Of a stretch of 64,000 bases of DNA, positions 1-64,000 are shown one piece after another (position 1 is the stretch's first letter; every line of letters starts with the position of its first letter). The stretch is from an uncultured Bacteroidales bacterium (GTDB lineage Bacteria; Bacteroidota; Bacteroidia; Bacteroidales; Bacteroidaceae), in NCBI GenBank assembly GCA_902773055.1, contig CACYCZ010000094.1, forward strand, positions 1-64,000, read 5' to 3'. The notes beneath the pieces are model-generated. The model saw only the letters and a list, made by a program, of their open reading frames with translations. It was not told where the DNA came from and did no database searches. The translations under genes were made by a program, and so were the position numbers.

Positions 1-1155
1 CGAATCAGCACCGACCCTGACACGGCTGATGCCCTCAGGCTCGGGCATCTCCCTGATGCCGCCCTTGAACACCGACTCGGTCCAGCCTGCTGACTCGTAG
101 ATACGCTTGCAGCCATAGGGCACCGTCAGCACACAGCGGGGGGATACGCCGAAAAACGCGGCTTCACTCACCGTGCAGGGGGAAGCTATGTAGCTCACGA
201 CGGAATCCAGAGACTGGCAGCCTACAAAGGCGCTGTCGGCGATATATTCCATACTGCCGCGCAGCACCACCTTGCGGAGACTGCTGCAGTTGCGGAACGC
301 ACCGACGTCAATGTGGGTCGCACTGCCCGGGATATCCATCTCACGCAGGCTGACACAGTCCTCAAACGAGTTCCGGCCGATATATATCAGCAGCTGAGGG
401 GGATTCACCTTCTGAAGGCTTCTGCAGCCGGCAAACACGCTGTCACGGATGCTCACACGGACTGACTGGTTCTGGAACGTCACCTCCGACAGGTCAGGGC
501 AGTCGGCAAAGGTTGCCTGATAGAGATTGCTTATGTTGGGAGGGAGCGTTATGTCGGTCAGGCCGCAGCCCTGAAAGGCATGTCGCCAGATAGTAGTCAC
601 CGTGGGAGGGATGTCTATTGACTGAAGGCTGCGGCAATAGCGGAACGCACGATGGCCTATTTCGCTTATCGTGCAGTCGCTGAGGTTAATGGTCTTCAAT
701 GCTGTACATCCCGAAAAGACAGCATCGCCCAGATAGCCGGTCAGTACACTGGGCAGGGTCACTGTGGCTAATCTGTAGCAGTCCAGGAAGACGCCATTCT
801 GCAGTCGCGTGACCTTTTGGGGAATAGTAAAAGATTTCAGTGCAACGCAATTTCTAAAGGCAAAGTTCCCAATCTGGGAAATTGTACTGGGCATCTCTAA
901 CCACGTCATACGCGTGCAGTTCAGAAAGGCTTCATTCTCAATATATGTAACCGACATGGAATGACCTTTTAACAACACCCTTGACTTGACAGTTTCTCCG
1001 TAAAAAGCAACTGGGAGTGAAACTCTAATAACGCCTCCAGTATATGTTGCATTAGGTGGCCATCCTGTCTGTCTGTAACCATACACTAACACATCACTCC
1101 ATGCACACGATATTGAACAAACAGCAAGAAGAAAGGCAAGAATCCGATGTTTCAT
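1..1155 (-). CDS. BspA-like leucine-rich repeat surface protein (partial, 3' end outside window)
   Basis: The reading frame is open from the ATG at 1155 down to base 1 (385 codons), so the C-terminus is missing. The N-terminus is a signal peptide (MKHRILAFLLAVCSISCAW, cut near residue 18-20). About eleven degenerate repeats of roughly 23 residues follow, from about residue 70, with the pattern I..xAFxxCxxLxxxxIPxxVTx, for example IGNFAFRNCVALKSFTIP. This is the Treponema pallidum-type LRR (LRR_5) of BspA proteins, which in other Bacteroidales are secreted or surface proteins that bind host or bacterial partners. The exact ligand cannot be told. No TAnnTTTG promoter was found upstream, but a T11G12 tract lies about 125-145 bases before the start. 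Confident on family, not on role. Confidence 0.88.
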   Translation of the reverse strand, partial: MKHRILAFLLAVCSISCAWSDVLVYGYRQTGWPPNATYTGGVIRVSLPVAFYGETVKSRVLLKGHSMSVTYIENEAFLNCTRMTWLEMPSTISQIGNFAFRNCVALKSFTIPQKVTRLQNGVFLDCYRLATVTLPSVLTGYLGDAVFSGCTALKTINLSDCTISEIGHRAFRYCRSLQSIDIPPTVTTIWRHAFQGCGLTDITLPPNISNLYQATFADCPDLSEVTFQNQSVRVSIRDSVFAGCRSLQKVNPPQLLIYIGRNSFEDCVSLREMDIPGSATHIDVGAFRNCSSLRKVVLRGSMEYIADSAFVGCQSLDSVVSYIASPCTVSEAAFFGVSPRCVLTVPYGCKRIYESAGWTESVFKGGIREMPEPEGISRVRVGADS

Positions 1156-1276
1156 ACTCAGAGCGTAAACACACACCATTTTCAATAGATTTCTCTTCAC
1201 CATAAGTTTACATGTTTAAGACATTTACCGCTCCAAAAATAAATATATTTTTTAAAACATACATTCTTTTTCCTGC

Positions 1277-1299
1277 TTTTTTTTTTTGGGGGGGGGGGG
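1277..1299. repeat. T11-G12 homopolymer tract
   Basis: Eleven T (1277-1287) run straight into twelve G (1288-1299). The tract lies about 122-144 bases upstream of the minus-strand LRR gene start and inside a non-coding gap. Runs of this length are prone to slipped-strand mispairing, so the tract could change promoter spacing. It could also be a sequencing or assembly length error. Confidence 0.85.
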
Positions 1300-1391
1300 A
1301 AAAATTTTTCCAAGGCATAACTGCTGAATTTAATACCCTGAGAGAAATATCTGCATAGGGACACAAACGATATTTTTTTGCCATACAGTTT

Positions 1392-1475
1392 ATGTTTCAC
1401 ATCGCTGAACGTATGTTCAACATCGCGAAACATACGTTCAGCATCGGTAAACGTACGTTCAGCGATGCGAAACAT
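1392..1475. repeat. 21-bp palindromic repeat array, locus 1 (4 units)
   Basis: Four contiguous 21-bp units (1392-1412, 1413-1433, 1434-1454, 1455-1475). Each starts with A(C/T)GTT and ends with AAC(A/G)T around a core like CATCG or CGATG, so each is an imperfect inverted repeat. Units 2 and 3 show paired end changes: ATGTT with AACAT, ACGTT with AACGT. The same 4x21 layout recurs at 8271, 17357 and 38458. No stop codon falls in some frames, which creates false ORFs across the array. Confidence 0.9.
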
Positions 1476-1690
1476 AAAATTTTCCAGGGAAGAAATATCA
1501 TTCTCAAGGTCAAAGCATATATCCCATTCGGGAGCAGGCTGGAAAGAATCAAGGCCGGCAACGATGCAAGCCATCAGAGGCCGGCCCCACGCCCCCCTTG
1601 TTTACCCCACTGCAGGCACAAAAAGAGTTGCTGCAGAAAAGGCAACTTTTTTTTCAGAAATTATCTCCGTACATATCGGGAAAAATCCAT

Positions 1691-1698
1691 TACCTTTG
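1691..1698 (+). promoter_or_regulatory. Bacteroidota -7 promoter element (TACCTTTG)
   Basis: Matches the TAnnTTTG consensus 23 bases before the ATG at 1722. It decides the start of that gene, since in-frame ATGs further upstream lie before any transcript from this promoter. Confidence 0.65.
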
Positions 1699-1721
1699 TA
1701 TACAGAATTTTCCCTGATAAA

Positions 1722-2363
1722 ATGACTTTCAGAATAAACCCGACATATATAATAGCTATATGGTGCCTGCTATGGGGCACCACAGCACCGATGACACTGG
1801 CTGCACAGGACAAGGGCATAACCGTTGTATCAGACACCACGGACAACGATTCGGCCGGAACCGGGATGTGGTCGGGCACCGCAACGGCAGACTCGGGCAG
1901 CATGACGGCTGAGGACTTCATGACGGATGCGCCCGACTGGTGGAAATTCTTTCTCGGAGACGGCAGCGTATGGGACATGGCGCGCAGCATCTTTGCCGGC
2001 GGCTCCATGCTGCTGCTACCTCTCATCATCCTGTTTGGAATCATCCTGCTGCCGGTATTGCTGATTATCCTGCTCATCGTATTCCTGATGCGCGACAGGC
2101 AACGCAACCGGCCGCAACCCTACTACAGCCGGCCCGACAATGCCTGCGGCACCCCCGCACCCCCGCAGCAGCAAGACCTGGAGAAAGAAAAGGACCGCCT
2201 CGTCATCAACATAGCCATAGCACTGGGAGTAACCATTTTCTGCATAGCCTACAGCTGGCGTTTCGGCACCCTGCTCGCCATAGTATACCTATGTGTACAA
2301 GGCGGCAGATACTACAACCTGAAACGGGCTGAAAAACGCAACAACGACAACAATATCTTATAG
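1722..2363 (+). CDS. Small membrane protein of unknown function (DUF6249-like)
   Basis: 213 residues from the ATG at 1722. The open frame continues upstream through the repeat array, but the promoter at 1691 and the signal peptide beginning [18 protein letters not shown] support this start. After cleavage near LAA the protein has a short acidic exported stretch, a very hydrophobic segment at about 88-115 ([20 protein letters not shown]), a charged and proline-rich linker ([15 protein letters not shown]...), and another hydrophobic region at about 163-195. It resembles the small Bacteroidales membrane proteins grouped as DUF6249, a call from memory of the layout. It ends 2 bases before thyA, so the two are co-transcribed. 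No function can be assigned. Confidence 0.7.
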
Positions 2364-2365
2364 TC

Positions 2366-3160
2366 ATGAAACAATATCTCACCTTACTTGACCGCATCCT
2401 GACCGAAGGCGTCAAGAAAACCGACCGCACCGGGACAGGCACTCTGAGCGTATTCGGCAACCAGATGCGCTTCAACATGGCCGACGGTTTCCCCCTGCTG
2501 ACCACCAAGAAACTGCACCTCAAATCTATCATCTACGAACTGCTATGGTTCCTGCAAGGCAACACCAACGTGGGCTACCTGCAGGAACACGGCGTCAGGA
2601 TATGGAACGAATGGGCAGACGAAAACGGCGAACTGGGCCCCGTCTACGGCCACCAGTGGCGCTCATGGCCCGACTACAACGGAGGCACCATAGATCAGAT
2701 TGCCAATGCCGTGGACCTGATAAAGCACCACCCCGACAGCAGACGCATCATGGTCAGCGCATGGAACCCTGCCGAAATAGACCGCATGGCACTGCCGCCA
2801 TGCCACTGCCTGTTTCAGTTCTATGTGGCCGACAACAAATTGTCGCTGCAGCTCTACCAGCGCAGCGCCGACACCTTCCTGGGCGTGCCGTTCAACATTG
2901 CCTCCTACGCCCTGCTGCTGCAGATGATGGCACAGGTATGCGGACTGGAGTGCGGCGATTTTGTCCACACCACCGGCGACACCCATCTCTATCTGGACCA
3001 CCTGGAACAGGCCAGACTGCAACTGACGCGCGAGCCGCGCCCACTGCCCAGAATGATTATCAACCCCGACGTCAAGAGCATCTTTGACTTCCAGTACGAA
3101 GATTTCCAACTGGAAGGCTATGACCCACATCCCCATATCAAAGCCGTGGTCTCCGTATAA
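2366..3160 (+). CDS. thyA: Thymidylate synthase
   Basis: Makes dTMP from dUMP with 5,10-methylene-tetrahydrofolate as methyl donor and reductant, in the cytoplasm. 264 residues, the same length as the E. coli enzyme. Visible motifs are [16 protein letters not shown] near residue 20-35, the catalytic cysteine in [11 protein letters not shown] (Cys146) and [20 protein letters not shown], which binds dUMP. It starts 2 bases after the preceding membrane protein gene and is followed by folA after 39 bases. That makes a folate/dTMP operon in which FolA recycles the dihydrofolate ThyA produces. Confidence 0.98.
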
Positions 3161-3199
3161 CGGCAAACCGCTGCCTTTTCCCCAGTCCGACACATACTC

Positions 3200-3709
3200 A
3201 TGGAAAAAAATCCTTCACCACGAAAACTGTCAATCATCGTCTGCATAGCGAAAAACAACGCCATAGGACTGAACAACGGCCTGCTCTATCACCTGAGAGC
3301 TGACCTGAAACACTTCAGGGAACTCACCACAGGGCACACCGTCATCATGGGACGCCGCACCTATGAATCGCTGCCCAAGGGCGCCCTGCCCGACAGGCGC
3401 AATATCGTCCTCACACGAAAGGCCACGGCATTCCCCTGCACTGAAGTGTTTGCCTCCCTGGAGGAAGCACTGGCCCACTGCGGCGACAAGGAAGAAGTGT
3501 TTGTCATAGGCGGCGCCAGCGTATATAGCGAGGCCCTGCCCCTGGCACGGAAACTGCACCTGACCATCGTTGACGACACTCCCAGTGAGGCCGACACCTT
3601 CTTTCCCCCCATAGACAGCAGCCAATGGCAGGAAACGGGAAGAGAACACCATGACGCCGACGAGCAGAACGACAAACCGTTTGACTTTGTCGACATGGTC
3701 AGAGTCTGA
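3200..3709 (+). CDS. folA: Dihydrofolate reductase
   Basis: Reduces dihydrofolate to tetrahydrofolate with NADPH, regenerating the cofactor used up by the adjacent ThyA. 169 residues, normal for the chromosomal type. Motifs: SIIVCIAKNNAIGLNNGLLYHL at the N-terminus (folate and NADPH site), LKHFRELTTGHTVIMGRRTYESLP, and VFVIGGASVYSEALP. The start ATG at 3200 gives about ten residues before the first beta strand, slightly longer than most; no other in-frame ATG lies before the strand. Part of the thyA-folA-methyltransferase operon. Confidence 0.97.
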   Translation: MEKNPSPRKLSIIVCIAKNNAIGLNNGLLYHLRADLKHFRELTTGHTVIMGRRTYESLPKGALPDRRNIVLTRKATAFPCTEVFASLEEALAHCGDKEEVFVIGGASVYSEALPLARKLHLTIVDDTPSEADTFFPPIDSSQWQETGREHHDADEQNDKPFDFVDMVRV

Positions 3710-3739
3710 ACAACGGCACGGAAACAGCATCCGCCTTGC

Positions 3740-4933
3740 ATGACCGATAACGAATACATCCTGCAACACCGCCACGACGACGTACACCAGCTGGCCCTCC
3801 GACCCTCACCCGCAGACATAGACATCAAATGGTGCCTGCAACAGATAGAAGGCTGGCAGCTGGCATGTCGCAAACTCCCCCGATGGGCCGCCGTGGAAGG
3901 ATTGTGGTACCCGCCCCACCTTGCCATGGAGCAATGTTCGGGCGAGGAAAGCGCCGCCTACAAACGCCGGCTTGCCGAACGACTCCTGCACTCAAAAGAA
4001 CACAGGCACAGCATGATTGACCTGACAGGAGGCTACGGCGTGGACTTCAGCTATCTGGGCCAGGCCTTTGACGAACCCGTCTATGTGGAGCGCCAGGAAA
4101 ACCTGTGCAACATAGCCCGGCACAACTTCCCCCTGCTGAAACTGAAGCATGCCCGCATCGTCTGCGAAGAGACACAGGTGCACTCCCCGTTCCTGCAAAA
4201 CGGCTATGACCTCATCTACGTCGACCCGGCACGGCGCGACAATGACGGACACAAGACCATAGCCGTCGAAGACTGCACCCCCGACCTCAGCAAACTGCAG
4301 GAACAACTGCTTGCAAAAAGCCACTGCGTCATGGTAAAGCTGTCGCCCATGCTGGACATCACACAGGCTCTGCGCACCCTGCACCACGTCGGTGAGGTCC
4401 ACGTCATCAGCGTGCACGGTGAATGCAAGGAACTGCTGCTCGTCATGTCGGGAGAGACAACAGGGGAGCCCGTTTTCCATTGTGTCAATCTCGGAACTGC
4501 CGACCCGCCCTTCAGCTGCCGACGGAGCAGCATCCCGGCACCAGCCTGTGCAGGAGACCCGGCAACATACCTGTACGAGCCCAATGCCTCAATACTCAAG
4601 GCCAACGTGCAAGACATCCTTGCCGGCGGCATGGCCATAAGCAAGCTCCATCCCATGAGCAACCTCTTCACCAGCGACACGCTTCACACCGACTTTCCGG
4701 GCCGCATCTTCAGAATTGAAGCGTGGAGCCACCCCAACAAGCGGGAAAGCCGAAAACTGCTGACAGGAATACAGCAGGCCAATATCACCATCAGGAATTT
4801 CCCCGGCAGCGTAGCCCAATTGCGCAGACAACTCAACCTCAGGGAAGGCGGCAACATCTACCTTTTTGCCACAACTATTGCCGACGGCAGCCATGCCCTG
4901 ATACGCTGCCGTAAAATAGCACGGGAAAACTAA
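3740..4933 (+). CDS. SAM-dependent methyltransferase with THUMP-like domain
   Basis: 397 residues. The SAM-binding motif I is DLTGGYGVDFSYLG at about 94-107, followed by a second acidic strand (EPVYVERQENLC), and a VDPARRD motif at about 157-163 fills the catalytic motif-IV position. The C-terminal part (HPNKRESRKLLTGIQQANITIRNFPGSVAQLRRQLNLREGG) matches the THUMP-like domain seen in Bacteroidales class I methyltransferases of this length. RNA is the likely substrate, by inference from the THUMP-like module; the modified base is unknown. Last gene of the thyA operon, 30 bases after folA. Confidence 0.8.
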   Translation: MTDNEYILQHRHDDVHQLALRPSPADIDIKWCLQQIEGWQLACRKLPRWAAVEGLWYPPHLAMEQCSGEESAAYKRRLAERLLHSKEHRHSMIDLTGGYGVDFSYLGQAFDEPVYVERQENLCNIARHNFPLLKLKHARIVCEETQVHSPFLQNGYDLIYVDPARRDNDGHKTIAVEDCTPDLSKLQEQLLAKSHCVMVKLSPMLDITQALRTLHHVGEVHVISVHGECKELLLVMSGETTGEPVFHCVNLGTADPPFSCRRSSIPAPACAGDPATYLYEPNASILKANVQDILAGGMAISKLHPMSNLFTSDTLHTDFPGRIFRIEAWSHPNKRESRKLLTGIQQANITIRNFPGSVAQLRRQLNLREGGNIYLFATTIADGSHALIRCRKIAREN

Positions 4934-5024
4934 GAAACGCACACCTCGTCCCGTCGCCACCAGACTTATCACACCATCGTAAGACAACAAGAGAGAATGA
5001 CTGACATCATCCTCTCTCCCATGA

Positions 5025-5100
5025 CCTGAAATTCCCACGCAGAAAGTCCTGAATTCCCCGCCTGAAAGTCCCGAAATTCCTGCCTGAAAATCCCGAAACG
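5025..5100. repeat. Degenerate 22-bp tandem repeat
   Basis: CC(T/C)GAA recurs at 5025, 5048, 5070 and 5092 (spacing 23, 22, 22), each followed by ATTCCC-like sequence and then by CTGAAAGT-like sequence. About 3.3 copies. It differs in sequence from the other two short-period repeat families in the window. Confidence 0.75.
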
Positions 5101-5209
5101 GATATACCTTTCTGATGCCGAGGAAAACCCATAGCGTTACACTTCCTTACCGTTTAGGGAAAGCCGTATCCCCCTTTTTATCCCACGGCTACCCCGGAAC
5201 AACCGCAAG

Positions 5210-5248
5210 TAAAAACCGAATCGGGGAAGACTCCCGTCTTCCCCGATT
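5210..5248 (-). terminator. Rho-independent terminator of nrdD-nrdG
   Basis: A perfect 13-bp stem (5219-5231 with 5236-5248) and a 4-base loop. On the minus strand it is followed by CGGTTTTTACTT. It lies 10 bases after the nrdG stop codon. Confidence 0.88.
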
Positions 5249-5257
5249 CCCATTTTG

Positions 5258-5722
5258 TTATGTTTTCCAAAACCGAAATGTGATATCCTCTTTTTTTCCG
5301 TCAGGCAGTATTTTATATAGTTTCTGGTTAGTTGTTTTCTGTTTAAGTCCGCCTAACTTTTCAATATATGGTCCTATTTTTATATAATCAAAATTTTTCA
5401 GTTCGATATCACTGGCCAGCTCCGTATTACCGGAATACCATCCCGTCTTCAACCCGTAGGTTTCCTTCAGCCACGCTGCCATGCGGTTGACTTCTTTGGG
5501 ATCATTGTCACCGCCCATAATGGAGAGGCACGTAATGGCATCTCTGTAGTCCTTCAGTATGAGCCGGGCGTTCTCTTCGTTGAAAAGTTCACCGGTATCT
5601 TCCCAAAGGAACGGGCTGTGGCAGTGAGGACAGCGATGAGGGCAATGGGTTATGTTGACGGCCAGAGTCACCTCATCGGGTATCTCCTGAAATACGATAT
5701 CGTAGTTATAGAATTTAAGCAT
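5258..5722 (-). CDS. nrdG: Anaerobic ribonucleotide reductase activating enzyme
   Basis: A radical SAM enzyme that cleaves S-adenosylmethionine to place a glycyl radical on NrdD, so it works only without oxygen. 154 residues, normal for the family. The 4Fe-4S cluster ligands are Cys27, Cys31 and Cys34 in HCPHRCPHCHS, the CxxxCxxC pattern. SIMGGDNDP carries the GG SAM-binding motif. It overlaps the end of nrdD by 8 bases, consistent with translational coupling, and is followed at once by a strong terminator. Confidence 0.96.
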   Translation of the reverse strand: MLKFYNYDIVFQEIPDEVTLAVNITHCPHRCPHCHSPFLWEDTGELFNEENARLILKDYRDAITCLSIMGGDNDPKEVNRMAAWLKETYGLKTGWYSGNTELASDIELKNFDYIKIGPYIEKLGGLKQKTTNQKLYKILPDGKKEDITFRFWKT

Positions 5723-7844
5723 TTATCTTCAGTTCCTTTGCTGTCCTTTCTTCCTCTGCAACGACATGGTAATGACGCTTGGCTGCTTCCTTCTGGCGTG
5801 CACTTGAGAAGCTGCTGATACGTTTCAAGTATCCGATAATGCGGGTAACATAATCTACGTTCTTGCTGTGGCAGTGGGGGCACTCATGAAGGTAGCGCTT
5901 GTCGATATAGCCGCAGTCATTGCAAACTGTATTGGGTATATTGAACGTAAAGTAGTTGCATCCTTCCATGGCTGCTATATGGAGCAGCTGCCGATACTGG
6001 GTCTTGCTGAGGTGCTCTTCCAGATTGGCATGCAAGGCTGAACCTCCGGTAAGATGCTCCACATACTTTCTGCCGTGCAGGCGGAATTTATCTACCAGGT
6101 TGGTAGCATTGTCCTCTACGATATAGAAGTAACTGTTGTAGCAGTCACGCGGCACGACATAGCCATCCTCGCGATCCCATTTTGAATGCTTCACGCCCAC
6201 ATTCTCTGCAGGAATCATCTCGCAGTTGAACATGACATCTGCGCTTCTGTATTTCTTATTGTATTTCTCCACGATGCCCAGAACATCCTGCACAAACTTG
6301 AGGTAGTCGGGATTGTCATTGATAGGTATACCCAAGAATTCTGCTGCCTCAACCAAGCCGTTGACACCGATGGTCAGATATTGGCGCTTAATATTGATAT
6401 ATCCTGCATCAAAGAGGGGCAACATGCCTTTGCTCTGGAGGAACTTGAGGTTTTCGTTGTATGCCAGCTGCACCTTGTGGCAGTGCTCAACGACATCCTC
6501 CAGGAAGTCCATATATGACTCACCCTTGCGGACAGCCTCCTGGACACACCTGTTGAGATTTACCGTCAAGACGCTCTTTGAACCTGTGCTCACGCCACCG
6601 GCACCGAGAGTGTAGCTGAAGCCGTTGTCCTGAATCTCATTACGCAGGCGGCAGCAACTTGCCAGAGAGTCAGCATTGTCACTCATGTATGTAAAGAAGG
6701 AATGTCCCTCGGCATACATCTCGGCAGTCAAGTCGCCGTATTCCTTATCCTTGACATCACCATTTTCCGTAAGGAGAGCCATTGTCTCTACAGGGAATGT
6801 CAGGATGGTCTTCGTACGCTCTTTGTTGAACCACTTCATGAAGCGCTTCTGCAACCAGTTCAAGCCATTCCAATCGGGCTGGGAGCCATCAGGGAAGTAG
6901 AACTCGCCAAAGATGCTTTCAAAGTAGTAACGGTCATAATATGAGATATTCCAGAACACTGCCTGAAAGTTGCGTGCGCCCGTAGGCTGGTTGATGGAAT
7001 ATACAATCTGCTCAAAGCAGTCGGTTATCACCTTGTCTATCGTACGCTGCTTGGCCGACAGGTCTACGACTTCATCTGCACGGTTATAGTAGTCCTTGCC
7101 GTATTCTAATCCTATGAAGTAGTTGAGGTACATCAGGAATTCCGGCGTAGCACATGCGCCGCTCAGCATGCTGGAGACAATGAAGACCATGTTGATAAAG
7201 CCTCCGCAGAACGACTTGATATTGGTCGGACGGGTGGAATTGCCACCTATTGACAAAGTACCTCCAATCAACCACGGATACATCGTTATACTGGCACAAT
7301 AGTTGGCCAGGCTGGTCTCATCGTTCTTGTATATGAAATGGTTGTTAAGCAGGCGGATATACTTATCCGACATCTCCTTGCCGTACATATCCTTCAGGCG
7401 GTCGGTAATCAGGCGGCGGTTCAAGCGGATAAAATTGCCCTTGGGCAATTCGCCGATGAGTGTAGCAATATTCTTCTTGTCTACATTGGCATTGGCATCA
7501 AACTTGCTGCCTGTCGCTGCATTCTCTGCTGCACAATAGTCTATCAGGAACTTCAGACGATCGCTCGTATCACGATCTTCCGTGTGTTTCTGCCGATACA
7601 GCATAAATGATTTGGCTACTTCAAAATAGCGCTCTGCCATCAGCGAGAGCTCTACCTGATTCTGAATCTCTTCAACGGTCATGCCCGACTTCAAGTTAAG
7701 GCGGGCGAGAATGTCCGTCATTTCCTCTTCGGTAACGAAACTACCCACGGAGAGGAACGCCTTGCGGACGGCATTCTTGATTTTCTCTATTGAGAATAAC
7801 TCTTGCCGGCCATTTCTCTTGGTGATATATAACGATGTACTCAT
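5715..7844 (-). CDS. nrdD: Anaerobic (class III) ribonucleoside-triphosphate reductase
   Basis: Reduces ribonucleotides to deoxyribonucleotides under anaerobic conditions using a glycyl radical. 709 residues. An N-terminal ATP-cone regulatory domain (about 5-95, beginning YITKRNGRQELFSIEKIKNAV) is followed by the catalytic barrel. Near the C-terminus is a four-cysteine zinc site (CNDCGYIDKRYLHECPHC). The radical glycine is Gly671 in RIIGYLKR, 38 residues from the end. The promoter is at 7926-7933. Together with nrdG it points to an anaerobic lifestyle. Confidence 0.97.
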   Translation of the reverse strand: MSTSLYITKRNGRQELFSIEKIKNAVRKAFLSVGSFVTEEEMTDILARLNLKSGMTVEEIQNQVELSLMAERYFEVAKSFMLYRQKHTEDRDTSDRLKFLIDYCAAENAATGSKFDANANVDKKNIATLIGELPKGNFIRLNRRLITDRLKDMYGKEMSDKYIRLLNNHFIYKNDETSLANYCASITMYPWLIGGTLSIGGNSTRPTNIKSFCGGFINMVFIVSSMLSGACATPEFLMYLNYFIGLEYGKDYYNRADEVVDLSAKQRTIDKVITDCFEQIVYSINQPTGARNFQAVFWNISYYDRYYFESIFGEFYFPDGSQPDWNGLNWLQKRFMKWFNKERTKTILTFPVETMALLTENGDVKDKEYGDLTAEMYAEGHSFFTYMSDNADSLASCCRLRNEIQDNGFSYTLGAGGVSTGSKSVLTVNLNRCVQEAVRKGESYMDFLEDVVEHCHKVQLAYNENLKFLQSKGMLPLFDAGYINIKRQYLTIGVNGLVEAAEFLGIPINDNPDYLKFVQDVLGIVEKYNKKYRSADVMFNCEMIPAENVGVKHSKWDREDGYVVPRDCYNSYFYIVEDNATNLVDKFRLHGRKYVEHLTGGSALHANLEEHLSKTQYRQLLHIAAMEGCNYFTFNIPNTVCNDCGYIDKRYLHECPHCHSKNVDYVTRIIGYLKRISSFSSARQKEAAKRHYHVVAEEERTAKELKINA

Positions 7845-7925
7845 ACTTATGATATAGTTTATTATAATTCAATCGTTGTCTGAAATCGTAGCAGGCTGAA
7901 AAAACAACTACTACATTTTCATTTG

Positions 7926-7933
7926 CAAAGATA
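7926..7933 (-). promoter_or_regulatory. -7 promoter element of nrdDG (TATCTTTG)
   Basis: CAAAGATA on the plus strand reads TATCTTTG on the minus strand. A start a few bases downstream would leave a leader of about 75 bases before the nrdD ATG. Confidence 0.65.
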
Positions 7934-8270
7934 AAAATGTTTCCCAATTCGTATAACATTTTATACAATTTTTTTTAAAAAGTTTTCCAAAAAATTTTTT
8001 ATTACACTTATTATCAGTGTATTAAATTTTTCGCTTCAACAAAAAGTTTTCCATTTTGAAAATCATGACTGAATTTCAGTGCATTGCAAGAAAACCAGTT
8101 TTTCCCTGGCAAATCATCTTGAAATTTTCCCCAAAAAACATTCTTTTCCCAATCCGCTACAGACTGTATGACACGCCCTCTGGACCGGCATCTCCTATCG
8201 GTTCCCTGCCTGCCGGCAGAAAGAACACGCATCCCTGCCTCACAGATATCATTATACCCTGACATATTTC

Positions 8271-8354
8271 ATATTCACCGATGCTGAACGTATATTCACC
8301 GATGCGAAACATATGTTCCGCGACGGGAAACATACATTCACCATCGGGAAACAT
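8271..8354. repeat. 21-bp palindromic repeat array, locus 2 (4 units)
   Basis: Units at 8271-8291, 8292-8312, 8313-8333 and 8334-8354, all exactly 21 bp with A(T/C)(A/G)TTC at the left and GAAC(A/G)T or AAACAT at the right. Flanked on the left by ATACCCTGACATATTTC and on the right by TTTTATCGGG. It lies about 340 bases upstream of the nrdD promoter. Confidence 0.9.
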
Positions 8355-8529
8355 AAGTTTTATCGGGATTAAGGCAACAGCGAATCGCCATACAACATCA
8401 TAAAAATCAGCAGAGAGCGCAACTGCATAAATCCGGCCTGAATAAATGCACGAGTTTATACCATTATCCCCAAAGGGAGGGCAAGCTTACACTGGAGATA
8501 CGCTTATCTGAAGTCACGGGCATGGGTAA

Positions 8530-8571
8530 TCAAAAAGAGGTGGAAACCAAAAAAATTGGTTTCCACCTCTT
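8530..8571 (-). terminator. Terminator after the RND/lpxA operon
   Basis: A perfect 16-bp stem (8535-8550 with 8556-8571) with a 5-base loop. On the minus strand a TTTTTG run follows. It lies 29 bases beyond the lpxA stop. Confidence 0.9.
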
Positions 8572-8599
8572 GAACATGATTTTGGAATATCTGCGACCG

Positions 8600-9382
8600 T
8601 CAGTTGCGGCCGATAAGACCTAACTTGGAGTCATTAATAAATTTGATGATATTCTGGATTTCCTGACTGTCGGGAACTTGCTCACGCACCTGTATCAAGG
8701 CGTCGAAGAGACTCGTCATGCCGTTGAAAATCAAACGGTAGGCCTGCGCAATATTGCTCTGGACAGCATCCTCAATACCGGCATTAGTCAATATGGTTGC
8801 ATTGACACCGCCATATTCGATAGGATTGTGCGTAGCTACGATATATGGGGGCACATCCTTGCTGAAACGGCAGCCACTCTGCACCATCGCAGACCGCCCT
8901 ACCCTGACACCGGGATTAGCTATAACATTGCTTGAAAGGATAGCATTATCCTGTATGATACAGTCGCCGGCAATCTTGGTTCCATAACCTATAACACAAT
9001 TATGGTAAACTATGGTGTCATGACTGATATGCACACCTTCCATGATAAAGTTGCCATTGCCTATTTTAGTGCTGTTGCCGGCAAAGGTTGCGCGGTTGAT
9101 GACGACATTTTCCCTGATGATATTGTTGTCACCGATAATCAATTCAGTCTTGTCGCCTCTGAAATCAAAATCCTGAGGAAGCGCAGCCAGGACCGTTCCC
9201 TGATGCACGACATTGTTTTTACCCATACGGGTGCCGCTCATAGCACTGGTATAAGGATAGAACACGCATCCGTCACCAATCTCCACATCGCCTTCTATGT
9301 ATACAAAGGGATAGATTGTTATATTGTCGCCTAATTTTGCGGCTGGGTCCACATAAGCCTGAGGACTTATTTTATTTGCCAT
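8600..9382 (-). CDS. lpxA: LpxA-family acyl-ACP--UDP-N-acetylglucosamine O-acyltransferase
   Basis: 260 residues, the length of LpxA. The sequence is a left-handed beta helix of hexapeptide repeats ([LIV]GxNxx: KLGDNITIYPF, IGDGCVF, IGDNNIIREN, IGNGNFI) followed by the helical C-terminal domain (about 195-260). Conserved LpxA segments include HISHDTIVYHNCVIGYG and VPPYIVATHNPIEYGGVN. The family adds the first 3-hydroxyacyl chain to UDP-GlcNAc in lipid A synthesis. The gene is not beside lpxD or lpxC, as main lpxA genes often are in Bacteroidales, so it could be a second LpxA-like paralogue. It lies 37 bases after the outer-membrane efflux gene and shares that operon's terminator. Confidence 0.85.
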   Translation of the reverse strand: MANKISPQAYVDPAAKLGDNITIYPFVYIEGDVEIGDGCVFYPYTSAMSGTRMGKNNVVHQGTVLAALPQDFDFRGDKTELIIGDNNIIRENVVINRATFAGNSTKIGNGNFIMEGVHISHDTIVYHNCVIGYGTKIAGDCIIQDNAILSSNVIANPGVRVGRSAMVQSGCRFSKDVPPYIVATHNPIEYGGVNATILTNAGIEDAVQSNIAQAYRLIFNGMTSLFDALIQVREQVPDSQEIQNIIKFINDSKLGLIGRN

Positions 9383-9419
9383 GTCTTTAACTTTTTGCAG
9401 GTTTTGGAATTAAAAAAAA

Positions 9420-10817
9420 TTACTTGTCACCGCCTCCCAAAGCATAGTAGAGGTTAACAACGGCCTGCATCTTGTTGAAGTCATCTCCCACTTTGGACAG
9501 TTGAGCCTGCAGGAGTGCCTGCTGGGCACTGATGACATTCAGATAATTGCCGTTTACACTCATCTTAAACATTTTCTCGGCGACCTCAACATTGCGCTCA
9601 AGGCTTTCGACTTGAACTTTCTGCAGCTCACTGCGCTTCTGGCTACTCTGATAAAGTGCCAAAGCATTGCTTACCTCACTGCCTGCATTGAGCACAGACT
9701 GCTGCCATGCCAGGAAGGCTTGTTCCTGCTGGGCCTTGGCCACCTTAAGCGACGCTATCAGCTGTCCGTTACGGAAAATTGGTTGAACGAGGCTGGCAAC
9801 AGCGGTAGACAATATCTTGCCAGGATTAACGATGCCGGCACCTGAACTATTCGTCCATGCGGCAGAACCACTGACACTAATATTGGGATAGAACGCAGAG
9901 CGCGCCCTGTTGACATTGTAAAAACAATTGGCCAAAGCCATCTCCTTGGCATGCACATCAGGGCGGTTAGACAAGATCTGGACAGGGATGCCTACACTGA
10001 ATTTGGAAGGAAGGTCCTGCTCCTCCAACTTGCCACGCTGGATATGCCGGGGAGCCTCACACAGAAGCAGCGACATGGAATTCTCCACTTCACGTATCTG
10101 GCGCTCTATCTCCGGAATACTTGCCAAGACAGAATAATAGTTGGCTTTTGCCGACATCACGGCAGATTCATCTGCTCCGGCATATTGCTTCTGCTGCACC
10201 ATCATATCATAGGTGCGTTTGGTCAGCTGCTCAGTGTTCTTGGTTATCTCAAGCTGCTTGTCAAGCATCAACAGGGTGTAATACATATTGGCGATATTGG
10301 AGATGATGCCACATTGCACTGCACGCTGATAGTCCTGCGTCTGCAGATAGGCAGCCTGCTGGGCACGCTTGGCATTGGTCAGCGAGCCAAACAGGTCAAT
10401 AGACCAACTGGCCTCAACAGGGAGGGAATAAATCTGCGAAGCCTTGCCAAAATCCCATGAACGCAACGTACCCGTCGAAGCAAAAGTAAACGACGGCACA
10501 TATGCCAGCTTTGCAACAGAAAGCATGGCCTTAGCCTGAGTGACAGACAAGGCTGCCGAGCGCAAATCAGTATTGTTGACAAGCGCAGAATCGATCAGCT
10601 GGCGCAGATAAGGGTCGGTAAATACCTCGCGCCAAGGAGTACTGCCCAGAGAGGTAGTGTCAGTCACCTCCAACACACCATCCACAGAAGCCGTATCGCG
10701 AAAGATTCCGGCAGTATTAATACTCTCCGGACGCTCATATTTCCTATATATACCACAACTGCTGAGCAACAGTGTTCCGACTAATATGATATTAATTGTC
10801 CTTTTCATCATTGTCAT
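9420..10817 (-). CDS. TolC-family outer membrane efflux lipoprotein (RND system)
   Basis: 465 residues. It begins with a lipoprotein signal peptide ending LLLSSCG (Cys about residue 21), as in OprM/CusC-type channels of the NodT family. Two outer-membrane-efflux repeats follow, with the typical WSIDLFGSL near the first repeat, SNRPDVHAKEMALANCFYNVNRARSAFYPNIS in the middle and QASYLAW-like coiled helices later. It forms the outer-membrane exit duct for the pump encoded just upstream. Start ATGs at 10817, 10811 and 10808 are all possible (MTMMKRT), and the overlap with the pump gene is 17-26 bases. Substrate unknown. Confidence 0.92.
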   Translation of the reverse strand: MTMMKRTINIILVGTLLLSSCGIYRKYERPESINTAGIFRDTASVDGVLEVTDTTSLGSTPWREVFTDPYLRQLIDSALVNNTDLRSAALSVTQAKAMLSVAKLAYVPSFTFASTGTLRSWDFGKASQIYSLPVEASWSIDLFGSLTNAKRAQQAAYLQTQDYQRAVQCGIISNIANMYYTLLMLDKQLEITKNTEQLTKRTYDMMVQQKQYAGADESAVMSAKANYYSVLASIPEIERQIREVENSMSLLLCEAPRHIQRGKLEEQDLPSKFSVGIPVQILSNRPDVHAKEMALANCFYNVNRARSAFYPNISVSGSAAWTNSSGAGIVNPGKILSTAVASLVQPIFRNGQLIASLKVAKAQQEQAFLAWQQSVLNAGSEVSNALALYQSSQKRSELQKVQVESLERNVEVAEKMFKMSVNGNYLNVISAQQALLQAQLSKVGDDFNKMQAVVNLYYALGGGDK

Positions 10818-13800
10818 TATTGTTTATGTATTTTAAATCAATAGGCCGTGTATACTGCCTCAACTCAGAATCTTCTTTGCCTTTAATCAAACCTATGAAA
10901 TGCTTAGGAGTAAACTTCTCCTGCAAGCGCTCAAAGATGACGAACAGAGCAGGAACAACAAAAATCTGACAAGCAGTACCAATAAGCATACCACCCACAG
11001 CAGCAGCACCCAATGTCTGGTTACCATTGGCGCCCACACCCATGGCAAACATCATAGGCAACAAACCTATAACCATAGCCAGTGACGTCATCAGAATAGG
11101 ACGCAGACGGGCACCGGCACCGAGAATAGCACTATATGAAATGGCCATACCCGTCTCACGGCGCTCAAGGGCAAACTGCACAATCAAAATAGCATTCTTC
11201 GCCAATAGACCTATCAGCATAATCAGAGATATCTGCATGTATATATCATTATTATGCCCGAATATCTGAGTAAACAGGAAAGCACCGGCCAGACCAAACG
11301 GAACTGAAAAGATTACTGCCAGCGGCAACAGGTAACTCTCATATTGAGCGCTCAGGATAAGATATACAAAGATGATACACAATACAAATATCAACCCAGT
11401 TGTATTACTGGATTTCTGTTCCTCACGTGTAAGACCAGAATACTCGTATCCATACCCCTGAGGCAACGATGTCTTGGCCACCTCGGCGATAGCACCCAGT
11501 ACTTCTCCCGTGGAGTATCCGTTATTGGGAGTAACATTGGCATTTATACTGGTAAAGAGGTTGAAACGGTTAATATTTGACGGGCCGTAAACACGTCTCA
11601 AAGAACAGAAGCCCTTTACAGGAGCCATGCCGGAAGGTGTACGCACATAGATATTGTCCAACCCATCAGGCGTCTGCCGACTGTCAACACTACCTTGAAT
11701 CATCACACGATAGAGTTTGCCATAGGCATTGAAATTAGAGGCATAGAGACCGCCATAATAACCCTGTAACGTTGACAAGATAGTACGTGGAGATATGCCT
11801 GCCTGCTTACACTTAGCTACATCCACATCAACCATATACTGGGGATAGCTTGCATTGTATGACGTCATAGCAACCTGCACTTCCGGACGTTTCTGCAACT
11901 CTGCCAAAAAGTCCTTAGTCACCTGGAAGAACTTGTTCAGATCACCACCTGTCTTATCCTGCAGTGTCATAGTGATAGCATTGGTGGCAGAGAAACCGGC
12001 AATCATTGGCGGTGCAAAAGCCAGTATCTGCGCATCCTTGATGGAGGCCGTCTGCAGATATATCATACCCAAGACAGCCCTGGCGCTTTGCCCCATATTT
12101 CGCTCAGAGAAAGGTTTCAGCTTAATAATAAAGGTAGCCTGGTCAGAACCTGCACCGGCAATGAAGTTGTAACCAACAAGCTGTTCACGCGTCTTGATAG
12201 CAGGATTGGCAGCCAGCATAGAGTCTACCATATTTACAACCTCCTGCGTACGAGCCTGACTGGTTGCCGGCGGCAAGGAAATGGTACAGAACAACGTACC
12301 TGTATCCTCATCAGGGACAAGTCCAGTCTTTGTCGTGAACATAGTTGTTACCAAGACACCAATTCCCACGACAATAATCACTCCCACAAGCAGCGGCTTC
12401 TTGACGAATTTCTCCACTGCGTTCTTGTATTTGAGTGTATATTTCTCGAATGCAGTATTGAAGGAGGTATGGAATTTCTCTGTCCAACTGAGTTTTCGCT
12501 TTTCACCATGCTCATCCTTTGCTTTCAGGAAAATGGCGCACAGAGCCGGTGAAAGAGTCAAGGCATTCAACGCAGAAATAAAGATAGACACAGCCATTGT
12601 AATACCAAACTCCCGATAGAATGTACCTGATGTACCACCGATAAAAGAAACAGGAATGAACACCGAGGCCATAACCAATGTAATGGAGATAATAGCGCCC
12701 GATATTTCGCTCATGGCATCAATGGATGCTGTTCTGGCACTCTTGTAACCTTGATCCAGTTTGGCATGGACAGCTTCTACTACAACGATAGCGTCATCCA
12801 CCACAATGGCAATGGCCAGCAGCAAGGCCGACAGTGTCAAAAGATTGATAGAGAAGCCAAATATCTTGAGGAAGAAGAATGTACCAATCAAGGAAACAGG
12901 CACAGCAATCAACGGGATTAAGGTTGAACGCACATCCTGCAGGAATACATATACCACGAGGAATACCAACAACAGCGTAATGACTAAGGTCTTGACCACT
13001 TCCTCAATACTGGCATAGAGGAATTCCGTAACGTCGTAATTGATTCTATAAATCAATCCCGGAGGGAAGTTCTTGGCCTGTTCTTCAATAACCTTTTTAC
13101 ATTCTTTTGCTATCTCATTGGCATTGGAACCTGCAATCTGTTGCACCATCGCCATAACAGAAGGCTTGTTATTATTGCGCATGGAGACAGAATACATCAA
13201 CCCGCCCAACTCGATATCTGCAACATCCTTCAGTTTCAATGTCTGTCCCGTCTGGTCGCTGGTCAGGATGATATTACCAAATTCTTCAGCCGTTTGCAGA
13301 CGACCCTTATAACGCATGGTGTATTCAAAAGCCATGTTACTCTGTTCACCAAAGGCACCCGGAGCGGCCTCAATGTTCTGTTCGGACAGGGCCGTTGTAA
13401 TATCTGAAGGTATCAGTCCGTATTCCTTCATCACGTCGGGCTTCAGCCAGATACGCATGGAATAGGTTTTCATACCCGGACTCTGCACATCACCCACACC
13501 CTGCACGCGCTTCAATGCCGGAATAACATTGATATTAGAATAATTGGTCAGGAACTGGTCGTCATAGCGCCCGTCCTCTGACGTCAGGGTAAACATAATA
13601 ACTTGGGAAGTCTGGCGTTTCAATACGGTCACACCCACTTGAGTTACCTCAGAAGGCAACAGCGACTGCGCCTGTGAAACTCGGTTCTGCACATTGACAG
13701 CAGCCATATCGGGATTGATGCCCTGATCAAAATATATGGTGATATTGGCAGAGCCGGAATTGGATGCGGTAGAAGTCATGTATGTCATACCTTCCACACC

Positions 13801-14013
13801 ATTTATACTTTCCTCCAACGGTGCCAGCACAGAGTTTTCCACTGTCTTGGCATCTGCACCCGCATAGGTAGTATAGACCACAACCGTAGGGGGAGCGATA
13901 TTTGGATACTGCTCTATAGGAAGTGACAGCAAGCCTATTACACCGAGAATCACTATGAGGATAGAGATTACGGTAGAAAGTACAGGCCGCTGTATAAATC
14001 TTGTAAACGTCAT
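10792..14013 (-). CDS. RND multidrug efflux transporter, AcrB/MexB family (HAE1)
   Basis: 1073 residues with the full RND layout: TM1 (PVLSTVISILIVILGVIGLL), a large periplasmic loop, TM2-6, a second loop and TM7-12. The proton-relay residues are visible: paired aspartates in AIVVDDAIVVVE at about 405 and the lysine in GLLAKNAILIVQFA at about 940. The periplasmic start IEQYPNIAPPTVVV is typical of HAE1 drug pumps. It uses the proton gradient to expel hydrophobic compounds such as drugs or bile acids; the substrate cannot be read from sequence. 29 bases after the adaptor gene, overlapping the channel gene. Confidence 0.96.
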   Translation of the reverse strand: MTFTRFIQRPVLSTVISILIVILGVIGLLSLPIEQYPNIAPPTVVVYTTYAGADAKTVENSVLAPLEESINGVEGMTYMTSTASNSGSANITIYFDQGINPDMAAVNVQNRVSQAQSLLPSEVTQVGVTVLKRQTSQVIMFTLTSEDGRYDDQFLTNYSNINVIPALKRVQGVGDVQSPGMKTYSMRIWLKPDVMKEYGLIPSDITTALSEQNIEAAPGAFGEQSNMAFEYTMRYKGRLQTAEEFGNIILTSDQTGQTLKLKDVADIELGGLMYSVSMRNNNKPSVMAMVQQIAGSNANEIAKECKKVIEEQAKNFPPGLIYRINYDVTEFLYASIEEVVKTLVITLLLVFLVVYVFLQDVRSTLIPLIAVPVSLIGTFFFLKIFGFSINLLTLSALLLAIAIVVDDAIVVVEAVHAKLDQGYKSARTASIDAMSEISGAIISITLVMASVFIPVSFIGGTSGTFYREFGITMAVSIFISALNALTLSPALCAIFLKAKDEHGEKRKLSWTEKFHTSFNTAFEKYTLKYKNAVEKFVKKPLLVGVIIVVGIGVLVTTMFTTKTGLVPDEDTGTLFCTISLPPATSQARTQEVVNMVDSMLAANPAIKTREQLVGYNFIAGAGSDQATFIIKLKPFSERNMGQSARAVLGMIYLQTASIKDAQILAFAPPMIAGFSATNAITMTLQDKTGGDLNKFFQVTKDFLAELQKRPEVQVAMTSYNASYPQYMVDVDVAKCKQAGISPRTILSTLQGYYGGLYASNFNAYGKLYRVMIQGSVDSRQTPDGLDNIYVRTPSGMAPVKGFCSLRRVYGPSNINRFNLFTSINANVTPNNGYSTGEVLGAIAEVAKTSLPQGYGYEYSGLTREEQKSSNTTGLIFVLCIIFVYLILSAQYESYLLPLAVIFSVPFGLAGAFLFTQIFGHNNDIYMQISLIMLIGLLAKNAILIVQFALERRETGMAISYSAILGAGARLRPILMTSLAMVIGLLPMMFAMGVGANGNQTLGAAAVGGMLIGTACQIFVVPALFVIFERLQEKFTPKHFIGLIKGKEDSELRQYTRPIDLKYINNNDNDEKDN

Positions 14014-14042
14014 TGTTGTCTATTTATAATATGTCTTCAGGA

Positions 14043-15251
14043 TTATTTTTTACTGAAAGCCTCTTTCATCTTCTTGTAGTCGCCCTGTATGGCGCCAAGC
14101 TTCTGAGCTTCCTCGATGTTCTTCTGGTACTGTGCTTCGCTGACAGGAGTGATTTCCATGCCATCGGCCAGTTTTGTCAGTCCTGTAGTCACGTAACGGT
14201 CGCCCACAGCCAGACCTTCTGTAACAACATATGTCGTACCATCGTTCTGGGGATTAACTTTGATTTCTGTATATTTTACTTTGTTATCCTTACCAACGAG
14301 GTAAACAAAGATTTTGTTCTGCACCTCTGTCGTAGCCGACTGAGGGATGACGATGACATTTTCTGCGTCATTGGAAACAATGACAGAACCTGTACCTCCT
14401 GATTTCAGCAGGTGATCAGGATTGGAGAAATCAGCCCTCACGCTGACAGAACCTGTTGCCTGGTCAATCACGCCGCTGACCATAGAGACTTTTCCAGGAT
14501 GTTCATACATTGAGCCGTCGGCCAGCTGCAACATAACTGCCGGGAACGCAGCTGTGATGTTCTTACCTTTTTCGCGAGTCATGTCAAGCAGTTGTTTTTC
14601 TGTCATGGAGAAATATACATACATCTGCTCTATGTTAGAAACTGTTGTCAGCGGTGTCACGATAGATGCACTGACAAGACTGCCCACACGATAGGGCATT
14701 GTTCCAATCACACCATTAGCGGGACTGGTCACATTGCAGTAGCTGAGGTTATCGCGGGCTGACGTCACAGCTGCCTGAGCCTGAGCCAGACCTGCCTTTG
14801 CCGTTGCCAGATTATTTTCTGCCGTCTGCAAATCGTAGTCGCCAATGATATTCTGGCTATGCAATTCCTGTTTATTTTTATATGTCAGTTCGGCAGTTGC
14901 CAATGCCGACTTAGCTGAAGCCAAAGCAGCCTCTGCCTGATTCAGCACAGCCTTATACTGCACATTATCAATAGTTACCAATACTTGTCCTGCACGTACG
15001 GCAGCACCTTCCTCTACACACAGGCGGGTAATGAATCCCGACACTTTAGGTCTGATCTCCACATCCTGTTTTCCCTTGATGACTGCCGGATATGAACTGT
15101 TCATATCTGCATTTGACGTTGCCACAGTCGCTACGGGGAATTCGTTGTTTTGGGGCAGTCCTCCGCCACGGTTACCACAAGAAGAAATCATCATTGTTCC
15201 CAATGCAATTGATACCACAGGAACAAATCTTCTTACACTTTGTAAATCCAT
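14043..15251 (-). CDS. RND efflux periplasmic adaptor (AcrA/MexA family)
   Basis: 402 residues with a lipoprotein signal peptide (ISSCGNRGG). The adaptor fold is clear: lipoyl half-motif (VIKGKQDVEIRPKVSGFITRLCVEEGAAVRAGQVLVTID, about 58-95), an alpha-helical hairpin rich in alanine (ALNQAEAALASAKSALATAEL), the second lipoyl half (NVTSPANGVIGTMP), then a beta barrel. It links the inner-membrane pump to the outer channel. First gene of the efflux operon; promoter at 15320-15327. An AraC-family regulator gene lies upstream in the same direction. Confidence 0.95.
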   Translation of the reverse strand: MDLQSVRRFVPVVSIALGTMMISSCGNRGGGLPQNNEFPVATVATSNADMNSSYPAVIKGKQDVEIRPKVSGFITRLCVEEGAAVRAGQVLVTIDNVQYKAVLNQAEAALASAKSALATAELTYKNKQELHSQNIIGDYDLQTAENNLATAKAGLAQAQAAVTSARDNLSYCNVTSPANGVIGTMPYRVGSLVSASIVTPLTTVSNIEQMYVYFSMTEKQLLDMTREKGKNITAAFPAVMLQLADGSMYEHPGKVSMVSGVIDQATGSVSVRADFSNPDHLLKSGGTGSVIVSNDAENVIVIPQSATTEVQNKIFVYLVGKDNKVKYTEIKVNPQNDGTTYVVTEGLAVGDRYVTTGLTKLADGMEITPVSEAQYQKNIEEAQKLGAIQGDYKKMKEAFSKK

Positions 15252-15319
15252 AAATATTATTGTTTTTGTTTTTTATCAGAGTTTTGAACGAGATTTTGAA
15301 TTTCCGTTTTATTAAACTG

Positions 15320-15327
15320 CAAAGTTA
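15320..15327 (-). promoter_or_regulatory. -7 promoter element of the RND operon (TAACTTTG)
   Basis: CAAAGTTA on the plus strand reads TAACTTTG on the minus strand, 68 bases before the adaptor ATG. This gives the operon its own promoter, separate from the regulator gene. Confidence 0.65.
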
Positions 15328-15549
15328 CAAAATTAAAATTTCCAAACAATGACAAAATCCGCTTAAATATCTCTGCGCAAATATTTTTTGTATATTTTAT
15401 TACATTTTAACACCTTTCTTGTCCATAAGACAACACCACGGGGACAAAAAGAAAGCCGTTTGCGCCCAACAGTCACTTACTATACTGTCAGTCATAGTAT
15501 TAACCATCTACTTACAAGAAATATCACCTGGGAATGGCTGCCAGAAAAG

Positions 15550-16731
15550 TCAGCTCAATTTTTCGGCCTGCCATTCAGCCGGAGTCTGGCCGGTTTCGTG
15601 TTTGAAACGGCGGTTAAAGGTCTGCGCACTGTTAAAACCGCTGTTACGCGCCACGTCATCCTGTGTAGCGCGGGGATGTTCCACCATGTATTTCTGCGCG
15701 TGCCTGATACGGAGAGAATTGATAAAATCGGGAAAACTCTGCCGGTATTCGGTATTAATCAGATGGGACAGGTATTGACGGTTGGTCTGCAACATGGCTG
15801 CCAGTTCTTCCAGCTTGAGAGAATACTGCAGATAGGGCTTTTTGGTATCCATCAATGCCTTGAAACGCACAAGCAGTTCCTCGCTTCTGCTCAACTGGTA
15901 CCCTGAAGACTCGGCAGACTTGATGACACCGTCTCTGACCGGAGCGACGAAAAAGCCGAGACTCAGAGTCTCCAACTGTGAATACAATCCCACAAACAAG
16001 AAACATATGCAGAGAACAGCTGTAACGATGCTGGTAATATCGCTGATATAAGGATGATCCAAAAAGAACCAACGGGTATACAGCATCCTGCTTTCGCATA
16101 ACGCTGTGACAATTACAGCAAATATACTCTGCAGCTGCAGGGGTGACAACGTTCCTTTGTTGCTCAGGAAGGCCGTGATGTCACGCCACTTGCATCCACT
16201 TTTATAAATACAGCGCATGGCAAAAAGGCACAGGACCAGGCCTTCTATCCACATTACAATATCATAAGCCGTTTGGCACACCACATCAAACGCCTTGTAC
16301 ATAGCGTCCTGCTGATAGTTCTCGGGGATATAGCCGGCTTGTTCAATATCTTCCAGGTACACCGTAACATTATCAATACCTGTCATCAGATAGATTGTCG
16401 TGCAGGCCGTACCCACCAGCACAGGAACAGTAATGAATGTCACATACTGCCACGGCTTGATTTTCTTTCCACTCAGGACAATGAGGTACATCATTCCCAC
16501 AAAAGGCAGGAACGGCGTCGTAAAATGCTTCACCATCAAGCTCCATGCCAGCGTGTTATAATATTCAAAATCGCTCAGATACAACGCATTGGCATAAAAA
16601 TGTATCGTCATCAGCGCAGCGATGATACTCACCAGCCTATGCAGCAGGGAATAGTCCTTGCGCATGATATATATCAGTAAGAACCCCAGGCAAAACGTGC
16701 AGGGCAGATACAATAACAGCAAATGGATCAT
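15550..16731 (-). CDS. Membrane-anchored AraC-family transcriptional regulator
   Basis: 393 residues. The first roughly 250 residues contain about six to seven hydrophobic segments (LLLLYLPCTFCLGFLLIYIM, LVSIIAALMTIHFYANALYL, YVTFITVPVLVGTACTTIYL, ISDITSIVTAVLCICFLFVGLY). The C-terminal 100 residues are an AraC-type double helix-turn-helix (LEELAAMLQTNRQYLSHLI, then TQDDVARNSGFNSAQTFNRRFKHETGQTPAEW). Regulators of this layout sense a signal through the membrane part and act on nearby DNA. It lies 298 bases upstream of the RND operon in the same direction, so that operon is the obvious candidate target. Confidence 0.88.
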   Translation of the reverse strand: MIHLLLLYLPCTFCLGFLLIYIMRKDYSLLHRLVSIIAALMTIHFYANALYLSDFEYYNTLAWSLMVKHFTTPFLPFVGMMYLIVLSGKKIKPWQYVTFITVPVLVGTACTTIYLMTGIDNVTVYLEDIEQAGYIPENYQQDAMYKAFDVVCQTAYDIVMWIEGLVLCLFAMRCIYKSGCKWRDITAFLSNKGTLSPLQLQSIFAVIVTALCESRMLYTRWFFLDHPYISDITSIVTAVLCICFLFVGLYSQLETLSLGFFVAPVRDGVIKSAESSGYQLSRSEELLVRFKALMDTKKPYLQYSLKLEELAAMLQTNRQYLSHLINTEYRQSFPDFINSLRIRHAQKYMVEHPRATQDDVARNSGFNSAQTFNRRFKHETGQTPAEWQAEKLS

Positions 16732-16751
16732 CGTTGTCTAATCTTGAGTTG

Positions 16752-16759
16752 CAAAGGTA
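16752..16759 (-). promoter_or_regulatory. -7 promoter element of the AraC-type gene (TACCTTTG)
   Basis: CAAAGGTA on the plus strand reads TACCTTTG on the minus strand, 20 bases before the ATG at 16731. Divergent from the promoter at 16802. Confidence 0.65.
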
Positions 16760-16801
16760 TGAAAAAAACTCCCAATTCGCACTGCCATACGGAAAAAGAA
16801 G

Positions 16802-16809
16802 TAATTTTG
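16802..16809 (+). promoter_or_regulatory. -7 promoter element (TAATTTTG) of the small gene at 16828
   Basis: TAATTTTG 18 bases before the ATG. About 45 bases separate it from the oppositely directed AraC-gene promoter, so one protein could control both. Confidence 0.6.
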
Positions 16810-16827
16810 CAATGAAAAAAAATCCAA

Positions 16828-17136
16828 ATGGGACGCAACAAATTTTCACAGGCAGAGATAGAGCAAATAGGCAAACTGCTTAAAATAAAATGCAGCGGAA
16901 CTCGCTTTCAACAAAAGGAAGTCAGGCATAAACTACGCGTACGATACGAGTTCAACATCTCCGATTTCAACATACAAGGCCAAGCCTTCGGCTACGATGA
17001 TTTGCAGAACTGTATCCGTAAGGGCATCATCCAAGTATTAGACGATGCCACCATCGCCGACATGAAAGCCAAGCGCGAACGCGACCGCCTCCGCGACAGC
17101 CAGGGGGACACCGCCCCCAAGGACATTAACAGATAG
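16828..17136 (+). CDS. Conserved small protein of unknown function
   Basis: 102 residues, very basic, no signal peptide and no membrane segment. It begins MGRNKFSQAEIEQIGKLLKI, has a central KEVRHKLRVRYEFNISDFNIQGQAFGYDDLQN and a charged C-terminal helix (ADMKAKRERDRLRDSQ). I recognise the pattern as a small protein common in Bacteroidales genomes but know of no function for it. The ATG at 16812 is in another frame. It has its own promoter and shares the intergenic region with the AraC-type regulator. Confidence 0.75.
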   Translation: MGRNKFSQAEIEQIGKLLKIKCSGTRFQQKEVRHKLRVRYEFNISDFNIQGQAFGYDDLQNCIRKGIIQVLDDATIADMKAKRERDRLRDSQGDTAPKDINR

Positions 17137-17356
17137 CCACATCCCGTCAGCAAAATGCACCGCATCTCCGGAAAAACCCGTTGCATCCTACCGCCTGCAT
17201 ATTTTCATCTTCCCTCAGTTTCATTACCTTATAGCGAGGCCATTCCACACCGGCACTTGCCAAGGTTGCCTATCTGTCAGACCGCCACAGTTTCGACAGA
17301 CCGATAAAAAGAACATACACAGGGCATTAAAAAGAAGCCATATCCCTATATTTTTT

Positions 17357-17440
17357 ATATTCAGCGTCGAGAAACATACATTCACCATTGCGAAACATAA
17401 GTTCAGCATCGGTGAACATACATTCCGCATCGGTAAACAT
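17357..17440. repeat. 21-bp palindromic repeat array, locus 3 (4 units)
   Basis: Units at 17357-17377, 17378-17398, 17399-17419 and 17420-17440. Typical units begin ACATTC and end GAAACAT or GAACAT. Left flank ATATCCCTATATTTTTT and right flank AAAATATCACGG resemble those of locus 2. Confidence 0.9.
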
Positions 17441-17524
17441 AAAATATCACGGAATGACGGTATGTTTTTGCCGCGGTATGTTTTTCCTCTCCAAAGGCAG
17501 AAAAACAAAAATCACTTTTAAATA

Positions 17525-17540
17525 ATGGTATATATACCAT
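17525..17540. promoter_or_regulatory. Perfect 16-bp palindrome, possible operator
   Basis: ATGGTATATATACCAT is a perfect inverted repeat about 260 bases upstream of the iorA promoter. It could bind a dimeric regulator, but its distance from the promoter makes the role uncertain. Confidence 0.4.
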
Positions 17541-17799
17541 GGAAATAATATAACACGGAAAATATTAATGCCATTATTGCATTCCGGATACCTTCATGGA
17601 CATACCCGCCTGCTCATAGCTGGTTTCAGCAGTTTCCCAATCCCCAGCGGTTTCATCCTATATCCATGAGGAGGGTGCCCGTTTCCTTTTGCACGCAGAA
17701 TGACCAGCTCCATGACTTCGGAAAGAAACAAAAGAATGGATTCCGTAGAGATTTCCCCTTATTTATTATCCAAAATGTCGGTTTTTGCACCAAAATGAT

Positions 17800-17807
17800 T
17801 AATTTTG
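17800..17807 (+). promoter_or_regulatory. -7 promoter element of the iorAB cluster (TAATTTTG)
   Basis: TAATTTTG 31 bases before the iorA ATG at 17839. Confidence 0.65.
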
Positions 17808-17838
17808 TAAAAATTTTGACAGTAATTTATAGACACAA

Positions 17839-19440
17839 ATGGAAAAAAGACTTTTACTGGGTGACGAAGCGATAGCCTTAGGTGCTATTCACGCAGGACT
17901 GAGCGGAGTATATGCCTATCCCGGGACTCCCAGTACTGAAATAACGGAATTTATTCAAAAAGATGCAGAAGCCCGTAACCGGGGAATCCACAGCCGTTGG
18001 TGTACCAACGAGAAAACAGCCATGGAGGCAGCTCTGGGCATGAGCTATGCGGGCAAACGCGCCCTGGTATGCATGAAGCATGTAGGCATGAACGTGTGTG
18101 CTGATGCCTTTGTCAACAGCGCCATAACAGGTGTCAACGGCGGGTTGATAGTCCTGGCCGCCGATGACCCTTCGATGCATTCAAGCCAGAACGAACAGGA
18201 CAGCCGCTTCTATGCCAAATTTGCCATGACTCCCGTCTTTGAGCCCAGCAATCAGCAGGAGGCTTACGACATGATAGCCAAAGCATTTGATTTGTCGGAG
18301 ACATTGAAAACACCTGTAATGATGCGCATCGTTACCCGCCTCGCCCACTCCCGCGCTGCGGTAGAGGTTGGGAAAAGCATTCAGGAAAAGCCCCTGCGAC
18401 CGGCTCAGGAGAGTTGGGTACTGCTTCCCGGCATTGCCCGACGGAAATACATTGACCTGCTTGACAAACAGCGACTCTTAACGGATGCCGCCGAAACATC
18501 TGCCTTCAACAAGACAGAGAAAACCGCCGGCAGCAAACTGGGTATCATCGCCTGCGGCATTGCCTACAACTATGTCAAAGAAGTATTGGGCGATAATGCC
18601 AACATCCTCAAGATTTCCCAATATCCATTACCCATAGCAAAAATCAAGCAACTGGCTAAGGAAAACGATGCCGTAATGATAATCGAAGACGGCCAGCCGG
18701 TAGTTGAAGAACAGGTAGCAGGCATCCTCGGAGCCGGTTATCCCATCAAGGGACGCCTGACAGGTGATTTGCCTCGCACAGGCGAACTGACCCCCGATAA
18801 TGTTGCCCAAGCCCTGGGCCATCCTACTCCCCCCTCCTTCCAACCGGCCAAGAACATGGCAGCCCGTCCGCCGCAGCTGTGTCAGGGATGCGGCCACCGC
18901 GATGTCTACACAGCTCTGAACCAAGTGTTGGCAGAATACCCCGACTATCGCATATTCGGTGACATCGGATGCTACACGCTGGGAGCGCTGCCACCCTTCA
19001 AGGCTTTGGCCAGCTGTGTTGACATGGGAGCTTCGATCACCATGGCCAAAGGGGCGGCCGATGCCGGATTATTTCCATCAGTGGCCATCATTGGCGACTC
19101 CACGTTTACCCATTCGGGCATGACAGGCCTGCTGGATGCAGTCAACGACAATGCCAATATCACCGTAGTCATTTCCGACAACCTCACGACAGGCATGACA
19201 GGCGGACAGGATTCCGCCGGGACCAACAAGTATGAAGCCATCTGTATAGGACTCGGTGTGGCTCCCGAACACGTAAGGGTTGTCGTGCCATTGCCTAAGA
19301 ACATGCCGGAGATTACCCGGATACTCAAGGAAGAAATCGAATACAATGGTGTCTCTGTCATCATTCCCCGCAGAGAATGCATGCAGACACTGCAACGTCA
19401 TCTGCGCGAAAAGAAAGCCGCACAAAACAACAATGCTTAA
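17839..19440 (+). CDS. iorA: Indolepyruvate:ferredoxin oxidoreductase, alpha subunit
   Basis: With IorB it oxidatively decarboxylates arylpyruvates (indolepyruvate, phenylpyruvate, hydroxyphenylpyruvate) to aryl-acetyl-CoA, passing electrons to ferredoxin. 533 residues. The N-terminal pyrimidine-binding domain shows YPGTPSTEITEF and NEKTAMEAALGMSYAG. The C-terminal TPP domain has CQGCGHRDVY (about 348) and GDIGCYTLGALPP (about 374). The protein ends with RHLREKKAAQNNNA and has no C-terminal CxxCxxCxxxCP ferredoxin motif, unlike the roughly 600-650 residue archaeal IorA. Substrate choice is inferred from family and neighbours. Confidence 0.92.
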   Translation: MEKRLLLGDEAIALGAIHAGLSGVYAYPGTPSTEITEFIQKDAEARNRGIHSRWCTNEKTAMEAALGMSYAGKRALVCMKHVGMNVCADAFVNSAITGVNGGLIVLAADDPSMHSSQNEQDSRFYAKFAMTPVFEPSNQQEAYDMIAKAFDLSETLKTPVMMRIVTRLAHSRAAVEVGKSIQEKPLRPAQESWVLLPGIARRKYIDLLDKQRLLTDAAETSAFNKTEKTAGSKLGIIACGIAYNYVKEVLGDNANILKISQYPLPIAKIKQLAKENDAVMIIEDGQPVVEEQVAGILGAGYPIKGRLTGDLPRTGELTPDNVAQALGHPTPPSFQPAKNMAARPPQLCQGCGHRDVYTALNQVLAEYPDYRIFGDIGCYTLGALPPFKALASCVDMGASITMAKGAADAGLFPSVAIIGDSTFTHSGMTGLLDAVNDNANITVVISDNLTTGMTGGQDSAGTNKYEAICIGLGVAPEHVRVVVPLPKNMPEITRILKEEIEYNGVSVIIPRRECMQTLQRHLREKKAAQNNNA

Positions 19441-19450
19441 AACAATCGTC

Positions 19451-20029
19451 ATGAAGAAAGATATCATTCTATGCGGTGTGGGAGGACAAGGTATCCTGAG
19501 CATCGCCACCATTATAGGAGAAGCTGCCACCAAGGCCAATCTGCACTTGAAACAGGCTGAGGTCCACGGCATGAGCCAACGCGGCGGTGATGTGCAATCC
19601 AACCTGCGCCTGAGCACCAGTCCCATATACTCCGACTTGATTTCACAGGGTAAGGCAGACCTTATTATCAGTATGGAACCCATGGAATCACTGCGCTACC
19701 TTCCTTATCTCAGTGAAACAGGAACCATCGTAACATCCAGCAAACCTTTTGTCAATATCCCCAACTATCCTGACGAGGCTGCTCTCATGGCCGAACTGGA
19801 AGACAAGCCCTCAGTGGTGAAAATGGATATTGAGGCTATCGCCCAGGAGTTGAAAACACCCAAAGCAGCCAACATGGTGTTGCTGGGCATGGCAGCCCCC
19901 TACATAGACATACTGTCCGTAAAACAACTGCGGGATGCCATCGGAGTAGTTTTCGCCCGAAGGGGAGAGAGTGTCGTAGAAGCCGACCTCAAGGCCTTCG
20001 ACAAGGGTTTAGAAGCAAGTAAACAATAA
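19451..20029 (+). CDS. iorB: Indolepyruvate:ferredoxin oxidoreductase, beta subunit
   Basis: 192 residues, the gamma-type domain of 2-oxoacid:ferredoxin oxidoreductases, which binds CoA. Motifs: DIILCGVGGQGILSIATIIGEAA at the N-terminus and EVHGMSQRGGDVQSNLRLS. The start at 19451 (MKKDIILCG) fits the family. An in-frame ATG at 19433 overlapping the iorA stop would add six residues (MLKTIV). The open frame reaches back to 19280 inside iorA, which is not credible. Forms a complex with IorA, 10 bases upstream. Confidence 0.93.
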   Translation: MKKDIILCGVGGQGILSIATIIGEAATKANLHLKQAEVHGMSQRGGDVQSNLRLSTSPIYSDLISQGKADLIISMEPMESLRYLPYLSETGTIVTSSKPFVNIPNYPDEAALMAELEDKPSVVKMDIEAIAQELKTPKAANMVLLGMAAPYIDILSVKQLRDAIGVVFARRGESVVEADLKAFDKGLEASKQ

Positions 20030-20049
20030 TCTTTTAACACATTAAGAAC

Positions 20050-21357
20050 GTGATACACAATCCCCAAATGGAATGTATGTCTCGGGAGGACATGCGCCGG
20101 TTGCAAAGCGAGAGACTGATTAAAACCGTCAAGACCTGTTACGAAAAAGTACCCTTCTATAGAAGGAAAATGGATGACATGGGAGTCAAACCCGATGACA
20201 TTAAATCCATTGACGACATAGTAAAACTGCCTTTTACTTCCAAGACTGACCTGAGGGATGAATATCCGTTTGGCTTGCAGGCCGTACCCCACAACAAAGT
20301 CAGGCGCATCCATGCCAGCAGCGGAACTACAGGCAAACCCGTTGTAGACACTTATACAGAAAAAGACCTCGCTATGTGGGCAGAAGGCGTTGCCCGCGTC
20401 ATGGCCGTAGCCGATGTCGGGCCTAAAGATACCGTGCAGGTTTCTTACGGCTACGGATTGTTTACAGGCGGATTAGGCGCCCATGACGGTGCCGCCGTGC
20501 GTGGAGCCATCCAACTGCCAACCAGTGCAGGCAATACCGAGAAACAGATCATGCTGATGGAGGATTTCGGTTCCAATATCCTTTGCTGCACGCCGAGCTA
20601 TGCCATGCGCCTTGCCGAAGCCATTCTAGACAGTAAGGTCATATCAGTCAACAAGATGAAACTCCGTGCCGGATTCTTCGGTGCCGAGCCATGGACAGAA
20701 GGTATGCGAAGAGAACTGGAGCAGAAACTGCACATCAAGGCCTACGATATCTATGGACTGACCGAGATGTGCGGTCCCGGTGTAGGCGGTGAATGCGAAT
20801 GCCAGAACGGCACTCACCTGTGGGAAGACATGTTCTACCCTGAAATCATCGATACCAAAACCCTGCAACCCGTTGCACCGGGTGAGTTCGGAGAACTGGT
20901 ATTCACCTCCCTGTGCAAGGAAGCAATGCCAATCCTGCGCTACCGCACCCGCGACCTGACAAGACTGATATACGAGCCCTGCAAGTGCGGCCGTACTGCA
21001 GTAAGGATGGATCGCATTCTGGGACGCAGTGACGACATGCTTATCATCCGTGGAGTAAACATATTCCCGTCGCAGATAGAAACCTGTCTTACCGAATTTA
21101 CTGCCTTCCAGCCCTATTATTTTATCACGGTGGACCGCATCAACAACGAGGACACCTTTGACCTTGACGTGGAATTGAAGGCCGACTATTTCAGTGCCGA
21201 CCCACAGGACCAGATGAAATTCATCAAACCTCTCTACGACAGAATAGTCAGCATGACAGGTATCAAGCCCAACATCCACATTCGCCCACCCTATGCCATA
21301 GAGCGTTCTATTGGCAAGGCCAAACACGTTCTTGACAAACGCGACTTTAAAAACTAA
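20050..21357 (+). CDS. paaK: Phenylacetate--CoA ligase family protein (first copy)
   Basis: 435 residues of the adenylate-forming superfamily. The family joins aryl-acids to CoA with ATP going to AMP and PPi. AMP-binding loop SSGTTGKPVV at about 94-103; YGLTEMCGPGVGGECE at about 235; hinge region YRTRDLTRL; C-terminal RGVNIFPSQIE. The start is a GTG at 20050, giving MIHNPQMECMSRED, which aligns with the start of the second copy. An ATG at 20068 is the alternative. Beside iorAB it could act on the aryl-acetyl-CoA or aryl-acetate pool, and PaaK next to IorAB may run toward ATP formation. That direction is inference. Confidence 0.92.
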   Translation: MIHNPQMECMSREDMRRLQSERLIKTVKTCYEKVPFYRRKMDDMGVKPDDIKSIDDIVKLPFTSKTDLRDEYPFGLQAVPHNKVRRIHASSGTTGKPVVDTYTEKDLAMWAEGVARVMAVADVGPKDTVQVSYGYGLFTGGLGAHDGAAVRGAIQLPTSAGNTEKQIMLMEDFGSNILCCTPSYAMRLAEAILDSKVISVNKMKLRAGFFGAEPWTEGMRRELEQKLHIKAYDIYGLTEMCGPGVGGECECQNGTHLWEDMFYPEIIDTKTLQPVAPGEFGELVFTSLCKEAMPILRYRTRDLTRLIYEPCKCGRTAVRMDRILGRSDDMLIIRGVNIFPSQIETCLTEFTAFQPYYFITVDRINNEDTFDLDVELKADYFSADPQDQMKFIKPLYDRIVSMTGIKPNIHIRPPYAIERSIGKAKHVLDKRDFKN

Positions 21358-21381
21358 GGTTTGTATCATAAAATTAACACT

Positions 21382-22569
21382 ATGACAGATTTAAACATTA
21401 AATTTTTGCTCAGTATGGCGATATGTTTTTCCATACTGAGCGTTCATGCACGGGCCGAACAATCGGACGGCATGAGGACAGAAGGTCCTGAAACAGTTGA
21501 TGAACCTATCTATCAGGAAACATCACGCGACGGAGAGCTCGGCGAAAGCATCGCCCGCCAATTTAAAATGGAAAACGACAACAGAAATCCAGAATGGCTC
21601 ACCGACATTTCTTCCCGTATTCAACTCCACGGATATGCCCAAGGATGGTATTATTTCCAACATGCCAGAGGCAAGAATACAAACTCATTTCTTTGTAAAC
21701 GAACACTCTTATGGGCAAATGCTCAAATCAACGAGAGATGGTCGTTTCTTTTTATGCACGATTTCAACAGTGTTGTCCAAGAATACTACACAGACTTCCG
21801 CATTACTCGCAACACAGGACTGACCATACGTTTCGGCCAGTTCAAAAACGCACTTTCCTATGAAAATCCTCTATCACCGACAGCCATGGAAGCCATTGAC
21901 GTCTATTCTGAAGGGGTCACCTACCTGACAGGATGTGGCAGCGACCCGCTCAATGGTGTCCAATACGGCCGAGATCAAGGAATCTCGCTGTTTGGTGAGA
22001 CAAAAAATAAAAAGTTCCGATACGAGCTTCAAATTGTCAATGGACAAGGTATCAACGTCAAGGACAAGAATAACCAAAAAGACTTAATCGCCCGCATGGA
22101 ACTGCGGCCGGTCAAGGGGCTTAACCTCTGCGCTACAGGCCAGTTGGGCAAAGGCAATGCCCTTATTGCCAACCCCATTTTCAACCCTTCCATTCAAGAA
22201 GGAGAAAACTACACCCGCAACCGCTGGACAGCGGGATTCGACTACAAATCACGTCCATTCAACGTACACGGCGAGTACCTCTGGGGACAGGACGGCAACA
22301 TCCACAGCCGTGGCGCCTATGTCACTGGCAGCATTGCCATCGTTCCCCAAAAATGGGATATCGTGGGCTCCTATGATTACTTCAACTTCAACACCACACT
22401 CAATCAAGATATGCACAAAGCCATTATAGGCTTTCAGTACTGGTTCTTTAAGAAATGCCGCTTCCAGGCTCAATATGTATACAAGAATGCCAACACAAAC
22501 TACAGCACTTTCTTTGAACGTGGGGCAAACCATCAGTTGATTTGCCAGATGCAAGTGCGGTTTAACTGA
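21382..22569 (+). CDS. Outer membrane porin, OprO/OprP-like
   Basis: 395 residues. A TTG at 21361 would add seven residues, but the ATG at 21382 starts a proper signal peptide (LNIKFLLSMAICFSILSVHARA). The mature part is rich in alternating beta strands with aromatic girdles (IQLHGYAQGWYYFQ, WSFLFMHDFNSV, LTIRFGQFKNALSYENPLSPTAMEAID, WDIVGSYDYFNFNTT) and ends MQVRFN, a typical outer-membrane terminal strand. It resembles phosphate-selective-porin-like proteins. Its place between paaK and a Na+ symporter suggests it lets the aromatic substrate or product cross the outer membrane. Confidence 0.82.
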   Translation: MTDLNIKFLLSMAICFSILSVHARAEQSDGMRTEGPETVDEPIYQETSRDGELGESIARQFKMENDNRNPEWLTDISSRIQLHGYAQGWYYFQHARGKNTNSFLCKRTLLWANAQINERWSFLFMHDFNSVVQEYYTDFRITRNTGLTIRFGQFKNALSYENPLSPTAMEAIDVYSEGVTYLTGCGSDPLNGVQYGRDQGISLFGETKNKKFRYELQIVNGQGINVKDKNNQKDLIARMELRPVKGLNLCATGQLGKGNALIANPIFNPSIQEGENYTRNRWTAGFDYKSRPFNVHGEYLWGQDGNIHSRGAYVTGSIAIVPQKWDIVGSYDYFNFNTTLNQDMHKAIIGFQYWFFKKCRFQAQYVYKNANTNYSTFFERGANHQLICQMQVRFN

Positions 22570-22603
22570 TTCACATACTCTAAACAAAATATTTTAGCGC
22601 CTT

Positions 22604-24166
22604 ATGTTAATCAAGATTCTACTTACAATCATATTTCTTTGCATCATGGTGGGAGTCGGTATCTACTCCCGCAAGCAGGCCTCCTCCGTAGACGGTTTTG
22701 TGCTCGGAGGACGTAATATCGGAGGCTGGCTGACCGCATTTGCCTATGGCACAAGCTATTTCTCTGCCGTTGTCTTTGTTGGATATGCAGGTCAGTTCGG
22801 TTGGAAATACGGTCTTTCGGCATCCTGGATAGGTATAGGCAATGCTGTCATCGGTTCTCTGCTGGCTTGGCTCATCTTAGGACGTCGCACAAAACTGATG
22901 ACCCAGCACATCCACAGTTGTACCATGCCGGATTTCTTCGGCACACGTTTTTCCGATGAAGGCCTTCGCGTGGCAGCCTCTATCATCGCCTTTGTCTTTC
23001 TGATTCCATATACCGCCGGTGTCTACATGGGTATCTCCCGACTCTTTGAGATGGGATTCGGCATCCCCTATGAGTATTGCGCCATAATCATGGCATGCCT
23101 TACGGCACTATATGTTATCCTCGGTGGATACAAAGCGACCGCCATCAATGATTTTATTCAAGGCATTATCATGCTCTTCGGCATTATAACAGTCATTGCC
23201 GTAGTGTTACATCACCAGGGAGGACTATCTGAAGCTATCGCCAAAATGGCGAATCAGGTTCCCACCGCTCACGACATGGAAGATCCGTCAGGATTGTTTT
23301 CCTCCTTCCAACCTGGAGATTTTGCCTCATGGTTCGGGCCCAATCCGCTGAGCTTACTGGGAGTCGTTATTCTGACATCCTTGGGTACATGGGGATTGCC
23401 TCAAATGGTGGGCAAGTTCTATTCTATCACCGATGAAGCCGCCATCCGTCGAGGCACAATCATCTCTACGCTTTTTGCACTCATTGTGGCTGGCGGCTGC
23501 TACTTCCTTGGCAGTTTCGGCAGACTTTTCCCGGAACCAGTTTTTAATCCGGAGAAACACCGCTACGCCTTCGACTCCATTGTACCTTCCATGCTGGAAA
23601 CCCTGCCCGATGTACTCATTGCACTTGTTGTTTTGCTGGTGCTCTCAGCGTCAATGTCCACTTTGGCATCGCTGGTGCTGACCTCTTCATCCACAATGAC
23701 ACTCGACCTCATCTACCGCGACAAAAAATCCGTGACAGGTGAGGTTAAGAGTGGCGAAATAGATGATGCCGTTGCCGTCAGGATTGAACACCGCAAAGTT
23801 GTCATCATGCGCGTACTAATCGTATTCTTCATCGTCCTTTCACTAATGATAGCTCTCAATCCTCCGCAGTTTATTGCACAACTCATGGGTATTTCATGGG
23901 GTGCTCTGGCTGGTGCATTCCTGGCGCCCTTTATGCTGGGCTTGTACTGGCGAGGAGTGACAACAGCCAGCGTTTGGGCATGTTTCGCATGGGGAGTAGG
24001 CTTGACTGTCATCAACATGATACTTCATAATTCCCTCCTCAACCCCATTGACTGTGGAGCCGTAGCGATGATAGGTGGTTTTATCGTTGTCTTTCTTGTC
24101 AGCATATTGACAAAGAAAATAGATAAGGATTACATTGATGCCATATTTAAGTGCTATAAGAAATAA
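22604..24166 (+). CDS. Sodium:solute symporter (SSS family), aromatic-island copy
   Basis: 520 residues with about 13 membrane segments. SSS hallmarks: the start of the core with VGIYSRKQASSVDGFVLGGRNIGGWLTAFAYGTSYFSAV, ALYVILGGYKATAINDFIQG (TM5-6) and SASMSTLASLVLTSSSTMTLDL (TM8 region with Ser/Thr residues that bind Na+). It imports a solute with Na+. The substrate is not readable, but the setting (porin before, aminotransferase after) suggests an aromatic amino acid or aryl-acid. Confidence 0.9.
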   Translation: MLIKILLTIIFLCIMVGVGIYSRKQASSVDGFVLGGRNIGGWLTAFAYGTSYFSAVVFVGYAGQFGWKYGLSASWIGIGNAVIGSLLAWLILGRRTKLMTQHIHSCTMPDFFGTRFSDEGLRVAASIIAFVFLIPYTAGVYMGISRLFEMGFGIPYEYCAIIMACLTALYVILGGYKATAINDFIQGIIMLFGIITVIAVVLHHQGGLSEAIAKMANQVPTAHDMEDPSGLFSSFQPGDFASWFGPNPLSLLGVVILTSLGTWGLPQMVGKFYSITDEAAIRRGTIISTLFALIVAGGCYFLGSFGRLFPEPVFNPEKHRYAFDSIVPSMLETLPDVLIALVVLLVLSASMSTLASLVLTSSSTMTLDLIYRDKKSVTGEVKSGEIDDAVAVRIEHRKVVIMRVLIVFFIVLSLMIALNPPQFIAQLMGISWGALAGAFLAPFMLGLYWRGVTTASVWACFAWGVGLTVINMILHNSLLNPIDCGAVAMIGGFIVVFLVSILTKKIDKDYIDAIFKCYKK

Positions 24167-24206
24167 AACTCCGTTCTTTTCGTTAGAAATATAGACAGAC
24201 AATAAT

Positions 24207-25520
24207 ATGAAAATATTTTCAGAAGAACTTGTAGAGGAAGCAGCACGCATCAACCACGTCACCGACCTCAGTCATGCCACTATTGGTGAAACGCTGCTTG
24301 TAGCGCAATATCTGGAGCAAAAGACAGGTATTCCCTTTATCCGCATGGATCAGGGCAGTCCGGGACTCCCGATTAATCACTTCGGTGTAGAAGCAGAAAA
24401 AAGAGCACTCGACAGCGGAATAGGGTCGCAATATCCCGCTGCAGCTGGCATTAAAGAGCTGAAGGATGCTGCCAGCGAATTTGTCAGAGCATTCATTAAT
24501 ATAGATATCTCGTCTCGCGCATGTATTCCCACCGTAGGCTCTGTCGCAGGCTCTTTCGGAAGTTTCATTGCCTGTTGTCAGCGCGACCAGGCCAAAGACA
24601 AAGTCCTGTTCATTGACCCGGGATTTCCTATTCAAAAAAGTCAACTGAGGATCCTTGGTATTGCATGGAAGGAGTTTGACATCTACGCATGGCGCGGTGA
24701 AGCCCTTCGCAGAAAATTAGAGGATGAACTGAAAGACGGAGACATTGCTGCCATTATCTATTCCAATCCCAATAATCCTGCATGGATATCCCTTGAGGAA
24801 GAAGAATTAGCCATTATCGGAGAATTAGCTACTAAATATGATGTCATTGTCATGGAAGATCTGGCCTATTTTGCCATGGATAACCGCCGGGATTTATCCC
24901 ATCCGTATGAAGCGCCCTATATACGCACCGTAGCGCGCTATACCGACAACTACATCCTAATGCTATCTGCCAGTAAAATATTCTCTTATGCCGGACAGCG
25001 TATAGCCCTTGTCTGTGTTTCCGACAAGTTATTTGACCGCTATTTTCCCGCTTTAGCTGAACGCTACCATGACTCTGGTGTGTTCGGGCCCACTTTGATT
25101 GCCAGTATACTATACATGATTACCTCTGGTTGCACAGCAACTACGCAATATGCCTATGCCGAAATGCTGAGGCTGTCGTGTGAGGGAAAAATCAATTTTG
25201 TCGAGGATACGCGCGAATATGCAATCCGCGCTCAAAGAATGAAAAAGATATTTTGCGACAATGGTTTTCAAATAACATATCCACGGGATGTCAACGAGGC
25301 TATAGGCGACGGTTTCTTCTTTTCTCTGTCTTATCCCGGCATGACGGGTAGTGAGCTTGTCAGAGAACTTATCCATTATGGAGTAAGCAGTATTAATCTG
25401 GATACCACGGGGTCTCATCAGCAGGGTGTGCGGGCATGTACCAGCAGAATGCGCGAAGAGCTCTATCCTATACTTGATACACGTATGAAACAATTCCACT
25501 CAGACCATAAAACATCATGA
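24207..25520 (+). CDS. PLP-dependent aminotransferase, class I/II (probable aromatic amino acid aminotransferase)
   Basis: 437 residues of fold type I. The PLP lysine is Lys257 in LSASKIFSYAGQRIALV, and the preceding VIMEDLAYFAMDNR and YSNPNNPAW segments bind PLP. By position, between an iorAB-paaK set and a second paaK, it would convert aromatic amino acids to the arylpyruvates that IorAB uses. The specificity is inferred from the neighbours. Its stop codon overlaps the ATG of the next gene (ATGA), so translation is coupled. Confidence 0.88.
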   Translation: MKIFSEELVEEAARINHVTDLSHATIGETLLVAQYLEQKTGIPFIRMDQGSPGLPINHFGVEAEKRALDSGIGSQYPAAAGIKELKDAASEFVRAFINIDISSRACIPTVGSVAGSFGSFIACCQRDQAKDKVLFIDPGFPIQKSQLRILGIAWKEFDIYAWRGEALRRKLEDELKDGDIAAIIYSNPNNPAWISLEEEELAIIGELATKYDVIVMEDLAYFAMDNRRDLSHPYEAPYIRTVARYTDNYILMLSASKIFSYAGQRIALVCVSDKLFDRYFPALAERYHDSGVFGPTLIASILYMITSGCTATTQYAYAEMLRLSCEGKINFVEDTREYAIRAQRMKKIFCDNGFQITYPRDVNEAIGDGFFFSLSYPGMTGSELVRELIHYGVSSINLDTTGSHQQGVRACTSRMREELYPILDTRMKQFHSDHKTS

Positions 25521-26836
25521 TAAACGACAATTCACCTTATTTCAATCCCGAATACGAGTGTCTGTCACGCGAAGAGATTGAACAGCTCCAATTAGAGCGT
25601 CTCCAGAAAACTGTGAGACATTGTATGAACTCACCATTCTATAAAAAGAGGTTTGAGGAAATGCACCTCAAACCCGAGGACATTAAAACTTTGGCAGACA
25701 TCCGCAAGCTGCCCTTTACGACCAAACAGGATTTGCGCGACACCTATCCATTTGGCATTGCCAGTGTACCACTGCGTCAATGCGTGCGGCTGCATTCATC
25801 CAGCGGCACGACAGGTAATCCCACTGTGATTCTACATACCCAAAAGGATCTGGATGAGTGGGCCAACCAGGTTGCCCGAAACCTTTGGATGGTAGGCTTA
25901 CGGCCCGATGATGTGTTCCAGAACTCCTCCGGATATGGCATGTTCACCGGTGGACTCGGTTTCCAGTATGGTGCAGAAAAATTAGGCATGCTCACCGTCC
26001 CGGCCGCAGCCGGCAACTCCCTGCGACAGATTAAATTCATCACAGATTTCGGCACCACTGCCCTCCATGCCGTACCATCTTACGTCACCCGTCTATACGA
26101 AGTGATGCAAGCCAATGGCGTAGATCCCCGGAAAGACACCAAATTGAAGGTCTTGGCTATCGGTGCAGAGCCCCACTCTGAGGAGCAACGCCAGCGCATT
26201 GAGCAGATGCTTGGTGTCAAGGCCTATAATTCCTTTGGTATGTCCGAGATGTGCGGCCCCGGTGTAGGTTTTGAATGCCAGGAACAGAACGGACTGCATT
26301 TCTGGGAGGATTACTATATAGTCGAGATTGTCGACCCGGAGACCCTTGAACCTGTTCCCGACGGCGAGATAGGTGAAATGGTACTTACCACACTCTGCCG
26401 CGAGGCGATGCCTTTACTGCGCTACCGCACCCGCGACTTAACGCGTGTCTTGGGACGTACATGTCCTTGCGGACGCAATCATGTACGCCTTGACCGTATG
26501 CGGGGCAGAAGCGATGACATGATAGTCCTGCGCGGTGTCAATATCTTCCCCATACAGATTGAAAAGATTCTGATGCAATTCCCAGAGTTGGCCAGCAACT
26601 ATTTGATTACACTGACAACCGATGATGACAACGACAACATGACCGTTGTAGTTGAGTTGGAAGAACTCTTTACCGATGATTTCCAACGCCTGATGGATCT
26701 TGAAAAACGCATCAAGCATGCCCTCAAAGATGAAATTCTGCTCACACCCCATATCAAACTGGTTCCCAAGGGTTCACTTCCCGTTTCGGAAGGCAAAGCC
26801 GTGAGAGTCGTTGACAAACGCAAAGTATATCAATAA
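25517..26836 (+). CDS. paaK: Phenylacetate--CoA ligase family protein (second copy)
   Basis: 439 residues, clearly paralogous to the ligase at 20050. Shared motifs: SSGTTGNPTV near residue 95, FGMSEMCGPGVGFECQEQNG, YRTRDLTRVLGRTCPCGRNHVRLDRMRGRSDDM (split by a Cys pair), RGVNIFPIQIEKIL. The two copies differ throughout, so this is an old duplication, perhaps for different aryl-acids (for example phenylacetate versus indoleacetate). Begins with an ATGA overlap with the aminotransferase and is followed after 3 bases by the ACT-domain gene. Confidence 0.92.
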   Translation: MINDNSPYFNPEYECLSREEIEQLQLERLQKTVRHCMNSPFYKKRFEEMHLKPEDIKTLADIRKLPFTTKQDLRDTYPFGIASVPLRQCVRLHSSSGTTGNPTVILHTQKDLDEWANQVARNLWMVGLRPDDVFQNSSGYGMFTGGLGFQYGAEKLGMLTVPAAAGNSLRQIKFITDFGTTALHAVPSYVTRLYEVMQANGVDPRKDTKLKVLAIGAEPHSEEQRQRIEQMLGVKAYNSFGMSEMCGPGVGFECQEQNGLHFWEDYYIVEIVDPETLEPVPDGEIGEMVLTTLCREAMPLLRYRTRDLTRVLGRTCPCGRNHVRLDRMRGRSDDMIVLRGVNIFPIQIEKILMQFPELASNYLITLTTDDDNDNMTVVVELEELFTDDFQRLMDLEKRIKHALKDEILLTPHIKLVPKGSLPVSEGKAVRVVDKRKVYQ

Positions 26837-26839
26837 ATT

Positions 26840-27262
26840 ATGACTATAAAACAATTATCCATTTTTATCGAAAACAAGAGCGGCACGCTCATCAAGGTTC
26901 TTGACAAACTAAGTAAGGCCGGCATACAGATTATAGCCAGCACCGTGGCTGACACCAAGGACTTTGGCATCTATCGTGTTTTATGTGACAAACCCCTGCA
27001 GGCTTATTTGCTCCTCAAGGAAGAAGGCATCAACATCCAGCTTACCGACGTCATTGCCCTCAGCATTGACGACACTCCCGGCATGGCAGCTCAGGCGGTG
27101 AATAAGATATCCCTCTCGGGAGTCAATATCCTGTACCTCTATTCCTTCCTGTGGAAAGGAAGGGGCGTACTGGTGTTCCGCACCGATGACAACGACAAGG
27201 CCATTGAGGTCATTACCCTCAACAAGATGACAGCCCTGTCTGAAATTGACTTCAATGTATAG
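26840..27262 (+). CDS. Tandem ACT-domain protein
   Basis: 140 residues made of two ACT modules (about 1-70 and 70-140). The first opens KQLSIFIENKSGTLIKVLDKLSKAGIQI and the second IALSIDDTPGMAAQAVNKISLSGVNILYLYSF. ACT domains bind amino acids and control partner enzymes. Stand-alone proteins of this type commonly sit next to paaK-iorAB genes. It may sense an aromatic amino acid, but the partner is unknown. 3 bases after paaK copy 2. Confidence 0.88.
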   Translation: MTIKQLSIFIENKSGTLIKVLDKLSKAGIQIIASTVADTKDFGIYRVLCDKPLQAYLLLKEEGINIQLTDVIALSIDDTPGMAAQAVNKISLSGVNILYLYSFLWKGRGVLVFRTDDNDKAIEVITLNKMTALSEIDFNV

Positions 27263-27280
27263 TCGCATATCCCCTATAGG

Positions 27281-27694
27281 ATGACACTGCTGGAAAAACT
27301 CAACCGGGAGGACCGTTTCGCCAATAGCATCGGAGTCCGTCTGACGGAGGTTCGTGAGGGGTACGCACGGGCTGAACTTGATGTTGAAGAACGCCACATC
27401 AACGGGGCTGGTGTATGTCAAGGCGGTGTCATATATACCTTAGCCGACCTCGCTTTTGCCGCAGTTGCCAACTGTCACGGCATATTGAGCCTGGGCATAT
27501 CAAACACCATCACGTTCTTGAAGTCAGCACAACTGGGCGACCATCTCATTGCCCATTGTACGGAGCAACTGAATCATCACCGCCTGCCCTACTGTGACAT
27601 AAAAATAACCAATCTGAAGGGTGAATTGCTTGCGGTAATGACAGGCCTGGCCTATCGTACCAAGAAAGATTTCCCCTACAATTCACTCATGTAA
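27281..27694 (+). CDS. Hotdog-fold thioesterase, PaaI family
   Basis: 137 residues with the PaaI hotdog signature HINGAGVCQGGVIYTLADLAFAAVAN, in which QGG replaces the more common HGG, and TITFLKSAQLGDHLIAH. The family splits aryl-acyl-CoA thioesters. Here it could release phenylacetate or indoleacetate from the IorAB product. The stop TAA shares its last base with the ATG of the next gene. Confidence 0.88.
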   Translation: MTLLEKLNREDRFANSIGVRLTEVREGYARAELDVEERHINGAGVCQGGVIYTLADLAFAAVANCHGILSLGISNTITFLKSAQLGDHLIAHCTEQLNHHRLPYCDIKITNLKGELLAVMTGLAYRTKKDFPYNSLM

Positions 27695-28446
27695 TGAAAG
27701 TAGCACTTTTACAACAAGATATTGTCTGGGCCAATCCTGCTGCCAATATTTCCCTCGCTGATACAGCCATACAGAAGGCCGGTCCATGCGATTTGTATGT
27801 ACTGCCCGAAATGTGGAGCACAGGTTTTGCCACCCAGCCCGAAGGCATTGCCGAGAATGACAACAGCAACAGTCTTCGCTGGATGCAGGATAAGGCCAAC
27901 GAGATGAATGCCGCCATTGCCGGCAGTATCGCAGTACAGGACAGCCATGACCTGACCTATCGCAACCGCTTCTACTTTGTGCGGCCTGGTGAGCAACCTG
28001 TCTTTTATGACAAGCATCATCTGTTTACCTACGGCGGTGAGCATCATCGTTATACCGCCGGGCAGGAGCGCGTTGTCGTGGAATGGCGCGGAGTGAGATT
28101 CCTTCTACAGGTGTGTTACGACCTGCGCTTTCCTATATGGGCAAGAAACTGCGAGGACTATGACGCCGCCATCTATGTGGCCAGTTGGCCCACACCCCGT
28201 GTGGAAGCATGGCGCACACTTCTGAAAGCCAGGGCCATAGAAAACCAGTGTTATATCCTGGGAGTCAATCGTGTCGGCAACGACCCTGCCTGCCAATACT
28301 GCGGCGGGACAGCCTTCATTGATCCCTACGGCCAGGCCACCGAGTGTCCCGACAACGAGGCAACCCACATAACAGCAGAAATCGATATGGACAGGCTCCA
28401 TAACTTCCGTCTGAAATTTCCTGTCCTGAAAGACCGTGACCGATAA
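27694..28446 (+). CDS. Carbon-nitrogen hydrolase, omega-amidase (YafV/Nit2)-like
   Basis: 250 residues of the nitrilase superfamily. The catalytic triad is Glu in PEMWSTGF (about 39), Lys in YDKHHLF (about 110) and Cys in QVCYDLRFPIW (about 146). The DLRFP context matches the YafV/omega-amidase branch, which hydrolyses 2-oxo-acid amides such as 2-oxoglutaramate left by glutamine transaminases. Coupled to the thioesterase gene by a one-base overlap and in an island with an aminotransferase. That raises the idea that the aminotransferase can use glutamine. Confidence 0.85.
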   Translation: MKVALLQQDIVWANPAANISLADTAIQKAGPCDLYVLPEMWSTGFATQPEGIAENDNSNSLRWMQDKANEMNAAIAGSIAVQDSHDLTYRNRFYFVRPGEQPVFYDKHHLFTYGGEHHRYTAGQERVVVEWRGVRFLLQVCYDLRFPIWARNCEDYDAAIYVASWPTPRVEAWRTLLKARAIENQCYILGVNRVGNDPACQYCGGTAFIDPYGQATECPDNEATHITAEIDMDRLHNFRLKFPVLKDRDR

Positions 28447-28481
28447 CGGAGTACCTTCATTTCAGCAGGCAACGGCCCGAC

Positions 28482-28937
28482 ATGTCAGTACTACAGAATC
28501 ATCAGCCGGAAACGCCTCTGCAAAAGGCTTATTGGGGTTTTTGGAAGGGGTTTAATGATTATACCCGCCTGGATGTCGCATTCTCCCGACAATTCAAGGT
28601 GCACCCATATCCTGCAATCAGGTCGTATCAGGATTACAGCATCGGCTACCCTTTTCATATCGTGGCCGGAATCAACTTCGAACGCTTTGAGATACGGGTT
28701 GGAGTATATTTTGGCAATCTTGTCGCATACGACAGTTGCCATGACTGGCAGCGACATTGGATAGAATCGCGACTGAACCGGCATTTAACCTGGACACGGC
28801 ATCATACAAAGGGAAGTGCCTACGCATTTTATTCAGCAAACTTCAACAAAAACGGAAATTGGGTAAATGCATACAGGGTAATGATAACGAATATGCTGAA
28901 GATGAAAGAAGCATTCACTGCAGACGTCAAACTCTGA
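28482..28937 (+). CDS. DUF4268 domain protein
   Basis: 151 residues, nearly all the DUF4268 module (SRQFKVHPYPAIRSYQDYSIG, FHIVAGINFERFEIRVGVYF, ENRLNRHLTW-like middle segment). No signal peptide or membrane segment. In many genomes DUF4268 is the tail of a larger nuclease-like or defence-linked protein, but here it stands alone 35 bases after the hydrolase gene, probably in the same transcript. Function unknown. Confidence 0.75.
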   Translation: MSVLQNHQPETPLQKAYWGFWKGFNDYTRLDVAFSRQFKVHPYPAIRSYQDYSIGYPFHIVAGINFERFEIRVGVYFGNLVAYDSCHDWQRHWIESRLNRHLTWTRHHTKGSAYAFYSANFNKNGNWVNAYRVMITNMLKMKEAFTADVKL

Positions 28938-29345
28938 TACAAAAAGAAACATTAAGGCAATGAGGAGGCCGTGTTTTTCCTGACACTTTACAAAATACAT
29001 TTTCATAACATATCGGTATTTCCAGCCGAAAGAAAAATGCGAGGTGAAAACCCTGACTATTTTCACCCCTGGAAAATATTTTTTTAAAAGGCCGGGCAGA
29101 GCGTTTTCACCAGCAGGCCTGCCAGTGAAAACTCATAGGCCTGCCAGTGAAAACGCGCAGGCCTACAAAATTCACCCCTTTCACAACACCTTCTGAGAGG
29201 GGGTCAGAAACCATTAAAATTCTTGCCAAATTTACCCTGTTTTTCCTATGGGAAAAACGGAAATCTTCCCACTTTTCGCACTGCCCCCGCAGACATTCGG
29301 CGAAAAATGTTGACGTCCGGCAAATATCAGAGGAAAAGAGGCCTT
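28938..29345. other. Convergent intergenic region with inverted-repeat element
   Basis: A 408-base gap between the DUF4268 gene and dacB. It holds a GGTGAAAA/TTTTCACC hairpin (29043-29067), the AGGCCT 22-bp array (29103-29200) and a perfect GTTTTTCC/GGAAAAAC hairpin (29239-29258). Open frames at 29147 and 29223 run through these repeats and are not considered genes. Confidence 0.7.
29103..29201. repeat. AGGCCT-centred 22-bp repeat array with 3' hairpin, locus A
   Basis: AGGCCT at 29115, 29137 and 29159, exactly 22 bp apart. Bases 29103-29132 are a 30-bp near-palindrome: GTTTTCAC and GTGAAAAC arms around GCAGGCCTGC. After the array comes CCCCT ... AGGGG (about 29175-29201), also found at locus B (56800). 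Confidence 0.88.
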
Positions 29346-30662
29346 TTACCTCGGAAAAAATTCAGAACAAAGCCTGTCTTGAAACAGTTGTGCATCAGCA
29401 ATAGGAATGTGCTTGTTCATGATGGCGAAGCACAACAGATGTCCCTGCGAATCCCTGAAATATCCACTCAGAGAGCTGATACCATTCTCACGAGTCAGGG
29501 TTCCCGTCTTAGCTATAATCTTGCCTTTGGTACGTGGCTTGTTCATACGGCCAATCAGTGTTCCGTCAGTACCGCTCCGAGGCAATGTACGCTGCGCCAT
29601 GTCAAAGATATCCTGATGCTGACAGGCATAGCGCAGCAGGTCTACGATGAGCGATGGCGTGAGGGCATTGTGGATGCACATGCCACACCCGTCGTGGACC
29701 ACGGCACAACAGTCGGTACGGCACAGTTCCTCCCTGATGAAACGACGCAGATAATCCTTCCCCGCCTCACGCAGGGAATCGGTTCTGCCCGTATATCTTC
29801 CCAGCGGATACAGCATGCTCTCTGACTTCTCATTGGCACTGTTCTTCCACATAAGCTGCACAACATCTTCAACAGGAGTCTGCAACAAGGCTATACGGCG
29901 AGCCGTATGCGGTATACGGCCCCAAGACATCTGGCCGTCACAGAATGCAACACCTTGTGCATGGATCAGATACTTCAGTTCCCGCTCTATCCGGCTGTCG
30001 CCCTGATAAAAGAAGCCAAACTTTCCGCGTTTAAGGTCACCGGGAATCCAATGTTCCTCATGCAGGGGATATTCATTGACACCAAGGTCCAGGATAATCT
30101 TACCCGAAACCCGACGGATACCCCTGTCTCCTATCTTTCTGAACAACGGAAACAAGTCACCGGCTGTCAGCAGTGGGTCATAGCCTCCGTATACAATAAG
30201 GTTTCCGTTCAGCACCCCTGACTTGACCGTCCCGTCAACACACAGTTGTGTGTTAAACTTATAGCTCGTCCCCAACCTATGGAGAAGGGCTATGCCTGTA
30301 AGCAGTTTCATACACGATGCCGGAGGCATAAGACTGTCTTTGTGATATTCATAAACAGGTTTCTCGGCTGTGATGTCATACAGGTAAAAAGCCAACAGGG
30401 TATCAAGATTTTTTTGCTCAATAAAATGCGCAACACGCTGTCTCAGGCTGTCATCGACAGCAAGTTCTGTGGGATTGTAGGTGAGCGCCGTTCCGGAAAC
30501 TTTTGCTTTTTCCCCGCACCCCCAAGTCAGCACCACGGCACACAGCACCGGCAGTAATTTGAAAACCGTTGTATTACAGGATATTTTTTGCACTCTCACT
30601 ATTTGACATATTGATTGCAGAACCGAAAAGACCGTCTGTATCAAAAGCATAAGATTTCCCAT
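29346..30662 (-). CDS. dacB: D-alanyl-D-alanine carboxypeptidase/endopeptidase (PBP4, DacB-like)
   Basis: A serine peptidase of family S13 that trims or splits peptidoglycan cross-links in the periplasm. All three active-site motifs are visible: SxxK in PPASCMKLLTG, SxN in KNSANEKSE and KTG in IIAKTGTLT. The ATG at 30662 is used here because a TTG at 30686 falls inside the promoter. The N-terminus then has a long hydrophilic stretch before the lipobox-like LTWGCG. A GTG at 30599 would give an ordinary lipoprotein signal peptide and may be the true start. 438 residues from 30662. Confidence 0.85.
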   Translation of the reverse strand: MGNLMLLIQTVFSVLQSICQIVRVQKISCNTTVFKLLPVLCAVVLTWGCGEKAKVSGTALTYNPTELAVDDSLRQRVAHFIEQKNLDTLLAFYLYDITAEKPVYEYHKDSLMPPASCMKLLTGIALLHRLGTSYKFNTQLCVDGTVKSGVLNGNLIVYGGYDPLLTAGDLFPLFRKIGDRGIRRVSGKIILDLGVNEYPLHEEHWIPGDLKRGKFGFFYQGDSRIERELKYLIHAQGVAFCDGQMSWGRIPHTARRIALLQTPVEDVVQLMWKNSANEKSESMLYPLGRYTGRTDSLREAGKDYLRRFIREELCRTDCCAVVHDGCGMCIHNALTPSLIVDLLRYACQHQDIFDMAQRTLPRSGTDGTLIGRMNKPRTKGKIIAKTGTLTRENGISSLSGYFRDSQGHLLCFAIMNKHIPIADAQLFQDRLCSEFFPR

Positions 30663-30683
30663 TACAGGCCCTATTTTTAAATA

Positions 30684-30691
30684 CAAAATTA
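30684..30691 (-). promoter_or_regulatory. -7 promoter element of dacB (TAATTTTG)
   Basis: CAAAATTA on the plus strand reads TAATTTTG on the minus strand, 22 bases before the ATG at 30662. It rules out the upstream TTG start. Confidence 0.55.
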
Positions 30692-30861
30692 CTCATTTCC
30701 TACAACATAGCTCCTTGGGCACCGACTTTTTCAGCAAACAAATTCACTGCACATCCAGCGACAAAAGCACCGGTCAAAAAAACAGTTCGGCACACGAACA
30801 CCGATATGCCAGAAAAAGACATTACGCAAAAAGCAACATACAGGATAATACCACTTTAATA

Positions 30862-30878
30862 TAATTTTGTTATTTTTG
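30862..30878 (+). promoter_or_regulatory. Two overlapping candidate -7 elements of the nucleoside kinase gene
   Basis: TAATTTTG (30862-30869) and TATTTTTG (30871-30878) both fit the consensus, 18-27 bases before the ATG at 30896. Confidence 0.6.
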
Positions 30879-30895
30879 CGCCAAACTAAATAGCC

Positions 30896-32578
30896 ATGCT
30901 GCAAATACGGTGTAAAAACAACAATATTGCCAAGAGTTTTCCAGAAGGTATCACCCTGCTGGAAGTATTGAAAGAGTTTCCCGAACTTCAGTTCAAATAT
31001 CCGGTAGTATGTGCCCGGGTCAACAACACGATTCAAGGATTGAAATTCCGCTTGTTTCAAAACAGAGACATTGAATTCGTTGACATGGGAGACAACAGCG
31101 GAAGAAGAGTATACATCCGTTCCCTGTGCTTCGTCCTGTACAAGGCGACCTGCGATGTATTTCCCGGCAGCCGCCTCTTTATTGAGCACCCTATTTCCAA
31201 AGGATATTACTGCAATTTCCACAAAGCCGACAACAGCCCGCTGAAAGAAGAAGACATCAGGAAAATCAGAGCCCGTATGAAGGACATCATCCAGTTGGAT
31301 ATGCCCTTCAGACGAAACGAGACACCTATTGAAGAAGCCATACATATTTTCCGCGAAAGAGGATTCGCCGACAAGGTTAAACTCCTGGAAACTATAGGCC
31401 AGGTTTATTGCGACTACTACACCTTAGGCGACACCGTAGACTATTATTATGGTCCCCTCCTGCCCTCGGCAGGCTATCTGAACCTCTGGAAACTGCAAAG
31501 CTACCATAAAGGATTACTGCTGCAGGTGCCCGACAGAAAATATCCCGAAAAAATTGCGGCTAAAGAAAAACAACCCAAGGCTTTTGAAGCATTTTCCGAA
31601 TACCTCAGATGGAACATCATCATGAGACTGAACTATGTAGGCGATGTCAACAAAGCAACACTGAAAGGGCGAGCCTCTGAACTGATTCAAGTCAGCGAGG
31701 CCTTGCAAGAGAAAAAAATCGTCAAGATTGCAGAAGATATTGACAAACGCTATCATGCCACAGAGAATCCTGTTCGCGTGGTACTGATAACAGGGCCGTC
31801 GAGCTCCGGAAAAACAACATTCAGCAAACGACTATGCATCCAATTACTGGCCTGCGGACTACGCCCCATGTCCTTCTCGACCGATGACTATTTTGTCAAC
31901 CGCACTGATACGCCCAAGCTTCCCAACGGGCAATACGACTTTGACAATATCGCTGCCGTAGACCACGAAACCATGGAAAAGGATTTGACTGCCCTGCTGG
32001 CCGGTGAAGAAGTAGAGGTGCCTGAATACAACTTTACGACTGGCAAACGAGAATACAACGGCAAGAAAATCAAGATGGGAGATGACCGGGTATTAATCAT
32101 CGAAGGCATTCATGCACTGAACCCTATACTGACAGCAAAGATTCCTGACCATCTGAAATATAAAATTTATGTATCAACACTGACTACAGTATCGCTGGAT
32201 TCGCACAACTGGATTCCGACCCGGGACAACCGCCTGTTGCGCCGCATTATCCGCGATTACAACAAAGGAGCATTCACTGCCAGAGAAACCATTTCACAAT
32301 GGCCCTCCGTCTGTGACGCAGAAGAAAAATGGATATTTCCTTATTCTGAAAATGCTGACGTGATGTTCAACTCAGCACTCAATATTGAGTTTGCCGTTCT
32401 GCGTAACCATGCAGAACCCATCCTCGCCACTGTTCCCAAGAACTGTCCGGAATATAGCGAAGCCCACAGGCTGTTAAAATTCATTCATTATTTCGTCCCC
32501 ATATCCGACAATGAGATACCTCCGACAAGCATCATGCGTGAATTTGTAGGCGGTTCCAGTTTCCATTACAAGAGATAA
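30896..32578 (+). CDS. Nucleoside kinase: TGS/ThrRS-like N-terminus fused to uridine kinase-like domain
   Basis: 560 residues in two parts. Residues 1-60 form a TGS-like domain (MLQIRCKNNNIAKSFPEGITLLEVL) and about 60-280 resemble the second domain of threonyl-tRNA synthetase. The C-terminal half is a phosphoribulokinase/uridine kinase domain with P-loop GPSSSGKTTFSKRL at about 300, then FSTDDYF and DHETM. The fused form is common in Bacteroidota, Clostridia and Thermotogae and is annotated as a nucleoside (uridine) kinase. It probably phosphorylates a nucleoside for salvage. The tRNA-synthetase-like part has no proven role. Confidence 0.88.
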   Translation: MLQIRCKNNNIAKSFPEGITLLEVLKEFPELQFKYPVVCARVNNTIQGLKFRLFQNRDIEFVDMGDNSGRRVYIRSLCFVLYKATCDVFPGSRLFIEHPISKGYYCNFHKADNSPLKEEDIRKIRARMKDIIQLDMPFRRNETPIEEAIHIFRERGFADKVKLLETIGQVYCDYYTLGDTVDYYYGPLLPSAGYLNLWKLQSYHKGLLLQVPDRKYPEKIAAKEKQPKAFEAFSEYLRWNIIMRLNYVGDVNKATLKGRASELIQVSEALQEKKIVKIAEDIDKRYHATENPVRVVLITGPSSSGKTTFSKRLCIQLLACGLRPMSFSTDDYFVNRTDTPKLPNGQYDFDNIAAVDHETMEKDLTALLAGEEVEVPEYNFTTGKREYNGKKIKMGDDRVLIIEGIHALNPILTAKIPDHLKYKIYVSTLTTVSLDSHNWIPTRDNRLLRRIIRDYNKGAFTARETISQWPSVCDAEEKWIFPYSENADVMFNSALNIEFAVLRNHAEPILATVPKNCPEYSEAHRLLKFIHYFVPISDNEIPPTSIMREFVGGSSFHYKR

Positions 32579-32934
32579 CGGCATGCAAATGCTTCACCTG
32601 AAGCCATTATCTACACACCACAGATGTCCATCGCCTGACAACTGCCGTTGACTATATATCCTTTTAAGTTCCTGAAAAAAACACTACAGGATTGTTATAT
32701 ACTCAAAAGGACGACTTGGACTTTTTGGCCACGGATTTTTTGGGATTTACGGATAAACGGATTGACGGATTGACGGAATTTTTGGAATTTTGGGCCACGG
32801 ACCTTTTGGATTTACGGATACACGGAATTGCGGATTAACGGAGTTTTTGGAATTTTGGGCCACGGACCTTTTGGATTTCCGAAATTTATCCCTCATACCT
32901 CATCCTTCATACTTCTTACTTCATCCCTCACACT
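32579..32934. other. Convergent intergenic region with 65-bp tandem repeat
   Basis: A 356-base gap between the nucleoside kinase gene and the phosphatase gene. It holds three copies of a 65-66-bp repeat (32722-32880) and then a pyrimidine-rich run of TTCATCC-like words up to the phosphatase stop. No gene seen. Confidence 0.75.
32722..32880. repeat. 65-66-bp tandem repeat, about 2.5 copies
   Basis: GGCCACGG recurs at 32727, 32793 and 32858 (spacing 66 and 65), each followed by TTTTGGATTTACGGAT-like sequence. Shorter GGATTNACGGA words repeat inside each unit. Confidence 0.85.
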
Positions 32935-33426
32935 TCACGAAATTGTCCCGTCCTGAATAGCGTTCAGTAACCCCTGACAGGCATCTTCTATAAGGTCTAT
33001 TACGCTTTCAAAATGGTCTGCACCGCCATAATAGGGGTCAGGAATGACATGCTGACCGCGGTGATGCTGCATATACTCCGCCAGATAATGTACCTTCAGC
33101 CTCTCCGTTTCATTATGCGCCTGATGGGTAATATCAGAATAATTCTCCTCATCCATCACTAAAATAAGGTCGAAAGCACTGAAATCGGTCTTAGCATCAA
33201 ATTGACGGCCACGATGCATCAGCGCATAGCCTCTGTCGGCAGCATGTGAACGCATACGCCTATCAGGCAACTCACCTATATGCCAGCCTGCAACCCCGGC
33301 AGAGTCAACATATATACGGTCTGTCAGGCCCTCCCGATCCACAAACTCCTGCATGATACCATGAGCAGCCGGCGAACGGCATATATTGCCCAGACAAACA
33401 AAAAGTAATTTTATCTTATCCTTCAT
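32935..33426 (-). CDS. Low-molecular-weight protein-tyrosine phosphatase
   Basis: 163 residues from the ATG at 33426 (MKDKIKLLFVCLGNICRSP). The open frame reaches 33465, but that would start inside a terminator stem. The catalytic P-loop is Cys11-x5-Arg17 (CLGNICRS) and the general acid Asp is in VIPDPYYGG. The family removes phosphate from tyrosine or arginine residues; in bacteria it often acts with a BY-kinase on capsule proteins. None is visible nearby. Its start lies only 10 bases past the poly-U end of the mtlD terminator, so it may depend on readthrough. Confidence 0.92.
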   Translation of the reverse strand: MKDKIKLLFVCLGNICRSPAAHGIMQEFVDREGLTDRIYVDSAGVAGWHIGELPDRRMRSHAADRGYALMHRGRQFDAKTDFSAFDLILVMDEENYSDITHQAHNETERLKVHYLAEYMQHHRGQHVIPDPYYGGADHFESVIDLIEDACQGLLNAIQDGTIS

Positions 33427-33435
33427 ATTAACAGG

Positions 33436-33478
33436 AAAAAAACTACAGGTCCTTTGGCACATCATGCCAAAGGACCTG
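33436..33478 (-). terminator. Rho-independent terminator of mtlD
   Basis: A perfect 14-bp stem (33446-33459 with 33465-33478) with a 5-base loop. On the minus strand TAG and seven U follow. It lies between mtlD and the phosphatase gene. Confidence 0.88.
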
Positions 33479-33496
33479 CCTATATTATATAATCAA

Positions 33497-34651
33497 TTAT
33501 TTGGCAAAAGCCAGAACTTTGTCATAAGCCTCTTTAATCTCGCCAACCACAGGATCAGATGGTTCAAGTCCCGTAAGTCTGACAATCGTTGCATCAAGGC
33601 CTTCTGCACTGATAGCCTGAGCTATCTCAACACTCTGAGGGTCATCAGGGTTGTCAAAGCGGAGAGCGCCTCCTGCTGCAAGCAGCAGTTTATCGTAAGG
33701 CAATCCAAATCCTTTCGCTGTCAACATAGGAAGAATAATGCGGTCGTTCGGGGCCAGTTTCCTTCCAGGCTCACGCCCCACACGATTACATTCATCCTGG
33801 AGATAAGGATTTTGGAAACGCTTCAATATCTTCTCTATATATGCGAAATGGGCATCATGGTCAAAGCCGAATTTTCTGACAAGACCTTCGCCACTCTGTT
33901 GCATAGCAGCCTTTACCACAGCATATATCTCCGGATCGGCAATACTTTCGTTGATAGTTTGATAACCGCGAATCTTGCCGAGATATGCCGCTGTGGCGTG
34001 TCCTGTGTTGAGCGTGAACAATTTGCGCTCCAAATAAGCCTCCAAATTATCCACTACTGTCATACCCTTAATGGCAGGTATTTCCCCTACGAAGGAGGAC
34101 TTTTCTACATCCCACTCATAATACTCTTCGACAGCTACATCCAGAGGTATTTCACAACGAACAGGCGGCACAATACGATCTACGGCAGCATCAGGGAAAC
34201 CGACATGGGTCTTAGCCCATTCAGCAGTATCTGCGTCTATCTGAGAAAAAACCAATTCCTTAAGTTGTGAAGTAGCACGGATACCATTTTCACACGCAAT
34301 GATATTGAGCGGAGTCTCAATCCCTTTTGCACGCCGGGCCTCAAGGCCTTTGGCTATAGTCGGAGCTACAAACTTCAGTATACGCAATCCCACTGCAGTC
34401 GTAATGATACTGGCCTCCGTCACAGCCTGGACAGCCTCATCGCTGCCAGAGTTGACCGCGGATATGCCCTTTATGTCAATATCATACTGATTGCTGTCTG
34501 TTACATGTACAGTATATGCCTTTCGCTCGTTGAGTTGCTTCAGCAAGTCCTCAACAACATCTGCAAAAATCACCTCATAGCCTGCCTCTGCGAGGACAGC
34601 ACCTATAAATCCCCGGCCTATGTTACCGGCACCAAATTGAATAGCTTTCAT
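33497..34651 (-). CDS. mtlD: Mannitol-1-phosphate 5-dehydrogenase
   Basis: Interconverts mannitol-1-phosphate and fructose-6-phosphate with NAD. 384 residues, normal for MtlD. The Rossmann motif is MKAIQFGAGNIGRGFIG at the N-terminus. Polyol dehydrogenase signatures include ACENGIRATSQLKE and KLFTLNTGHATAAYLG. The ATG at 34651 is preferred over an in-frame TTG at 34660. No mannitol phosphotransferase gene lies nearby, so the source of mannitol-1-phosphate is not shown here. Bounded downstream by a strong terminator. Confidence 0.95.
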   Translation of the reverse strand: MKAIQFGAGNIGRGFIGAVLAEAGYEVIFADVVEDLLKQLNERKAYTVHVTDSNQYDIDIKGISAVNSGSDEAVQAVTEASIITTAVGLRILKFVAPTIAKGLEARRAKGIETPLNIIACENGIRATSQLKELVFSQIDADTAEWAKTHVGFPDAAVDRIVPPVRCEIPLDVAVEEYYEWDVEKSSFVGEIPAIKGMTVVDNLEAYLERKLFTLNTGHATAAYLGKIRGYQTINESIADPEIYAVVKAAMQQSGEGLVRKFGFDHDAHFAYIEKILKRFQNPYLQDECNRVGREPGRKLAPNDRIILPMLTAKGFGLPYDKLLLAAGGALRFDNPDDPQSVEIAQAISAEGLDATIVRLTGLEPSDPVVGEIKEAYDKVLAFAK

Positions 34652-34670
34652 TGATTCCAATTAATATTAA

Positions 34671-34697
34671 CAAGCCCGACTGATATCGTCGGGCTTG
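34671..34697 (-). terminator. Hairpin after the GDPD gene
   Basis: A 10-bp perfect GC-rich stem (34671-34680 with 34688-34697), 7-base loop, followed on the minus strand by TTAATATTAA. Probably ends the glpT-GDPD transcript before mtlD; the U-run is weak. Confidence 0.6.
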
Positions 34698-34714
34698 TCA
34701 TAATATATATGTTT

Positions 34715-35548
34715 TTAATAAATTACCTTAATCCAAGGAGCATTTTTCTTCATCCAGTCTTTTACGGTCAGAGGAACATCAGTACACATACGGTCACACC
34801 CCAGATATGCACCCAGCATAAAGTCTTCTACACTTTGTCCTGGCCACAGACTGACAGTAATGCCTTCTTTGTGAGCTTTCTCTACCATTTGGCGGCTGGT
34901 CCCTTCCATTTTACACCCTAAAGTCTTGATGCCAACAGTCTTTGCCATTGCAATCGTCTCATCATTGATAGGTTTGCTGATAATCAACAGCAGCTCAGCC
35001 TCAGGATGATGAGTCTGCATATAGCGCAAACCACGATAGTCTGAAGACGTAAATACAAACTGAGAGTTCTTGGTTTTCACGCTCTTGGCAGCCTTGTACA
35101 CTTTCTCGCAATAGTCTTCCAGACGCTCCTGCGGATACAGTTCCTCAGGTTTAGTCTTAAATTCCCATTCAACATAGAGGTTATCCTTGCCATCAAGGAA
35201 ACGTGCAAATTCCTCCAGGCGCATAATCTTATTGCCTTTCTTGGTGCGGAGTGCATCTATTTCGGCTGCAGTTTTTGTTTCAAAGACGCCTGTTCCATTC
35301 GTTGTACGTTCCAACGTATGGTCATGGGTCATATAGCATACACCGTCCTTCGTCATGCGGATATCAGTTTCAAAACCCGTATAACCTGCATCCCAGCTTT
35401 CCTGGAAAGCCTTCAATGTGTTTTCGTCACGCTCCATACGGCCACCTCTGTGAGAAAAGGCGCGTATGGTCTGTGTCTGTGCTAAGATACTGCCGGCCGG
35501 AATCAGTGTGGCGGCAAAAAGAATTGCTTTGAATAATGAATGTTTCAT
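34715..35548 (-). CDS. Glycerophosphodiester phosphodiesterase
   Basis: 277 residues with a cleavable signal peptide (MKHSLFKAILFAATLIPAGSILAQ), so it acts in the periplasm. GDPD core: SHRGG and ENTLKAF near the N-terminus, FETDIRMTKDG (metal-binding Glu and Asp), MTHDHTLERTTNG and later WPGQSVEDF. It releases sn-glycerol-3-phosphate from glycerophosphodiesters. The adjacent glpT (15 bases upstream) then imports the product, a periplasmic salvage pair. Confidence 0.95.
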   Translation of the reverse strand: MKHSLFKAILFAATLIPAGSILAQTQTIRAFSHRGGRMERDENTLKAFQESWDAGYTGFETDIRMTKDGVCYMTHDHTLERTTNGTGVFETKTAAEIDALRTKKGNKIMRLEEFARFLDGKDNLYVEWEFKTKPEELYPQERLEDYCEKVYKAAKSVKTKNSQFVFTSSDYRGLRYMQTHHPEAELLLIISKPINDETIAMAKTVGIKTLGCKMEGTSRQMVEKAHKEGITVSLWPGQSVEDFMLGAYLGCDRMCTDVPLTVKDWMKKNAPWIKVIY

Positions 35549-35563
35549 ATTGTCTTATGTGTT

Positions 35564-36898
35564 TTACTTGGTTTCTACTTCATCCTCCTTTGCCACAGAC
35601 TTTGGCTTGAGGTTCCATATTGTGGCTATAACCAATGTACCTATTACTGAGACACCAGCCATCAGAATAAATATGGGATGCCAACCGAAAGTATCGGCAA
35701 ACTTACCGAGGGGATAACCCGTTATCAACGTACTGAAATAACTCATGAATCCAATGACGCCTACAGCGCTTGATGCGGCTTTCTTGGATACATCGTTTGA
35801 GGCTATGACTCCGAGCAAAGCCTGCGGGCCATACAGGAAAAAACCTGCCAAGGCCAACAACAGGAGGAACAATACCGGAGCGTTCCAATCCTGAACGTAG
35901 TGCAGAGCAACCAGACACAGCGCCACAAGAACCATCTCAATGACACAGACACGCTGTGAACGGCTCTTGAAATATTTGTCGCTGATATACCCGGCAGCAA
36001 TCATACCCACGCAACCTGCCACTTCAAAGATGGCAACTGTCCATCCTGACAGGGCTGGGCTCAGTCCCATTTCCTGCAACATGGACGGCCCCCAATCCAA
36101 TATGGCAAAGCGTACCACATAAACAAACAGATCAGTAATTGCCAAAACCCACACTACGGGATTCATAAATACTTTCTTTATCAAGAACTGGGTAAATTCC
36201 TTATTATTCTTTTTTCCTTCACTTTCAACAAATTCACCTTCCACCTTGGGTAATTCGGGCAGCCCCACTGAACTTGGTGTATTTCTCAAGGTTACAATAA
36301 TAAAGAATATACCGAACAGGGATATACATGCCGGTACCCAGAAGCACAACTGCCAGTTTGTCAGATAACCACAGATGACGGCCGCAACAAAAGCGCCGAC
36401 GCTATGGGATGTATTCCACAGGCTCATCTTGGTGGCCAGTTCATGAGGTGGAACCCAACTTACCATCAGATGGTTGCACGGTGCAAAGCCACAACCCTGG
36501 AATATCTGGTTAATGATATACAGCACTGACATGATAGTGACAAAGCCTCCCACAAAGTCAGGACCTTCGCTTGTTCCGGTGAGCATTGAGGATAAATTGG
36601 CACTCAAGCCAAACAAGAAATTCACTGCGACACATACGCTGAGTCCCAATACCAGATGCCAGCGTGCATTGGTGCGGTCACCGATGACGCCATTTATCAA
36701 CTTGGATATACCATAAATAATACCGCCGGCAGACATAATAGCTCCGAACTGGGCTTTTGTAATTTCAGGATACTGAGCCTGAAGCAGGGGAATGGCAAAA
36801 GAGAAATTCTTACGCACAAAGTAGAACATGGCATAGCCTATCATTGAACAAATGATAACCCTCCATTGCCAGTACTTAAAGGAATGTTTTGTTTGCAT
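35564..36898 (-). CDS. glpT: Glycerol-3-phosphate transporter (MFS, GlpT-like)
   Basis: 444 residues from the ATG at 36898 (MQTKHSFKYWQWRVII). The frame extends to 36955, but that region overlaps the promoter at 36953-36960. About 12 membrane segments; signatures of the organophosphate:phosphate antiporters are YAMFYFVRKNFSFAIPLLQ, the FGAIMSAGGIIYGISKLINGVIGDRTNARWH stretch (split across TM2-3) and the FQGCGFAPCNHLMVSWVP motif. It exchanges glycerol-3-phosphate for phosphate. Co-transcribed with the GDPD gene that supplies its substrate. Confidence 0.9.
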   Translation of the reverse strand: MQTKHSFKYWQWRVIICSMIGYAMFYFVRKNFSFAIPLLQAQYPEITKAQFGAIMSAGGIIYGISKLINGVIGDRTNARWHLVLGLSVCVAVNFLFGLSANLSSMLTGTSEGPDFVGGFVTIMSVLYIINQIFQGCGFAPCNHLMVSWVPPHELATKMSLWNTSHSVGAFVAAVICGYLTNWQLCFWVPACISLFGIFFIIVTLRNTPSSVGLPELPKVEGEFVESEGKKNNKEFTQFLIKKVFMNPVVWVLAITDLFVYVVRFAILDWGPSMLQEMGLSPALSGWTVAIFEVAGCVGMIAAGYISDKYFKSRSQRVCVIEMVLVALCLVALHYVQDWNAPVLFLLLLALAGFFLYGPQALLGVIASNDVSKKAASSAVGVIGFMSYFSTLITGYPLGKFADTFGWHPIFILMAGVSVIGTLVIATIWNLKPKSVAKEDEVETK

Positions 36899-36952
36899 AT
36901 TCGTAATATTTATTTTGTTCTGTCCACATGGCATTTCTGAGTCTGCCATGCG

Positions 36953-36960
36953 CAAAGTTA
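36953..36960 (-). promoter_or_regulatory. -7 promoter element of glpT-GDPD (TAACTTTG)
   Basis: CAAAGTTA on the plus strand reads TAACTTTG on the minus strand, 55 bases before the ATG at 36898. It sets the glpT start. Confidence 0.6.
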
Positions 36961-36984
36961 CGAAATTTTATTCTGTATCGGGTC

Positions 36985-38229
36985 CTATTTGTAGAGTTTA
37001 TATTTCTTTGACAAGGATTTGAAGGTCTCCACATCCTTGTACCAATAATCCTTCACATCTGCCCAACGATGGTTTTGGGCAAAGCGCAGACGTATCTGTT
37101 TTGAGCCACACACTTTGTCAAACATATCAAAGCGCTTGGGATCCTGCACTTTGAAGACTGCCTTGTCAGGATACATGGCTGCGGTTTCCTGCATAATCAG
37201 GAACTGAATGTCTGTCAGAACCGCCTTGCCATAATCGGTGAAATGAACCTGGACACCTTCTATCTGCTCATCCTTCATGGTGGCATAGAATGGTTTGAGG
37301 TAGATAGGGCGGAAGATAACGCCGGGCAAACGGAATGCATTCATGCGCGCTGCCAGAGCCTCGGCATCCAGCCATGGTGCACCAAACATCTGGAACGGAA
37401 TGGTATATCCAACGCCAATATTCATATAGGAGAACTCGCCCAGTATGCCACTGACAGGATAGCAGATTGCTGATATCGGCTGAGGAATATGGGGAGAAGA
37501 AGGTATCCACTGAAGTCCTGTATCTGAATATGTCATACGGCGCTTCCAACCCTTCATTTTCACCACGGTAAGCTTGCATTGCTTACCATCGGTCAACATA
37601 CGCTCTCCATTTATCAATGATGCCAGTTCACCACAGGTCAGGCCGTAGATATAAGGTATCTTAAACTGGCTTACAAACGAGATGCAGTTATCCTCTGTCA
37701 GACATCCTTCCACCTTTTCGCCCCCGAGCGGATTGGGACGGTCCAGGATTACGAACTCTTTGCCACACTCCGCAGCAGTCTCCATGGCCAAGCCCATACT
37801 GCTTATGTATGTAAACGAGCGGCTGCCTATATCCTGTATGTCATAGACCAAGACATCTATGTCTTTCAGCATCTCAGGAGTAGCCTTTCGGGTCTTACCA
37901 TACAATGAATAGATTGGCAAGCCTGTCTTCTTGTCTACTTTGTCGTCTACCGATGCACCGGCATGCTGATTGCCGCGCACACCATGTTCCGGACCGAAGA
38001 GAGCCGTCAGTTTCACACCTGGTGCATTGAACAGCAAATCTACCGTAGAGCGCAACTCGTTGTCCACCCCTGTCGGATTGGTAATCAGCCCCACACGCTT
38101 ACCCTGCAGTAACTTGAAATTCTGTTCTTTCAGAACCTCTATACCTGTTTTTATTCTTATTTTATCGGCATGTGCCATAACGCTGCCTCCGAAAGCAAAT
38201 AATATTGCAAGCAATACTGTATTTTTCAT
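36985..38229 (-). CDS. namZ: Exo-beta-N-acetylmuramidase NamZ family (DUF1343, GH171)
   Basis: 414 residues with a signal peptide (MKNTVLLAILFAFGGSVMAHA). DUF1343 landmarks are GLITNPTGVD, ALFGPEHGVRG, DVLVYDIQDIGSRSFTYISSM, VILDRPNPLGG and the C-terminal GVQVHFTDY. Members from Bacillus and Tannerella cut N-acetylmuramic acid from the non-reducing end of peptidoglycan fragments. Periplasmic muropeptide recycling is the likely role. It has its own promoter (38249). Confidence 0.92.
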   Translation of the reverse strand: MKNTVLLAILFAFGGSVMAHADKIRIKTGIEVLKEQNFKLLQGKRVGLITNPTGVDNELRSTVDLLFNAPGVKLTALFGPEHGVRGNQHAGASVDDKVDKKTGLPIYSLYGKTRKATPEMLKDIDVLVYDIQDIGSRSFTYISSMGLAMETAAECGKEFVILDRPNPLGGEKVEGCLTEDNCISFVSQFKIPYIYGLTCGELASLINGERMLTDGKQCKLTVVKMKGWKRRMTYSDTGLQWIPSSPHIPQPISAICYPVSGILGEFSYMNIGVGYTIPFQMFGAPWLDAEALAARMNAFRLPGVIFRPIYLKPFYATMKDEQIEGVQVHFTDYGKAVLTDIQFLIMQETAAMYPDKAVFKVQDPKRFDMFDKVCGSKQIRLRFAQNHRWADVKDYWYKDVETFKSLSKKYKLYK

Positions 38230-38248
38230 ATTTTTTATATTTGTTACA

Positions 38249-38256
38249 CAAAATTA
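38249..38256 (-). promoter_or_regulatory. -7 promoter element of namZ (TAATTTTG)
   Basis: CAAAATTA on the plus strand reads TAATTTTG on the minus strand, 20 bases before the ATG at 38229. Confidence 0.6.
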
Positions 38257-38457
38257 CTCAAATCTCACGGCCTGCAGGTACCGACAGGATAAAAAATCAC
38301 AGCAGAACAGCTCGTCCGGCCGTCAGAGGCAGTCAGCACATACATGGATCCATCCAAGTCTGGCCGGGCAAACATATCTTTTGCCATTTTTCTTCTCATC
38401 AAGGAGAAAAGACCTGCTGCACAGGAGCAGAAATATGTTTTCATACGGATAAAGTTT

Positions 38458-38541
38458 ATATTTCACGTTGCTGAACATACGTTCACCATCGTGAAATATA
38501 CGTTCAACATCGGGAAACGTACGTTCAGCGACGATAAACAT
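38458..38541. repeat. 21-bp palindromic repeat array, locus 4 (4 units)
   Basis: Units at 38458-38478, 38479-38499, 38500-38520 and 38521-38541, typically ACGTTCA ... GAAACGT or AAACAT. Unit 3 has matched ACGTT/AACGT ends. Right flank is AAAACATATCGG, like loci 2 and 3. Unit order resembles locus 1 most closely. Confidence 0.9.
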
Positions 38542-38703
38542 AAAACATATCGGCATAAAGCATGAATTTTGTCACAGGCTGCCCATCTTTTCCACGGGAG
38601 CAAAACAAAAGTTTCCTGACTACAGCCCCTCATGTATCCCCTTGAGGAATCATTATTGGCGCAGTCTTCTGAAGGGAGAAGCATCCCCAAGAAAGCAGCA
38701 AGA

Positions 38704-38743
38704 GCAAAAAAAAGAGACCAGTCCTTCGCAGGCGGGGTCTCTT
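38704..38743 (-). terminator. Rho-independent terminator of the candidate RNA
   Basis: An 8-bp stem (AAGAGACC with GGTCTCTT), then up to eight U on the minus strand (38706-38713 read as A on plus). No minus-strand gene precedes it for more than 25 kb except the proposed RNA. Confidence 0.75.
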
Positions 38744-38900
38744 ACCATACATTTTTGTTTACTTAGGCTATACCATTTCTGTATTGGAACAGAATAGCCT
38801 CAGTCCGGCAATAGAAAAAGGTTAGAACAACAAGATTAAACAACTATAGATAGTTTTAAAAACAAAAGAATAAATTACTACAATACTTATTTTCAATTTC
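38704..38900 (-). ncRNA. Candidate structured non-coding RNA
   Basis: On the minus strand a -7 element (TAAATTTG, 38907-38914) and a rho-independent terminator (stem 38712-38719 with 38736-38743, then a U-run) bracket about 197 bases without a credible ORF. Inside are two more helices: AACTAT/ATAGTT (38842-38855) and a two-part hairpin AGGCTAT/ATAGCCT plus TCTGT/ACAGA (38765-38800). Size and layout suit a 6S-like or other Bacteroidales RNA, but I cannot match it to a family. Confidence 0.5.
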
Positions 38901-38906
38901 TGCATG

Positions 38907-38914
38907 CAAATTTA
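38907..38914 (-). promoter_or_regulatory. -7 promoter element (TAAATTTG) of the candidate RNA
   Basis: CAAATTTA on the plus strand reads TAAATTTG on the minus strand. Transcription would start near 38900. Confidence 0.45.
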
Positions 38915-38966
38915 TTTACACACGTCTCTGACTGGTGTTTCACATCATAAATTAAAACGTCAAAAA

Positions 38967-39001
38967 CATTGTCGAATCGTAAATTTTACGTTCCGACAAT
39001 G
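38967..39001. repeat. 35-bp near-perfect inverted repeat
   Basis: CATTGTCG ... CGTAAA pairs with TTTACG ... CGACAATG, 15 of 17 arm positions matching. On the minus strand a TTTTTG run follows, so it may work as a terminator in that direction or as a protein-binding site upstream of crcB. Confidence 0.6.
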
Positions 39002-39098
39002 CATCCTTGGGAGATTCACGCCATCCTTTCTTAAACAGGGAAGGCAATATCGGACAATTTTAGCATATACAAGGCGTATGGCCTAAGATTAAAATCGG

Positions 39099-39106
39099 TA
39101 ACTTTG
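39099..39106 (+). promoter_or_regulatory. -7 promoter element of crcB (TAACTTTG)
   Basis: TAACTTTG 29 bases before the ATG at 39128. It excludes the in-frame TTG at 39104. Confidence 0.65.
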
Positions 39107-39127
39107 CATACCATAAGCTATCAGGTC

Positions 39128-39508
39128 ATGAATATGATGAAATCAATCCTTCTCGTTGCAACAGGAAGCGCATTGGGCGGTGTTCTCAGGTTTCTGACAA
39201 GCCGTTTGTCGGCAAGCCTGTTTCACGGCAGTTTCCCGCTGGGCACCTTTATCTGCAACATGACGGGATGCTTTATTATCGGCATCATCTATGCCCTGGC
39301 ATGCAGATGCAATTGGCTGAATGCTGACATGAAACTTCTGCTGGCAGTCGGTTTCTGTGGTGGTCTCACCACCTTTTCATCGTTCATCAATGAAAATTCC
39401 CAACTGGCAAGAACCGACCTTCCCATGACGTTTCTCTATGCCGGAGGCAGCCTGCTGGCAGGATTCATCATGCTGTACCTTGGTCAACAACTGACAAAAT
39501 TACTGTAA
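39128..39508 (+). CDS. crcB: Fluoride ion channel CrcB/FluC
   Basis: 126 residues from the ATG at 39128 (MNMMKSILLVATGSALGG; the ATG at 39134 is also possible). Four membrane helices. Family motifs: GSALGGVLRFLTSRL, FPLGTFICNMTGCFIIG (asparagine of the fluoride pore) and VGFCGGLTTFSSFINE. It forms a dimeric channel exporting fluoride from the cytoplasm. I did not find a fluoride riboswitch on the coding strand upstream. The next gene starts 4 bases later, an unexpected pairing with a glycoside hydrolase. Confidence 0.94.
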   Translation: MNMMKSILLVATGSALGGVLRFLTSRLSASLFHGSFPLGTFICNMTGCFIIGIIYALACRCNWLNADMKLLLAVGFCGGLTTFSSFINENSQLARTDLPMTFLYAGGSLLAGFIMLYLGQQLTKLL

Positions 39509-39512
39509 ACAT

Positions 39513-42029
39513 ATGAGAGCAACTCTATTTTCCATAGCCCTGCTACTGGCTTTTTCAGTTCATGCTGAATCATGGATCCGAATCAACCAGATTGGATATA
39601 TCCCCCAGTCGTCCAAAGTAGCCGTGATGATTTCGCAGGAAGACCTGCAGGTGGAAAGCTTTGACCTTGTAGACGCTTTTACGCAACAGGTTGTACGGCA
39701 TTTCAGCAAGAAACAAGTCAGCGCCACAGGTCCCATGGGACAGATGAAATCCACCTTCAGGCTCAACTTCAGCACCTACTGCAAACCGGGAACCTATTAC
39801 CTGCGGGCAGCCAATTGCCACTCACCGCTTTTTGCCATCAACGGAACGGTATACCAAGGCACGGCCGACTTTGTGCTGAACTACATGCGCCAGCAACGCT
39901 GCGGATACAATCCCTACTATAAGGAAAACTGCCACCAGAAAGACGGTTACATCACTAACCACCCCACCAAAACGGGACAGTTTCTTGATGTCAGGGGCGG
40001 ATGGCACGATGCCGGCGACTGTCTGCAATATACAGCCACGTCGGCCAATGCCATATATCAGATGATGTTTGCCTACCAGCAGAATCCCCATGCCTTTACA
40101 GACAAATACCAAACCGACGGCCGGCCAGGAAACAACGGAATTCCCGATATCGTAGATGAAATAAGATGGGGACTGGACTGGCTGAACCGCATGAATCCCG
40201 AAAAAGGCGAACTGTACAACCAGATAGCCGACGACCGCGACCATGTCGGCATGCGCGAACCACAGAATGACAAGGCCGACTACGGATGGGGCGAAAACAA
40301 CGGACGGCCCGTATATTATTGTGACGGCAAGCCCCAGCAACGCGGACAGTTCTTGAACGCCACGACCGGCGTAGCCAGCACGGCAGGAAAATTTGCCTCT
40401 GACTTCGCCCTCGGCTCCAAAATACTTCTCCCCTTCTATCCCGAGCTTGCAAAAACCATTGGGGAAAAAGCCGCCGATGCCTATGCCGTAGGTATTGAGA
40501 AGCCAGGGTACTGTCAGACCGTTTCCGTCAGGTCACCTTATATCTATGAGGAATCAAACTGGGTTGATGACATGGAACTGGGTGCAGCTGAACTGTACTT
40601 CAAGACAGGAGACAAAAGGTATCTGGAAGATGCTGTCCGCTATGGCCGTCAGGAAAAAACAACGCCCTGGATGGGCAGCGACACCGCCCGACACTACCAG
40701 TGGTATCCGTTCATGAACATGGGCCACTATCAGGTAGCTGTTGCCAGCAAGGACCGGCAGATACGCCAGGAATTCATTGCTAACCTGAAAGCAGGCATTG
40801 ACGGTGTATGGCAGCGCGCCAGAAAATCCCCCTTCTTCTACGGCATACCTTCCATATGGTGCTCCAACAACCTCACCACCGCCATGCTGACGCAGTGTAT
40901 CCTATATCGCCAGCTCAGCGGTGACCGCAGCTATGAGGAAATGGAAGGAGCACTGCGTGATTGGCTTCTGGGATGCAATCCGTGGGGAGTCAGCATGATC
41001 GTAGAGATGCCCATAGGCGGCAACTACCCCCGTCAGCCCCACTCCAGCAATGTCAAGCTGGGTATCGGCAACACCACGGGAGCCCTTGTTGACGGGCCTG
41101 TCTACGCTTCGATATTCAACAGTCTCCGCGGTGTATATCTGGAGCCCGATGCCAAAGGGCTTTACAACAACTACGACCTCTTCCAGCCCGGCATCATGGT
41201 ATACCATGACAATATCCACGACTACTCGTCCAACGAGCCTACCATGGACGGCACGGCCTCGCTGACCTTCCCCCTTTCAACCTATGCAGAGGAGGGACGC
41301 CAACAGATGAAACTGCAGTCCGACAACAACGTATACTACGAAGGCGGCATCATCAGAGGCAACCCCCAGAAGAAAAATATCTGCCTTATCTTTACCGCTG
41401 CTGACAAGGCCGATGGCGCGGAACCCATCATTTCCACACTGAAGAAATATCACATTCACGGCGGTTTCTTCTTCACTGGACAATTCTACGAAATGTTTCC
41501 CGATATCATCCAACGCCTGCGCAAGGAGGGACACTATGTCGGGAGCCACAGCTATGGCCACTTGCTCTATTTCCCCTGGGACAGGCGCGACACCATGCTG
41601 GTCAGCCATGAGGAATTCAACAACGACATGATAAAAAGCTATGCCCTGATGGAACAGGCAGGCATACACAAGGAAGATGCGCCTTTCTTCATCCCGCCAT
41701 ACGAGCACTACAACGAGACCGTTTCTGCATGGGCGAAACAACTGGGCCTGCAAGTCATCAACTACACTCCTGGCACAGCCAGCAATGGTGACTACACAAC
41801 ACCCAGCATGAAAAACTACTATAGCAGCCAGACCATTATCGACCGCATTCTCAAGTATGAATCCACCCAGTCAAACGGGCTCAACGGCTTCTTCCTGATG
41901 CTCCATTTCGGCACCTCGGCCGAACGTACAGACAAGCTATATAACCGACTCGGAGAAATCATCGACACCCTCCAGTCGCGAGGGTACAGCTTTATCTCCG
42001 TTGAAGAAATGGTCAGAGGGAAGAAATAA
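39513..42029 (+). CDS. Glycoside hydrolase family 9 fused to a polysaccharide deacetylase-like domain
   Basis: 838 residues with a signal peptide (MRATLFSIALLLAFSVHA). Residues about 20-110 are the cellulase N-terminal Ig-like domain (WIRINQIGYIPQSSKVAVM). About 115-600 form the GH9 barrel with the catalytic aspartates in GGWHDAGD (about 163-169) and the acid Glu in YSSNEPTMDGTA (about 574). About 620-838 is NodB/CE4-like with HGGFFFTGQF and the zinc motif SHSYGH (about 677). The usual TFDDG is replaced by TAADKADG, so deacetylase activity is uncertain. It probably degrades a beta-linked glycan in the periplasm or outside. Confidence 0.9.
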   Translation: MRATLFSIALLLAFSVHAESWIRINQIGYIPQSSKVAVMISQEDLQVESFDLVDAFTQQVVRHFSKKQVSATGPMGQMKSTFRLNFSTYCKPGTYYLRAANCHSPLFAINGTVYQGTADFVLNYMRQQRCGYNPYYKENCHQKDGYITNHPTKTGQFLDVRGGWHDAGDCLQYTATSANAIYQMMFAYQQNPHAFTDKYQTDGRPGNNGIPDIVDEIRWGLDWLNRMNPEKGELYNQIADDRDHVGMREPQNDKADYGWGENNGRPVYYCDGKPQQRGQFLNATTGVASTAGKFASDFALGSKILLPFYPELAKTIGEKAADAYAVGIEKPGYCQTVSVRSPYIYEESNWVDDMELGAAELYFKTGDKRYLEDAVRYGRQEKTTPWMGSDTARHYQWYPFMNMGHYQVAVASKDRQIRQEFIANLKAGIDGVWQRARKSPFFYGIPSIWCSNNLTTAMLTQCILYRQLSGDRSYEEMEGALRDWLLGCNPWGVSMIVEMPIGGNYPRQPHSSNVKLGIGNTTGALVDGPVYASIFNSLRGVYLEPDAKGLYNNYDLFQPGIMVYHDNIHDYSSNEPTMDGTASLTFPLSTYAEEGRQQMKLQSDNNVYYEGGIIRGNPQKKNICLIFTAADKADGAEPIISTLKKYHIHGGFFFTGQFYEMFPDIIQRLRKEGHYVGSHSYGHLLYFPWDRRDTMLVSHEEFNNDMIKSYALMEQAGIHKEDAPFFIPPYEHYNETVSAWAKQLGLQVINYTPGTASNGDYTTPSMKNYYSSQTIIDRILKYESTQSNGLNGFFLMLHFGTSAERTDKLYNRLGEIIDTLQSRGYSFISVEEMVRGKK

Positions 42030-42035
42030 GAAAAC

Positions 42036-43523
42036 ATGACCAGCCCAACCATCGCACTTTGTGCACTTGTCGGATATTTCCTCACCCTGCTCATCATAGC
42101 CAGACTCACCGGCAAGGATGCAGATAACGAGACTTTCTTCCGTGGCAACAAGAAATCGCCCTGGCCCGTCGTGGCATTCGGCATGATCGGTGCATCGCTT
42201 TCGGGGGTATCGTTCGTATCTGTTCCCGGATATGTAGGCCACACTCATATGACCTACTTGCAGATGTGTATCGGATTTTTCTTTGGCTATCTCGCTGTGG
42301 CGTTCATTCTTCTGCCGATATACTACAGAATGAACCTTACGAGCATCTATTCCTATCTGCAAGACCGATTCGGCACCACCTCGCGGCAAACCGGGGCAGC
42401 CTTCTTCATTCTCAGTAAGCTGGCAGGTGCTGCAGTAAGATTCTATCTCGTCTGCATGGTCCTTCAGCAAATTGTATTTGAACCCTTTGGCATCCCCTAT
42501 CCCCTCACCGTCATCATTATCCTTCTGCTGGTATGGCTATACACTCGCAGGGCTGGCATCCGCACTCTCGTTTACACAGATGCCCTGCAAACATTCTGCC
42601 TCATCGGAGCCATCATAGCTGTCGTCACCATCATAAGCCGGCAAATGTATCCCTCCTGGCAGTCCATGGCCCAAGCTGTTTCCCAAAGCCCCCTCAGCCG
42701 CATCTTCGTATGGGACGATTGGACAAGCCGGCAATACTTCTGGAAACAGTTTCTCAGCGGCATCTTCATCGTCATCGTCATGACAGGACTTGATCAGGAC
42801 ATGATGCAGAAGAACCTCACCTGTCCCACCCTGCGCAAGGCACAGAAAGACATGTGTTCCTACGGCATCTGCTTTGTCCCCGTCAATCTGCTGCTGCTGC
42901 TCATCGGTGTACTGCTCTATACCTATGCCGGACAAAACAACATAGCCATCCCTGCCGATGGCGATCAACTGTTCCCCATGCTCGTTCTTGACGGGCACTT
43001 CGGTCATGCCGTGACCGTTCTCTTCACACTCGGCATTTCAGCCGCCGCCTTTTCCAGCATAGACTCAGCACTGACGGCACTCACAACTACTTTTTGTGTT
43101 GATATCCTCAACATTGACAAAACCCCATCTTCCCCCAAAGCCGTCAACAGGCGCAAGGCTGTCCACCTCGGCATAACCATCAGCTTTATCCTGCTCACCG
43201 TCTTATTCCGCCTTGTCGGCAACGGCAGTGTTATCGATATGATCTATGTTTTGGCCTCATATACCTACGGACCGCTTTTAGGCCTTTTCGCATTCGGCAT
43301 TTTCACTCACCACAAACTCAAGGAACGATACGCTCCGTTCATTGCCATAGCCTCACCCCTGGTATGCTATGCCCTTTCGGTCATTGTACCCCACTATACC
43401 GGCTACCACTTCGGCTATGAACTCCTCATGCTCAACGGCACACTTACCTTTCTTCTGCTGTATGCAGTCCGCACACACCCAAGAATGCCCTTGAAGACAA
43501 GCAGCAACAACCAACCGACGTAA
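42036..43523 (+). CDS. Sodium:solute symporter (SSS family), second copy
   Basis: 495 residues, about 13 membrane segments. SSS features: FFRGNKKSPWPVVAFGMIGASLSGVSFVSVPG at the N-terminus, LVYTDALQTFCLIGAII and ISAAAFSSIDSALTALTTTFCVDIL (Na+-site helix). It resembles the symporters that carry sugars or sialic-acid-like compounds in Bacteroidales. It starts 6 bases after the GH9-deacetylase gene, so it most likely imports the mono- or disaccharide that enzyme releases. Confidence 0.9.
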   Translation: MTSPTIALCALVGYFLTLLIIARLTGKDADNETFFRGNKKSPWPVVAFGMIGASLSGVSFVSVPGYVGHTHMTYLQMCIGFFFGYLAVAFILLPIYYRMNLTSIYSYLQDRFGTTSRQTGAAFFILSKLAGAAVRFYLVCMVLQQIVFEPFGIPYPLTVIIILLLVWLYTRRAGIRTLVYTDALQTFCLIGAIIAVVTIISRQMYPSWQSMAQAVSQSPLSRIFVWDDWTSRQYFWKQFLSGIFIVIVMTGLDQDMMQKNLTCPTLRKAQKDMCSYGICFVPVNLLLLLIGVLLYTYAGQNNIAIPADGDQLFPMLVLDGHFGHAVTVLFTLGISAAAFSSIDSALTALTTTFCVDILNIDKTPSSPKAVNRRKAVHLGITISFILLTVLFRLVGNGSVIDMIYVLASYTYGPLLGLFAFGIFTHHKLKERYAPFIAIASPLVCYALSVIVPHYTGYHFGYELLMLNGTLTFLLLYAVRTHPRMPLKTSSNNQPT

Positions 43524-43682
43524 AGTCTACAAATGACGAACTCCAGAGAAGAATCTCCAAGGCAACTTCTAACAATAGGATCACTTAAGCATTTCTATAA
43601 TTTCAGCAAAGAAGAAATCTGCCACCCGCAATTAAAATACAAGTTGTTCAACATTTAGAGCTTGCTTCACTTTCAAATTAGT

Positions 43683-43690
43683 TATCTTTG
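43683..43690 (+). promoter_or_regulatory. -7 promoter element (TATCTTTG) of the gene at 43706
   Basis: TATCTTTG 16 bases before the ATG at 43706, so the TTG at 43688 cannot be the start. Confidence 0.65.
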
Positions 43691-43705
43691 CAGAAATATT
43701 TTACC

Positions 43706-44638
43706 ATGCAGAATCGGTATATATTATTATGGTTGTATATAATTTTAACTTGCCTGCCATCAGCAGGTAGGAAAGACTATCTTGAACTTAAAAACAGGGA
43801 TATTTGCCTGCGGCAGGATTTAACCCGCGGCGGTGCCATCTGTTACATATCCAAGCGAGGCACTGACAGGAATATTGTCAATATAAATGACGAAGGACGG
43901 TATATCCAGCAGTCTTACTATGCCGGCAATTCGGTAAACAGACGACATGAAGGACAGGCCAAGACATGGTCGCCCTGGGCATGGAATCCAATCCAAGTTG
44001 GCGACTACAAAGGGAACAGAGCCCCGATATTGGAAGCCAGGAAGAAAGGTAGGACACTGTATGTAAAATGTATACCGATGCAATGGGACATGAACAACAA
44101 ACCCGCTGAGGCTATCATGGAACAATGGACGGAATTGAAGGGTACAGTCATCAAGGTGAAAAACCGTCTGACATGCCAGCGCACAGATACCATCTATGGC
44201 GAAGGCTCCATCAATTCACAGGAAATACCTGCTGTATATCCAATATCAGCCCTCAATCACCTGTATGGTTATTTCGGTGACGCACCATTTTCCTACGCCA
44301 AATTAGATACGACTGAAGTTCACGAAATTATCATCGGTGACCCAAACCACTTTTGGGGAGTATATAATCATGTACCTGAGAAATGGATGGCCTTTACAGA
44401 TGATAACGGATGGGGTATGGGAGTATACAGCCCCAGTGCAACGAGCTTTCTGGCAGGGCGCTACATGGCCAGCCGCAAAGGTGAAGCCCATGAACCGGCA
44501 ACATCATATATCGCACCGACGAGGATGCAGAAAATGATGAAGAATTCAGTTGTTGAGTATGAATACTACATTGTTGTAGACGATATTGAAAATATCCGAA
44601 AAATAATATACGAACTTCATTCAGCAGAAAAGAAATAA
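43706..44638 (+). CDS. Secreted protein of unknown function
   Basis: 310 residues from the ATG at 43706, with a signal peptide (MQNRYILLWLYIILTCLPSAG). The mature part looks all-beta and rich in Trp, Tyr and Gly: GGAICYISKRGTDRNIVNINDEGRYIQQSYYAG (in two blocks), WSPWAWNPIQVGDYKG, NHFWGVYNHVPEKWMAF. The layout is like a galactose-mutarotase-type beta sandwich seen in secreted glycan-binding proteins, but I do not recognise a named family. It overlaps the DUF4250 gene by one base. Confidence 0.72.
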   Translation: MQNRYILLWLYIILTCLPSAGRKDYLELKNRDICLRQDLTRGGAICYISKRGTDRNIVNINDEGRYIQQSYYAGNSVNRRHEGQAKTWSPWAWNPIQVGDYKGNRAPILEARKKGRTLYVKCIPMQWDMNNKPAEAIMEQWTELKGTVIKVKNRLTCQRTDTIYGEGSINSQEIPAVYPISALNHLYGYFGDAPFSYAKLDTTEVHEIIIGDPNHFWGVYNHVPEKWMAFTDDNGWGMGVYSPSATSFLAGRYMASRKGEAHEPATSYIAPTRMQKMMKNSVVEYEYYIVVDDIENIRKIIYELHSAEKK

Positions 44639-44817
44639 TGGAAGATTTACCTCAAGATCCTATGATGCTGTACAGTTTTGTAAACCTTAAACTGCGTGAC
44701 CGATATACCTCCTTGGAAGATATGTGCGACGACCTGAGCATTGACATCCAAGAATTATGTGAACGATTAGCTACAGCAGGATTTGAATACAGCAGAGAAC
44801 ACAATAAGTTTTGGTAA
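44638..44817 (+). CDS. DUF4250 domain protein
   Basis: 59 residues. Its ATG overlaps the stop codon of the preceding gene by one base (TAATG), so translation is coupled. It begins MEDLPQDPMMLYSFVNLKLR, followed by TSLEDMCDDLSIDIQELCERL and ends NKFW, the full DUF4250 pattern. No function is known for this family. A small acidic helical protein, probably cytoplasmic. Confidence 0.85.
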   Translation: MEDLPQDPMMLYSFVNLKLRDRYTSLEDMCDDLSIDIQELCERLATAGFEYSREHNKFW

Positions 44818-44853
44818 TATAAATAAGATAAAAATAAATAACTAAAATATAAC

Positions 44854-46989
44854 ATGATGAACAAACTTTGTTTTACGCTTATGACAGCATTGACCTTAAT
44901 GTCTTGCAATCAGCGCGAGAATCCGTTGCTGACAGAGTCAACCGCACCTTTCGGGGCGCCCGAGTTTTCACAAATCAAATCAACCGACTACCTGCCGGCT
45001 TTTGAAGAAGGATTCAAACAACAGAAAGCTGAGTTCGATAATATTGCCGACAATACGGAGAAACCCACCTTTGCTAATACCATTGACGCTTTAGAGGCTT
45101 CAGGGAAATTGCTGAACAAGGTATCAGGCATTTTCTATAATGTCAATGAGACCGATGCCGATGAGATAATGAAAGAAACCGAGAAAAAGGTTTCAACAAT
45201 GGCTACGGAACACAATGCCTACATGACAATGAACAACAAATTATTCCTGCGCATCAAAAAACTCTATGACAACAAGACAAATCTTGGACTGACCCGTGAG
45301 CAGGAGATGGTATTAGACAAGTACTACCGACGCTTTGTCAGGGGCGGTGCCCTGCTGAACGAAGAGCAGAAGAAACAATTGGTGGAGATTGACAAAGAAC
45401 TGTCGTTGGCTACAATCCAGTTTGGCGACAATTCACTTGCCGAAACCAATGCCTTTACCTTGTTGGTGGACAACAAGGAAGACTTGAGCGGACTGCCTGA
45501 TGATGTACTGACGGCTGCCCGGGAGCGCGCTGAAGCCGCCGGGAAAAAAGGTTGGCTGTTTACGCTGCAAAAACCCTCATGGGAACCATTCCTGAAATAT
45601 GCTGACAATCGCGAATTGCGCAAACAAATGTATCTGGCATACACTCATCGCGGTGACAACAACAACACTAATGACAATAAAGCTGTCATCAAGAAAATTT
45701 TAGACCTACGCCTACAGAAAGCAAAACTTTTTGGTTACAACAATTTTGCAGAGTACCAATTGGAAGACAAGATGGCCAAAACGCCCCAAGCAGCATACGA
45801 CATGCTGATAGAAATATGGAAACCCGCCTTGGCAAAAGCCAAAGAGGAACGGGCTGACCTGCAGAAATTGATGAACGAGAGTGGCGTAGAAGGAAAACTG
45901 GAAGCATGGGACTGGTGGTACTATGCCGAAAAGTTGCGCCAACTGCGCTATGCACTGGACGAAGCACATCTCAAGCCCTATTTCTCTCTGGAAAACGTAA
46001 GAAAAGGTGTATTCATGGTTGCCAACAAGCTTTATGGCATTTCGTTCAAGCCCTTACGTGTGGCTGGCAACGTGACCAAAGATACAGAGATCAAGGAGTC
46101 TGTCCCCGATGTATACCATCCGGAGGTAAGTTGCTTTGAAGTACTGGATAGCAATGGCAAGCATTTGGCACTATATTACACTGATTATTTTCCACGCTCC
46201 ACTAAACGGGCCGGTGCATGGATGAACAACATCTATGATGCTGCTCATGTCGGGGATATTGACCAGGATCCCATGATTGTCAATGTATGCAACTTTACGC
46301 CACCGACAAGCGACACGCCATCTCTGCTTAACATTGATGAAGCAAGAACTCTTTTCCATGAGTTTGGACATGCAACCCATGGCTTCCTGACCAAATGCAA
46401 ATATCCCTCTGTCAGTGGCACAAGCGTAGCACGCGACTTTGTGGAATTACCATCCCAGATCATGGAGCATTGGGCTGTTGAACCCGAAGTAATGAAGCAA
46501 TACGCCGTCCACTACAAAACAGGAGAAACCATCCCCGATTCCCTAATTGCCAAAATGCAGGCAGCTTCAAGTTTCAATACAGGTTTTGAAACAACAGAAC
46601 TTGTTGCAGCATCACTGTTGGATCTGGAATTTCATATGCAAGGAGACTACAGCCAATTTGAGGCAAACGCCTTTGAAAAATCGGTTGCTGACAAATTGGG
46701 ACTGATTCCCGAAATAGCATTCCGCTACAGAGGCACCTACTTCAACCATATTTTCTCAGGCGGATATGCCGCTGGATATTACAGTTATCTGTGGGCTGAG
46801 GTTCTTGATGCTGACGGTTTCGAAGCCTTCAAGGAAAGTGGTAATGTGCTGAACGAAGAAATTGGGCGCAGGTTCCGGACAAATATTCTGGAGATGGGTG
46901 GCAGTGAGGAACCTATGGAACTCTACCGTCGATTCCGTGGCACCGAGCCAAACCCTGAGGCCCTGCTGAAAGGCCGAGGCCTGAAATAG
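44854..46989 (+). CDS. dcp: Peptidyl-dipeptidase Dcp, M3 family lipoprotein
   Basis: 711 residues with a lipoprotein signal peptide (LMTALTLMSCNQ). M3 zinc peptidase: the HExxH site is HEFGHATHG near residue 506, with the third ligand Glu about 25 residues later in RDFVELPSQIMEHW. The middle holds the WDWWYYAEKLRQ motif of the family. It removes dipeptides from the C-terminus of oligopeptides, likely in the periplasm. It starts 36 bases after DUF4250 without a clear promoter, and ends before a good terminator. Confidence 0.94.
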   Translation: MMNKLCFTLMTALTLMSCNQRENPLLTESTAPFGAPEFSQIKSTDYLPAFEEGFKQQKAEFDNIADNTEKPTFANTIDALEASGKLLNKVSGIFYNVNETDADEIMKETEKKVSTMATEHNAYMTMNNKLFLRIKKLYDNKTNLGLTREQEMVLDKYYRRFVRGGALLNEEQKKQLVEIDKELSLATIQFGDNSLAETNAFTLLVDNKEDLSGLPDDVLTAARERAEAAGKKGWLFTLQKPSWEPFLKYADNRELRKQMYLAYTHRGDNNNTNDNKAVIKKILDLRLQKAKLFGYNNFAEYQLEDKMAKTPQAAYDMLIEIWKPALAKAKEERADLQKLMNESGVEGKLEAWDWWYYAEKLRQLRYALDEAHLKPYFSLENVRKGVFMVANKLYGISFKPLRVAGNVTKDTEIKESVPDVYHPEVSCFEVLDSNGKHLALYYTDYFPRSTKRAGAWMNNIYDAAHVGDIDQDPMIVNVCNFTPPTSDTPSLLNIDEARTLFHEFGHATHGFLTKCKYPSVSGTSVARDFVELPSQIMEHWAVEPEVMKQYAVHYKTGETIPDSLIAKMQAASSFNTGFETTELVAASLLDLEFHMQGDYSQFEANAFEKSVADKLGLIPEIAFRYRGTYFNHIFSGGYAAGYYSYLWAEVLDADGFEAFKESGNVLNEEIGRRFRTNILEMGGSEEPMELYRRFRGTEPNPEALLKGRGLK

Positions 46990-47014
46990 CAAAATCTGAC
47001 ACTTACATAAGAAA

Positions 47015-47052
47015 CAGGAGGGACTTTGCGGAAATTTCCCTCCTGTTTTTTT
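47015..47052 (+). terminator. Rho-independent terminator after dcp
   Basis: CAGGAGGGA (47015-47023) pairs with TCCCTCCTG (47037-47045), followed by TTTTTTT. 26 bases after the dcp stop. Confidence 0.9.
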
Positions 47053-47126
47053 ATATTTCTTCTAACTATCAACAGTCCCTTGAAATAATTTTCCCTCTAC
47101 AGGGGACAAAGGTATTGTAATTTTGC

Positions 47127-47134
47127 TATCTTTG
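47127..47134 (+). promoter_or_regulatory. -7 promoter element of dnaX (TATCTTTG)
   Basis: TATCTTTG 17 bases before the ATG at 47151. Confidence 0.65.
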
Positions 47135-47150
47135 TAATTGTATTTTAACA

Positions 47151-49019
47151 ATGGGTATGGACAGTTTTATTGTATCTGCACGCAAGTACAGACCTCGTCA
47201 CTTCGATGACGTAATAGGACAACAGGCTATTGCCAATACGCTCAAACGGGCTATCGTCAACCATAAACTGGCAGGAGCCTATCTCTTCTGCGGTCCACGG
47301 GGAGTAGGCAAGACAACATGTGCACGCATTTTTGCCAAAGCCATCAACTGCCTGACACCACGACAGGACGGCGAAGCCTGTGATAACTGTGAAAGTTGCA
47401 GGTCGTTTGATGAGGGACGCAGCGTCAATGTACAGGAACTGAATGCCGCTGCAAACAACTCGGTGGAAGACATACGGGCCATTATTGACCAAGTACGCAT
47501 ACCGCCCCAACTGGGTCGATACAAGGTAATCATCTTGGACGAGGTACATATGCTTTCGGCTAGTGCATCAAATGCACTGCTCAAAACTTTGGAAGAGCCG
47601 CCATCATATGTAATTTTTGTCCTCGCCACAACAGAAAAGCAAAAAATCTTGCCAACTATATTGAGCCGCTGTCAGATATTTGACTTCAACCGCATGGAAA
47701 CGGGGAATATCATCATGGAACTCAAAATGGTTGCAGAAAAAGAGAATATTGAATACGAAGATGCAGCCTTGAACATCATTGCCCAAAAGGCCGACGGCGG
47801 TATGCGCGACGCGTTGTCTATATTTGACCAGATAACCAGTTTCTCGGGTGGGAAAATCACCTGTGAGAGTGTTTTGCGCTGTTTGAATGTTTTGGACTAT
47901 GACTATTATTTCAGGATGACTGACCTTGTTCTGCAACATGACGTAAGCAATACCATGTTACTGTTTAACGAGATTGTTACCAAAGGATTCGACGGGGGCG
48001 TGTTCATCTCTGGTTTGGCTTCCCATTTCCGCGACCTGCTGGTCAGCAGACACAAGGAAACGACATCGCTGTTGGACGTGTCAGATGATGTGCGTTCCCG
48101 ATATACAGAGCAAGCACAAAGATGCTCAGCACCATTTTTGTATAAAGCCATACGCTTGTGCGACCGTTGCAGTAACGGGTATAAGACTTCATACAACAAA
48201 CGGTTGTCGGTGGAAATAGCCCTGATAGAAGTATCACAATTAGGCACAGAAAACGAATCGGACGATGTTGATTGTGGGCATGGCCCTACACGCAAACTAA
48301 AACCCATATTCAAAGAAACCAACAAACGCACAGGACAAACTCCCCATTCTACTACGCAAGAAGCGACACCTTCCCCTACTGCACCAACGGAAAGTAAGCC
48401 TATTGAACATCCTGATGCAGAGACAAAACCAGCCAGTGCTCCGGCATCCTCTGAAACTATATTACGGAATGTCAAGATAGATCCCGCCTTGATATTAAAA
48501 CAGGTCGGTTCCATACAGATAAAACCATCCCCTGAAGAGGAACTGCCAAATGAGCAAATCGTCGCGGAACCAACTGATGAAAACAAGGCAGAGGCATACA
48601 TGGAGGATAAATCGCCAGACCAACCGGCAGAGGAAATTAAGGAACCCGCAGATAACGCTCCGTATACAGATACGGAACTGAACATGCACTGGCAGACATT
48701 CTCTGAAAATTTGCCTCGTGAATATCGGGATATTCAGGGAAGAATGCAGGGAATGACCCTGAAATCGGACGGGAAAGGCCATGTAACCATTGACGTAAAC
48801 AGTGAAGAAAGTGCCCGACACATACAACCTCTTGTACCCCAGGTAGAGTCCTATCTGCAACGGGAACTGAATAACAGGCTAATTAAAATCAGTTTTACAG
48901 CGAAAACTGAAGAGACACAAGAAGAAGTATACAATCCCCAACAACTATACAAGCAAATGCTCAAAGAAAACCCCGCATTAGAGGCGCTCAACAAGCATTT
49001 GGGACTGAGGATAGATTGA
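47151..49019 (+). CDS. dnaX: DNA polymerase III subunit gamma/tau
   Basis: The clamp-loader ATPase of the replicative polymerase. 622 residues. ATPase domain: P-loop GPRGVGKTTCARIFAKAINC (residues 46-65 approx.), zinc-binding cysteines in CDNCESC, Walker B LDEVHML, sensor 1 LATTEKQKILPTILSRCQ. After about residue 365 comes an acidic Pro/Glu-rich linker and a small C-terminal domain (LNMHWQTFSENLP ... LNKHLGLRID), as in other Bacteroidota. No frameshift signal for a short gamma form was seen. ATGs at 47151 and 47157 are both possible. Confidence 0.96.
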   Translation: MGMDSFIVSARKYRPRHFDDVIGQQAIANTLKRAIVNHKLAGAYLFCGPRGVGKTTCARIFAKAINCLTPRQDGEACDNCESCRSFDEGRSVNVQELNAAANNSVEDIRAIIDQVRIPPQLGRYKVIILDEVHMLSASASNALLKTLEEPPSYVIFVLATTEKQKILPTILSRCQIFDFNRMETGNIIMELKMVAEKENIEYEDAALNIIAQKADGGMRDALSIFDQITSFSGGKITCESVLRCLNVLDYDYYFRMTDLVLQHDVSNTMLLFNEIVTKGFDGGVFISGLASHFRDLLVSRHKETTSLLDVSDDVRSRYTEQAQRCSAPFLYKAIRLCDRCSNGYKTSYNKRLSVEIALIEVSQLGTENESDDVDCGHGPTRKLKPIFKETNKRTGQTPHSTTQEATPSPTAPTESKPIEHPDAETKPASAPASSETILRNVKIDPALILKQVGSIQIKPSPEEELPNEQIVAEPTDENKAEAYMEDKSPDQPAEEIKEPADNAPYTDTELNMHWQTFSENLPREYRDIQGRMQGMTLKSDGKGHVTIDVNSEESARHIQPLVPQVESYLQRELNNRLIKISFTAKTEETQEEVYNPQQLYKQMLKENPALEALNKHLGLRID

Positions 49020-49234
49020 GAACAACTCAGATTCCACTACAATGACCAGTTGTCATATACATATATAAGGAAAAATCAACCTCTCACATAGACCAACAAC
49101 AAGGAGTCTAACTGATAACGAATTTTTGGATTCTGTAAATAATAATGGTACTCAAGCTAAAAGGAAGGGCTTAGATGTACGAAGTATCGCCAAACAGTCA
49201 GTTATACCCCAGATATCAACTGTAGACAGAAATT

Positions 49235-51244
49235 TTACTTATCAGACTTTGATGTATTATTTTTCAGATAGTAATTGTAAACCCATTGAGCTTCATCGGG
49301 ATAGTTTGTCAATATCTCATCGTAGTCGCTGTTATTGGTATCAATTATTTCATCTACGGCATCTACCGTCCACACTTTCACGATCAGTCCGAGTTCATGA
49401 GCCTGGGAAATAAAGTCTGGATGTGATGCCATGACGGCACGTGTATAGGCAAGACCGGAGATGCCGTCCCTGTAAAGTTCTTGGGGAGTTTTAATTGAGT
49501 TAGTTGAACCACATAAAAACCCTACCGTAGCCTTTGGATCCAGTTCAACAATCTTTTTGCATATATCGTAGTTGAAGGCGATATATTCAACTTGGTCCTT
49601 CACATTCATTTCCTCCACCATTTTTACCGTAGCTGCGGCTGCAGCCATGTTGCGTGCCGTTGAACCATGGGTTTTAATCTCGATGACCAATTTGGTCTGA
49701 GTTGTTGCAGTCCTCAGCATCTTCAGGAATTCCCTCAGGCGCGGAAGGCGCTCGCCATTGCTCAAGGCAAGACCCTTAACCTGTTCGTAGGTAGAAGTAT
49801 CTAAACGAATGCCACCAAGTGTTGCATCATGGTTGACGACAAGAGAATCATCAGCCGTAATCCAAATATCTGTTTCTGCACCAAAAAAATTATTGTCAAA
49901 CGCTTGTCGGAGTGATGCTCTGGAATTCTGGGAAGCATTGCCGGTTGTCCAAAAACCGCGATGGGCTATTACTTTTGCGCCTCGAGGCAGACTCTGTACG
50001 ACATTGAACTGATTAAGTCCTATATCCTGCTTCATTTCTCCGCGCTGTATAACCATGCGGTAGAGGCCTGTTACAAAATCCGCTGGCAGGATAAAACCGG
50101 CCATTGACGAATTCTCTTTTTGGAGACCTGCTGTATAGCACTTATTGCCATGGAGTATATCGGTAAGGGTCACAATGTCACCATCTTCAAAGCCAGTGCC
50201 ATACAGGATATAGGAACTACCCGCCGTTACATTCAGTCCCGAATAAAATTTTACATTTTGAATAAAATCCTTAGCATGAGGATTACTCAAAATTTCTGTA
50301 CGCTCGTACAAGGATTTAACCTGGCTGGCATCCAACGGAGCATCGTATATACGCACAAAACCGACATCACCGTTCCATGCCATGTGGGCCGATGAGTTGC
50401 CAGCAGGGTCAGCACCTATGCCGAACCAGTTACACCCGACTGCGGGAAAATGGAGATTTCCGACCGCAGGCACAGTGTTTTTAAGTTGTCCGTCAACATA
50501 AATCTTTGAAGTCCCTTCTTCTTGATTCCACACACCAACAACATGATAATATTGCCCGGAAACAGGTTCAATGCCACTGGGAGTATATTTCCAGGAATTT
50601 GCACCATTGGTAGAGACACTTGGTAAGAATGCAAACTCCGTCCGTTTGTTTTTGCCGTTAGCCTTGGTGCACACCATTAGACCAGTACCACCACTTTGAT
50701 GCGATGTAAAGAATTTGGCTTCCTTATCAGCAATAACACCGTCATATTCTGCCCGTACCAAGGCCTCCAGCGTATGGCCGTCAGCCAATGCATTCTTTAC
50801 GACTGCTCTACTTTCGTAATTAATACGGAAATAATTTGAGCCAGTTCCTGCCCATGGGTTGTTAAAATGGGCGGCATATCTGTTGTGCTGATAACTGAAC
50901 CGACAGCTGGGTATACCGTTTTTATGCGTAACGTTGGCCAACGGTGACAAATCTACAGCAGATCCATCCTCCGTAAACATTACGTCCAATATATCAGCCC
51001 TTGGAACAGATGGCAGAAAACGTATACTATCCACATTTCCATGAGGTGTAGCATACAACATTGCTCCTGCCTTATTGAACAATGTTATGTTTCCTTCTGC
51101 CACAGCAATGCTGTCTACCTCTTCGGCTGCCACTTCATAAACGACAGCCCCTTTCCTGAATACGCAGACATCATCTTCTCCTGCAGCAAAAGACAATATT
51201 ACGCCACCTAACAGAAGGACAGCAAACAGCTTGTTCCTTATCAT
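49235..51244 (-). CDS. LamG-like domain fused to glycerophosphodiester phosphodiesterase
   Basis: 669 residues with a signal peptide (MIRNKLFAVLLLGGVILSFAAG). About residues 100-320 are a LamG/concanavalin-like sandwich (HTLEALVRAEYDGV, YYHVVGVWNQEEGTSKIYVDGQL, VRIYDAPLDASQVKSLYE). An IPT/Ig-like stretch follows at about 325-420, and then a GDPD barrel from about 425: AHRGFWTTGNASQNSRASLRQAF (with HRG), ETDIWITADDSLVVNHDA, VIEIKTHG. It probably binds a surface glycan or teichoic-like polymer and splits a phosphodiester bond. Last gene of the minus-strand cluster from ffh. Confidence 0.88.
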   Translation of the reverse strand: MIRNKLFAVLLLGGVILSFAAGEDDVCVFRKGAVVYEVAAEEVDSIAVAEGNITLFNKAGAMLYATPHGNVDSIRFLPSVPRADILDVMFTEDGSAVDLSPLANVTHKNGIPSCRFSYQHNRYAAHFNNPWAGTGSNYFRINYESRAVVKNALADGHTLEALVRAEYDGVIADKEAKFFTSHQSGGTGLMVCTKANGKNKRTEFAFLPSVSTNGANSWKYTPSGIEPVSGQYYHVVGVWNQEEGTSKIYVDGQLKNTVPAVGNLHFPAVGCNWFGIGADPAGNSSAHMAWNGDVGFVRIYDAPLDASQVKSLYERTEILSNPHAKDFIQNVKFYSGLNVTAGSSYILYGTGFEDGDIVTLTDILHGNKCYTAGLQKENSSMAGFILPADFVTGLYRMVIQRGEMKQDIGLNQFNVVQSLPRGAKVIAHRGFWTTGNASQNSRASLRQAFDNNFFGAETDIWITADDSLVVNHDATLGGIRLDTSTYEQVKGLALSNGERLPRLREFLKMLRTATTQTKLVIEIKTHGSTARNMAAAAATVKMVEEMNVKDQVEYIAFNYDICKKIVELDPKATVGFLCGSTNSIKTPQELYRDGISGLAYTRAVMASHPDFISQAHELGLIVKVWTVDAVDEIIDTNNSDYDEILTNYPDEAQWVYNYYLKNNTSKSDK

Positions 51245-51260
51245 ATACTTTTATATATAG

Positions 51261-52553
51261 TTACTTCTTGGTCTTGAACCGCATGACACTTTCCACCCTC
51301 ATGGATTCATCTTTTGCAGTAAGCATGTTGATAGAAAATTGCTTCCCTCCCGGTTCAACATTGAGGATAATGTGCGCACCTTCATATGTAGCTTTGGGAA
51401 CATTGTCCATCCACTCTTTGCCCTGATCAACCTTTCGTCTTTCGGCCGGCATAATTCCGGGACAAATGATACGCTCATCCGGATAGATACTCTTGTCCGA
51501 CAGACGTGCCATAACAGGATCAACATTATGAAGTTGGTCCCAGACACAGCTGACATAGACTTGTGACCTCAATGCAGCGATAAGCTTGGCCGGCATGGAA
51601 TAGTGACCATGGTGATTTAACTTAGCTACGTTTGCCCTGCCACATACTTCAGCCATGATATCTTCCGTTTCATCCTTTGTCCCGTCAGGTCTCTTGAGTC
51701 TGTCGGAGAAGTCGCCTGCAGTATAGAACCGGAAGTCTCCATATTGGAAAATCATACCCAGGCTCATTCCGTTTTCATTAAGTTTTTTCGGATTCTTCTC
51801 CTTGATATAATCCTTATAGATATCTATAATCTTTCCGTCAGGCGTACAAAGCCGTCCGTTGGCACTAATGTTGCGTACTGAGAAATTCTTGTATTTATCC
51901 GGATGATGAACCAATGCTATCTGATTGGTTTCTCCGAGACGGAATTTTTCAATCTTTGTACCATGCTTCTGAGCTTCGGCATAGAATTTCTTCATATGTG
52001 CAACAACTCCTGAGCCGTCATCAACGAGAGGAATAGGGTCATTGTAATCGGGCCAACAACGATCAATAGCCTTACCAAATGTCAGCCATTCGGCAGCCTG
52101 CGAAAATCCGCTGAGGTAGTAAGGCTCACCATTGCGTGTTGTTTCAGAGGCATAAAACTTCTCACATCCGCCATGGTCACTATGATAGTGCGACAGCATC
52201 ATGTAGTCAACTTCATTCCTTGACGGATTCACTCTTTCAACATAACGTGCAATCCATTCTCCTGCATGGCGGTCGGGCGAAGGGAGGACTGGAACAGCCT
52301 TGATTCCACGACCTATCGCATTATGGTCGCCACAATCCAAGAGCATTGTCGTTCCGTCAGGAAAAATCAGAAACATTGATTCAGCTACTCCTGTATAGAT
52401 AAAATGGACTTGAAATTCTCCTTTCTTCCATCCCGGCCAGATTTTTCCGGCTAACTTGTCAGCTTTACCCGCTGCAAAAGCTTTTTCCCAATCACCCAAC
52501 CAGGCCATTCCTGCTATCAGTGCCGATGTCTTGATGAAATCTCTGCGATCCAT
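51261..52553 (-). CDS. Metallo-beta-lactamase-fold hydrolase with a Tat-like signal
   Basis: 430 residues. The start MDRRDFIKTSALIAGMAWL has a twin-arginine motif (RRDFIK), so export through the Tat system is likely. The metal site HYHSDHGG sits at about residue 121-128; other ligands may be His in LNHHGHYS and Asp in TAGDFSD. It resembles the MBL module of ComEC-type proteins. Substrate unknown. 16 bases upstream of LamG-GDPD and 3 bases after the epimerase gene, so all are in one transcript, possibly acting on a cell-surface polymer. Confidence 0.82.
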   Translation of the reverse strand: MDRRDFIKTSALIAGMAWLGDWEKAFAAGKADKLAGKIWPGWKKGEFQVHFIYTGVAESMFLIFPDGTTMLLDCGDHNAIGRGIKAVPVLPSPDRHAGEWIARYVERVNPSRNEVDYMMLSHYHSDHGGCEKFYASETTRNGEPYYLSGFSQAAEWLTFGKAIDRCWPDYNDPIPLVDDGSGVVAHMKKFYAEAQKHGTKIEKFRLGETNQIALVHHPDKYKNFSVRNISANGRLCTPDGKIIDIYKDYIKEKNPKKLNENGMSLGMIFQYGDFRFYTAGDFSDRLKRPDGTKDETEDIMAEVCGRANVAKLNHHGHYSMPAKLIAALRSQVYVSCVWDQLHNVDPVMARLSDKSIYPDERIICPGIMPAERRKVDQGKEWMDNVPKATYEGAHIILNVEPGGKQFSINMLTAKDESMRVESVMRFKTKK

Positions 52554-52556
52554 AAA

Positions 52557-53477
52557 TTATTTGTTTTGTTGTGAATACTTCTCAATATAATAATCAATTG
52601 TTTCTTTGAGCCTCTCCCTAAAGTCTGCTGTGTTGAGGGAGCATATGTTATTTCTTAATGCCGTCGTGTCCCCTTCCATATACATACTTTGTCCGTAGCG
52701 GTAAGGAAGGGTGCCGAAGTTCAACCTGAAGGATGGTGCTATTCTGTCTCTGATAGCCGTAACCAGTGTCTTGAGAGGTATTGGATTATCAGAACAAATA
52801 TTGTATATACCGCTACGTCCTTCAACATGGATAGCAGCTGCTATAGCTCTGGCACATTCTCCAACATACAGGTAGGGCAGTTTTTGCTCTCCGGGAGTCA
52901 GGTCCATGGAATCCTGGGTGAAGATGTTCTTTATCAGGCTCGGTATAAGCCATCGGTCTGCCTCATAAGGGCCAAACAGCGGGAATAGCCGGAACCAGTA
53001 CCAGTCAATCTTGTGTATTTCACAAAAAGCCCTCATGATATCCAATGCTGCTACCTTCGCTGCCGAATATGCCGTCTTGGGATTAAGGGGATGACTTTCG
53101 TCTATCTTGTCTTCAAAATCACCATATTCAGCCTGAGAACCGATACCGACATATTTCTTGCATCCTGCCGACAAGACTACATCCAGCAATTCCTGCTGGA
53201 ATGACAGGTTGCTGACCTGCATGTCCCATATGACTCTCTCTGCTGCCGCAACCCCTTTCCATGCAAGGTGATATGTGATGTCAGGTTTAAATGCCACTGC
53301 GATGCTTTTCCAGTCATCTGTCGTGTTTACCCATTTTACCCTACCTGCATAATTGCCCAGTCGGAACAGGTCAGACGACGGCCGTTTCAGGCATAGCACC
53401 TCATGCCCTGCATTGACCAGTTCCTTAACTAAATAGGAACCGACGAATCCATTTCCTCCTGTTACAAAAGCCCTCAC
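52557..53477 (-). CDS. NAD-dependent sugar epimerase/dehydratase (extended SDR)
   Basis: 306 residues with the cofactor motif TGGNGFVGSYL at the N-terminus and the catalytic YSAAK at about residue 136-140. The start is a GTG at 53477, giving MRAFVTGGNG. It acts on a nucleotide sugar. The neighbouring rfbF makes CDP-glucose, so a CDP-sugar is the likely substrate (CDP-glucose 4,6-dehydratase or a CDP-4-keto-6-deoxy-glucose reductase type), but a full CDP-sugar pathway is not present here. Confidence 0.85.
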   Translation of the reverse strand: MRAFVTGGNGFVGSYLVKELVNAGHEVLCLKRPSSDLFRLGNYAGRVKWVNTTDDWKSIAVAFKPDITYHLAWKGVAAAERVIWDMQVSNLSFQQELLDVVLSAGCKKYVGIGSQAEYGDFEDKIDESHPLNPKTAYSAAKVAALDIMRAFCEIHKIDWYWFRLFPLFGPYEADRWLIPSLIKNIFTQDSMDLTPGEQKLPYLYVGECARAIAAAIHVEGRSGIYNICSDNPIPLKTLVTAIRDRIAPSFRLNFGTLPYRYGQSMYMEGDTTALRNNICSLNTADFRERLKETIDYYIEKYSQQNK

Positions 53478-53494
53478 ACGCTAAGTCTAAACGG

Positions 53495-54271
53495 TTACCA
53501 TTTCTTCCAGGGAGCATTGCCTTCTGCCAGCAGTTTCTCCAGCATATTCTTTTCCCTGATATTGTCCATGCACTGCCAGTAGCCTGTATGGATATATGAC
53601 ATCAGTTCGCCCTGTTCGGCCAGTGCAACCAGCGGTTGCCGTTCAAAGACTGTATCATCGCCTTGAAGATAATCAAATATGGCCGGCTCCAGTACCATGT
53701 ATCCTGCATTGATAGGGGCACCGTCGTTAATATTCTTTTCCCTGAATGATTTCACGGCATTGTCACCACCGATATCCAGCACCCCTTTCTCCTGTGCCAT
53801 CTTGACAGCAGTCAGCGTGGCGGTCTTGCCATGCGAGCGGTGGAAGGCAATCAGCTTGTTGATATCTACGTCGCATACGCCATCGCCATAAGTCATGAGA
53901 AACGGTTCATCGCCTACATATTCCTGAACACGCTTGATGCGCCCGCCGGTCATCGTATTATAGCCTGTATCAACAACGGTGACTCTCCAGGGCTCCAGCT
54001 TACTGTGATGCACCGTCATTTCGTTTTTTCCCTGACGATAGTCGAAACTGACATCACTGTTGAAGAGGAAATAATTGGAAAACCATTCCTTTATGTATTC
54101 CTGCTTATAGCCGGCACATATGATGAAATCATTGTGGCCGTAGTAGGAATATTCTTTCATGATGTGCCACAAGATGGGCATGCCTCCTATTTTAATCATA
54201 GGCTTAGGCATGAACGCTGATTCTTCTGAGATGCGTGTGCCGAATCCACCGGCAAGTAGTACAACTTTCAT
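53495..54271 (-). CDS. rfbF: Glucose-1-phosphate cytidylyltransferase
   Basis: Makes CDP-glucose from CTP and glucose-1-phosphate. 258 residues, the usual length. N-terminal nucleotide-binding loop LLAGGFGTRISEESAFMPKPMIKIGG; YGDGVCDVD metal site; INAGYMVLEP and a C-terminal YWQCMDNIREKN. First step of CDP-3,6-dideoxyhexose or related sugar synthesis, and also used for teichoic-like polymers. 17 bases before the epimerase gene. Confidence 0.93.
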   Translation of the reverse strand: MKVVLLAGGFGTRISEESAFMPKPMIKIGGMPILWHIMKEYSYYGHNDFIICAGYKQEYIKEWFSNYFLFNSDVSFDYRQGKNEMTVHHSKLEPWRVTVVDTGYNTMTGGRIKRVQEYVGDEPFLMTYGDGVCDVDINKLIAFHRSHGKTATLTAVKMAQEKGVLDIGGDNAVKSFREKNINDGAPINAGYMVLEPAIFDYLQGDDTVFERQPLVALAEQGELMSYIHTGYWQCMDNIREKNMLEKLLAEGNAPWKKW

Positions 54272-54313
54272 AGTTTTATAAAGACTCTGTATGTAAATTT
54301 CTATTTGAGGGTA

Positions 54314-55186
54314 TTACCAATCTCGTTCAGTGGCAAGCAGTGTGTTCAGCATGAGCATACTGATTGTCATGGGTCCTACGCCCCCGGGTACCGGAGTGAT
54401 ATAGCTGCACAGGGGAGCCACAGTGTCAAAGTCAACATCTCCTTGCAGGCGGAACCCACTTTTGCGAGAGGCATCAGCTACACGGGTAGTGCCTACATCA
54501 ATTACTGTGGCACCAGGTTTGACCATGTCGGCAGTGACGAATGCCGGCCGGCCGATAGCAGCAATAAGGATATCGGCGGTACGGCATATCTCTTTCAGAT
54601 TGTCGGTATGGCTATGACATACGGTTACGGTACTGTCACCATAAATTTTCTGGAGCATCAGTTGAGCCATCGGCTTGCCCACGATATTACTGCGTCCTAT
54701 AATGACACAATGCTTGCCACGGGTTGGAATATTGTAGCGCCGGAGCAATTCCAGAATACCCTTCGGGGTAGCTGAAATAAAGCACGGCAATCCTATTGCC
54801 ATCCTGCCGACATTAACCGGCGTAAAGCCGTCTACATCCTTGCGATAGTCTATGGCTTCGGTTATTTTCTGTTCGTTGATGTGGCCGGGCAGAGGCAGCT
54901 GAACGATGAATCCGTCTACAGAATTGTCTTCGTTGAGCTCTCTGACTTTATCCAGCAGTTCCTGCTCGGTAACATCAGACTCATATCTGATAAGTGTTGA
55001 TTCAAATCCGCACTCCTCGCATGCCTTGACTTTATTAGCCACGTAGGTTTCGCTGCCGCCGTCATGCCCTACCAGTATGGCAGCCAGATGAGGGCGCCTG
55101 CCTCCATTGGCCACAATGCCCGCTACTTTTTCAGCTATTTCTTTTTTAATCGCTGCGGCGGTGGCTTTTCCGTCTATCAGTGTCAT
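54314..55186 (-). CDS. folD: Bifunctional methylene-tetrahydrofolate dehydrogenase/cyclohydrolase
   Basis: Interconverts 5,10-methylene- and 10-formyl-tetrahydrofolate with NADP. 290 residues, typical. Motifs: [18 protein letters not shown] (catalytic Lys), [12 protein letters not shown], and the Rossmann segment [18 protein letters not shown]. The C-terminus [18 protein letters not shown] is a family signature. 37 bases after ffh on the minus strand; 42 bases before rfbF. Confidence 0.97.
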
Positions 55187-55223
55187 GGATTCGTAATTTT
55201 AATACTTTTCGGGGGAAATAAAC

Positions 55224-56561
55224 TTACGCATGCGGCATGCGGCCTTTCATGTTTTTCATAGCTGTGGCAAAACGCTTGTCAGTCATCATCTTCATCATCT
55301 TGCGCGTTTGGTCAAACTGCTTAATCAGCCTGTTGACATCCTGCAGTGTCGTACCCGAGCCCTTGGCAATACGCATCTTGCGGCTGCTGTTGATCAGTGC
55401 CGGATTAGCCCGTTCAAAGGGTGTCATAGAGTATATGATGGCCTCGATGCCTTTGAAGGCATTGTCATCAATATCCATATCTTTTACGGCATTGCCTACA
55501 CCTGGTATCATGGCAGCCAAATCCTTGAGGTTACCCATTTTCTTAATCTGATGTATCTGTGCCAGAAAATCATTGAAGTCAAACTTGTCCTTGGCAATGC
55601 GCTTCTGCAAGCGTCGGGCTTCCTCCTCGTCATATACAGCCTGCGCCTTTTCCACGAGGCTCACCACGTCACCCATTCCCAGGATACGGTTGGCCATGCG
55701 GTCGGGATGGAACACATCCAAAGCCTCCATCTTCTCGCCGGTACCTATAAACTTGATAGGCTTGTTTACCACGGTGCGTATAGACAGTGCAGCACCGCCA
55801 CGGGTATCACCATCCAGTTTTGTCAGCACAATACCGCTGAAATCCAGACGGTCGTTGAATTCCTTGGCCGTATTGACAGCATCCTGACCAGTCATAGAGT
55901 CTACCACAAACAAGGTCTCGTCAGGTTGCAGGGCATCTTTCAGGGCTGCTATTTCATTCATCATCTCTTCATCGACGGCAAGCCGGCCGGCGGTATCTAT
56001 GATGACGAGGTTATAGTCTTTCTGCTTAGCTTCCTTGATGGCATTGCGGGCTATCTCCACAGGGTTCATGTTTCCCGGCTCGGTGTAGACCGGCACGTCA
56101 ATACTTTCACCTACAACCTGCAACTGATTGACAGCTGCCGGACGGTATACGTCGCATGCCACAAGCAGAGGCTTGCGGTGTTTCTGCGTTTTCTGCCAAA
56201 GTGCCAGCTTGCCGCTGAAGGTTGTTTTACCGGAGCCTTGCAGACCGCTCATCAGGATAACGGCAGGACGATTCTCCAGTTTCAGGTCCGCAGCACTGCT
56301 GCCCATGAGTTCAACCAGTTCGTCGTGAACGATTTTCACCAGCAACTGTCCCGGTTTGACGGCCGTAAGCACATTCTGGCCCATGGCTTTTTCCTTAACA
56401 TGGTCAGTAAAACTCTTGGCTACCTTATAGTTGACATCGGCATCCAGCAGGGCCCTGCGGATATCTTTCAAGGTTTCGGCAACATTGATGTCTGTAATTT
56501 TACCTTCACCCTTAAGTATCTTAAATGAGCGTTCTAATCTCGAGGATAAGTTTTCAAACAT
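55224..56561 (-). CDS. ffh: Signal recognition particle protein Ffh
   Basis: The SRP GTPase that brings ribosomes making membrane proteins to the translocon. 445 residues. The NG domain has G1 GLQGSGKTTFSGKLA, G3 DTAGRLAVDEEMM, G4 TKLDGDTRGGAAL; the Met-rich M domain follows after about residue 300 and ends GRMPHA. The M domain RNA-binding SRKMRIAKGSGTT is intact. Own promoter at 56600. An SRP RNA gene was not found in the window. Confidence 0.97.
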   Translation of the reverse strand: MFENLSSRLERSFKILKGEGKITDINVAETLKDIRRALLDADVNYKVAKSFTDHVKEKAMGQNVLTAVKPGQLLVKIVHDELVELMGSSAADLKLENRPAVILMSGLQGSGKTTFSGKLALWQKTQKHRKPLLVACDVYRPAAVNQLQVVGESIDVPVYTEPGNMNPVEIARNAIKEAKQKDYNLVIIDTAGRLAVDEEMMNEIAALKDALQPDETLFVVDSMTGQDAVNTAKEFNDRLDFSGIVLTKLDGDTRGGAALSIRTVVNKPIKFIGTGEKMEALDVFHPDRMANRILGMGDVVSLVEKAQAVYDEEEARRLQKRIAKDKFDFNDFLAQIHQIKKMGNLKDLAAMIPGVGNAVKDMDIDDNAFKGIEAIIYSMTPFERANPALINSSRKMRIAKGSGTTLQDVNRLIKQFDQTRKMMKMMTDKRFATAMKNMKGRMPHA

Positions 56562-56599
56562 GATATTTTCGCTTTTTCTTTATTTACATTAGTAACATG

Positions 56600-56607
56600 C
56601 AAAGATA
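56600..56607 (-). promoter_or_regulatory. -7 promoter element of ffh (TATCTTTG)
   Basis: CAAAGATA on the plus strand reads TATCTTTG on the minus strand, 39 bases before the ffh ATG. Confidence 0.65.
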
Positions 56608-56799
56608 ATAAAAATTATACTGATGCCTGCATACTGTTGCCGATAAGTTTTCAGGAATACGGATGAGATTAGTTTACACAGATGAACAAACACTTCCGGT
56701 CAGCGTATTGCCTACTCTGGCAAGTATAGCGGTATTTTTACTAATATTAACATTGTTTTCGATAATTTTGCATCCGCTCGCATATATGAAAAAATTATC

Positions 56800-56920
56800 A
56801 GGCCTTGCAGTTTTTGCTGGCAGGCCTGCGCGTTATAACTGGTAGGCCTGCCAGTAAAAAAGCGCAGGCCTGCAAAAATCAGCCCCTACACAGACCATTC
56901 TGATAGGGGTATCAAGAGCC
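56800..56920. repeat. AGGCCT-centred 22-bp repeat array with 3' hairpin, locus B
   Basis: AGGCCT at 56800, 56822, 56844 and 56866, exactly 22 bp apart. GCAGGCCTGCGC and GCGCAGGCCTGC flank a central CTGG(T)AGGCCTGCCAG, so the array is symmetric. After it CCCCT ... AGGGG (about 56884-56909) matches locus A. Confidence 0.88.
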
Positions 56921-57278
56921 GGAACAAACACCAGTGCTCGATGTTAACAACTGTTAATTTTACAGAAGGTAAAAACAGTCTGAACGGATTTTGCAGAAAA
57001 CTTTTCGGAGACCCGTCTGGCAGGGGGCACACGGCACATTTCATTGAAAAGCTGCCGTCAGGATACGCCCATACTCATTCTATTCAGATTTAAGTATTTA
57101 AGGCCGAAAAATATTCATGGTAATTTCATGCATTATTCTTATTTATCCTCAACAAACACGGCTCAGGCATTGCGTACAGCCTGCGAACGGCAAGAGGCTG
57201 GTTTCAGACACCCCAAATTCAACCATATCCCAATGCGTAATCTTGGTCACAGGAGGGTTACGTTTGTCTAAAAATCAC

Positions 57279-57286
57279 TATCTTTG
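57279..57286 (+). promoter_or_regulatory. -7 promoter element of queC and likely of the rnf cluster (TATCTTTG)
   Basis: TATCTTTG 24 bases before the queC ATG. No other promoter or terminator is seen before rnfA, so it may serve the whole que-rse-rnf series. Confidence 0.6.
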
Positions 57287-57309
57287 CAGGTATAAATAAG
57301 AGCAGATAC

Positions 57310-57984
57310 ATGAACCGTGACAGAGCACTTGTAATATTCAGTGGCGGTCAGGACTCTACAACATGTCTGTATTGGGCTAAAAAACATTTCAGACAGGTGT
57401 GGGCACTGACTTTCATATACGGGCAGAAGCATATCACAGAAGTGGCCCACGCACAGAAAATTGCAGAGAATGCCGGAGTCGTCTGGGACAAGATGGACGC
57501 ATCGTTCATCAGCACCCTGAGCCAAAATGCCCTGACAGACCCTTCTGTCAAGATGGACAAGGAAAAGCCTGCCGATACACCGCCCAATACGTTCGTACCC
57601 GGGCGCAATATGTTTTTTATCAGCATGGCAGCAGTCTACGCACGGGAAAGAGGCATTTATGACTTGGTTACAGGTGTATCGCAGACCGACTTCAGCGGCT
57701 ACCCCGACTGCCGTGACTCCTTTATCAAAAGCATGAACCTTACACTCAACATGGCAATGGATGAACAGTTTGTCATCCATACCCCATTGATGTGGATGGA
57801 CAAGTGCGAGACATGGGGCCTGGCAGACGAACTCGGAGTAATGGACGTGATTGCCAATGACACGGTAACGTGCTACAACGGCATCCCGGGCGACGGATGC
57901 GGCGAATGCCCTGCCTGCAAATTGCGCCGGAGAGGATTAGAAAAATATTTGGATTTGAAAATCAGAAAGAATACATATGGATAG
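57310..57984 (+). CDS. queC: 7-cyano-7-deazaguanine synthase
   Basis: Makes preQ0 from 7-carboxy-7-deazaguanine with ammonia and ATP, in queuosine synthesis for tRNA. 224 residues. ATP pyrophosphatase loop [10 protein letters not shown] at the N-terminus; zinc cysteines near the C-terminus in [16 protein letters not shown]. Overlaps queF by 8 bases, so the two steps are coupled. Confidence 0.96.
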
Positions 57985-58435
57985 AAAGGACGAAGGACTT
58001 CAAGCATTAGGCACAAAGACACAGTACCGTCAGGACTATGCTCCGGAAGTACTGGAAAGCTTTGAGAACAAGCATCCTGAAAACGATTATTGGGTAAGGT
58101 TCAACTGCCCTGAGTTTACCTCATTGTGCCCCATCACAGGACAACCCGATTTTGCCGAAATACGCATCAGCTATATCCCAGACAGACGAATGGTGGAAAG
58201 CAAGAGCCTGAAACTCTACCTTTTCAGTTTCCGCAATCACGGTGATTTCCATGAAGACTGTGTCAATAAGATTATGAAGGACCTTATCCGGTTGATGGAC
58301 CCTAAATACATAGAGGTGACAGGCATCTTCACACCACGAGGCGGAATATCCATTTATCCTTATGCCAACTATGGCCGTCCCGGGACAAAATATGAAGAAA
58401 TAGCATCTTTCCGCTTTATGCGCCACGACTTATAG
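57977..58435 (+). CDS. queF: NADPH-dependent 7-cyano-7-deazaguanine reductase
   Basis: Reduces preQ0 to preQ1 with NADPH, the next step after QueC. 152 residues, the short single-domain form. Motifs: catalytic Cys in [15 protein letters not shown] at about residue 50, the Glu- and Ser-rich [19 protein letters not shown] that recognises substrate, and [16 protein letters not shown]. 8 bases before rseC. Confidence 0.96.
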
Positions 58436-58443
58436 TTTCTTTC

Positions 58444-58866
58444 ATGGCAGACAGACCACTCTATCATACAGGCAGCATTGTAAGCATAACCGGCCACCAT
58501 ATGCAGGTAAAAATCCTGCAGGTAACAGCCTGCTCATCATGCAGTGCCCGCCGACTGTGCCCTTCGTCGGAGAGCAAGGAAAAGTTGATAGATGTAGTTG
58601 AGGACCATGCAGAAGACTATACCATCGGACAGGAAGTCACCATCTACGGAACAACAGGCATGAAGCGCAAGGCCGTGATGCTGGCATTCGGAGCGCCCCT
58701 GCTGATAACACTGATATGGATTCCACTGGCAGTTGCATGGCTGCATCTGAAGGACATTACTGCTGTCGGACTTATGCTGTTGATCTATGCTGCATATTTC
58801 CTGCTGCTGTATCAAAGGCGGGACAGCATGGGAAAGAATTTCACATTTAAAATAGCAAAACATTAA
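58444..58866 (+). CDS. rseC: SoxR-reducing system protein RseC family
   Basis: 140 residues. The N-terminal cytoplasmic part has the cysteines CSSCSARRLCPSS at about 25-37, and two membrane helices follow at about 77-120 (AVMLAFGAPLLITLIWIPLAVAWL and AVGLMLLIYAAYFLLLY). Members commonly precede rnf genes in Bacteroidales. The family is tied to Rnf/Rsx in keeping SoxR reduced in E. coli; its role here is not established. 4 bases before rnfB. Confidence 0.9.
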   Translation: MADRPLYHTGSIVSITGHHMQVKILQVTACSSCSARRLCPSSESKEKLIDVVEDHAEDYTIGQEVTIYGTTGMKRKAVMLAFGAPLLITLIWIPLAVAWLHLKDITAVGLMLLIYAAYFLLLYQRRDSMGKNFTFKIAKH

Positions 58867-58870
58867 TCTT

Positions 58871-59770
58871 ATGGATACTATAATTCTTGCAATATGCGTG
58901 CTGGGAGGAGCAGGACTTGTGCTGGCCTCAGTACTGTATGTCGTATCACGCAGGTTTGCCGTACAGGAAGACCCGCGCTTGGATACGGTCAACGACCTGC
59001 TTCCCGGAGCCAATTGCGGCGGATGTGGTTTCCCAGGTTGCAGCGCCATGGCCGCAGCATGTGTAAAGGCTGCCGACAAAGGCTCCCTGGAGGGATTATC
59101 CTGTCCCGTAGGCGGCAAGGCCGTCATGGATCAAGTTGCCGCGGCATTAGGTCTGGAAGCTGCCGCTGAAGACACCACCCGTATCGCCGTCGTACGCTGC
59201 AACGGATCATGCGAGAACAGACCGCATGTAAGAATCTACGACGGAGCACCGACCTGCCGCATCGCCCACGCCACCAGCATGGGAGCCACGGCCTGTGCCT
59301 ATGGATGTCTGGGATGTGGTGACTGCGTCGCCAAATGCCAGTTTGGGGCTCTCACCTTGAATACTGAAACCGGATTGCCGGAAGTAGACCCAGGCTCATG
59401 CACAGCCTGCGGGGCCTGCGCCAAGGCATGTCCGAGAAACCTGATAGAGATACGCAGCGTCACAAACGAACTGACAGGCATGGTAGTCAAATGTCGCAAT
59501 AAGGACAAAGGCATACTGGCCAAGAACGAATGTGACGTATCATGTATCGGCTGCAGGCTCTGCATGAAACAGTGCGAAAGCAATGCCATCACCGTTGAAG
59601 ACAACCTGGCATATATCGATGCCGCCGCATGCACGCTCTGCGGAAAGTGTGAGCAGGCATGTCCGAGAAAATCCATTCATAAAATAGGGGAATGGAGCAC
59701 ACCACAGGAAGCCCCTGTTGAAGAAAATACCACTCAGGAAACATTAACGACAAAAAACAACACACAGTGA
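58871..59770 (+). CDS. rnfB: Rnf electron transport complex subunit B (ferredoxin)
   Basis: 299 residues. One N-terminal membrane helix (ILAICVLGGAGLVLASVLYVV), then a 4Fe-4S site CGGCGFPGCSAMAAAC at about 53-68, and then 2x[4Fe-4S] ferredoxin pairs (CLGCGDCVAKC, CTACGACAKACP, CIGCRLCMKQC, CTLCGKCEQACP). It is the entry port for electrons from ferredoxin. The stop overlaps the GTG start of rnfC (GTGA). Confidence 0.96.
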   Translation: MDTIILAICVLGGAGLVLASVLYVVSRRFAVQEDPRLDTVNDLLPGANCGGCGFPGCSAMAAACVKAADKGSLEGLSCPVGGKAVMDQVAAALGLEAAAEDTTRIAVVRCNGSCENRPHVRIYDGAPTCRIAHATSMGATACAYGCLGCGDCVAKCQFGALTLNTETGLPEVDPGSCTACGACAKACPRNLIEIRSVTNELTGMVVKCRNKDKGILAKNECDVSCIGCRLCMKQCESNAITVEDNLAYIDAAACTLCGKCEQACPRKSIHKIGEWSTPQEAPVEENTTQETLTTKNNTQ

Positions 59771-61104
59771 AAACATTCAAAATAGGTGGCGTACATCCTC
59801 AGGAAAACAAATTATCGGCTTCCGAGCCTATACGCCAGGCCCCGTTGCCACAAGTTGCCGTGTTCCCTTTGGGACAACACATAGGAGCACCTGCCAAGCC
59901 AATTGTCAGTAAAGGTGACGTCGTCAAGGTCGGACAGCCTATAGCGGAAGCCGGCGGCTATGTTTCGGCCCCCATCCACTCATCTGTCAGCGGTACAGTA
60001 CTCAAGATTGACACCGTCATTGATGCCAGCGGATATGCCAAGCCTGCAGTTTTCATACAAGTGGAAGGCGATGAATGGGAAGAATCCATTGATCGCAGCA
60101 AGCAGCTGGTCAGACTTGAGGAGCACCCGGAACTGACAGACAAAGACATCATTGCCAAAATTCAAAATGCCGGCATCGTTGGTTTGGGAGGGGCCTGTTT
60201 CCCCACCCACGTCAAATTATCGCCTCCGCCGGGAAACAAAATAGAATGGGTGATTATCAACGCCGTTGAATGCGAGCCTTACCTGACCGCAGACCATCGG
60301 CTCATGCTGGAGCATACCGACGAAATTCTAGTCGGAACAACCCTTATCATGAAAGCCGTCGGGGTAACCCAAGGGTTTATTGCCATTGAGAACAACAAGC
60401 CTGATGCCATCAGATTGATGACAGAACATGCCCGGGCGTATACAGGCATAGAAGTAGTTCCCCTAAAGGTAAAATATCCACAGGGAGGCGAAAAACAACT
60501 TATCGATGCTGTCGTCGGACGTCAGGTACCGGCACCTCCAGCCCTGCCTGCCAGCGTAGGTGCTATCATCCAGAATGTGGGAACAGCATACGCAGTATAT
60601 CAGGCTGTAATGAAAAACAAACCGCTCTTTGAACGGGTTGTTACCGTGACAGGCAAAAGTCTGGCTCACCCTTCCAATCTGATGACACGTATAGGAACAC
60701 CGATGAACCTACTCATTGACGAGTGCGGCGGACTGCCCGAAGATACCGGCAAGATTATCGGTGGCGGCCCCATGATGGGTAAGGCACTGGTCAATACGGA
60801 AGTGCCTGTATGCAAGGGCTCGTCGGGGATATTGATTATGACAGGCACAGATGCACGACGCGCCAAGCCGGGACCCTGCATCCGATGTGGAAAATGTGTT
60901 ACAGCATGCCCAATGGGGCTGGAGCCCTATCTGCTTGCCGACGGAGCAGCCCGCGAAATGTGGGACTTGCTTGAGCACAATGATATTACATCTTGCATAG
61001 AATGTGGTTCCTGCCAGTTTACTTGCCCTGCTCATCGCCCATTGCTGGATTATGTGCGCATCGGCAAGTCCACCGTTACAGGAATTATCAAGTCGCGTTC
61101 TTAA
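59767..61104 (+). CDS. rnfC: Rnf electron transport complex subunit C
   Basis: 445 residues with a GTG start at 59767 overlapping the rnfB stop. N-terminal sandwich domain (GGVHPQENKLSASEPIRQ), NADH/FMN-binding Rossmann-like part (GIVGLGGACFPTHVKLSPP; NAVECEPYLTADHRLM), SLBB domain and a C-terminal pair of 4Fe-4S sites (CIRCGKCVTACPMGLEP and CIECGSCQFTCPAHRPL). It is the NAD-facing subunit. Confidence 0.96.
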   Translation: MKTFKIGGVHPQENKLSASEPIRQAPLPQVAVFPLGQHIGAPAKPIVSKGDVVKVGQPIAEAGGYVSAPIHSSVSGTVLKIDTVIDASGYAKPAVFIQVEGDEWEESIDRSKQLVRLEEHPELTDKDIIAKIQNAGIVGLGGACFPTHVKLSPPPGNKIEWVIINAVECEPYLTADHRLMLEHTDEILVGTTLIMKAVGVTQGFIAIENNKPDAIRLMTEHARAYTGIEVVPLKVKYPQGGEKQLIDAVVGRQVPAPPALPASVGAIIQNVGTAYAVYQAVMKNKPLFERVVTVTGKSLAHPSNLMTRIGTPMNLLIDECGGLPEDTGKIIGGGPMMGKALVNTEVPVCKGSSGILIMTGTDARRAKPGPCIRCGKCVTACPMGLEPYLLADGAAREMWDLLEHNDITSCIECGSCQFTCPAHRPLLDYVRIGKSTVTGIIKSRS

Positions 61105-61135
61105 AAACTCTATTTCAAAACAAAATCAGAAAGAT

Positions 61136-62134
61136 ATGGCAAATCAATTAATCGTTTCCCTGTCGCCTCATGTTCACAGCGGTGACAGTGTGCAAAGGAA
61201 TATGTACGGAGTATGCATAGCGCTCTTGCCCGCATTACTGTGTTCATTTTGGTTCTGGGGCTTGGGAGCTATTCTGGTGACAACAGTGTCAGTTGCATCC
61301 TGCCTGTTCGTTGAGTGGTCTGTCAACAAGTTCATGCTGAAGAATCCAAGACTGACTATCACCGACGGCTCTGCTGTCATAACAGGTCTACTCCTGGCCT
61401 TCAACCTGCCTTCCAACATTCCCTTATGGATGGTAGGCATCGGCGCATTGTTTGCCATCGGCGTTGTCAAAATGACTTTCGGCGGATTAGGGTGCAACCT
61501 GTTTAATCCCGCATTGGCCGCCCGCGCTTTTATGCTGATTTCCTTTCCCGTAGAGATGACTACATGGCCCACGACAGGCCAACCATTTACAACATATGCT
61601 GATGCCCAGACAGGAGCAACACCTCTGGCACTCATCAAGGACGCCGTCAAGACAGGCGATGCCTCCCTGCTTGACGACCTGCCCTCTGCATTCGACATGC
61701 TGGTAGGAGCAACAGGGGGATGCATGGGTGAGGTCTGCGCTTTGGCCTTGTTGCTGGGACTCGGCTATATGCTGATACGCCATATCATCACATGGCATAT
61801 TCCTGTCAGCATCATAGCAACAGTGTTTGTCATAACAGGGATTATGCACTGGATGAATCCTGTTTTTGTCTCTCCCGTTATAGAAATACTTAGTGGTGGC
61901 CTGATGCTTGGCGCCATTTTCATGGCAACAGACTATGTCACATCTCCAATGACCCCAAAAGGACAACTGGTCTATGGCATAGCCATCGGAGTGCTGACTG
62001 TGATTATCCGTACCTTCGGAGCCTATCCTGAGGGTATGTCGTTTGCCATTCTAATCATGAATGCGTTTACTCCTATGATAAATATGTATTGCAAGCCTCA
62101 GCGCTATGGAGCAGTGGAGGGCTCTGACAAATGA
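61136..62134 (+). CDS. rnfD: Rnf electron transport complex subunit D
   Basis: 332 residues from the ATG at 61136 (MANQLIVSLSPHVHSGDSVQRN). The open frame runs back into rnfC to 61004, which is not the start. About ten membrane segments. The covalent FMN threonine is in the TGATPLA motif (near residue 161), as in NqrB/RnfD. Part of the membrane core that pumps Na+ or H+. Overlaps rnfG by ATGA. Confidence 0.95.
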   Translation: MANQLIVSLSPHVHSGDSVQRNMYGVCIALLPALLCSFWFWGLGAILVTTVSVASCLFVEWSVNKFMLKNPRLTITDGSAVITGLLLAFNLPSNIPLWMVGIGALFAIGVVKMTFGGLGCNLFNPALAARAFMLISFPVEMTTWPTTGQPFTTYADAQTGATPLALIKDAVKTGDASLLDDLPSAFDMLVGATGGCMGEVCALALLLGLGYMLIRHIITWHIPVSIIATVFVITGIMHWMNPVFVSPVIEILSGGLMLGAIFMATDYVTSPMTPKGQLVYGIAIGVLTVIIRTFGAYPEGMSFAILIMNAFTPMINMYCKPQRYGAVEGSDK

Positions 62135-62757
62135 AAAAACTGCAATCCTCGCTGACAAATATGATTTTAGTCCTCACCATCGTTACCCTTGTAGCAGGAG
62201 GAATATTAGCATGGGTCAATTCCGTAACTGCCCCACAAATAGAACAAATCAATGCAGACAACCTGAAAAAAGGTATCCGCAAAGTAATGGGAGCCGACAA
62301 TATTCAGGTGTCTCAGCCTGAGGTGAAAGATGAATATGAATTCTATACTGTAACCGATGCAACAGGATATCAGTTAGGTACTGCCGTAACAACGGCGACA
62401 CTGGGCTTTGGCGGTAAACTCAAGGTATTGGTGGGATTTAACCCTGAAGGTACCATTTTAGGGTACACCATCTTAGACAGTTCGGAGACCCCCGGTCTCG
62501 GAACAAAAGCCAGCACATGGTTCCAAAAGGGACAAAAAGGCAATGTTATCGGGAAAAATCCTGGACAATGTAACCTTACAGTCAGCAAAGACGGCGGAGA
62601 CATCGATGCCATCACTGCGTCCACAATCACCTCACGCGCTTTCTTGAAAGCCATCCAGCAGGCTTATGACGAACTTCGTGCCCGCCATGCGAGCCAAACT
62701 GAAACAACCTGCATTCAATCAGCAGAAGATAACAAGAAAGGAGGATCTGCATTATGA
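62131..62757 (+). CDS. rnfG: Rnf electron transport complex subunit G
   Basis: 208 residues. One N-terminal membrane helix (MILVLTIVTLVAGGILAW) and a periplasmic FMN-binding domain with the flavin-attachment region DAITASTITSRAF at about residue 155-167, where threonine carries FMN. SETPGLGTKA is a family motif. Electron carrier in the periplasmic face of the complex. Confidence 0.94.
   Translation: MKKLQSSLTNMILVLTIVTLVAGGILAWVNSVTAPQIEQINADNLKKGIRKVMGADNIQVSQPEVKDEYEFYTVTDATGYQLGTAVTTATLGFGGKLKVLVGFNPEGTILGYTILDSSETPGLGTKASTWFQKGQKGNVIGKNPGQCNLTVSKDGGDIDAITASTITSRAFLKAIQQAYDELRARHASQTETTCIQSAEDNKKGGSAL
62741..62747 (+). promoter_or_regulatory. Strong Shine-Dalgarno-like site before rnfE
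   Basis: AAAGGAGG lies 7-8 bases before the ATG at 62754, inside the end of rnfG. Such sites are uncommon in Bacteroidota. A similar one precedes rnfA. Confidence 0.6.
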
Positions 62758-63374
62758 ACAACAACCTGAAAATTCTTACGAATGGCATATTAAAGGATAA
62801 CCCCACCTTTGTGCTGCTGCTGGGCATGTGTCCCACACTTGGTACGACATCATCGGCTGTAAACGGCCTCTCAATGGGCATAGCCACCATGTTCGTCCTC
62901 ATAATGTCTAATTTTATTATTTCCTGCATTAAAAATCTTATCCCCGACAAAGTACGCATTCCAGCCTACATTGTCATCATAGCTTCTTTGGTCACATTAC
63001 TACAGATGCTTATGCAGGCCTACCTCCCGGCTATATACAATACGCTGGGACTCTTTATCCCTCTGATTGTTGTCAACTGCATCATTCTTGGACGAGCAGA
63101 AGCCTTCGCCGCCAAAAATGGCCCATGGGCAAGCATTCTTGACGGTGTCGGTATCGGACTGGGATTCTCCGGAGCATTAACCTTACTAGGAATCGTACGC
63201 GAAATACTGGGTACTGGAGCTGTATTCCACAGCGACGATTTTGGCCTCAGCGGCATCCCTCTTCAAGGTGAAAGCTATGGAATGCTCGTTTTTGTACTGG
63301 CCCCCGGAGCTTTCCTTGTTTTAGGCTATCTCATAGCATTGTTCAATAAACTTATTCTCAAAAACAATAAATAA
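62754..63374 (+). CDS. rnfE: Rnf electron transport complex subunit E
   Basis: 206 residues, all membrane (six helices). Matches RnfE/RsxE: NPTFVLLLGMCPTLGTTSSAVNGLSMG at the N-terminus with the paired-half cysteine, and VVNCIILGRAEAFA with a second cysteine. The cysteines hold an Fe-S centre between RnfA and RnfE. ATG overlaps the rnfG stop (ATGA). Confidence 0.95.
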   Translation: MNNNLKILTNGILKDNPTFVLLLGMCPTLGTTSSAVNGLSMGIATMFVLIMSNFIISCIKNLIPDKVRIPAYIVIIASLVTLLQMLMQAYLPAIYNTLGLFIPLIVVNCIILGRAEAFAAKNGPWASILDGVGIGLGFSGALTLLGIVREILGTGAVFHSDDFGLSGIPLQGESYGMLVFVLAPGAFLVLGYLIALFNKLILKNNK

Positions 63375-63375
63375 A

Positions 63376-63382
63376 GGAGGAA
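63376..63382 (+). promoter_or_regulatory. Strong Shine-Dalgarno-like site before rnfA
   Basis: AAAGGAGG lies about 8-10 bases before the rnfA ATG at 63390. Confidence 0.6.
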
Positions 63383-63389
63383 ACAGAAT

Positions 63390-64000
63390 ATGGATTACAC
63401 TCTGAATTTATTCCTGATTATTATTACAGCCATCTTTGTCAACAATATCGTCTTGGCTCAATTCCTGGGCATCTGTCCGTTTTTGGGAGTATCCAAGAAA
63501 ACCGATACAGCCTCAGGCATGGGTATGGCTGTGACTGCCGTACTGGTTGTCGCCACACTGGTAACATATATCATTCAGAAATACGTACTTGACGCCTTCG
63601 ATTTAGGTTATCTGCAAACCATCGTCTTTATTTTGGTCATAGCCTCCTTGGTTCAAATGATAGAAATCATTCTGAAGCATTCCATGCCGGCACTTTATCA
63701 GGCTTTAGGCGTATTTCTTCCATTAATAACGACCAATTGCTGTATACTTGGTGTGACCATTCTTGTCATCCAGAAAGATTACGATCTTCTTCAAGGTCTT
63801 GTCTATTCTACAGCCACGGCACTAGGCTTCTGGCTTGCTATGGTCATCTTTGCCGGCATGCGCGAACAACTGGCAATGACTGATACGCCCCGAGCCATGC
63901 GGGGAACACCTTTGGCCCTGATTACTGCGGGATTATTGGCTATGGCTTTCATGGGGTTCTCCGGGGTAGACACAGGACTCCGCATCATGCTGGGATTATA
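63390..64000 (+). CDS. rnfA: Rnf electron transport complex subunit A (partial, 3' end at window edge)
   Basis: At least 203 residues, open at the window edge. Family length is about 190-205, so the stop probably follows at once. Six membrane helices. RnfA signature NNIVLAQFLGICPFLGVSKKTD at the N-terminus and TTNCCILGVTILVIQKDYDLL later. It pairs with RnfE through cysteine ligands (ICPFLG and NCCILG). Completes the set rnfB-C-D-G-E-A. Confidence 0.93.
   Translation, partial: MDYTLNLFLIIITAIFVNNIVLAQFLGICPFLGVSKKTDTASGMGMAVTAVLVVATLVTYIIQKYVLDAFDLGYLQTIVFILVIASLVQMIEIILKHSMPALYQALGVFLPLITTNCCILGVTILVIQKDYDLLQGLVYSTATALGFWLAMVIFAGMREQLAMTDTPRAMRGTPLALITAGLLAMAFMGFSGVDTGLRIMLGL

Follow-up and report, generated by a model that had tools for sequence, protein, structure and literature searches.

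A predicted small RNA (sRNA) gene lies on the minus strand in the 898-base gap between the starts of namZ (38229, minus strand) and crcB (39128, plus strand) in the 64,000-nucleotide stretch of Bacteroidales DNA analyzed here (the window). The best reading of the locus is a regulated sRNA, present once per genome, that acts in trans by base pairing and belongs to a new family restricted to this clade; its core would contact target mRNAs or a protein. It is reasonably probable that the gene specifies a free-standing intergenic sRNA of about 185 to 195 nt with a dyad-controlled promoter, an intrinsic terminator, and a core that base pairs in trans. Base pairing with several mRNAs is the most likely role. 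Base-pairing seeds usually measure 8 to 20 nt, and a core of 49 nt is long by comparison; a protein ligand is therefore the main rival, and the core may also have a dual role. The features of the locus are listed in Table 1.

Table 1. Positions of the predicted sRNA unit, its putative control region, and the flanking genes in the window
Feature	Position	Strand	Remarks
namZ (exo-beta-N-acetylmuramidase)	36985..38229	-	Own TAATTTTG box at 38256-38249; outside the sRNA unit
Predicted sRNA transcript, ~195 nt	38706..38900	-	Equivalents of 192 nt (L056) and 185 nt (L057)
Intrinsic terminator	38706..38743	-	8-bp stem plus inner 3-bp stem, U8 tail
Internal hairpin AGGCTAT...ATAGCCT	38765..38800	-	-12.8 kcal/mol locally; sequence species-specific
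Conserved core TTTATTCTTTTGTTTT..AAAC..ATCTATAGTTGTTTAATCTTGTTGT	38827..38875	-	49 nt, 92% of columns identical in three species; proposed target or protein contact
-7 promoter box TAAATTTG	38907..38914	-	Consensus TAnnTTTG; 12-mer ATAAATTTGCAT 92% identical across three species
Conserved 22 bp adjoining the dyad (TTTTTGACGTTTTAATTTATGA)	38945..38966		64% identical in all three species, 91% between the window and G017
35-bp dyad CATTGTCGAATCGTAAATTTTACGTTCCGACAATG	38967..39001		Proposed operator of the sRNA promoter
crcB-like gene, divergent neighbor	39128..39508	+	Own TAACTTTG box from 39099; missing at the G004 locus

The gap and the minus-strand -7 element within it were both part of the original prediction. 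The element is a perfect match to the Bacteroidales consensus TAnnTTTG and is kept in two other species. By itself a single box is weak evidence, because the minus strand of the window carries 28 such boxes, three of them within the namZ-crcB gap. No clear conserved -33 box was detected at the sRNA promoter. Transcription would proceed from this housekeeping-type Bacteroidales promoter and stop at the intrinsic terminator. The start used here is an estimate, placed about 6 nt past the -7 box, and the end is the T run, which gives predicted lengths of 195, 192, and 185 nt in the three species. As had been claimed, the roughly 195 bases contain no open reading frame (ORF) of note, nor is any frame common to the three species, and no minus-strand gene lies upstream of the unit from which the terminator could derive.

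The proposed U-tailed terminator was likewise recovered. Its stem (AAGAGACC/GGTCTCTT, approximately -15 kcal/mol) is followed by T8, and it is the second strongest hairpin-plus-T-run combination among the 11 minus-strand runs of at least seven T's in the window. All of its pairs (11/11) are kept in the three species, two of them with compensatory changes on both sides; as 62 of 500 shuffles matched this pair conservation and only three sequences were compared, the support is modest. The internal hairpins of the original prediction fared less well. One, AGGCTAT...ATAGCCT, is present locally but does not form in the minimum-energy structure predicted for the full-length RNA, and the relatives do not share its sequence. 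Structural conservation thus extends to the terminator but not to the internal hairpins. The fold of the whole RNA was only mildly better than that of shuffled sequences (z of -1.9 to -2.8), and the variable hairpins together with the terminator may act as a stabilizing scaffold.

A BLAST search with the 215-bp region against 61 relatives returned two real homologues, in G017 and G004, both of the same genus. A scan of GTDB contigs with an exact 24-mer from the core retrieved only the same two metagenome-assembled genomes (MAGs), RUG376 (ONKB01000046) and RUG11179 (CACXEH010000023); we take the RUG label to denote rumen genomes. A model of the 72-nt core region (R1) scored 70 to 74 bits (E ≤ 3e-19) in the window genome, G017, and G004, with E-values that are rough and sequences that in all three species come from MAGs. 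These were the only three genomes in which R1 found the core at E < 1e-18, and nothing convincing was found elsewhere in 19 genomes of the genus and 151 of the family, leaving the element in 3 of the 19 genomes of the genus. The weaker R1 matches that were placed in context lay in or beside coding sequence and lacked a terminator context. When 399 family genomes were searched with a 21-mer at up to three mismatches, exact matches were again restricted to the three species. Recurring TATAGTTGATTAAACTTGTTC matches were rejected as a sign of wider distribution; they are positioned within an apparent integrase coding sequence. The element was not found at the remaining GH9 and namZ loci in the genus, nor in plasmids, phages, or viral contigs.

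Conservation within the region is sharply patterned. The share of alignment columns with the same base in all three species is 0.25 upstream of the dyad, 0.74 in the dyad, 0.14 in the spacer, and 0.92 in the -7 box; it is 0.18 in the 5' part of the RNA, 0.92 in the core, 0.24 in the rest of the RNA, 0.57 in the terminator, and 0.14 to 0.15 downstream. In the same three-locus comparison, pairwise DNA identity of the nearby GH9 gene was 0.77 and 0.75. The dyad, the -7 box, the core, and the terminator stem are thus under selection, whereas the DNA around them diverges freely. This conservation is the strongest evidence against a chance origin of the sRNA unit.

The 35-bp dyad is present as a single copy per genome in the three species and is absent from 58 other relatives. 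The distance from its center to the -7 box is 70, 70, and 69 bp in the three species, and the sequence of the spacer is not conserved. The distance from the dyad to the promoter box of the divergent gene varies (115, 100, and 115). The dyad is probably the operator of the sRNA promoter, where a dimeric DNA-binding regulator positioned about 70 bp upstream would control transcription, and the adjoining 22-bp block possibly belongs to the same control site. A role as the chromosome dif site is not favored, as the dyad is absent from other genus members and no clear skew switch lies nearby. Nor is it favored as a part of either RNA, since both predicted transcripts start downstream of it. As a separate observation, 21-bp-spaced units resembling TACGTTCAnCATCGnGAAA are dispersed through the window at 1395-1472, 8274-8351, 17356-17437, and 38461-38538 (18 matches at up to three mismatches versus 0.5 expected). 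Three of the four arrays consist of one inverted unit followed by three direct ones, and the 17356 array has four direct units. The one at 38461 falls in the interval from namZ to the sRNA terminator.

Across the 49-nt core the three species have no consensus helix in common, and the pairing predicted for the core varies from species to species. Since the core lacks conserved internal pairing, we infer an intermolecular partner. By analogy with GibS and FopS, the core, with its U-rich stretch and AUCUAUAGUUGUUUAAUCUUGUUGU, may pair with several mRNAs around their translation starts. A search of the three genomes for 20-nt complements, in which short seeds fall below detection, returned only the locus itself and one site with three mismatches in one genome. 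Likewise, the start regions of neighboring genes gave no significant or consistent duplex. The best such pairing, with GH9 in one species, was equaled by 5.5% of shuffles and was not repeated in the other two.

Alternatively, a real sRNA could titrate a protein in a CsrB-, 6S-, or RNA chaperone-like manner, with the 49-nt core as the protein site. This would fit a core that exceeds a typical seed in both length and strictness of conservation, that conserved internal pairing does not account for, and for which an extended complementary target was not found. However, the RNA has neither the repeated short motif of CsrB-type RNAs nor a 6S fold, the genome carries its 6S-like RNA at another locus, and no RRM-1 protein was detected in the three genomes; we consider titration unlikely, although it is the strongest of the rival explanations.

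It is also quite improbable that the core is a DNA promoter or operator for a shorter RNA, with a real transcript made up of the variable hairpins and the terminator only. Both TATAGTTG and TAATCTTG do occur in the core and differ from TAnnTTTG at a single position each, and the spacer between the two halves of the core is variable, its length changing by 1 nt. However, the perfect TAnnTTTG box 59 to 65 nt upstream is conserved and stands at a fixed distance from the dyad, and the candidate -33/-7 spacing within the core would be 14 to 15, which does not fit the spacing of about 19 that we read at 6S promoters in some members of the genus. In addition, an invariant core of 49 bp much exceeds the needs of a promoter.

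The surroundings of the element differ among the three species. Gene order in G017 is that of the window, while in G004 crcB is absent, namZ is found on another contig without the element there, and the element is flanked by GH9 and by a convergent gene for an AraC-type regulator. The GH9 gene of the window (39513-42029) encodes a single protein with a GH9 cellulase domain, a CelD_N domain, and a C-terminal polysaccharide deacetylase domain, and it adjoins a sodium:solute symporter gene. Because namZ follows as the nearest gene on the minus strand in two of the three species, the element might be thought a riboswitch-like 5' leader with an attenuator for namZ. However, in both of these species a separate TAnnTTTG box stands only a few bases before the namZ start codon, and the distance from the terminator to namZ is 477 nt in one and about 190 nt in the other. 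Because of this separate box, and because the G004 element has no adjoining namZ, a leader or attenuator role is very improbable; given the G004 locus, the element is not the 5' leader of a controlled gene in all relatives, and no ligand-binding aptamer family matches it. We assign the same very low probability to a short mRNA that encodes a small peptide or to a type I toxin-antitoxin partner: a TTG-started frame of 26 codons is present in the window species, but it is cut to 13 and 8 codons in the other two species. Least credible of all is that no RNA is made and that conserved regulatory or repeat DNA adjoins a coincidental terminator, given that all three species have the promoter, core, and terminator in order, with compensatory changes, and have the U run on the same strand.

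Searches of Rfam gave no match at the gathering score and no relevant match at E ≤ 10, the microRNA-type matches in that range being chance matches to palindromes. The original prediction had envisaged an independent sRNA, either 6S-like or of a new family. Independence and novelty agree with the conservation in three species, the lack of dependence on neighboring genes, and the Rfam result, but the 6S-like identity did not hold up. No covariance match to Bacteroidales-1 (RF01693), the 6S-like RNA, was obtained up to E = 10, and the copy of the window genome (G000) is found at another locus (G000:C83:36972-37138; L041), where it scores 97.6 bits and has a TATATTTG -7 box. The new sRNA resembles Bacteroidales-1 in its similar length, its promoter and terminator boundaries, and the order of these parts; it differs in having no covariance match to that family. 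Its own promoter and intrinsic terminator, the lack of a conserved ORF, and conservation across species are those of a generic intergenic trans-acting sRNA. The sRNA is ordinary in kind and new as a family.

Hardly any regulatory RNAs have been described from rumen Bacteroidales, and our literature search found no paper on one. The sRNA gene occurs where no RRM-1 protein, the known RNA partner in Bacteroides, was found: RRM-1 (PF00076) had no match in G000, G017, or G004, while the Bacteroides control was positive. As these genomes are MAGs of 93 to 99% completeness, the absence is probable rather than proven. The RbpB system of Bacteroides, in which RbpB binds sRNAs globally, is probably not the partner of the new sRNA, because no RRM-1 protein was detected in the three genomes. 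A bolder reading, which we regard as distinctly unlikely, is that this is the founding sRNA of a new family whose core binds an RNA chaperone or regulator in Bacteroidales lacking RRM-1, with a dedicated dyad-binding factor as the switch. If true, this arrangement would amount to a second, RbpB-independent riboregulatory system in the phylum.

For the preferred reading, a base-pairing sRNA acting in trans, the closest mechanism is that of GibS and FopS of Bacteroides thetaiotaomicron, in which a conserved single-stranded 5' seed acts on translation initiation regions (PMC7366714, PMC11697453). Like GibS (145 nt), the new sRNA (about 190 nt) is intergenic and bounded by a promoter and a terminator, with a conserved part toward the 5' side followed by weak hairpins and the intrinsic terminator (PMC7366714). 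However, GibS has PM2 where the new sRNA has a canonical promoter, and the GibS seed is at the very 5' end, whereas the new core begins about 25 nt in (PMC7366714). No shared sequence or synteny with GibS was found, and the neighbors differ. The likeness to FopS lies in the canonical TAnnTTTG promoter, a conserved core with a divergent remainder, and a terminator (PMC11697453). FopS is present in 12 to 15 copies per genome, its 41-nt motif is bound by the RRM-1 protein RbpB, and deposition of a FopS model is reported (PMC11697453). The new sRNA, at one copy per genome in G000, G017, and G004, is set apart by copy number and by RRM-1. Overall, GibS and FopS are parallels in mechanism and probably not members of a shared family. 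The locus offers a predicted sRNA gene that has clear boundaries and can be tested, together with a conserved core and a probable operator.
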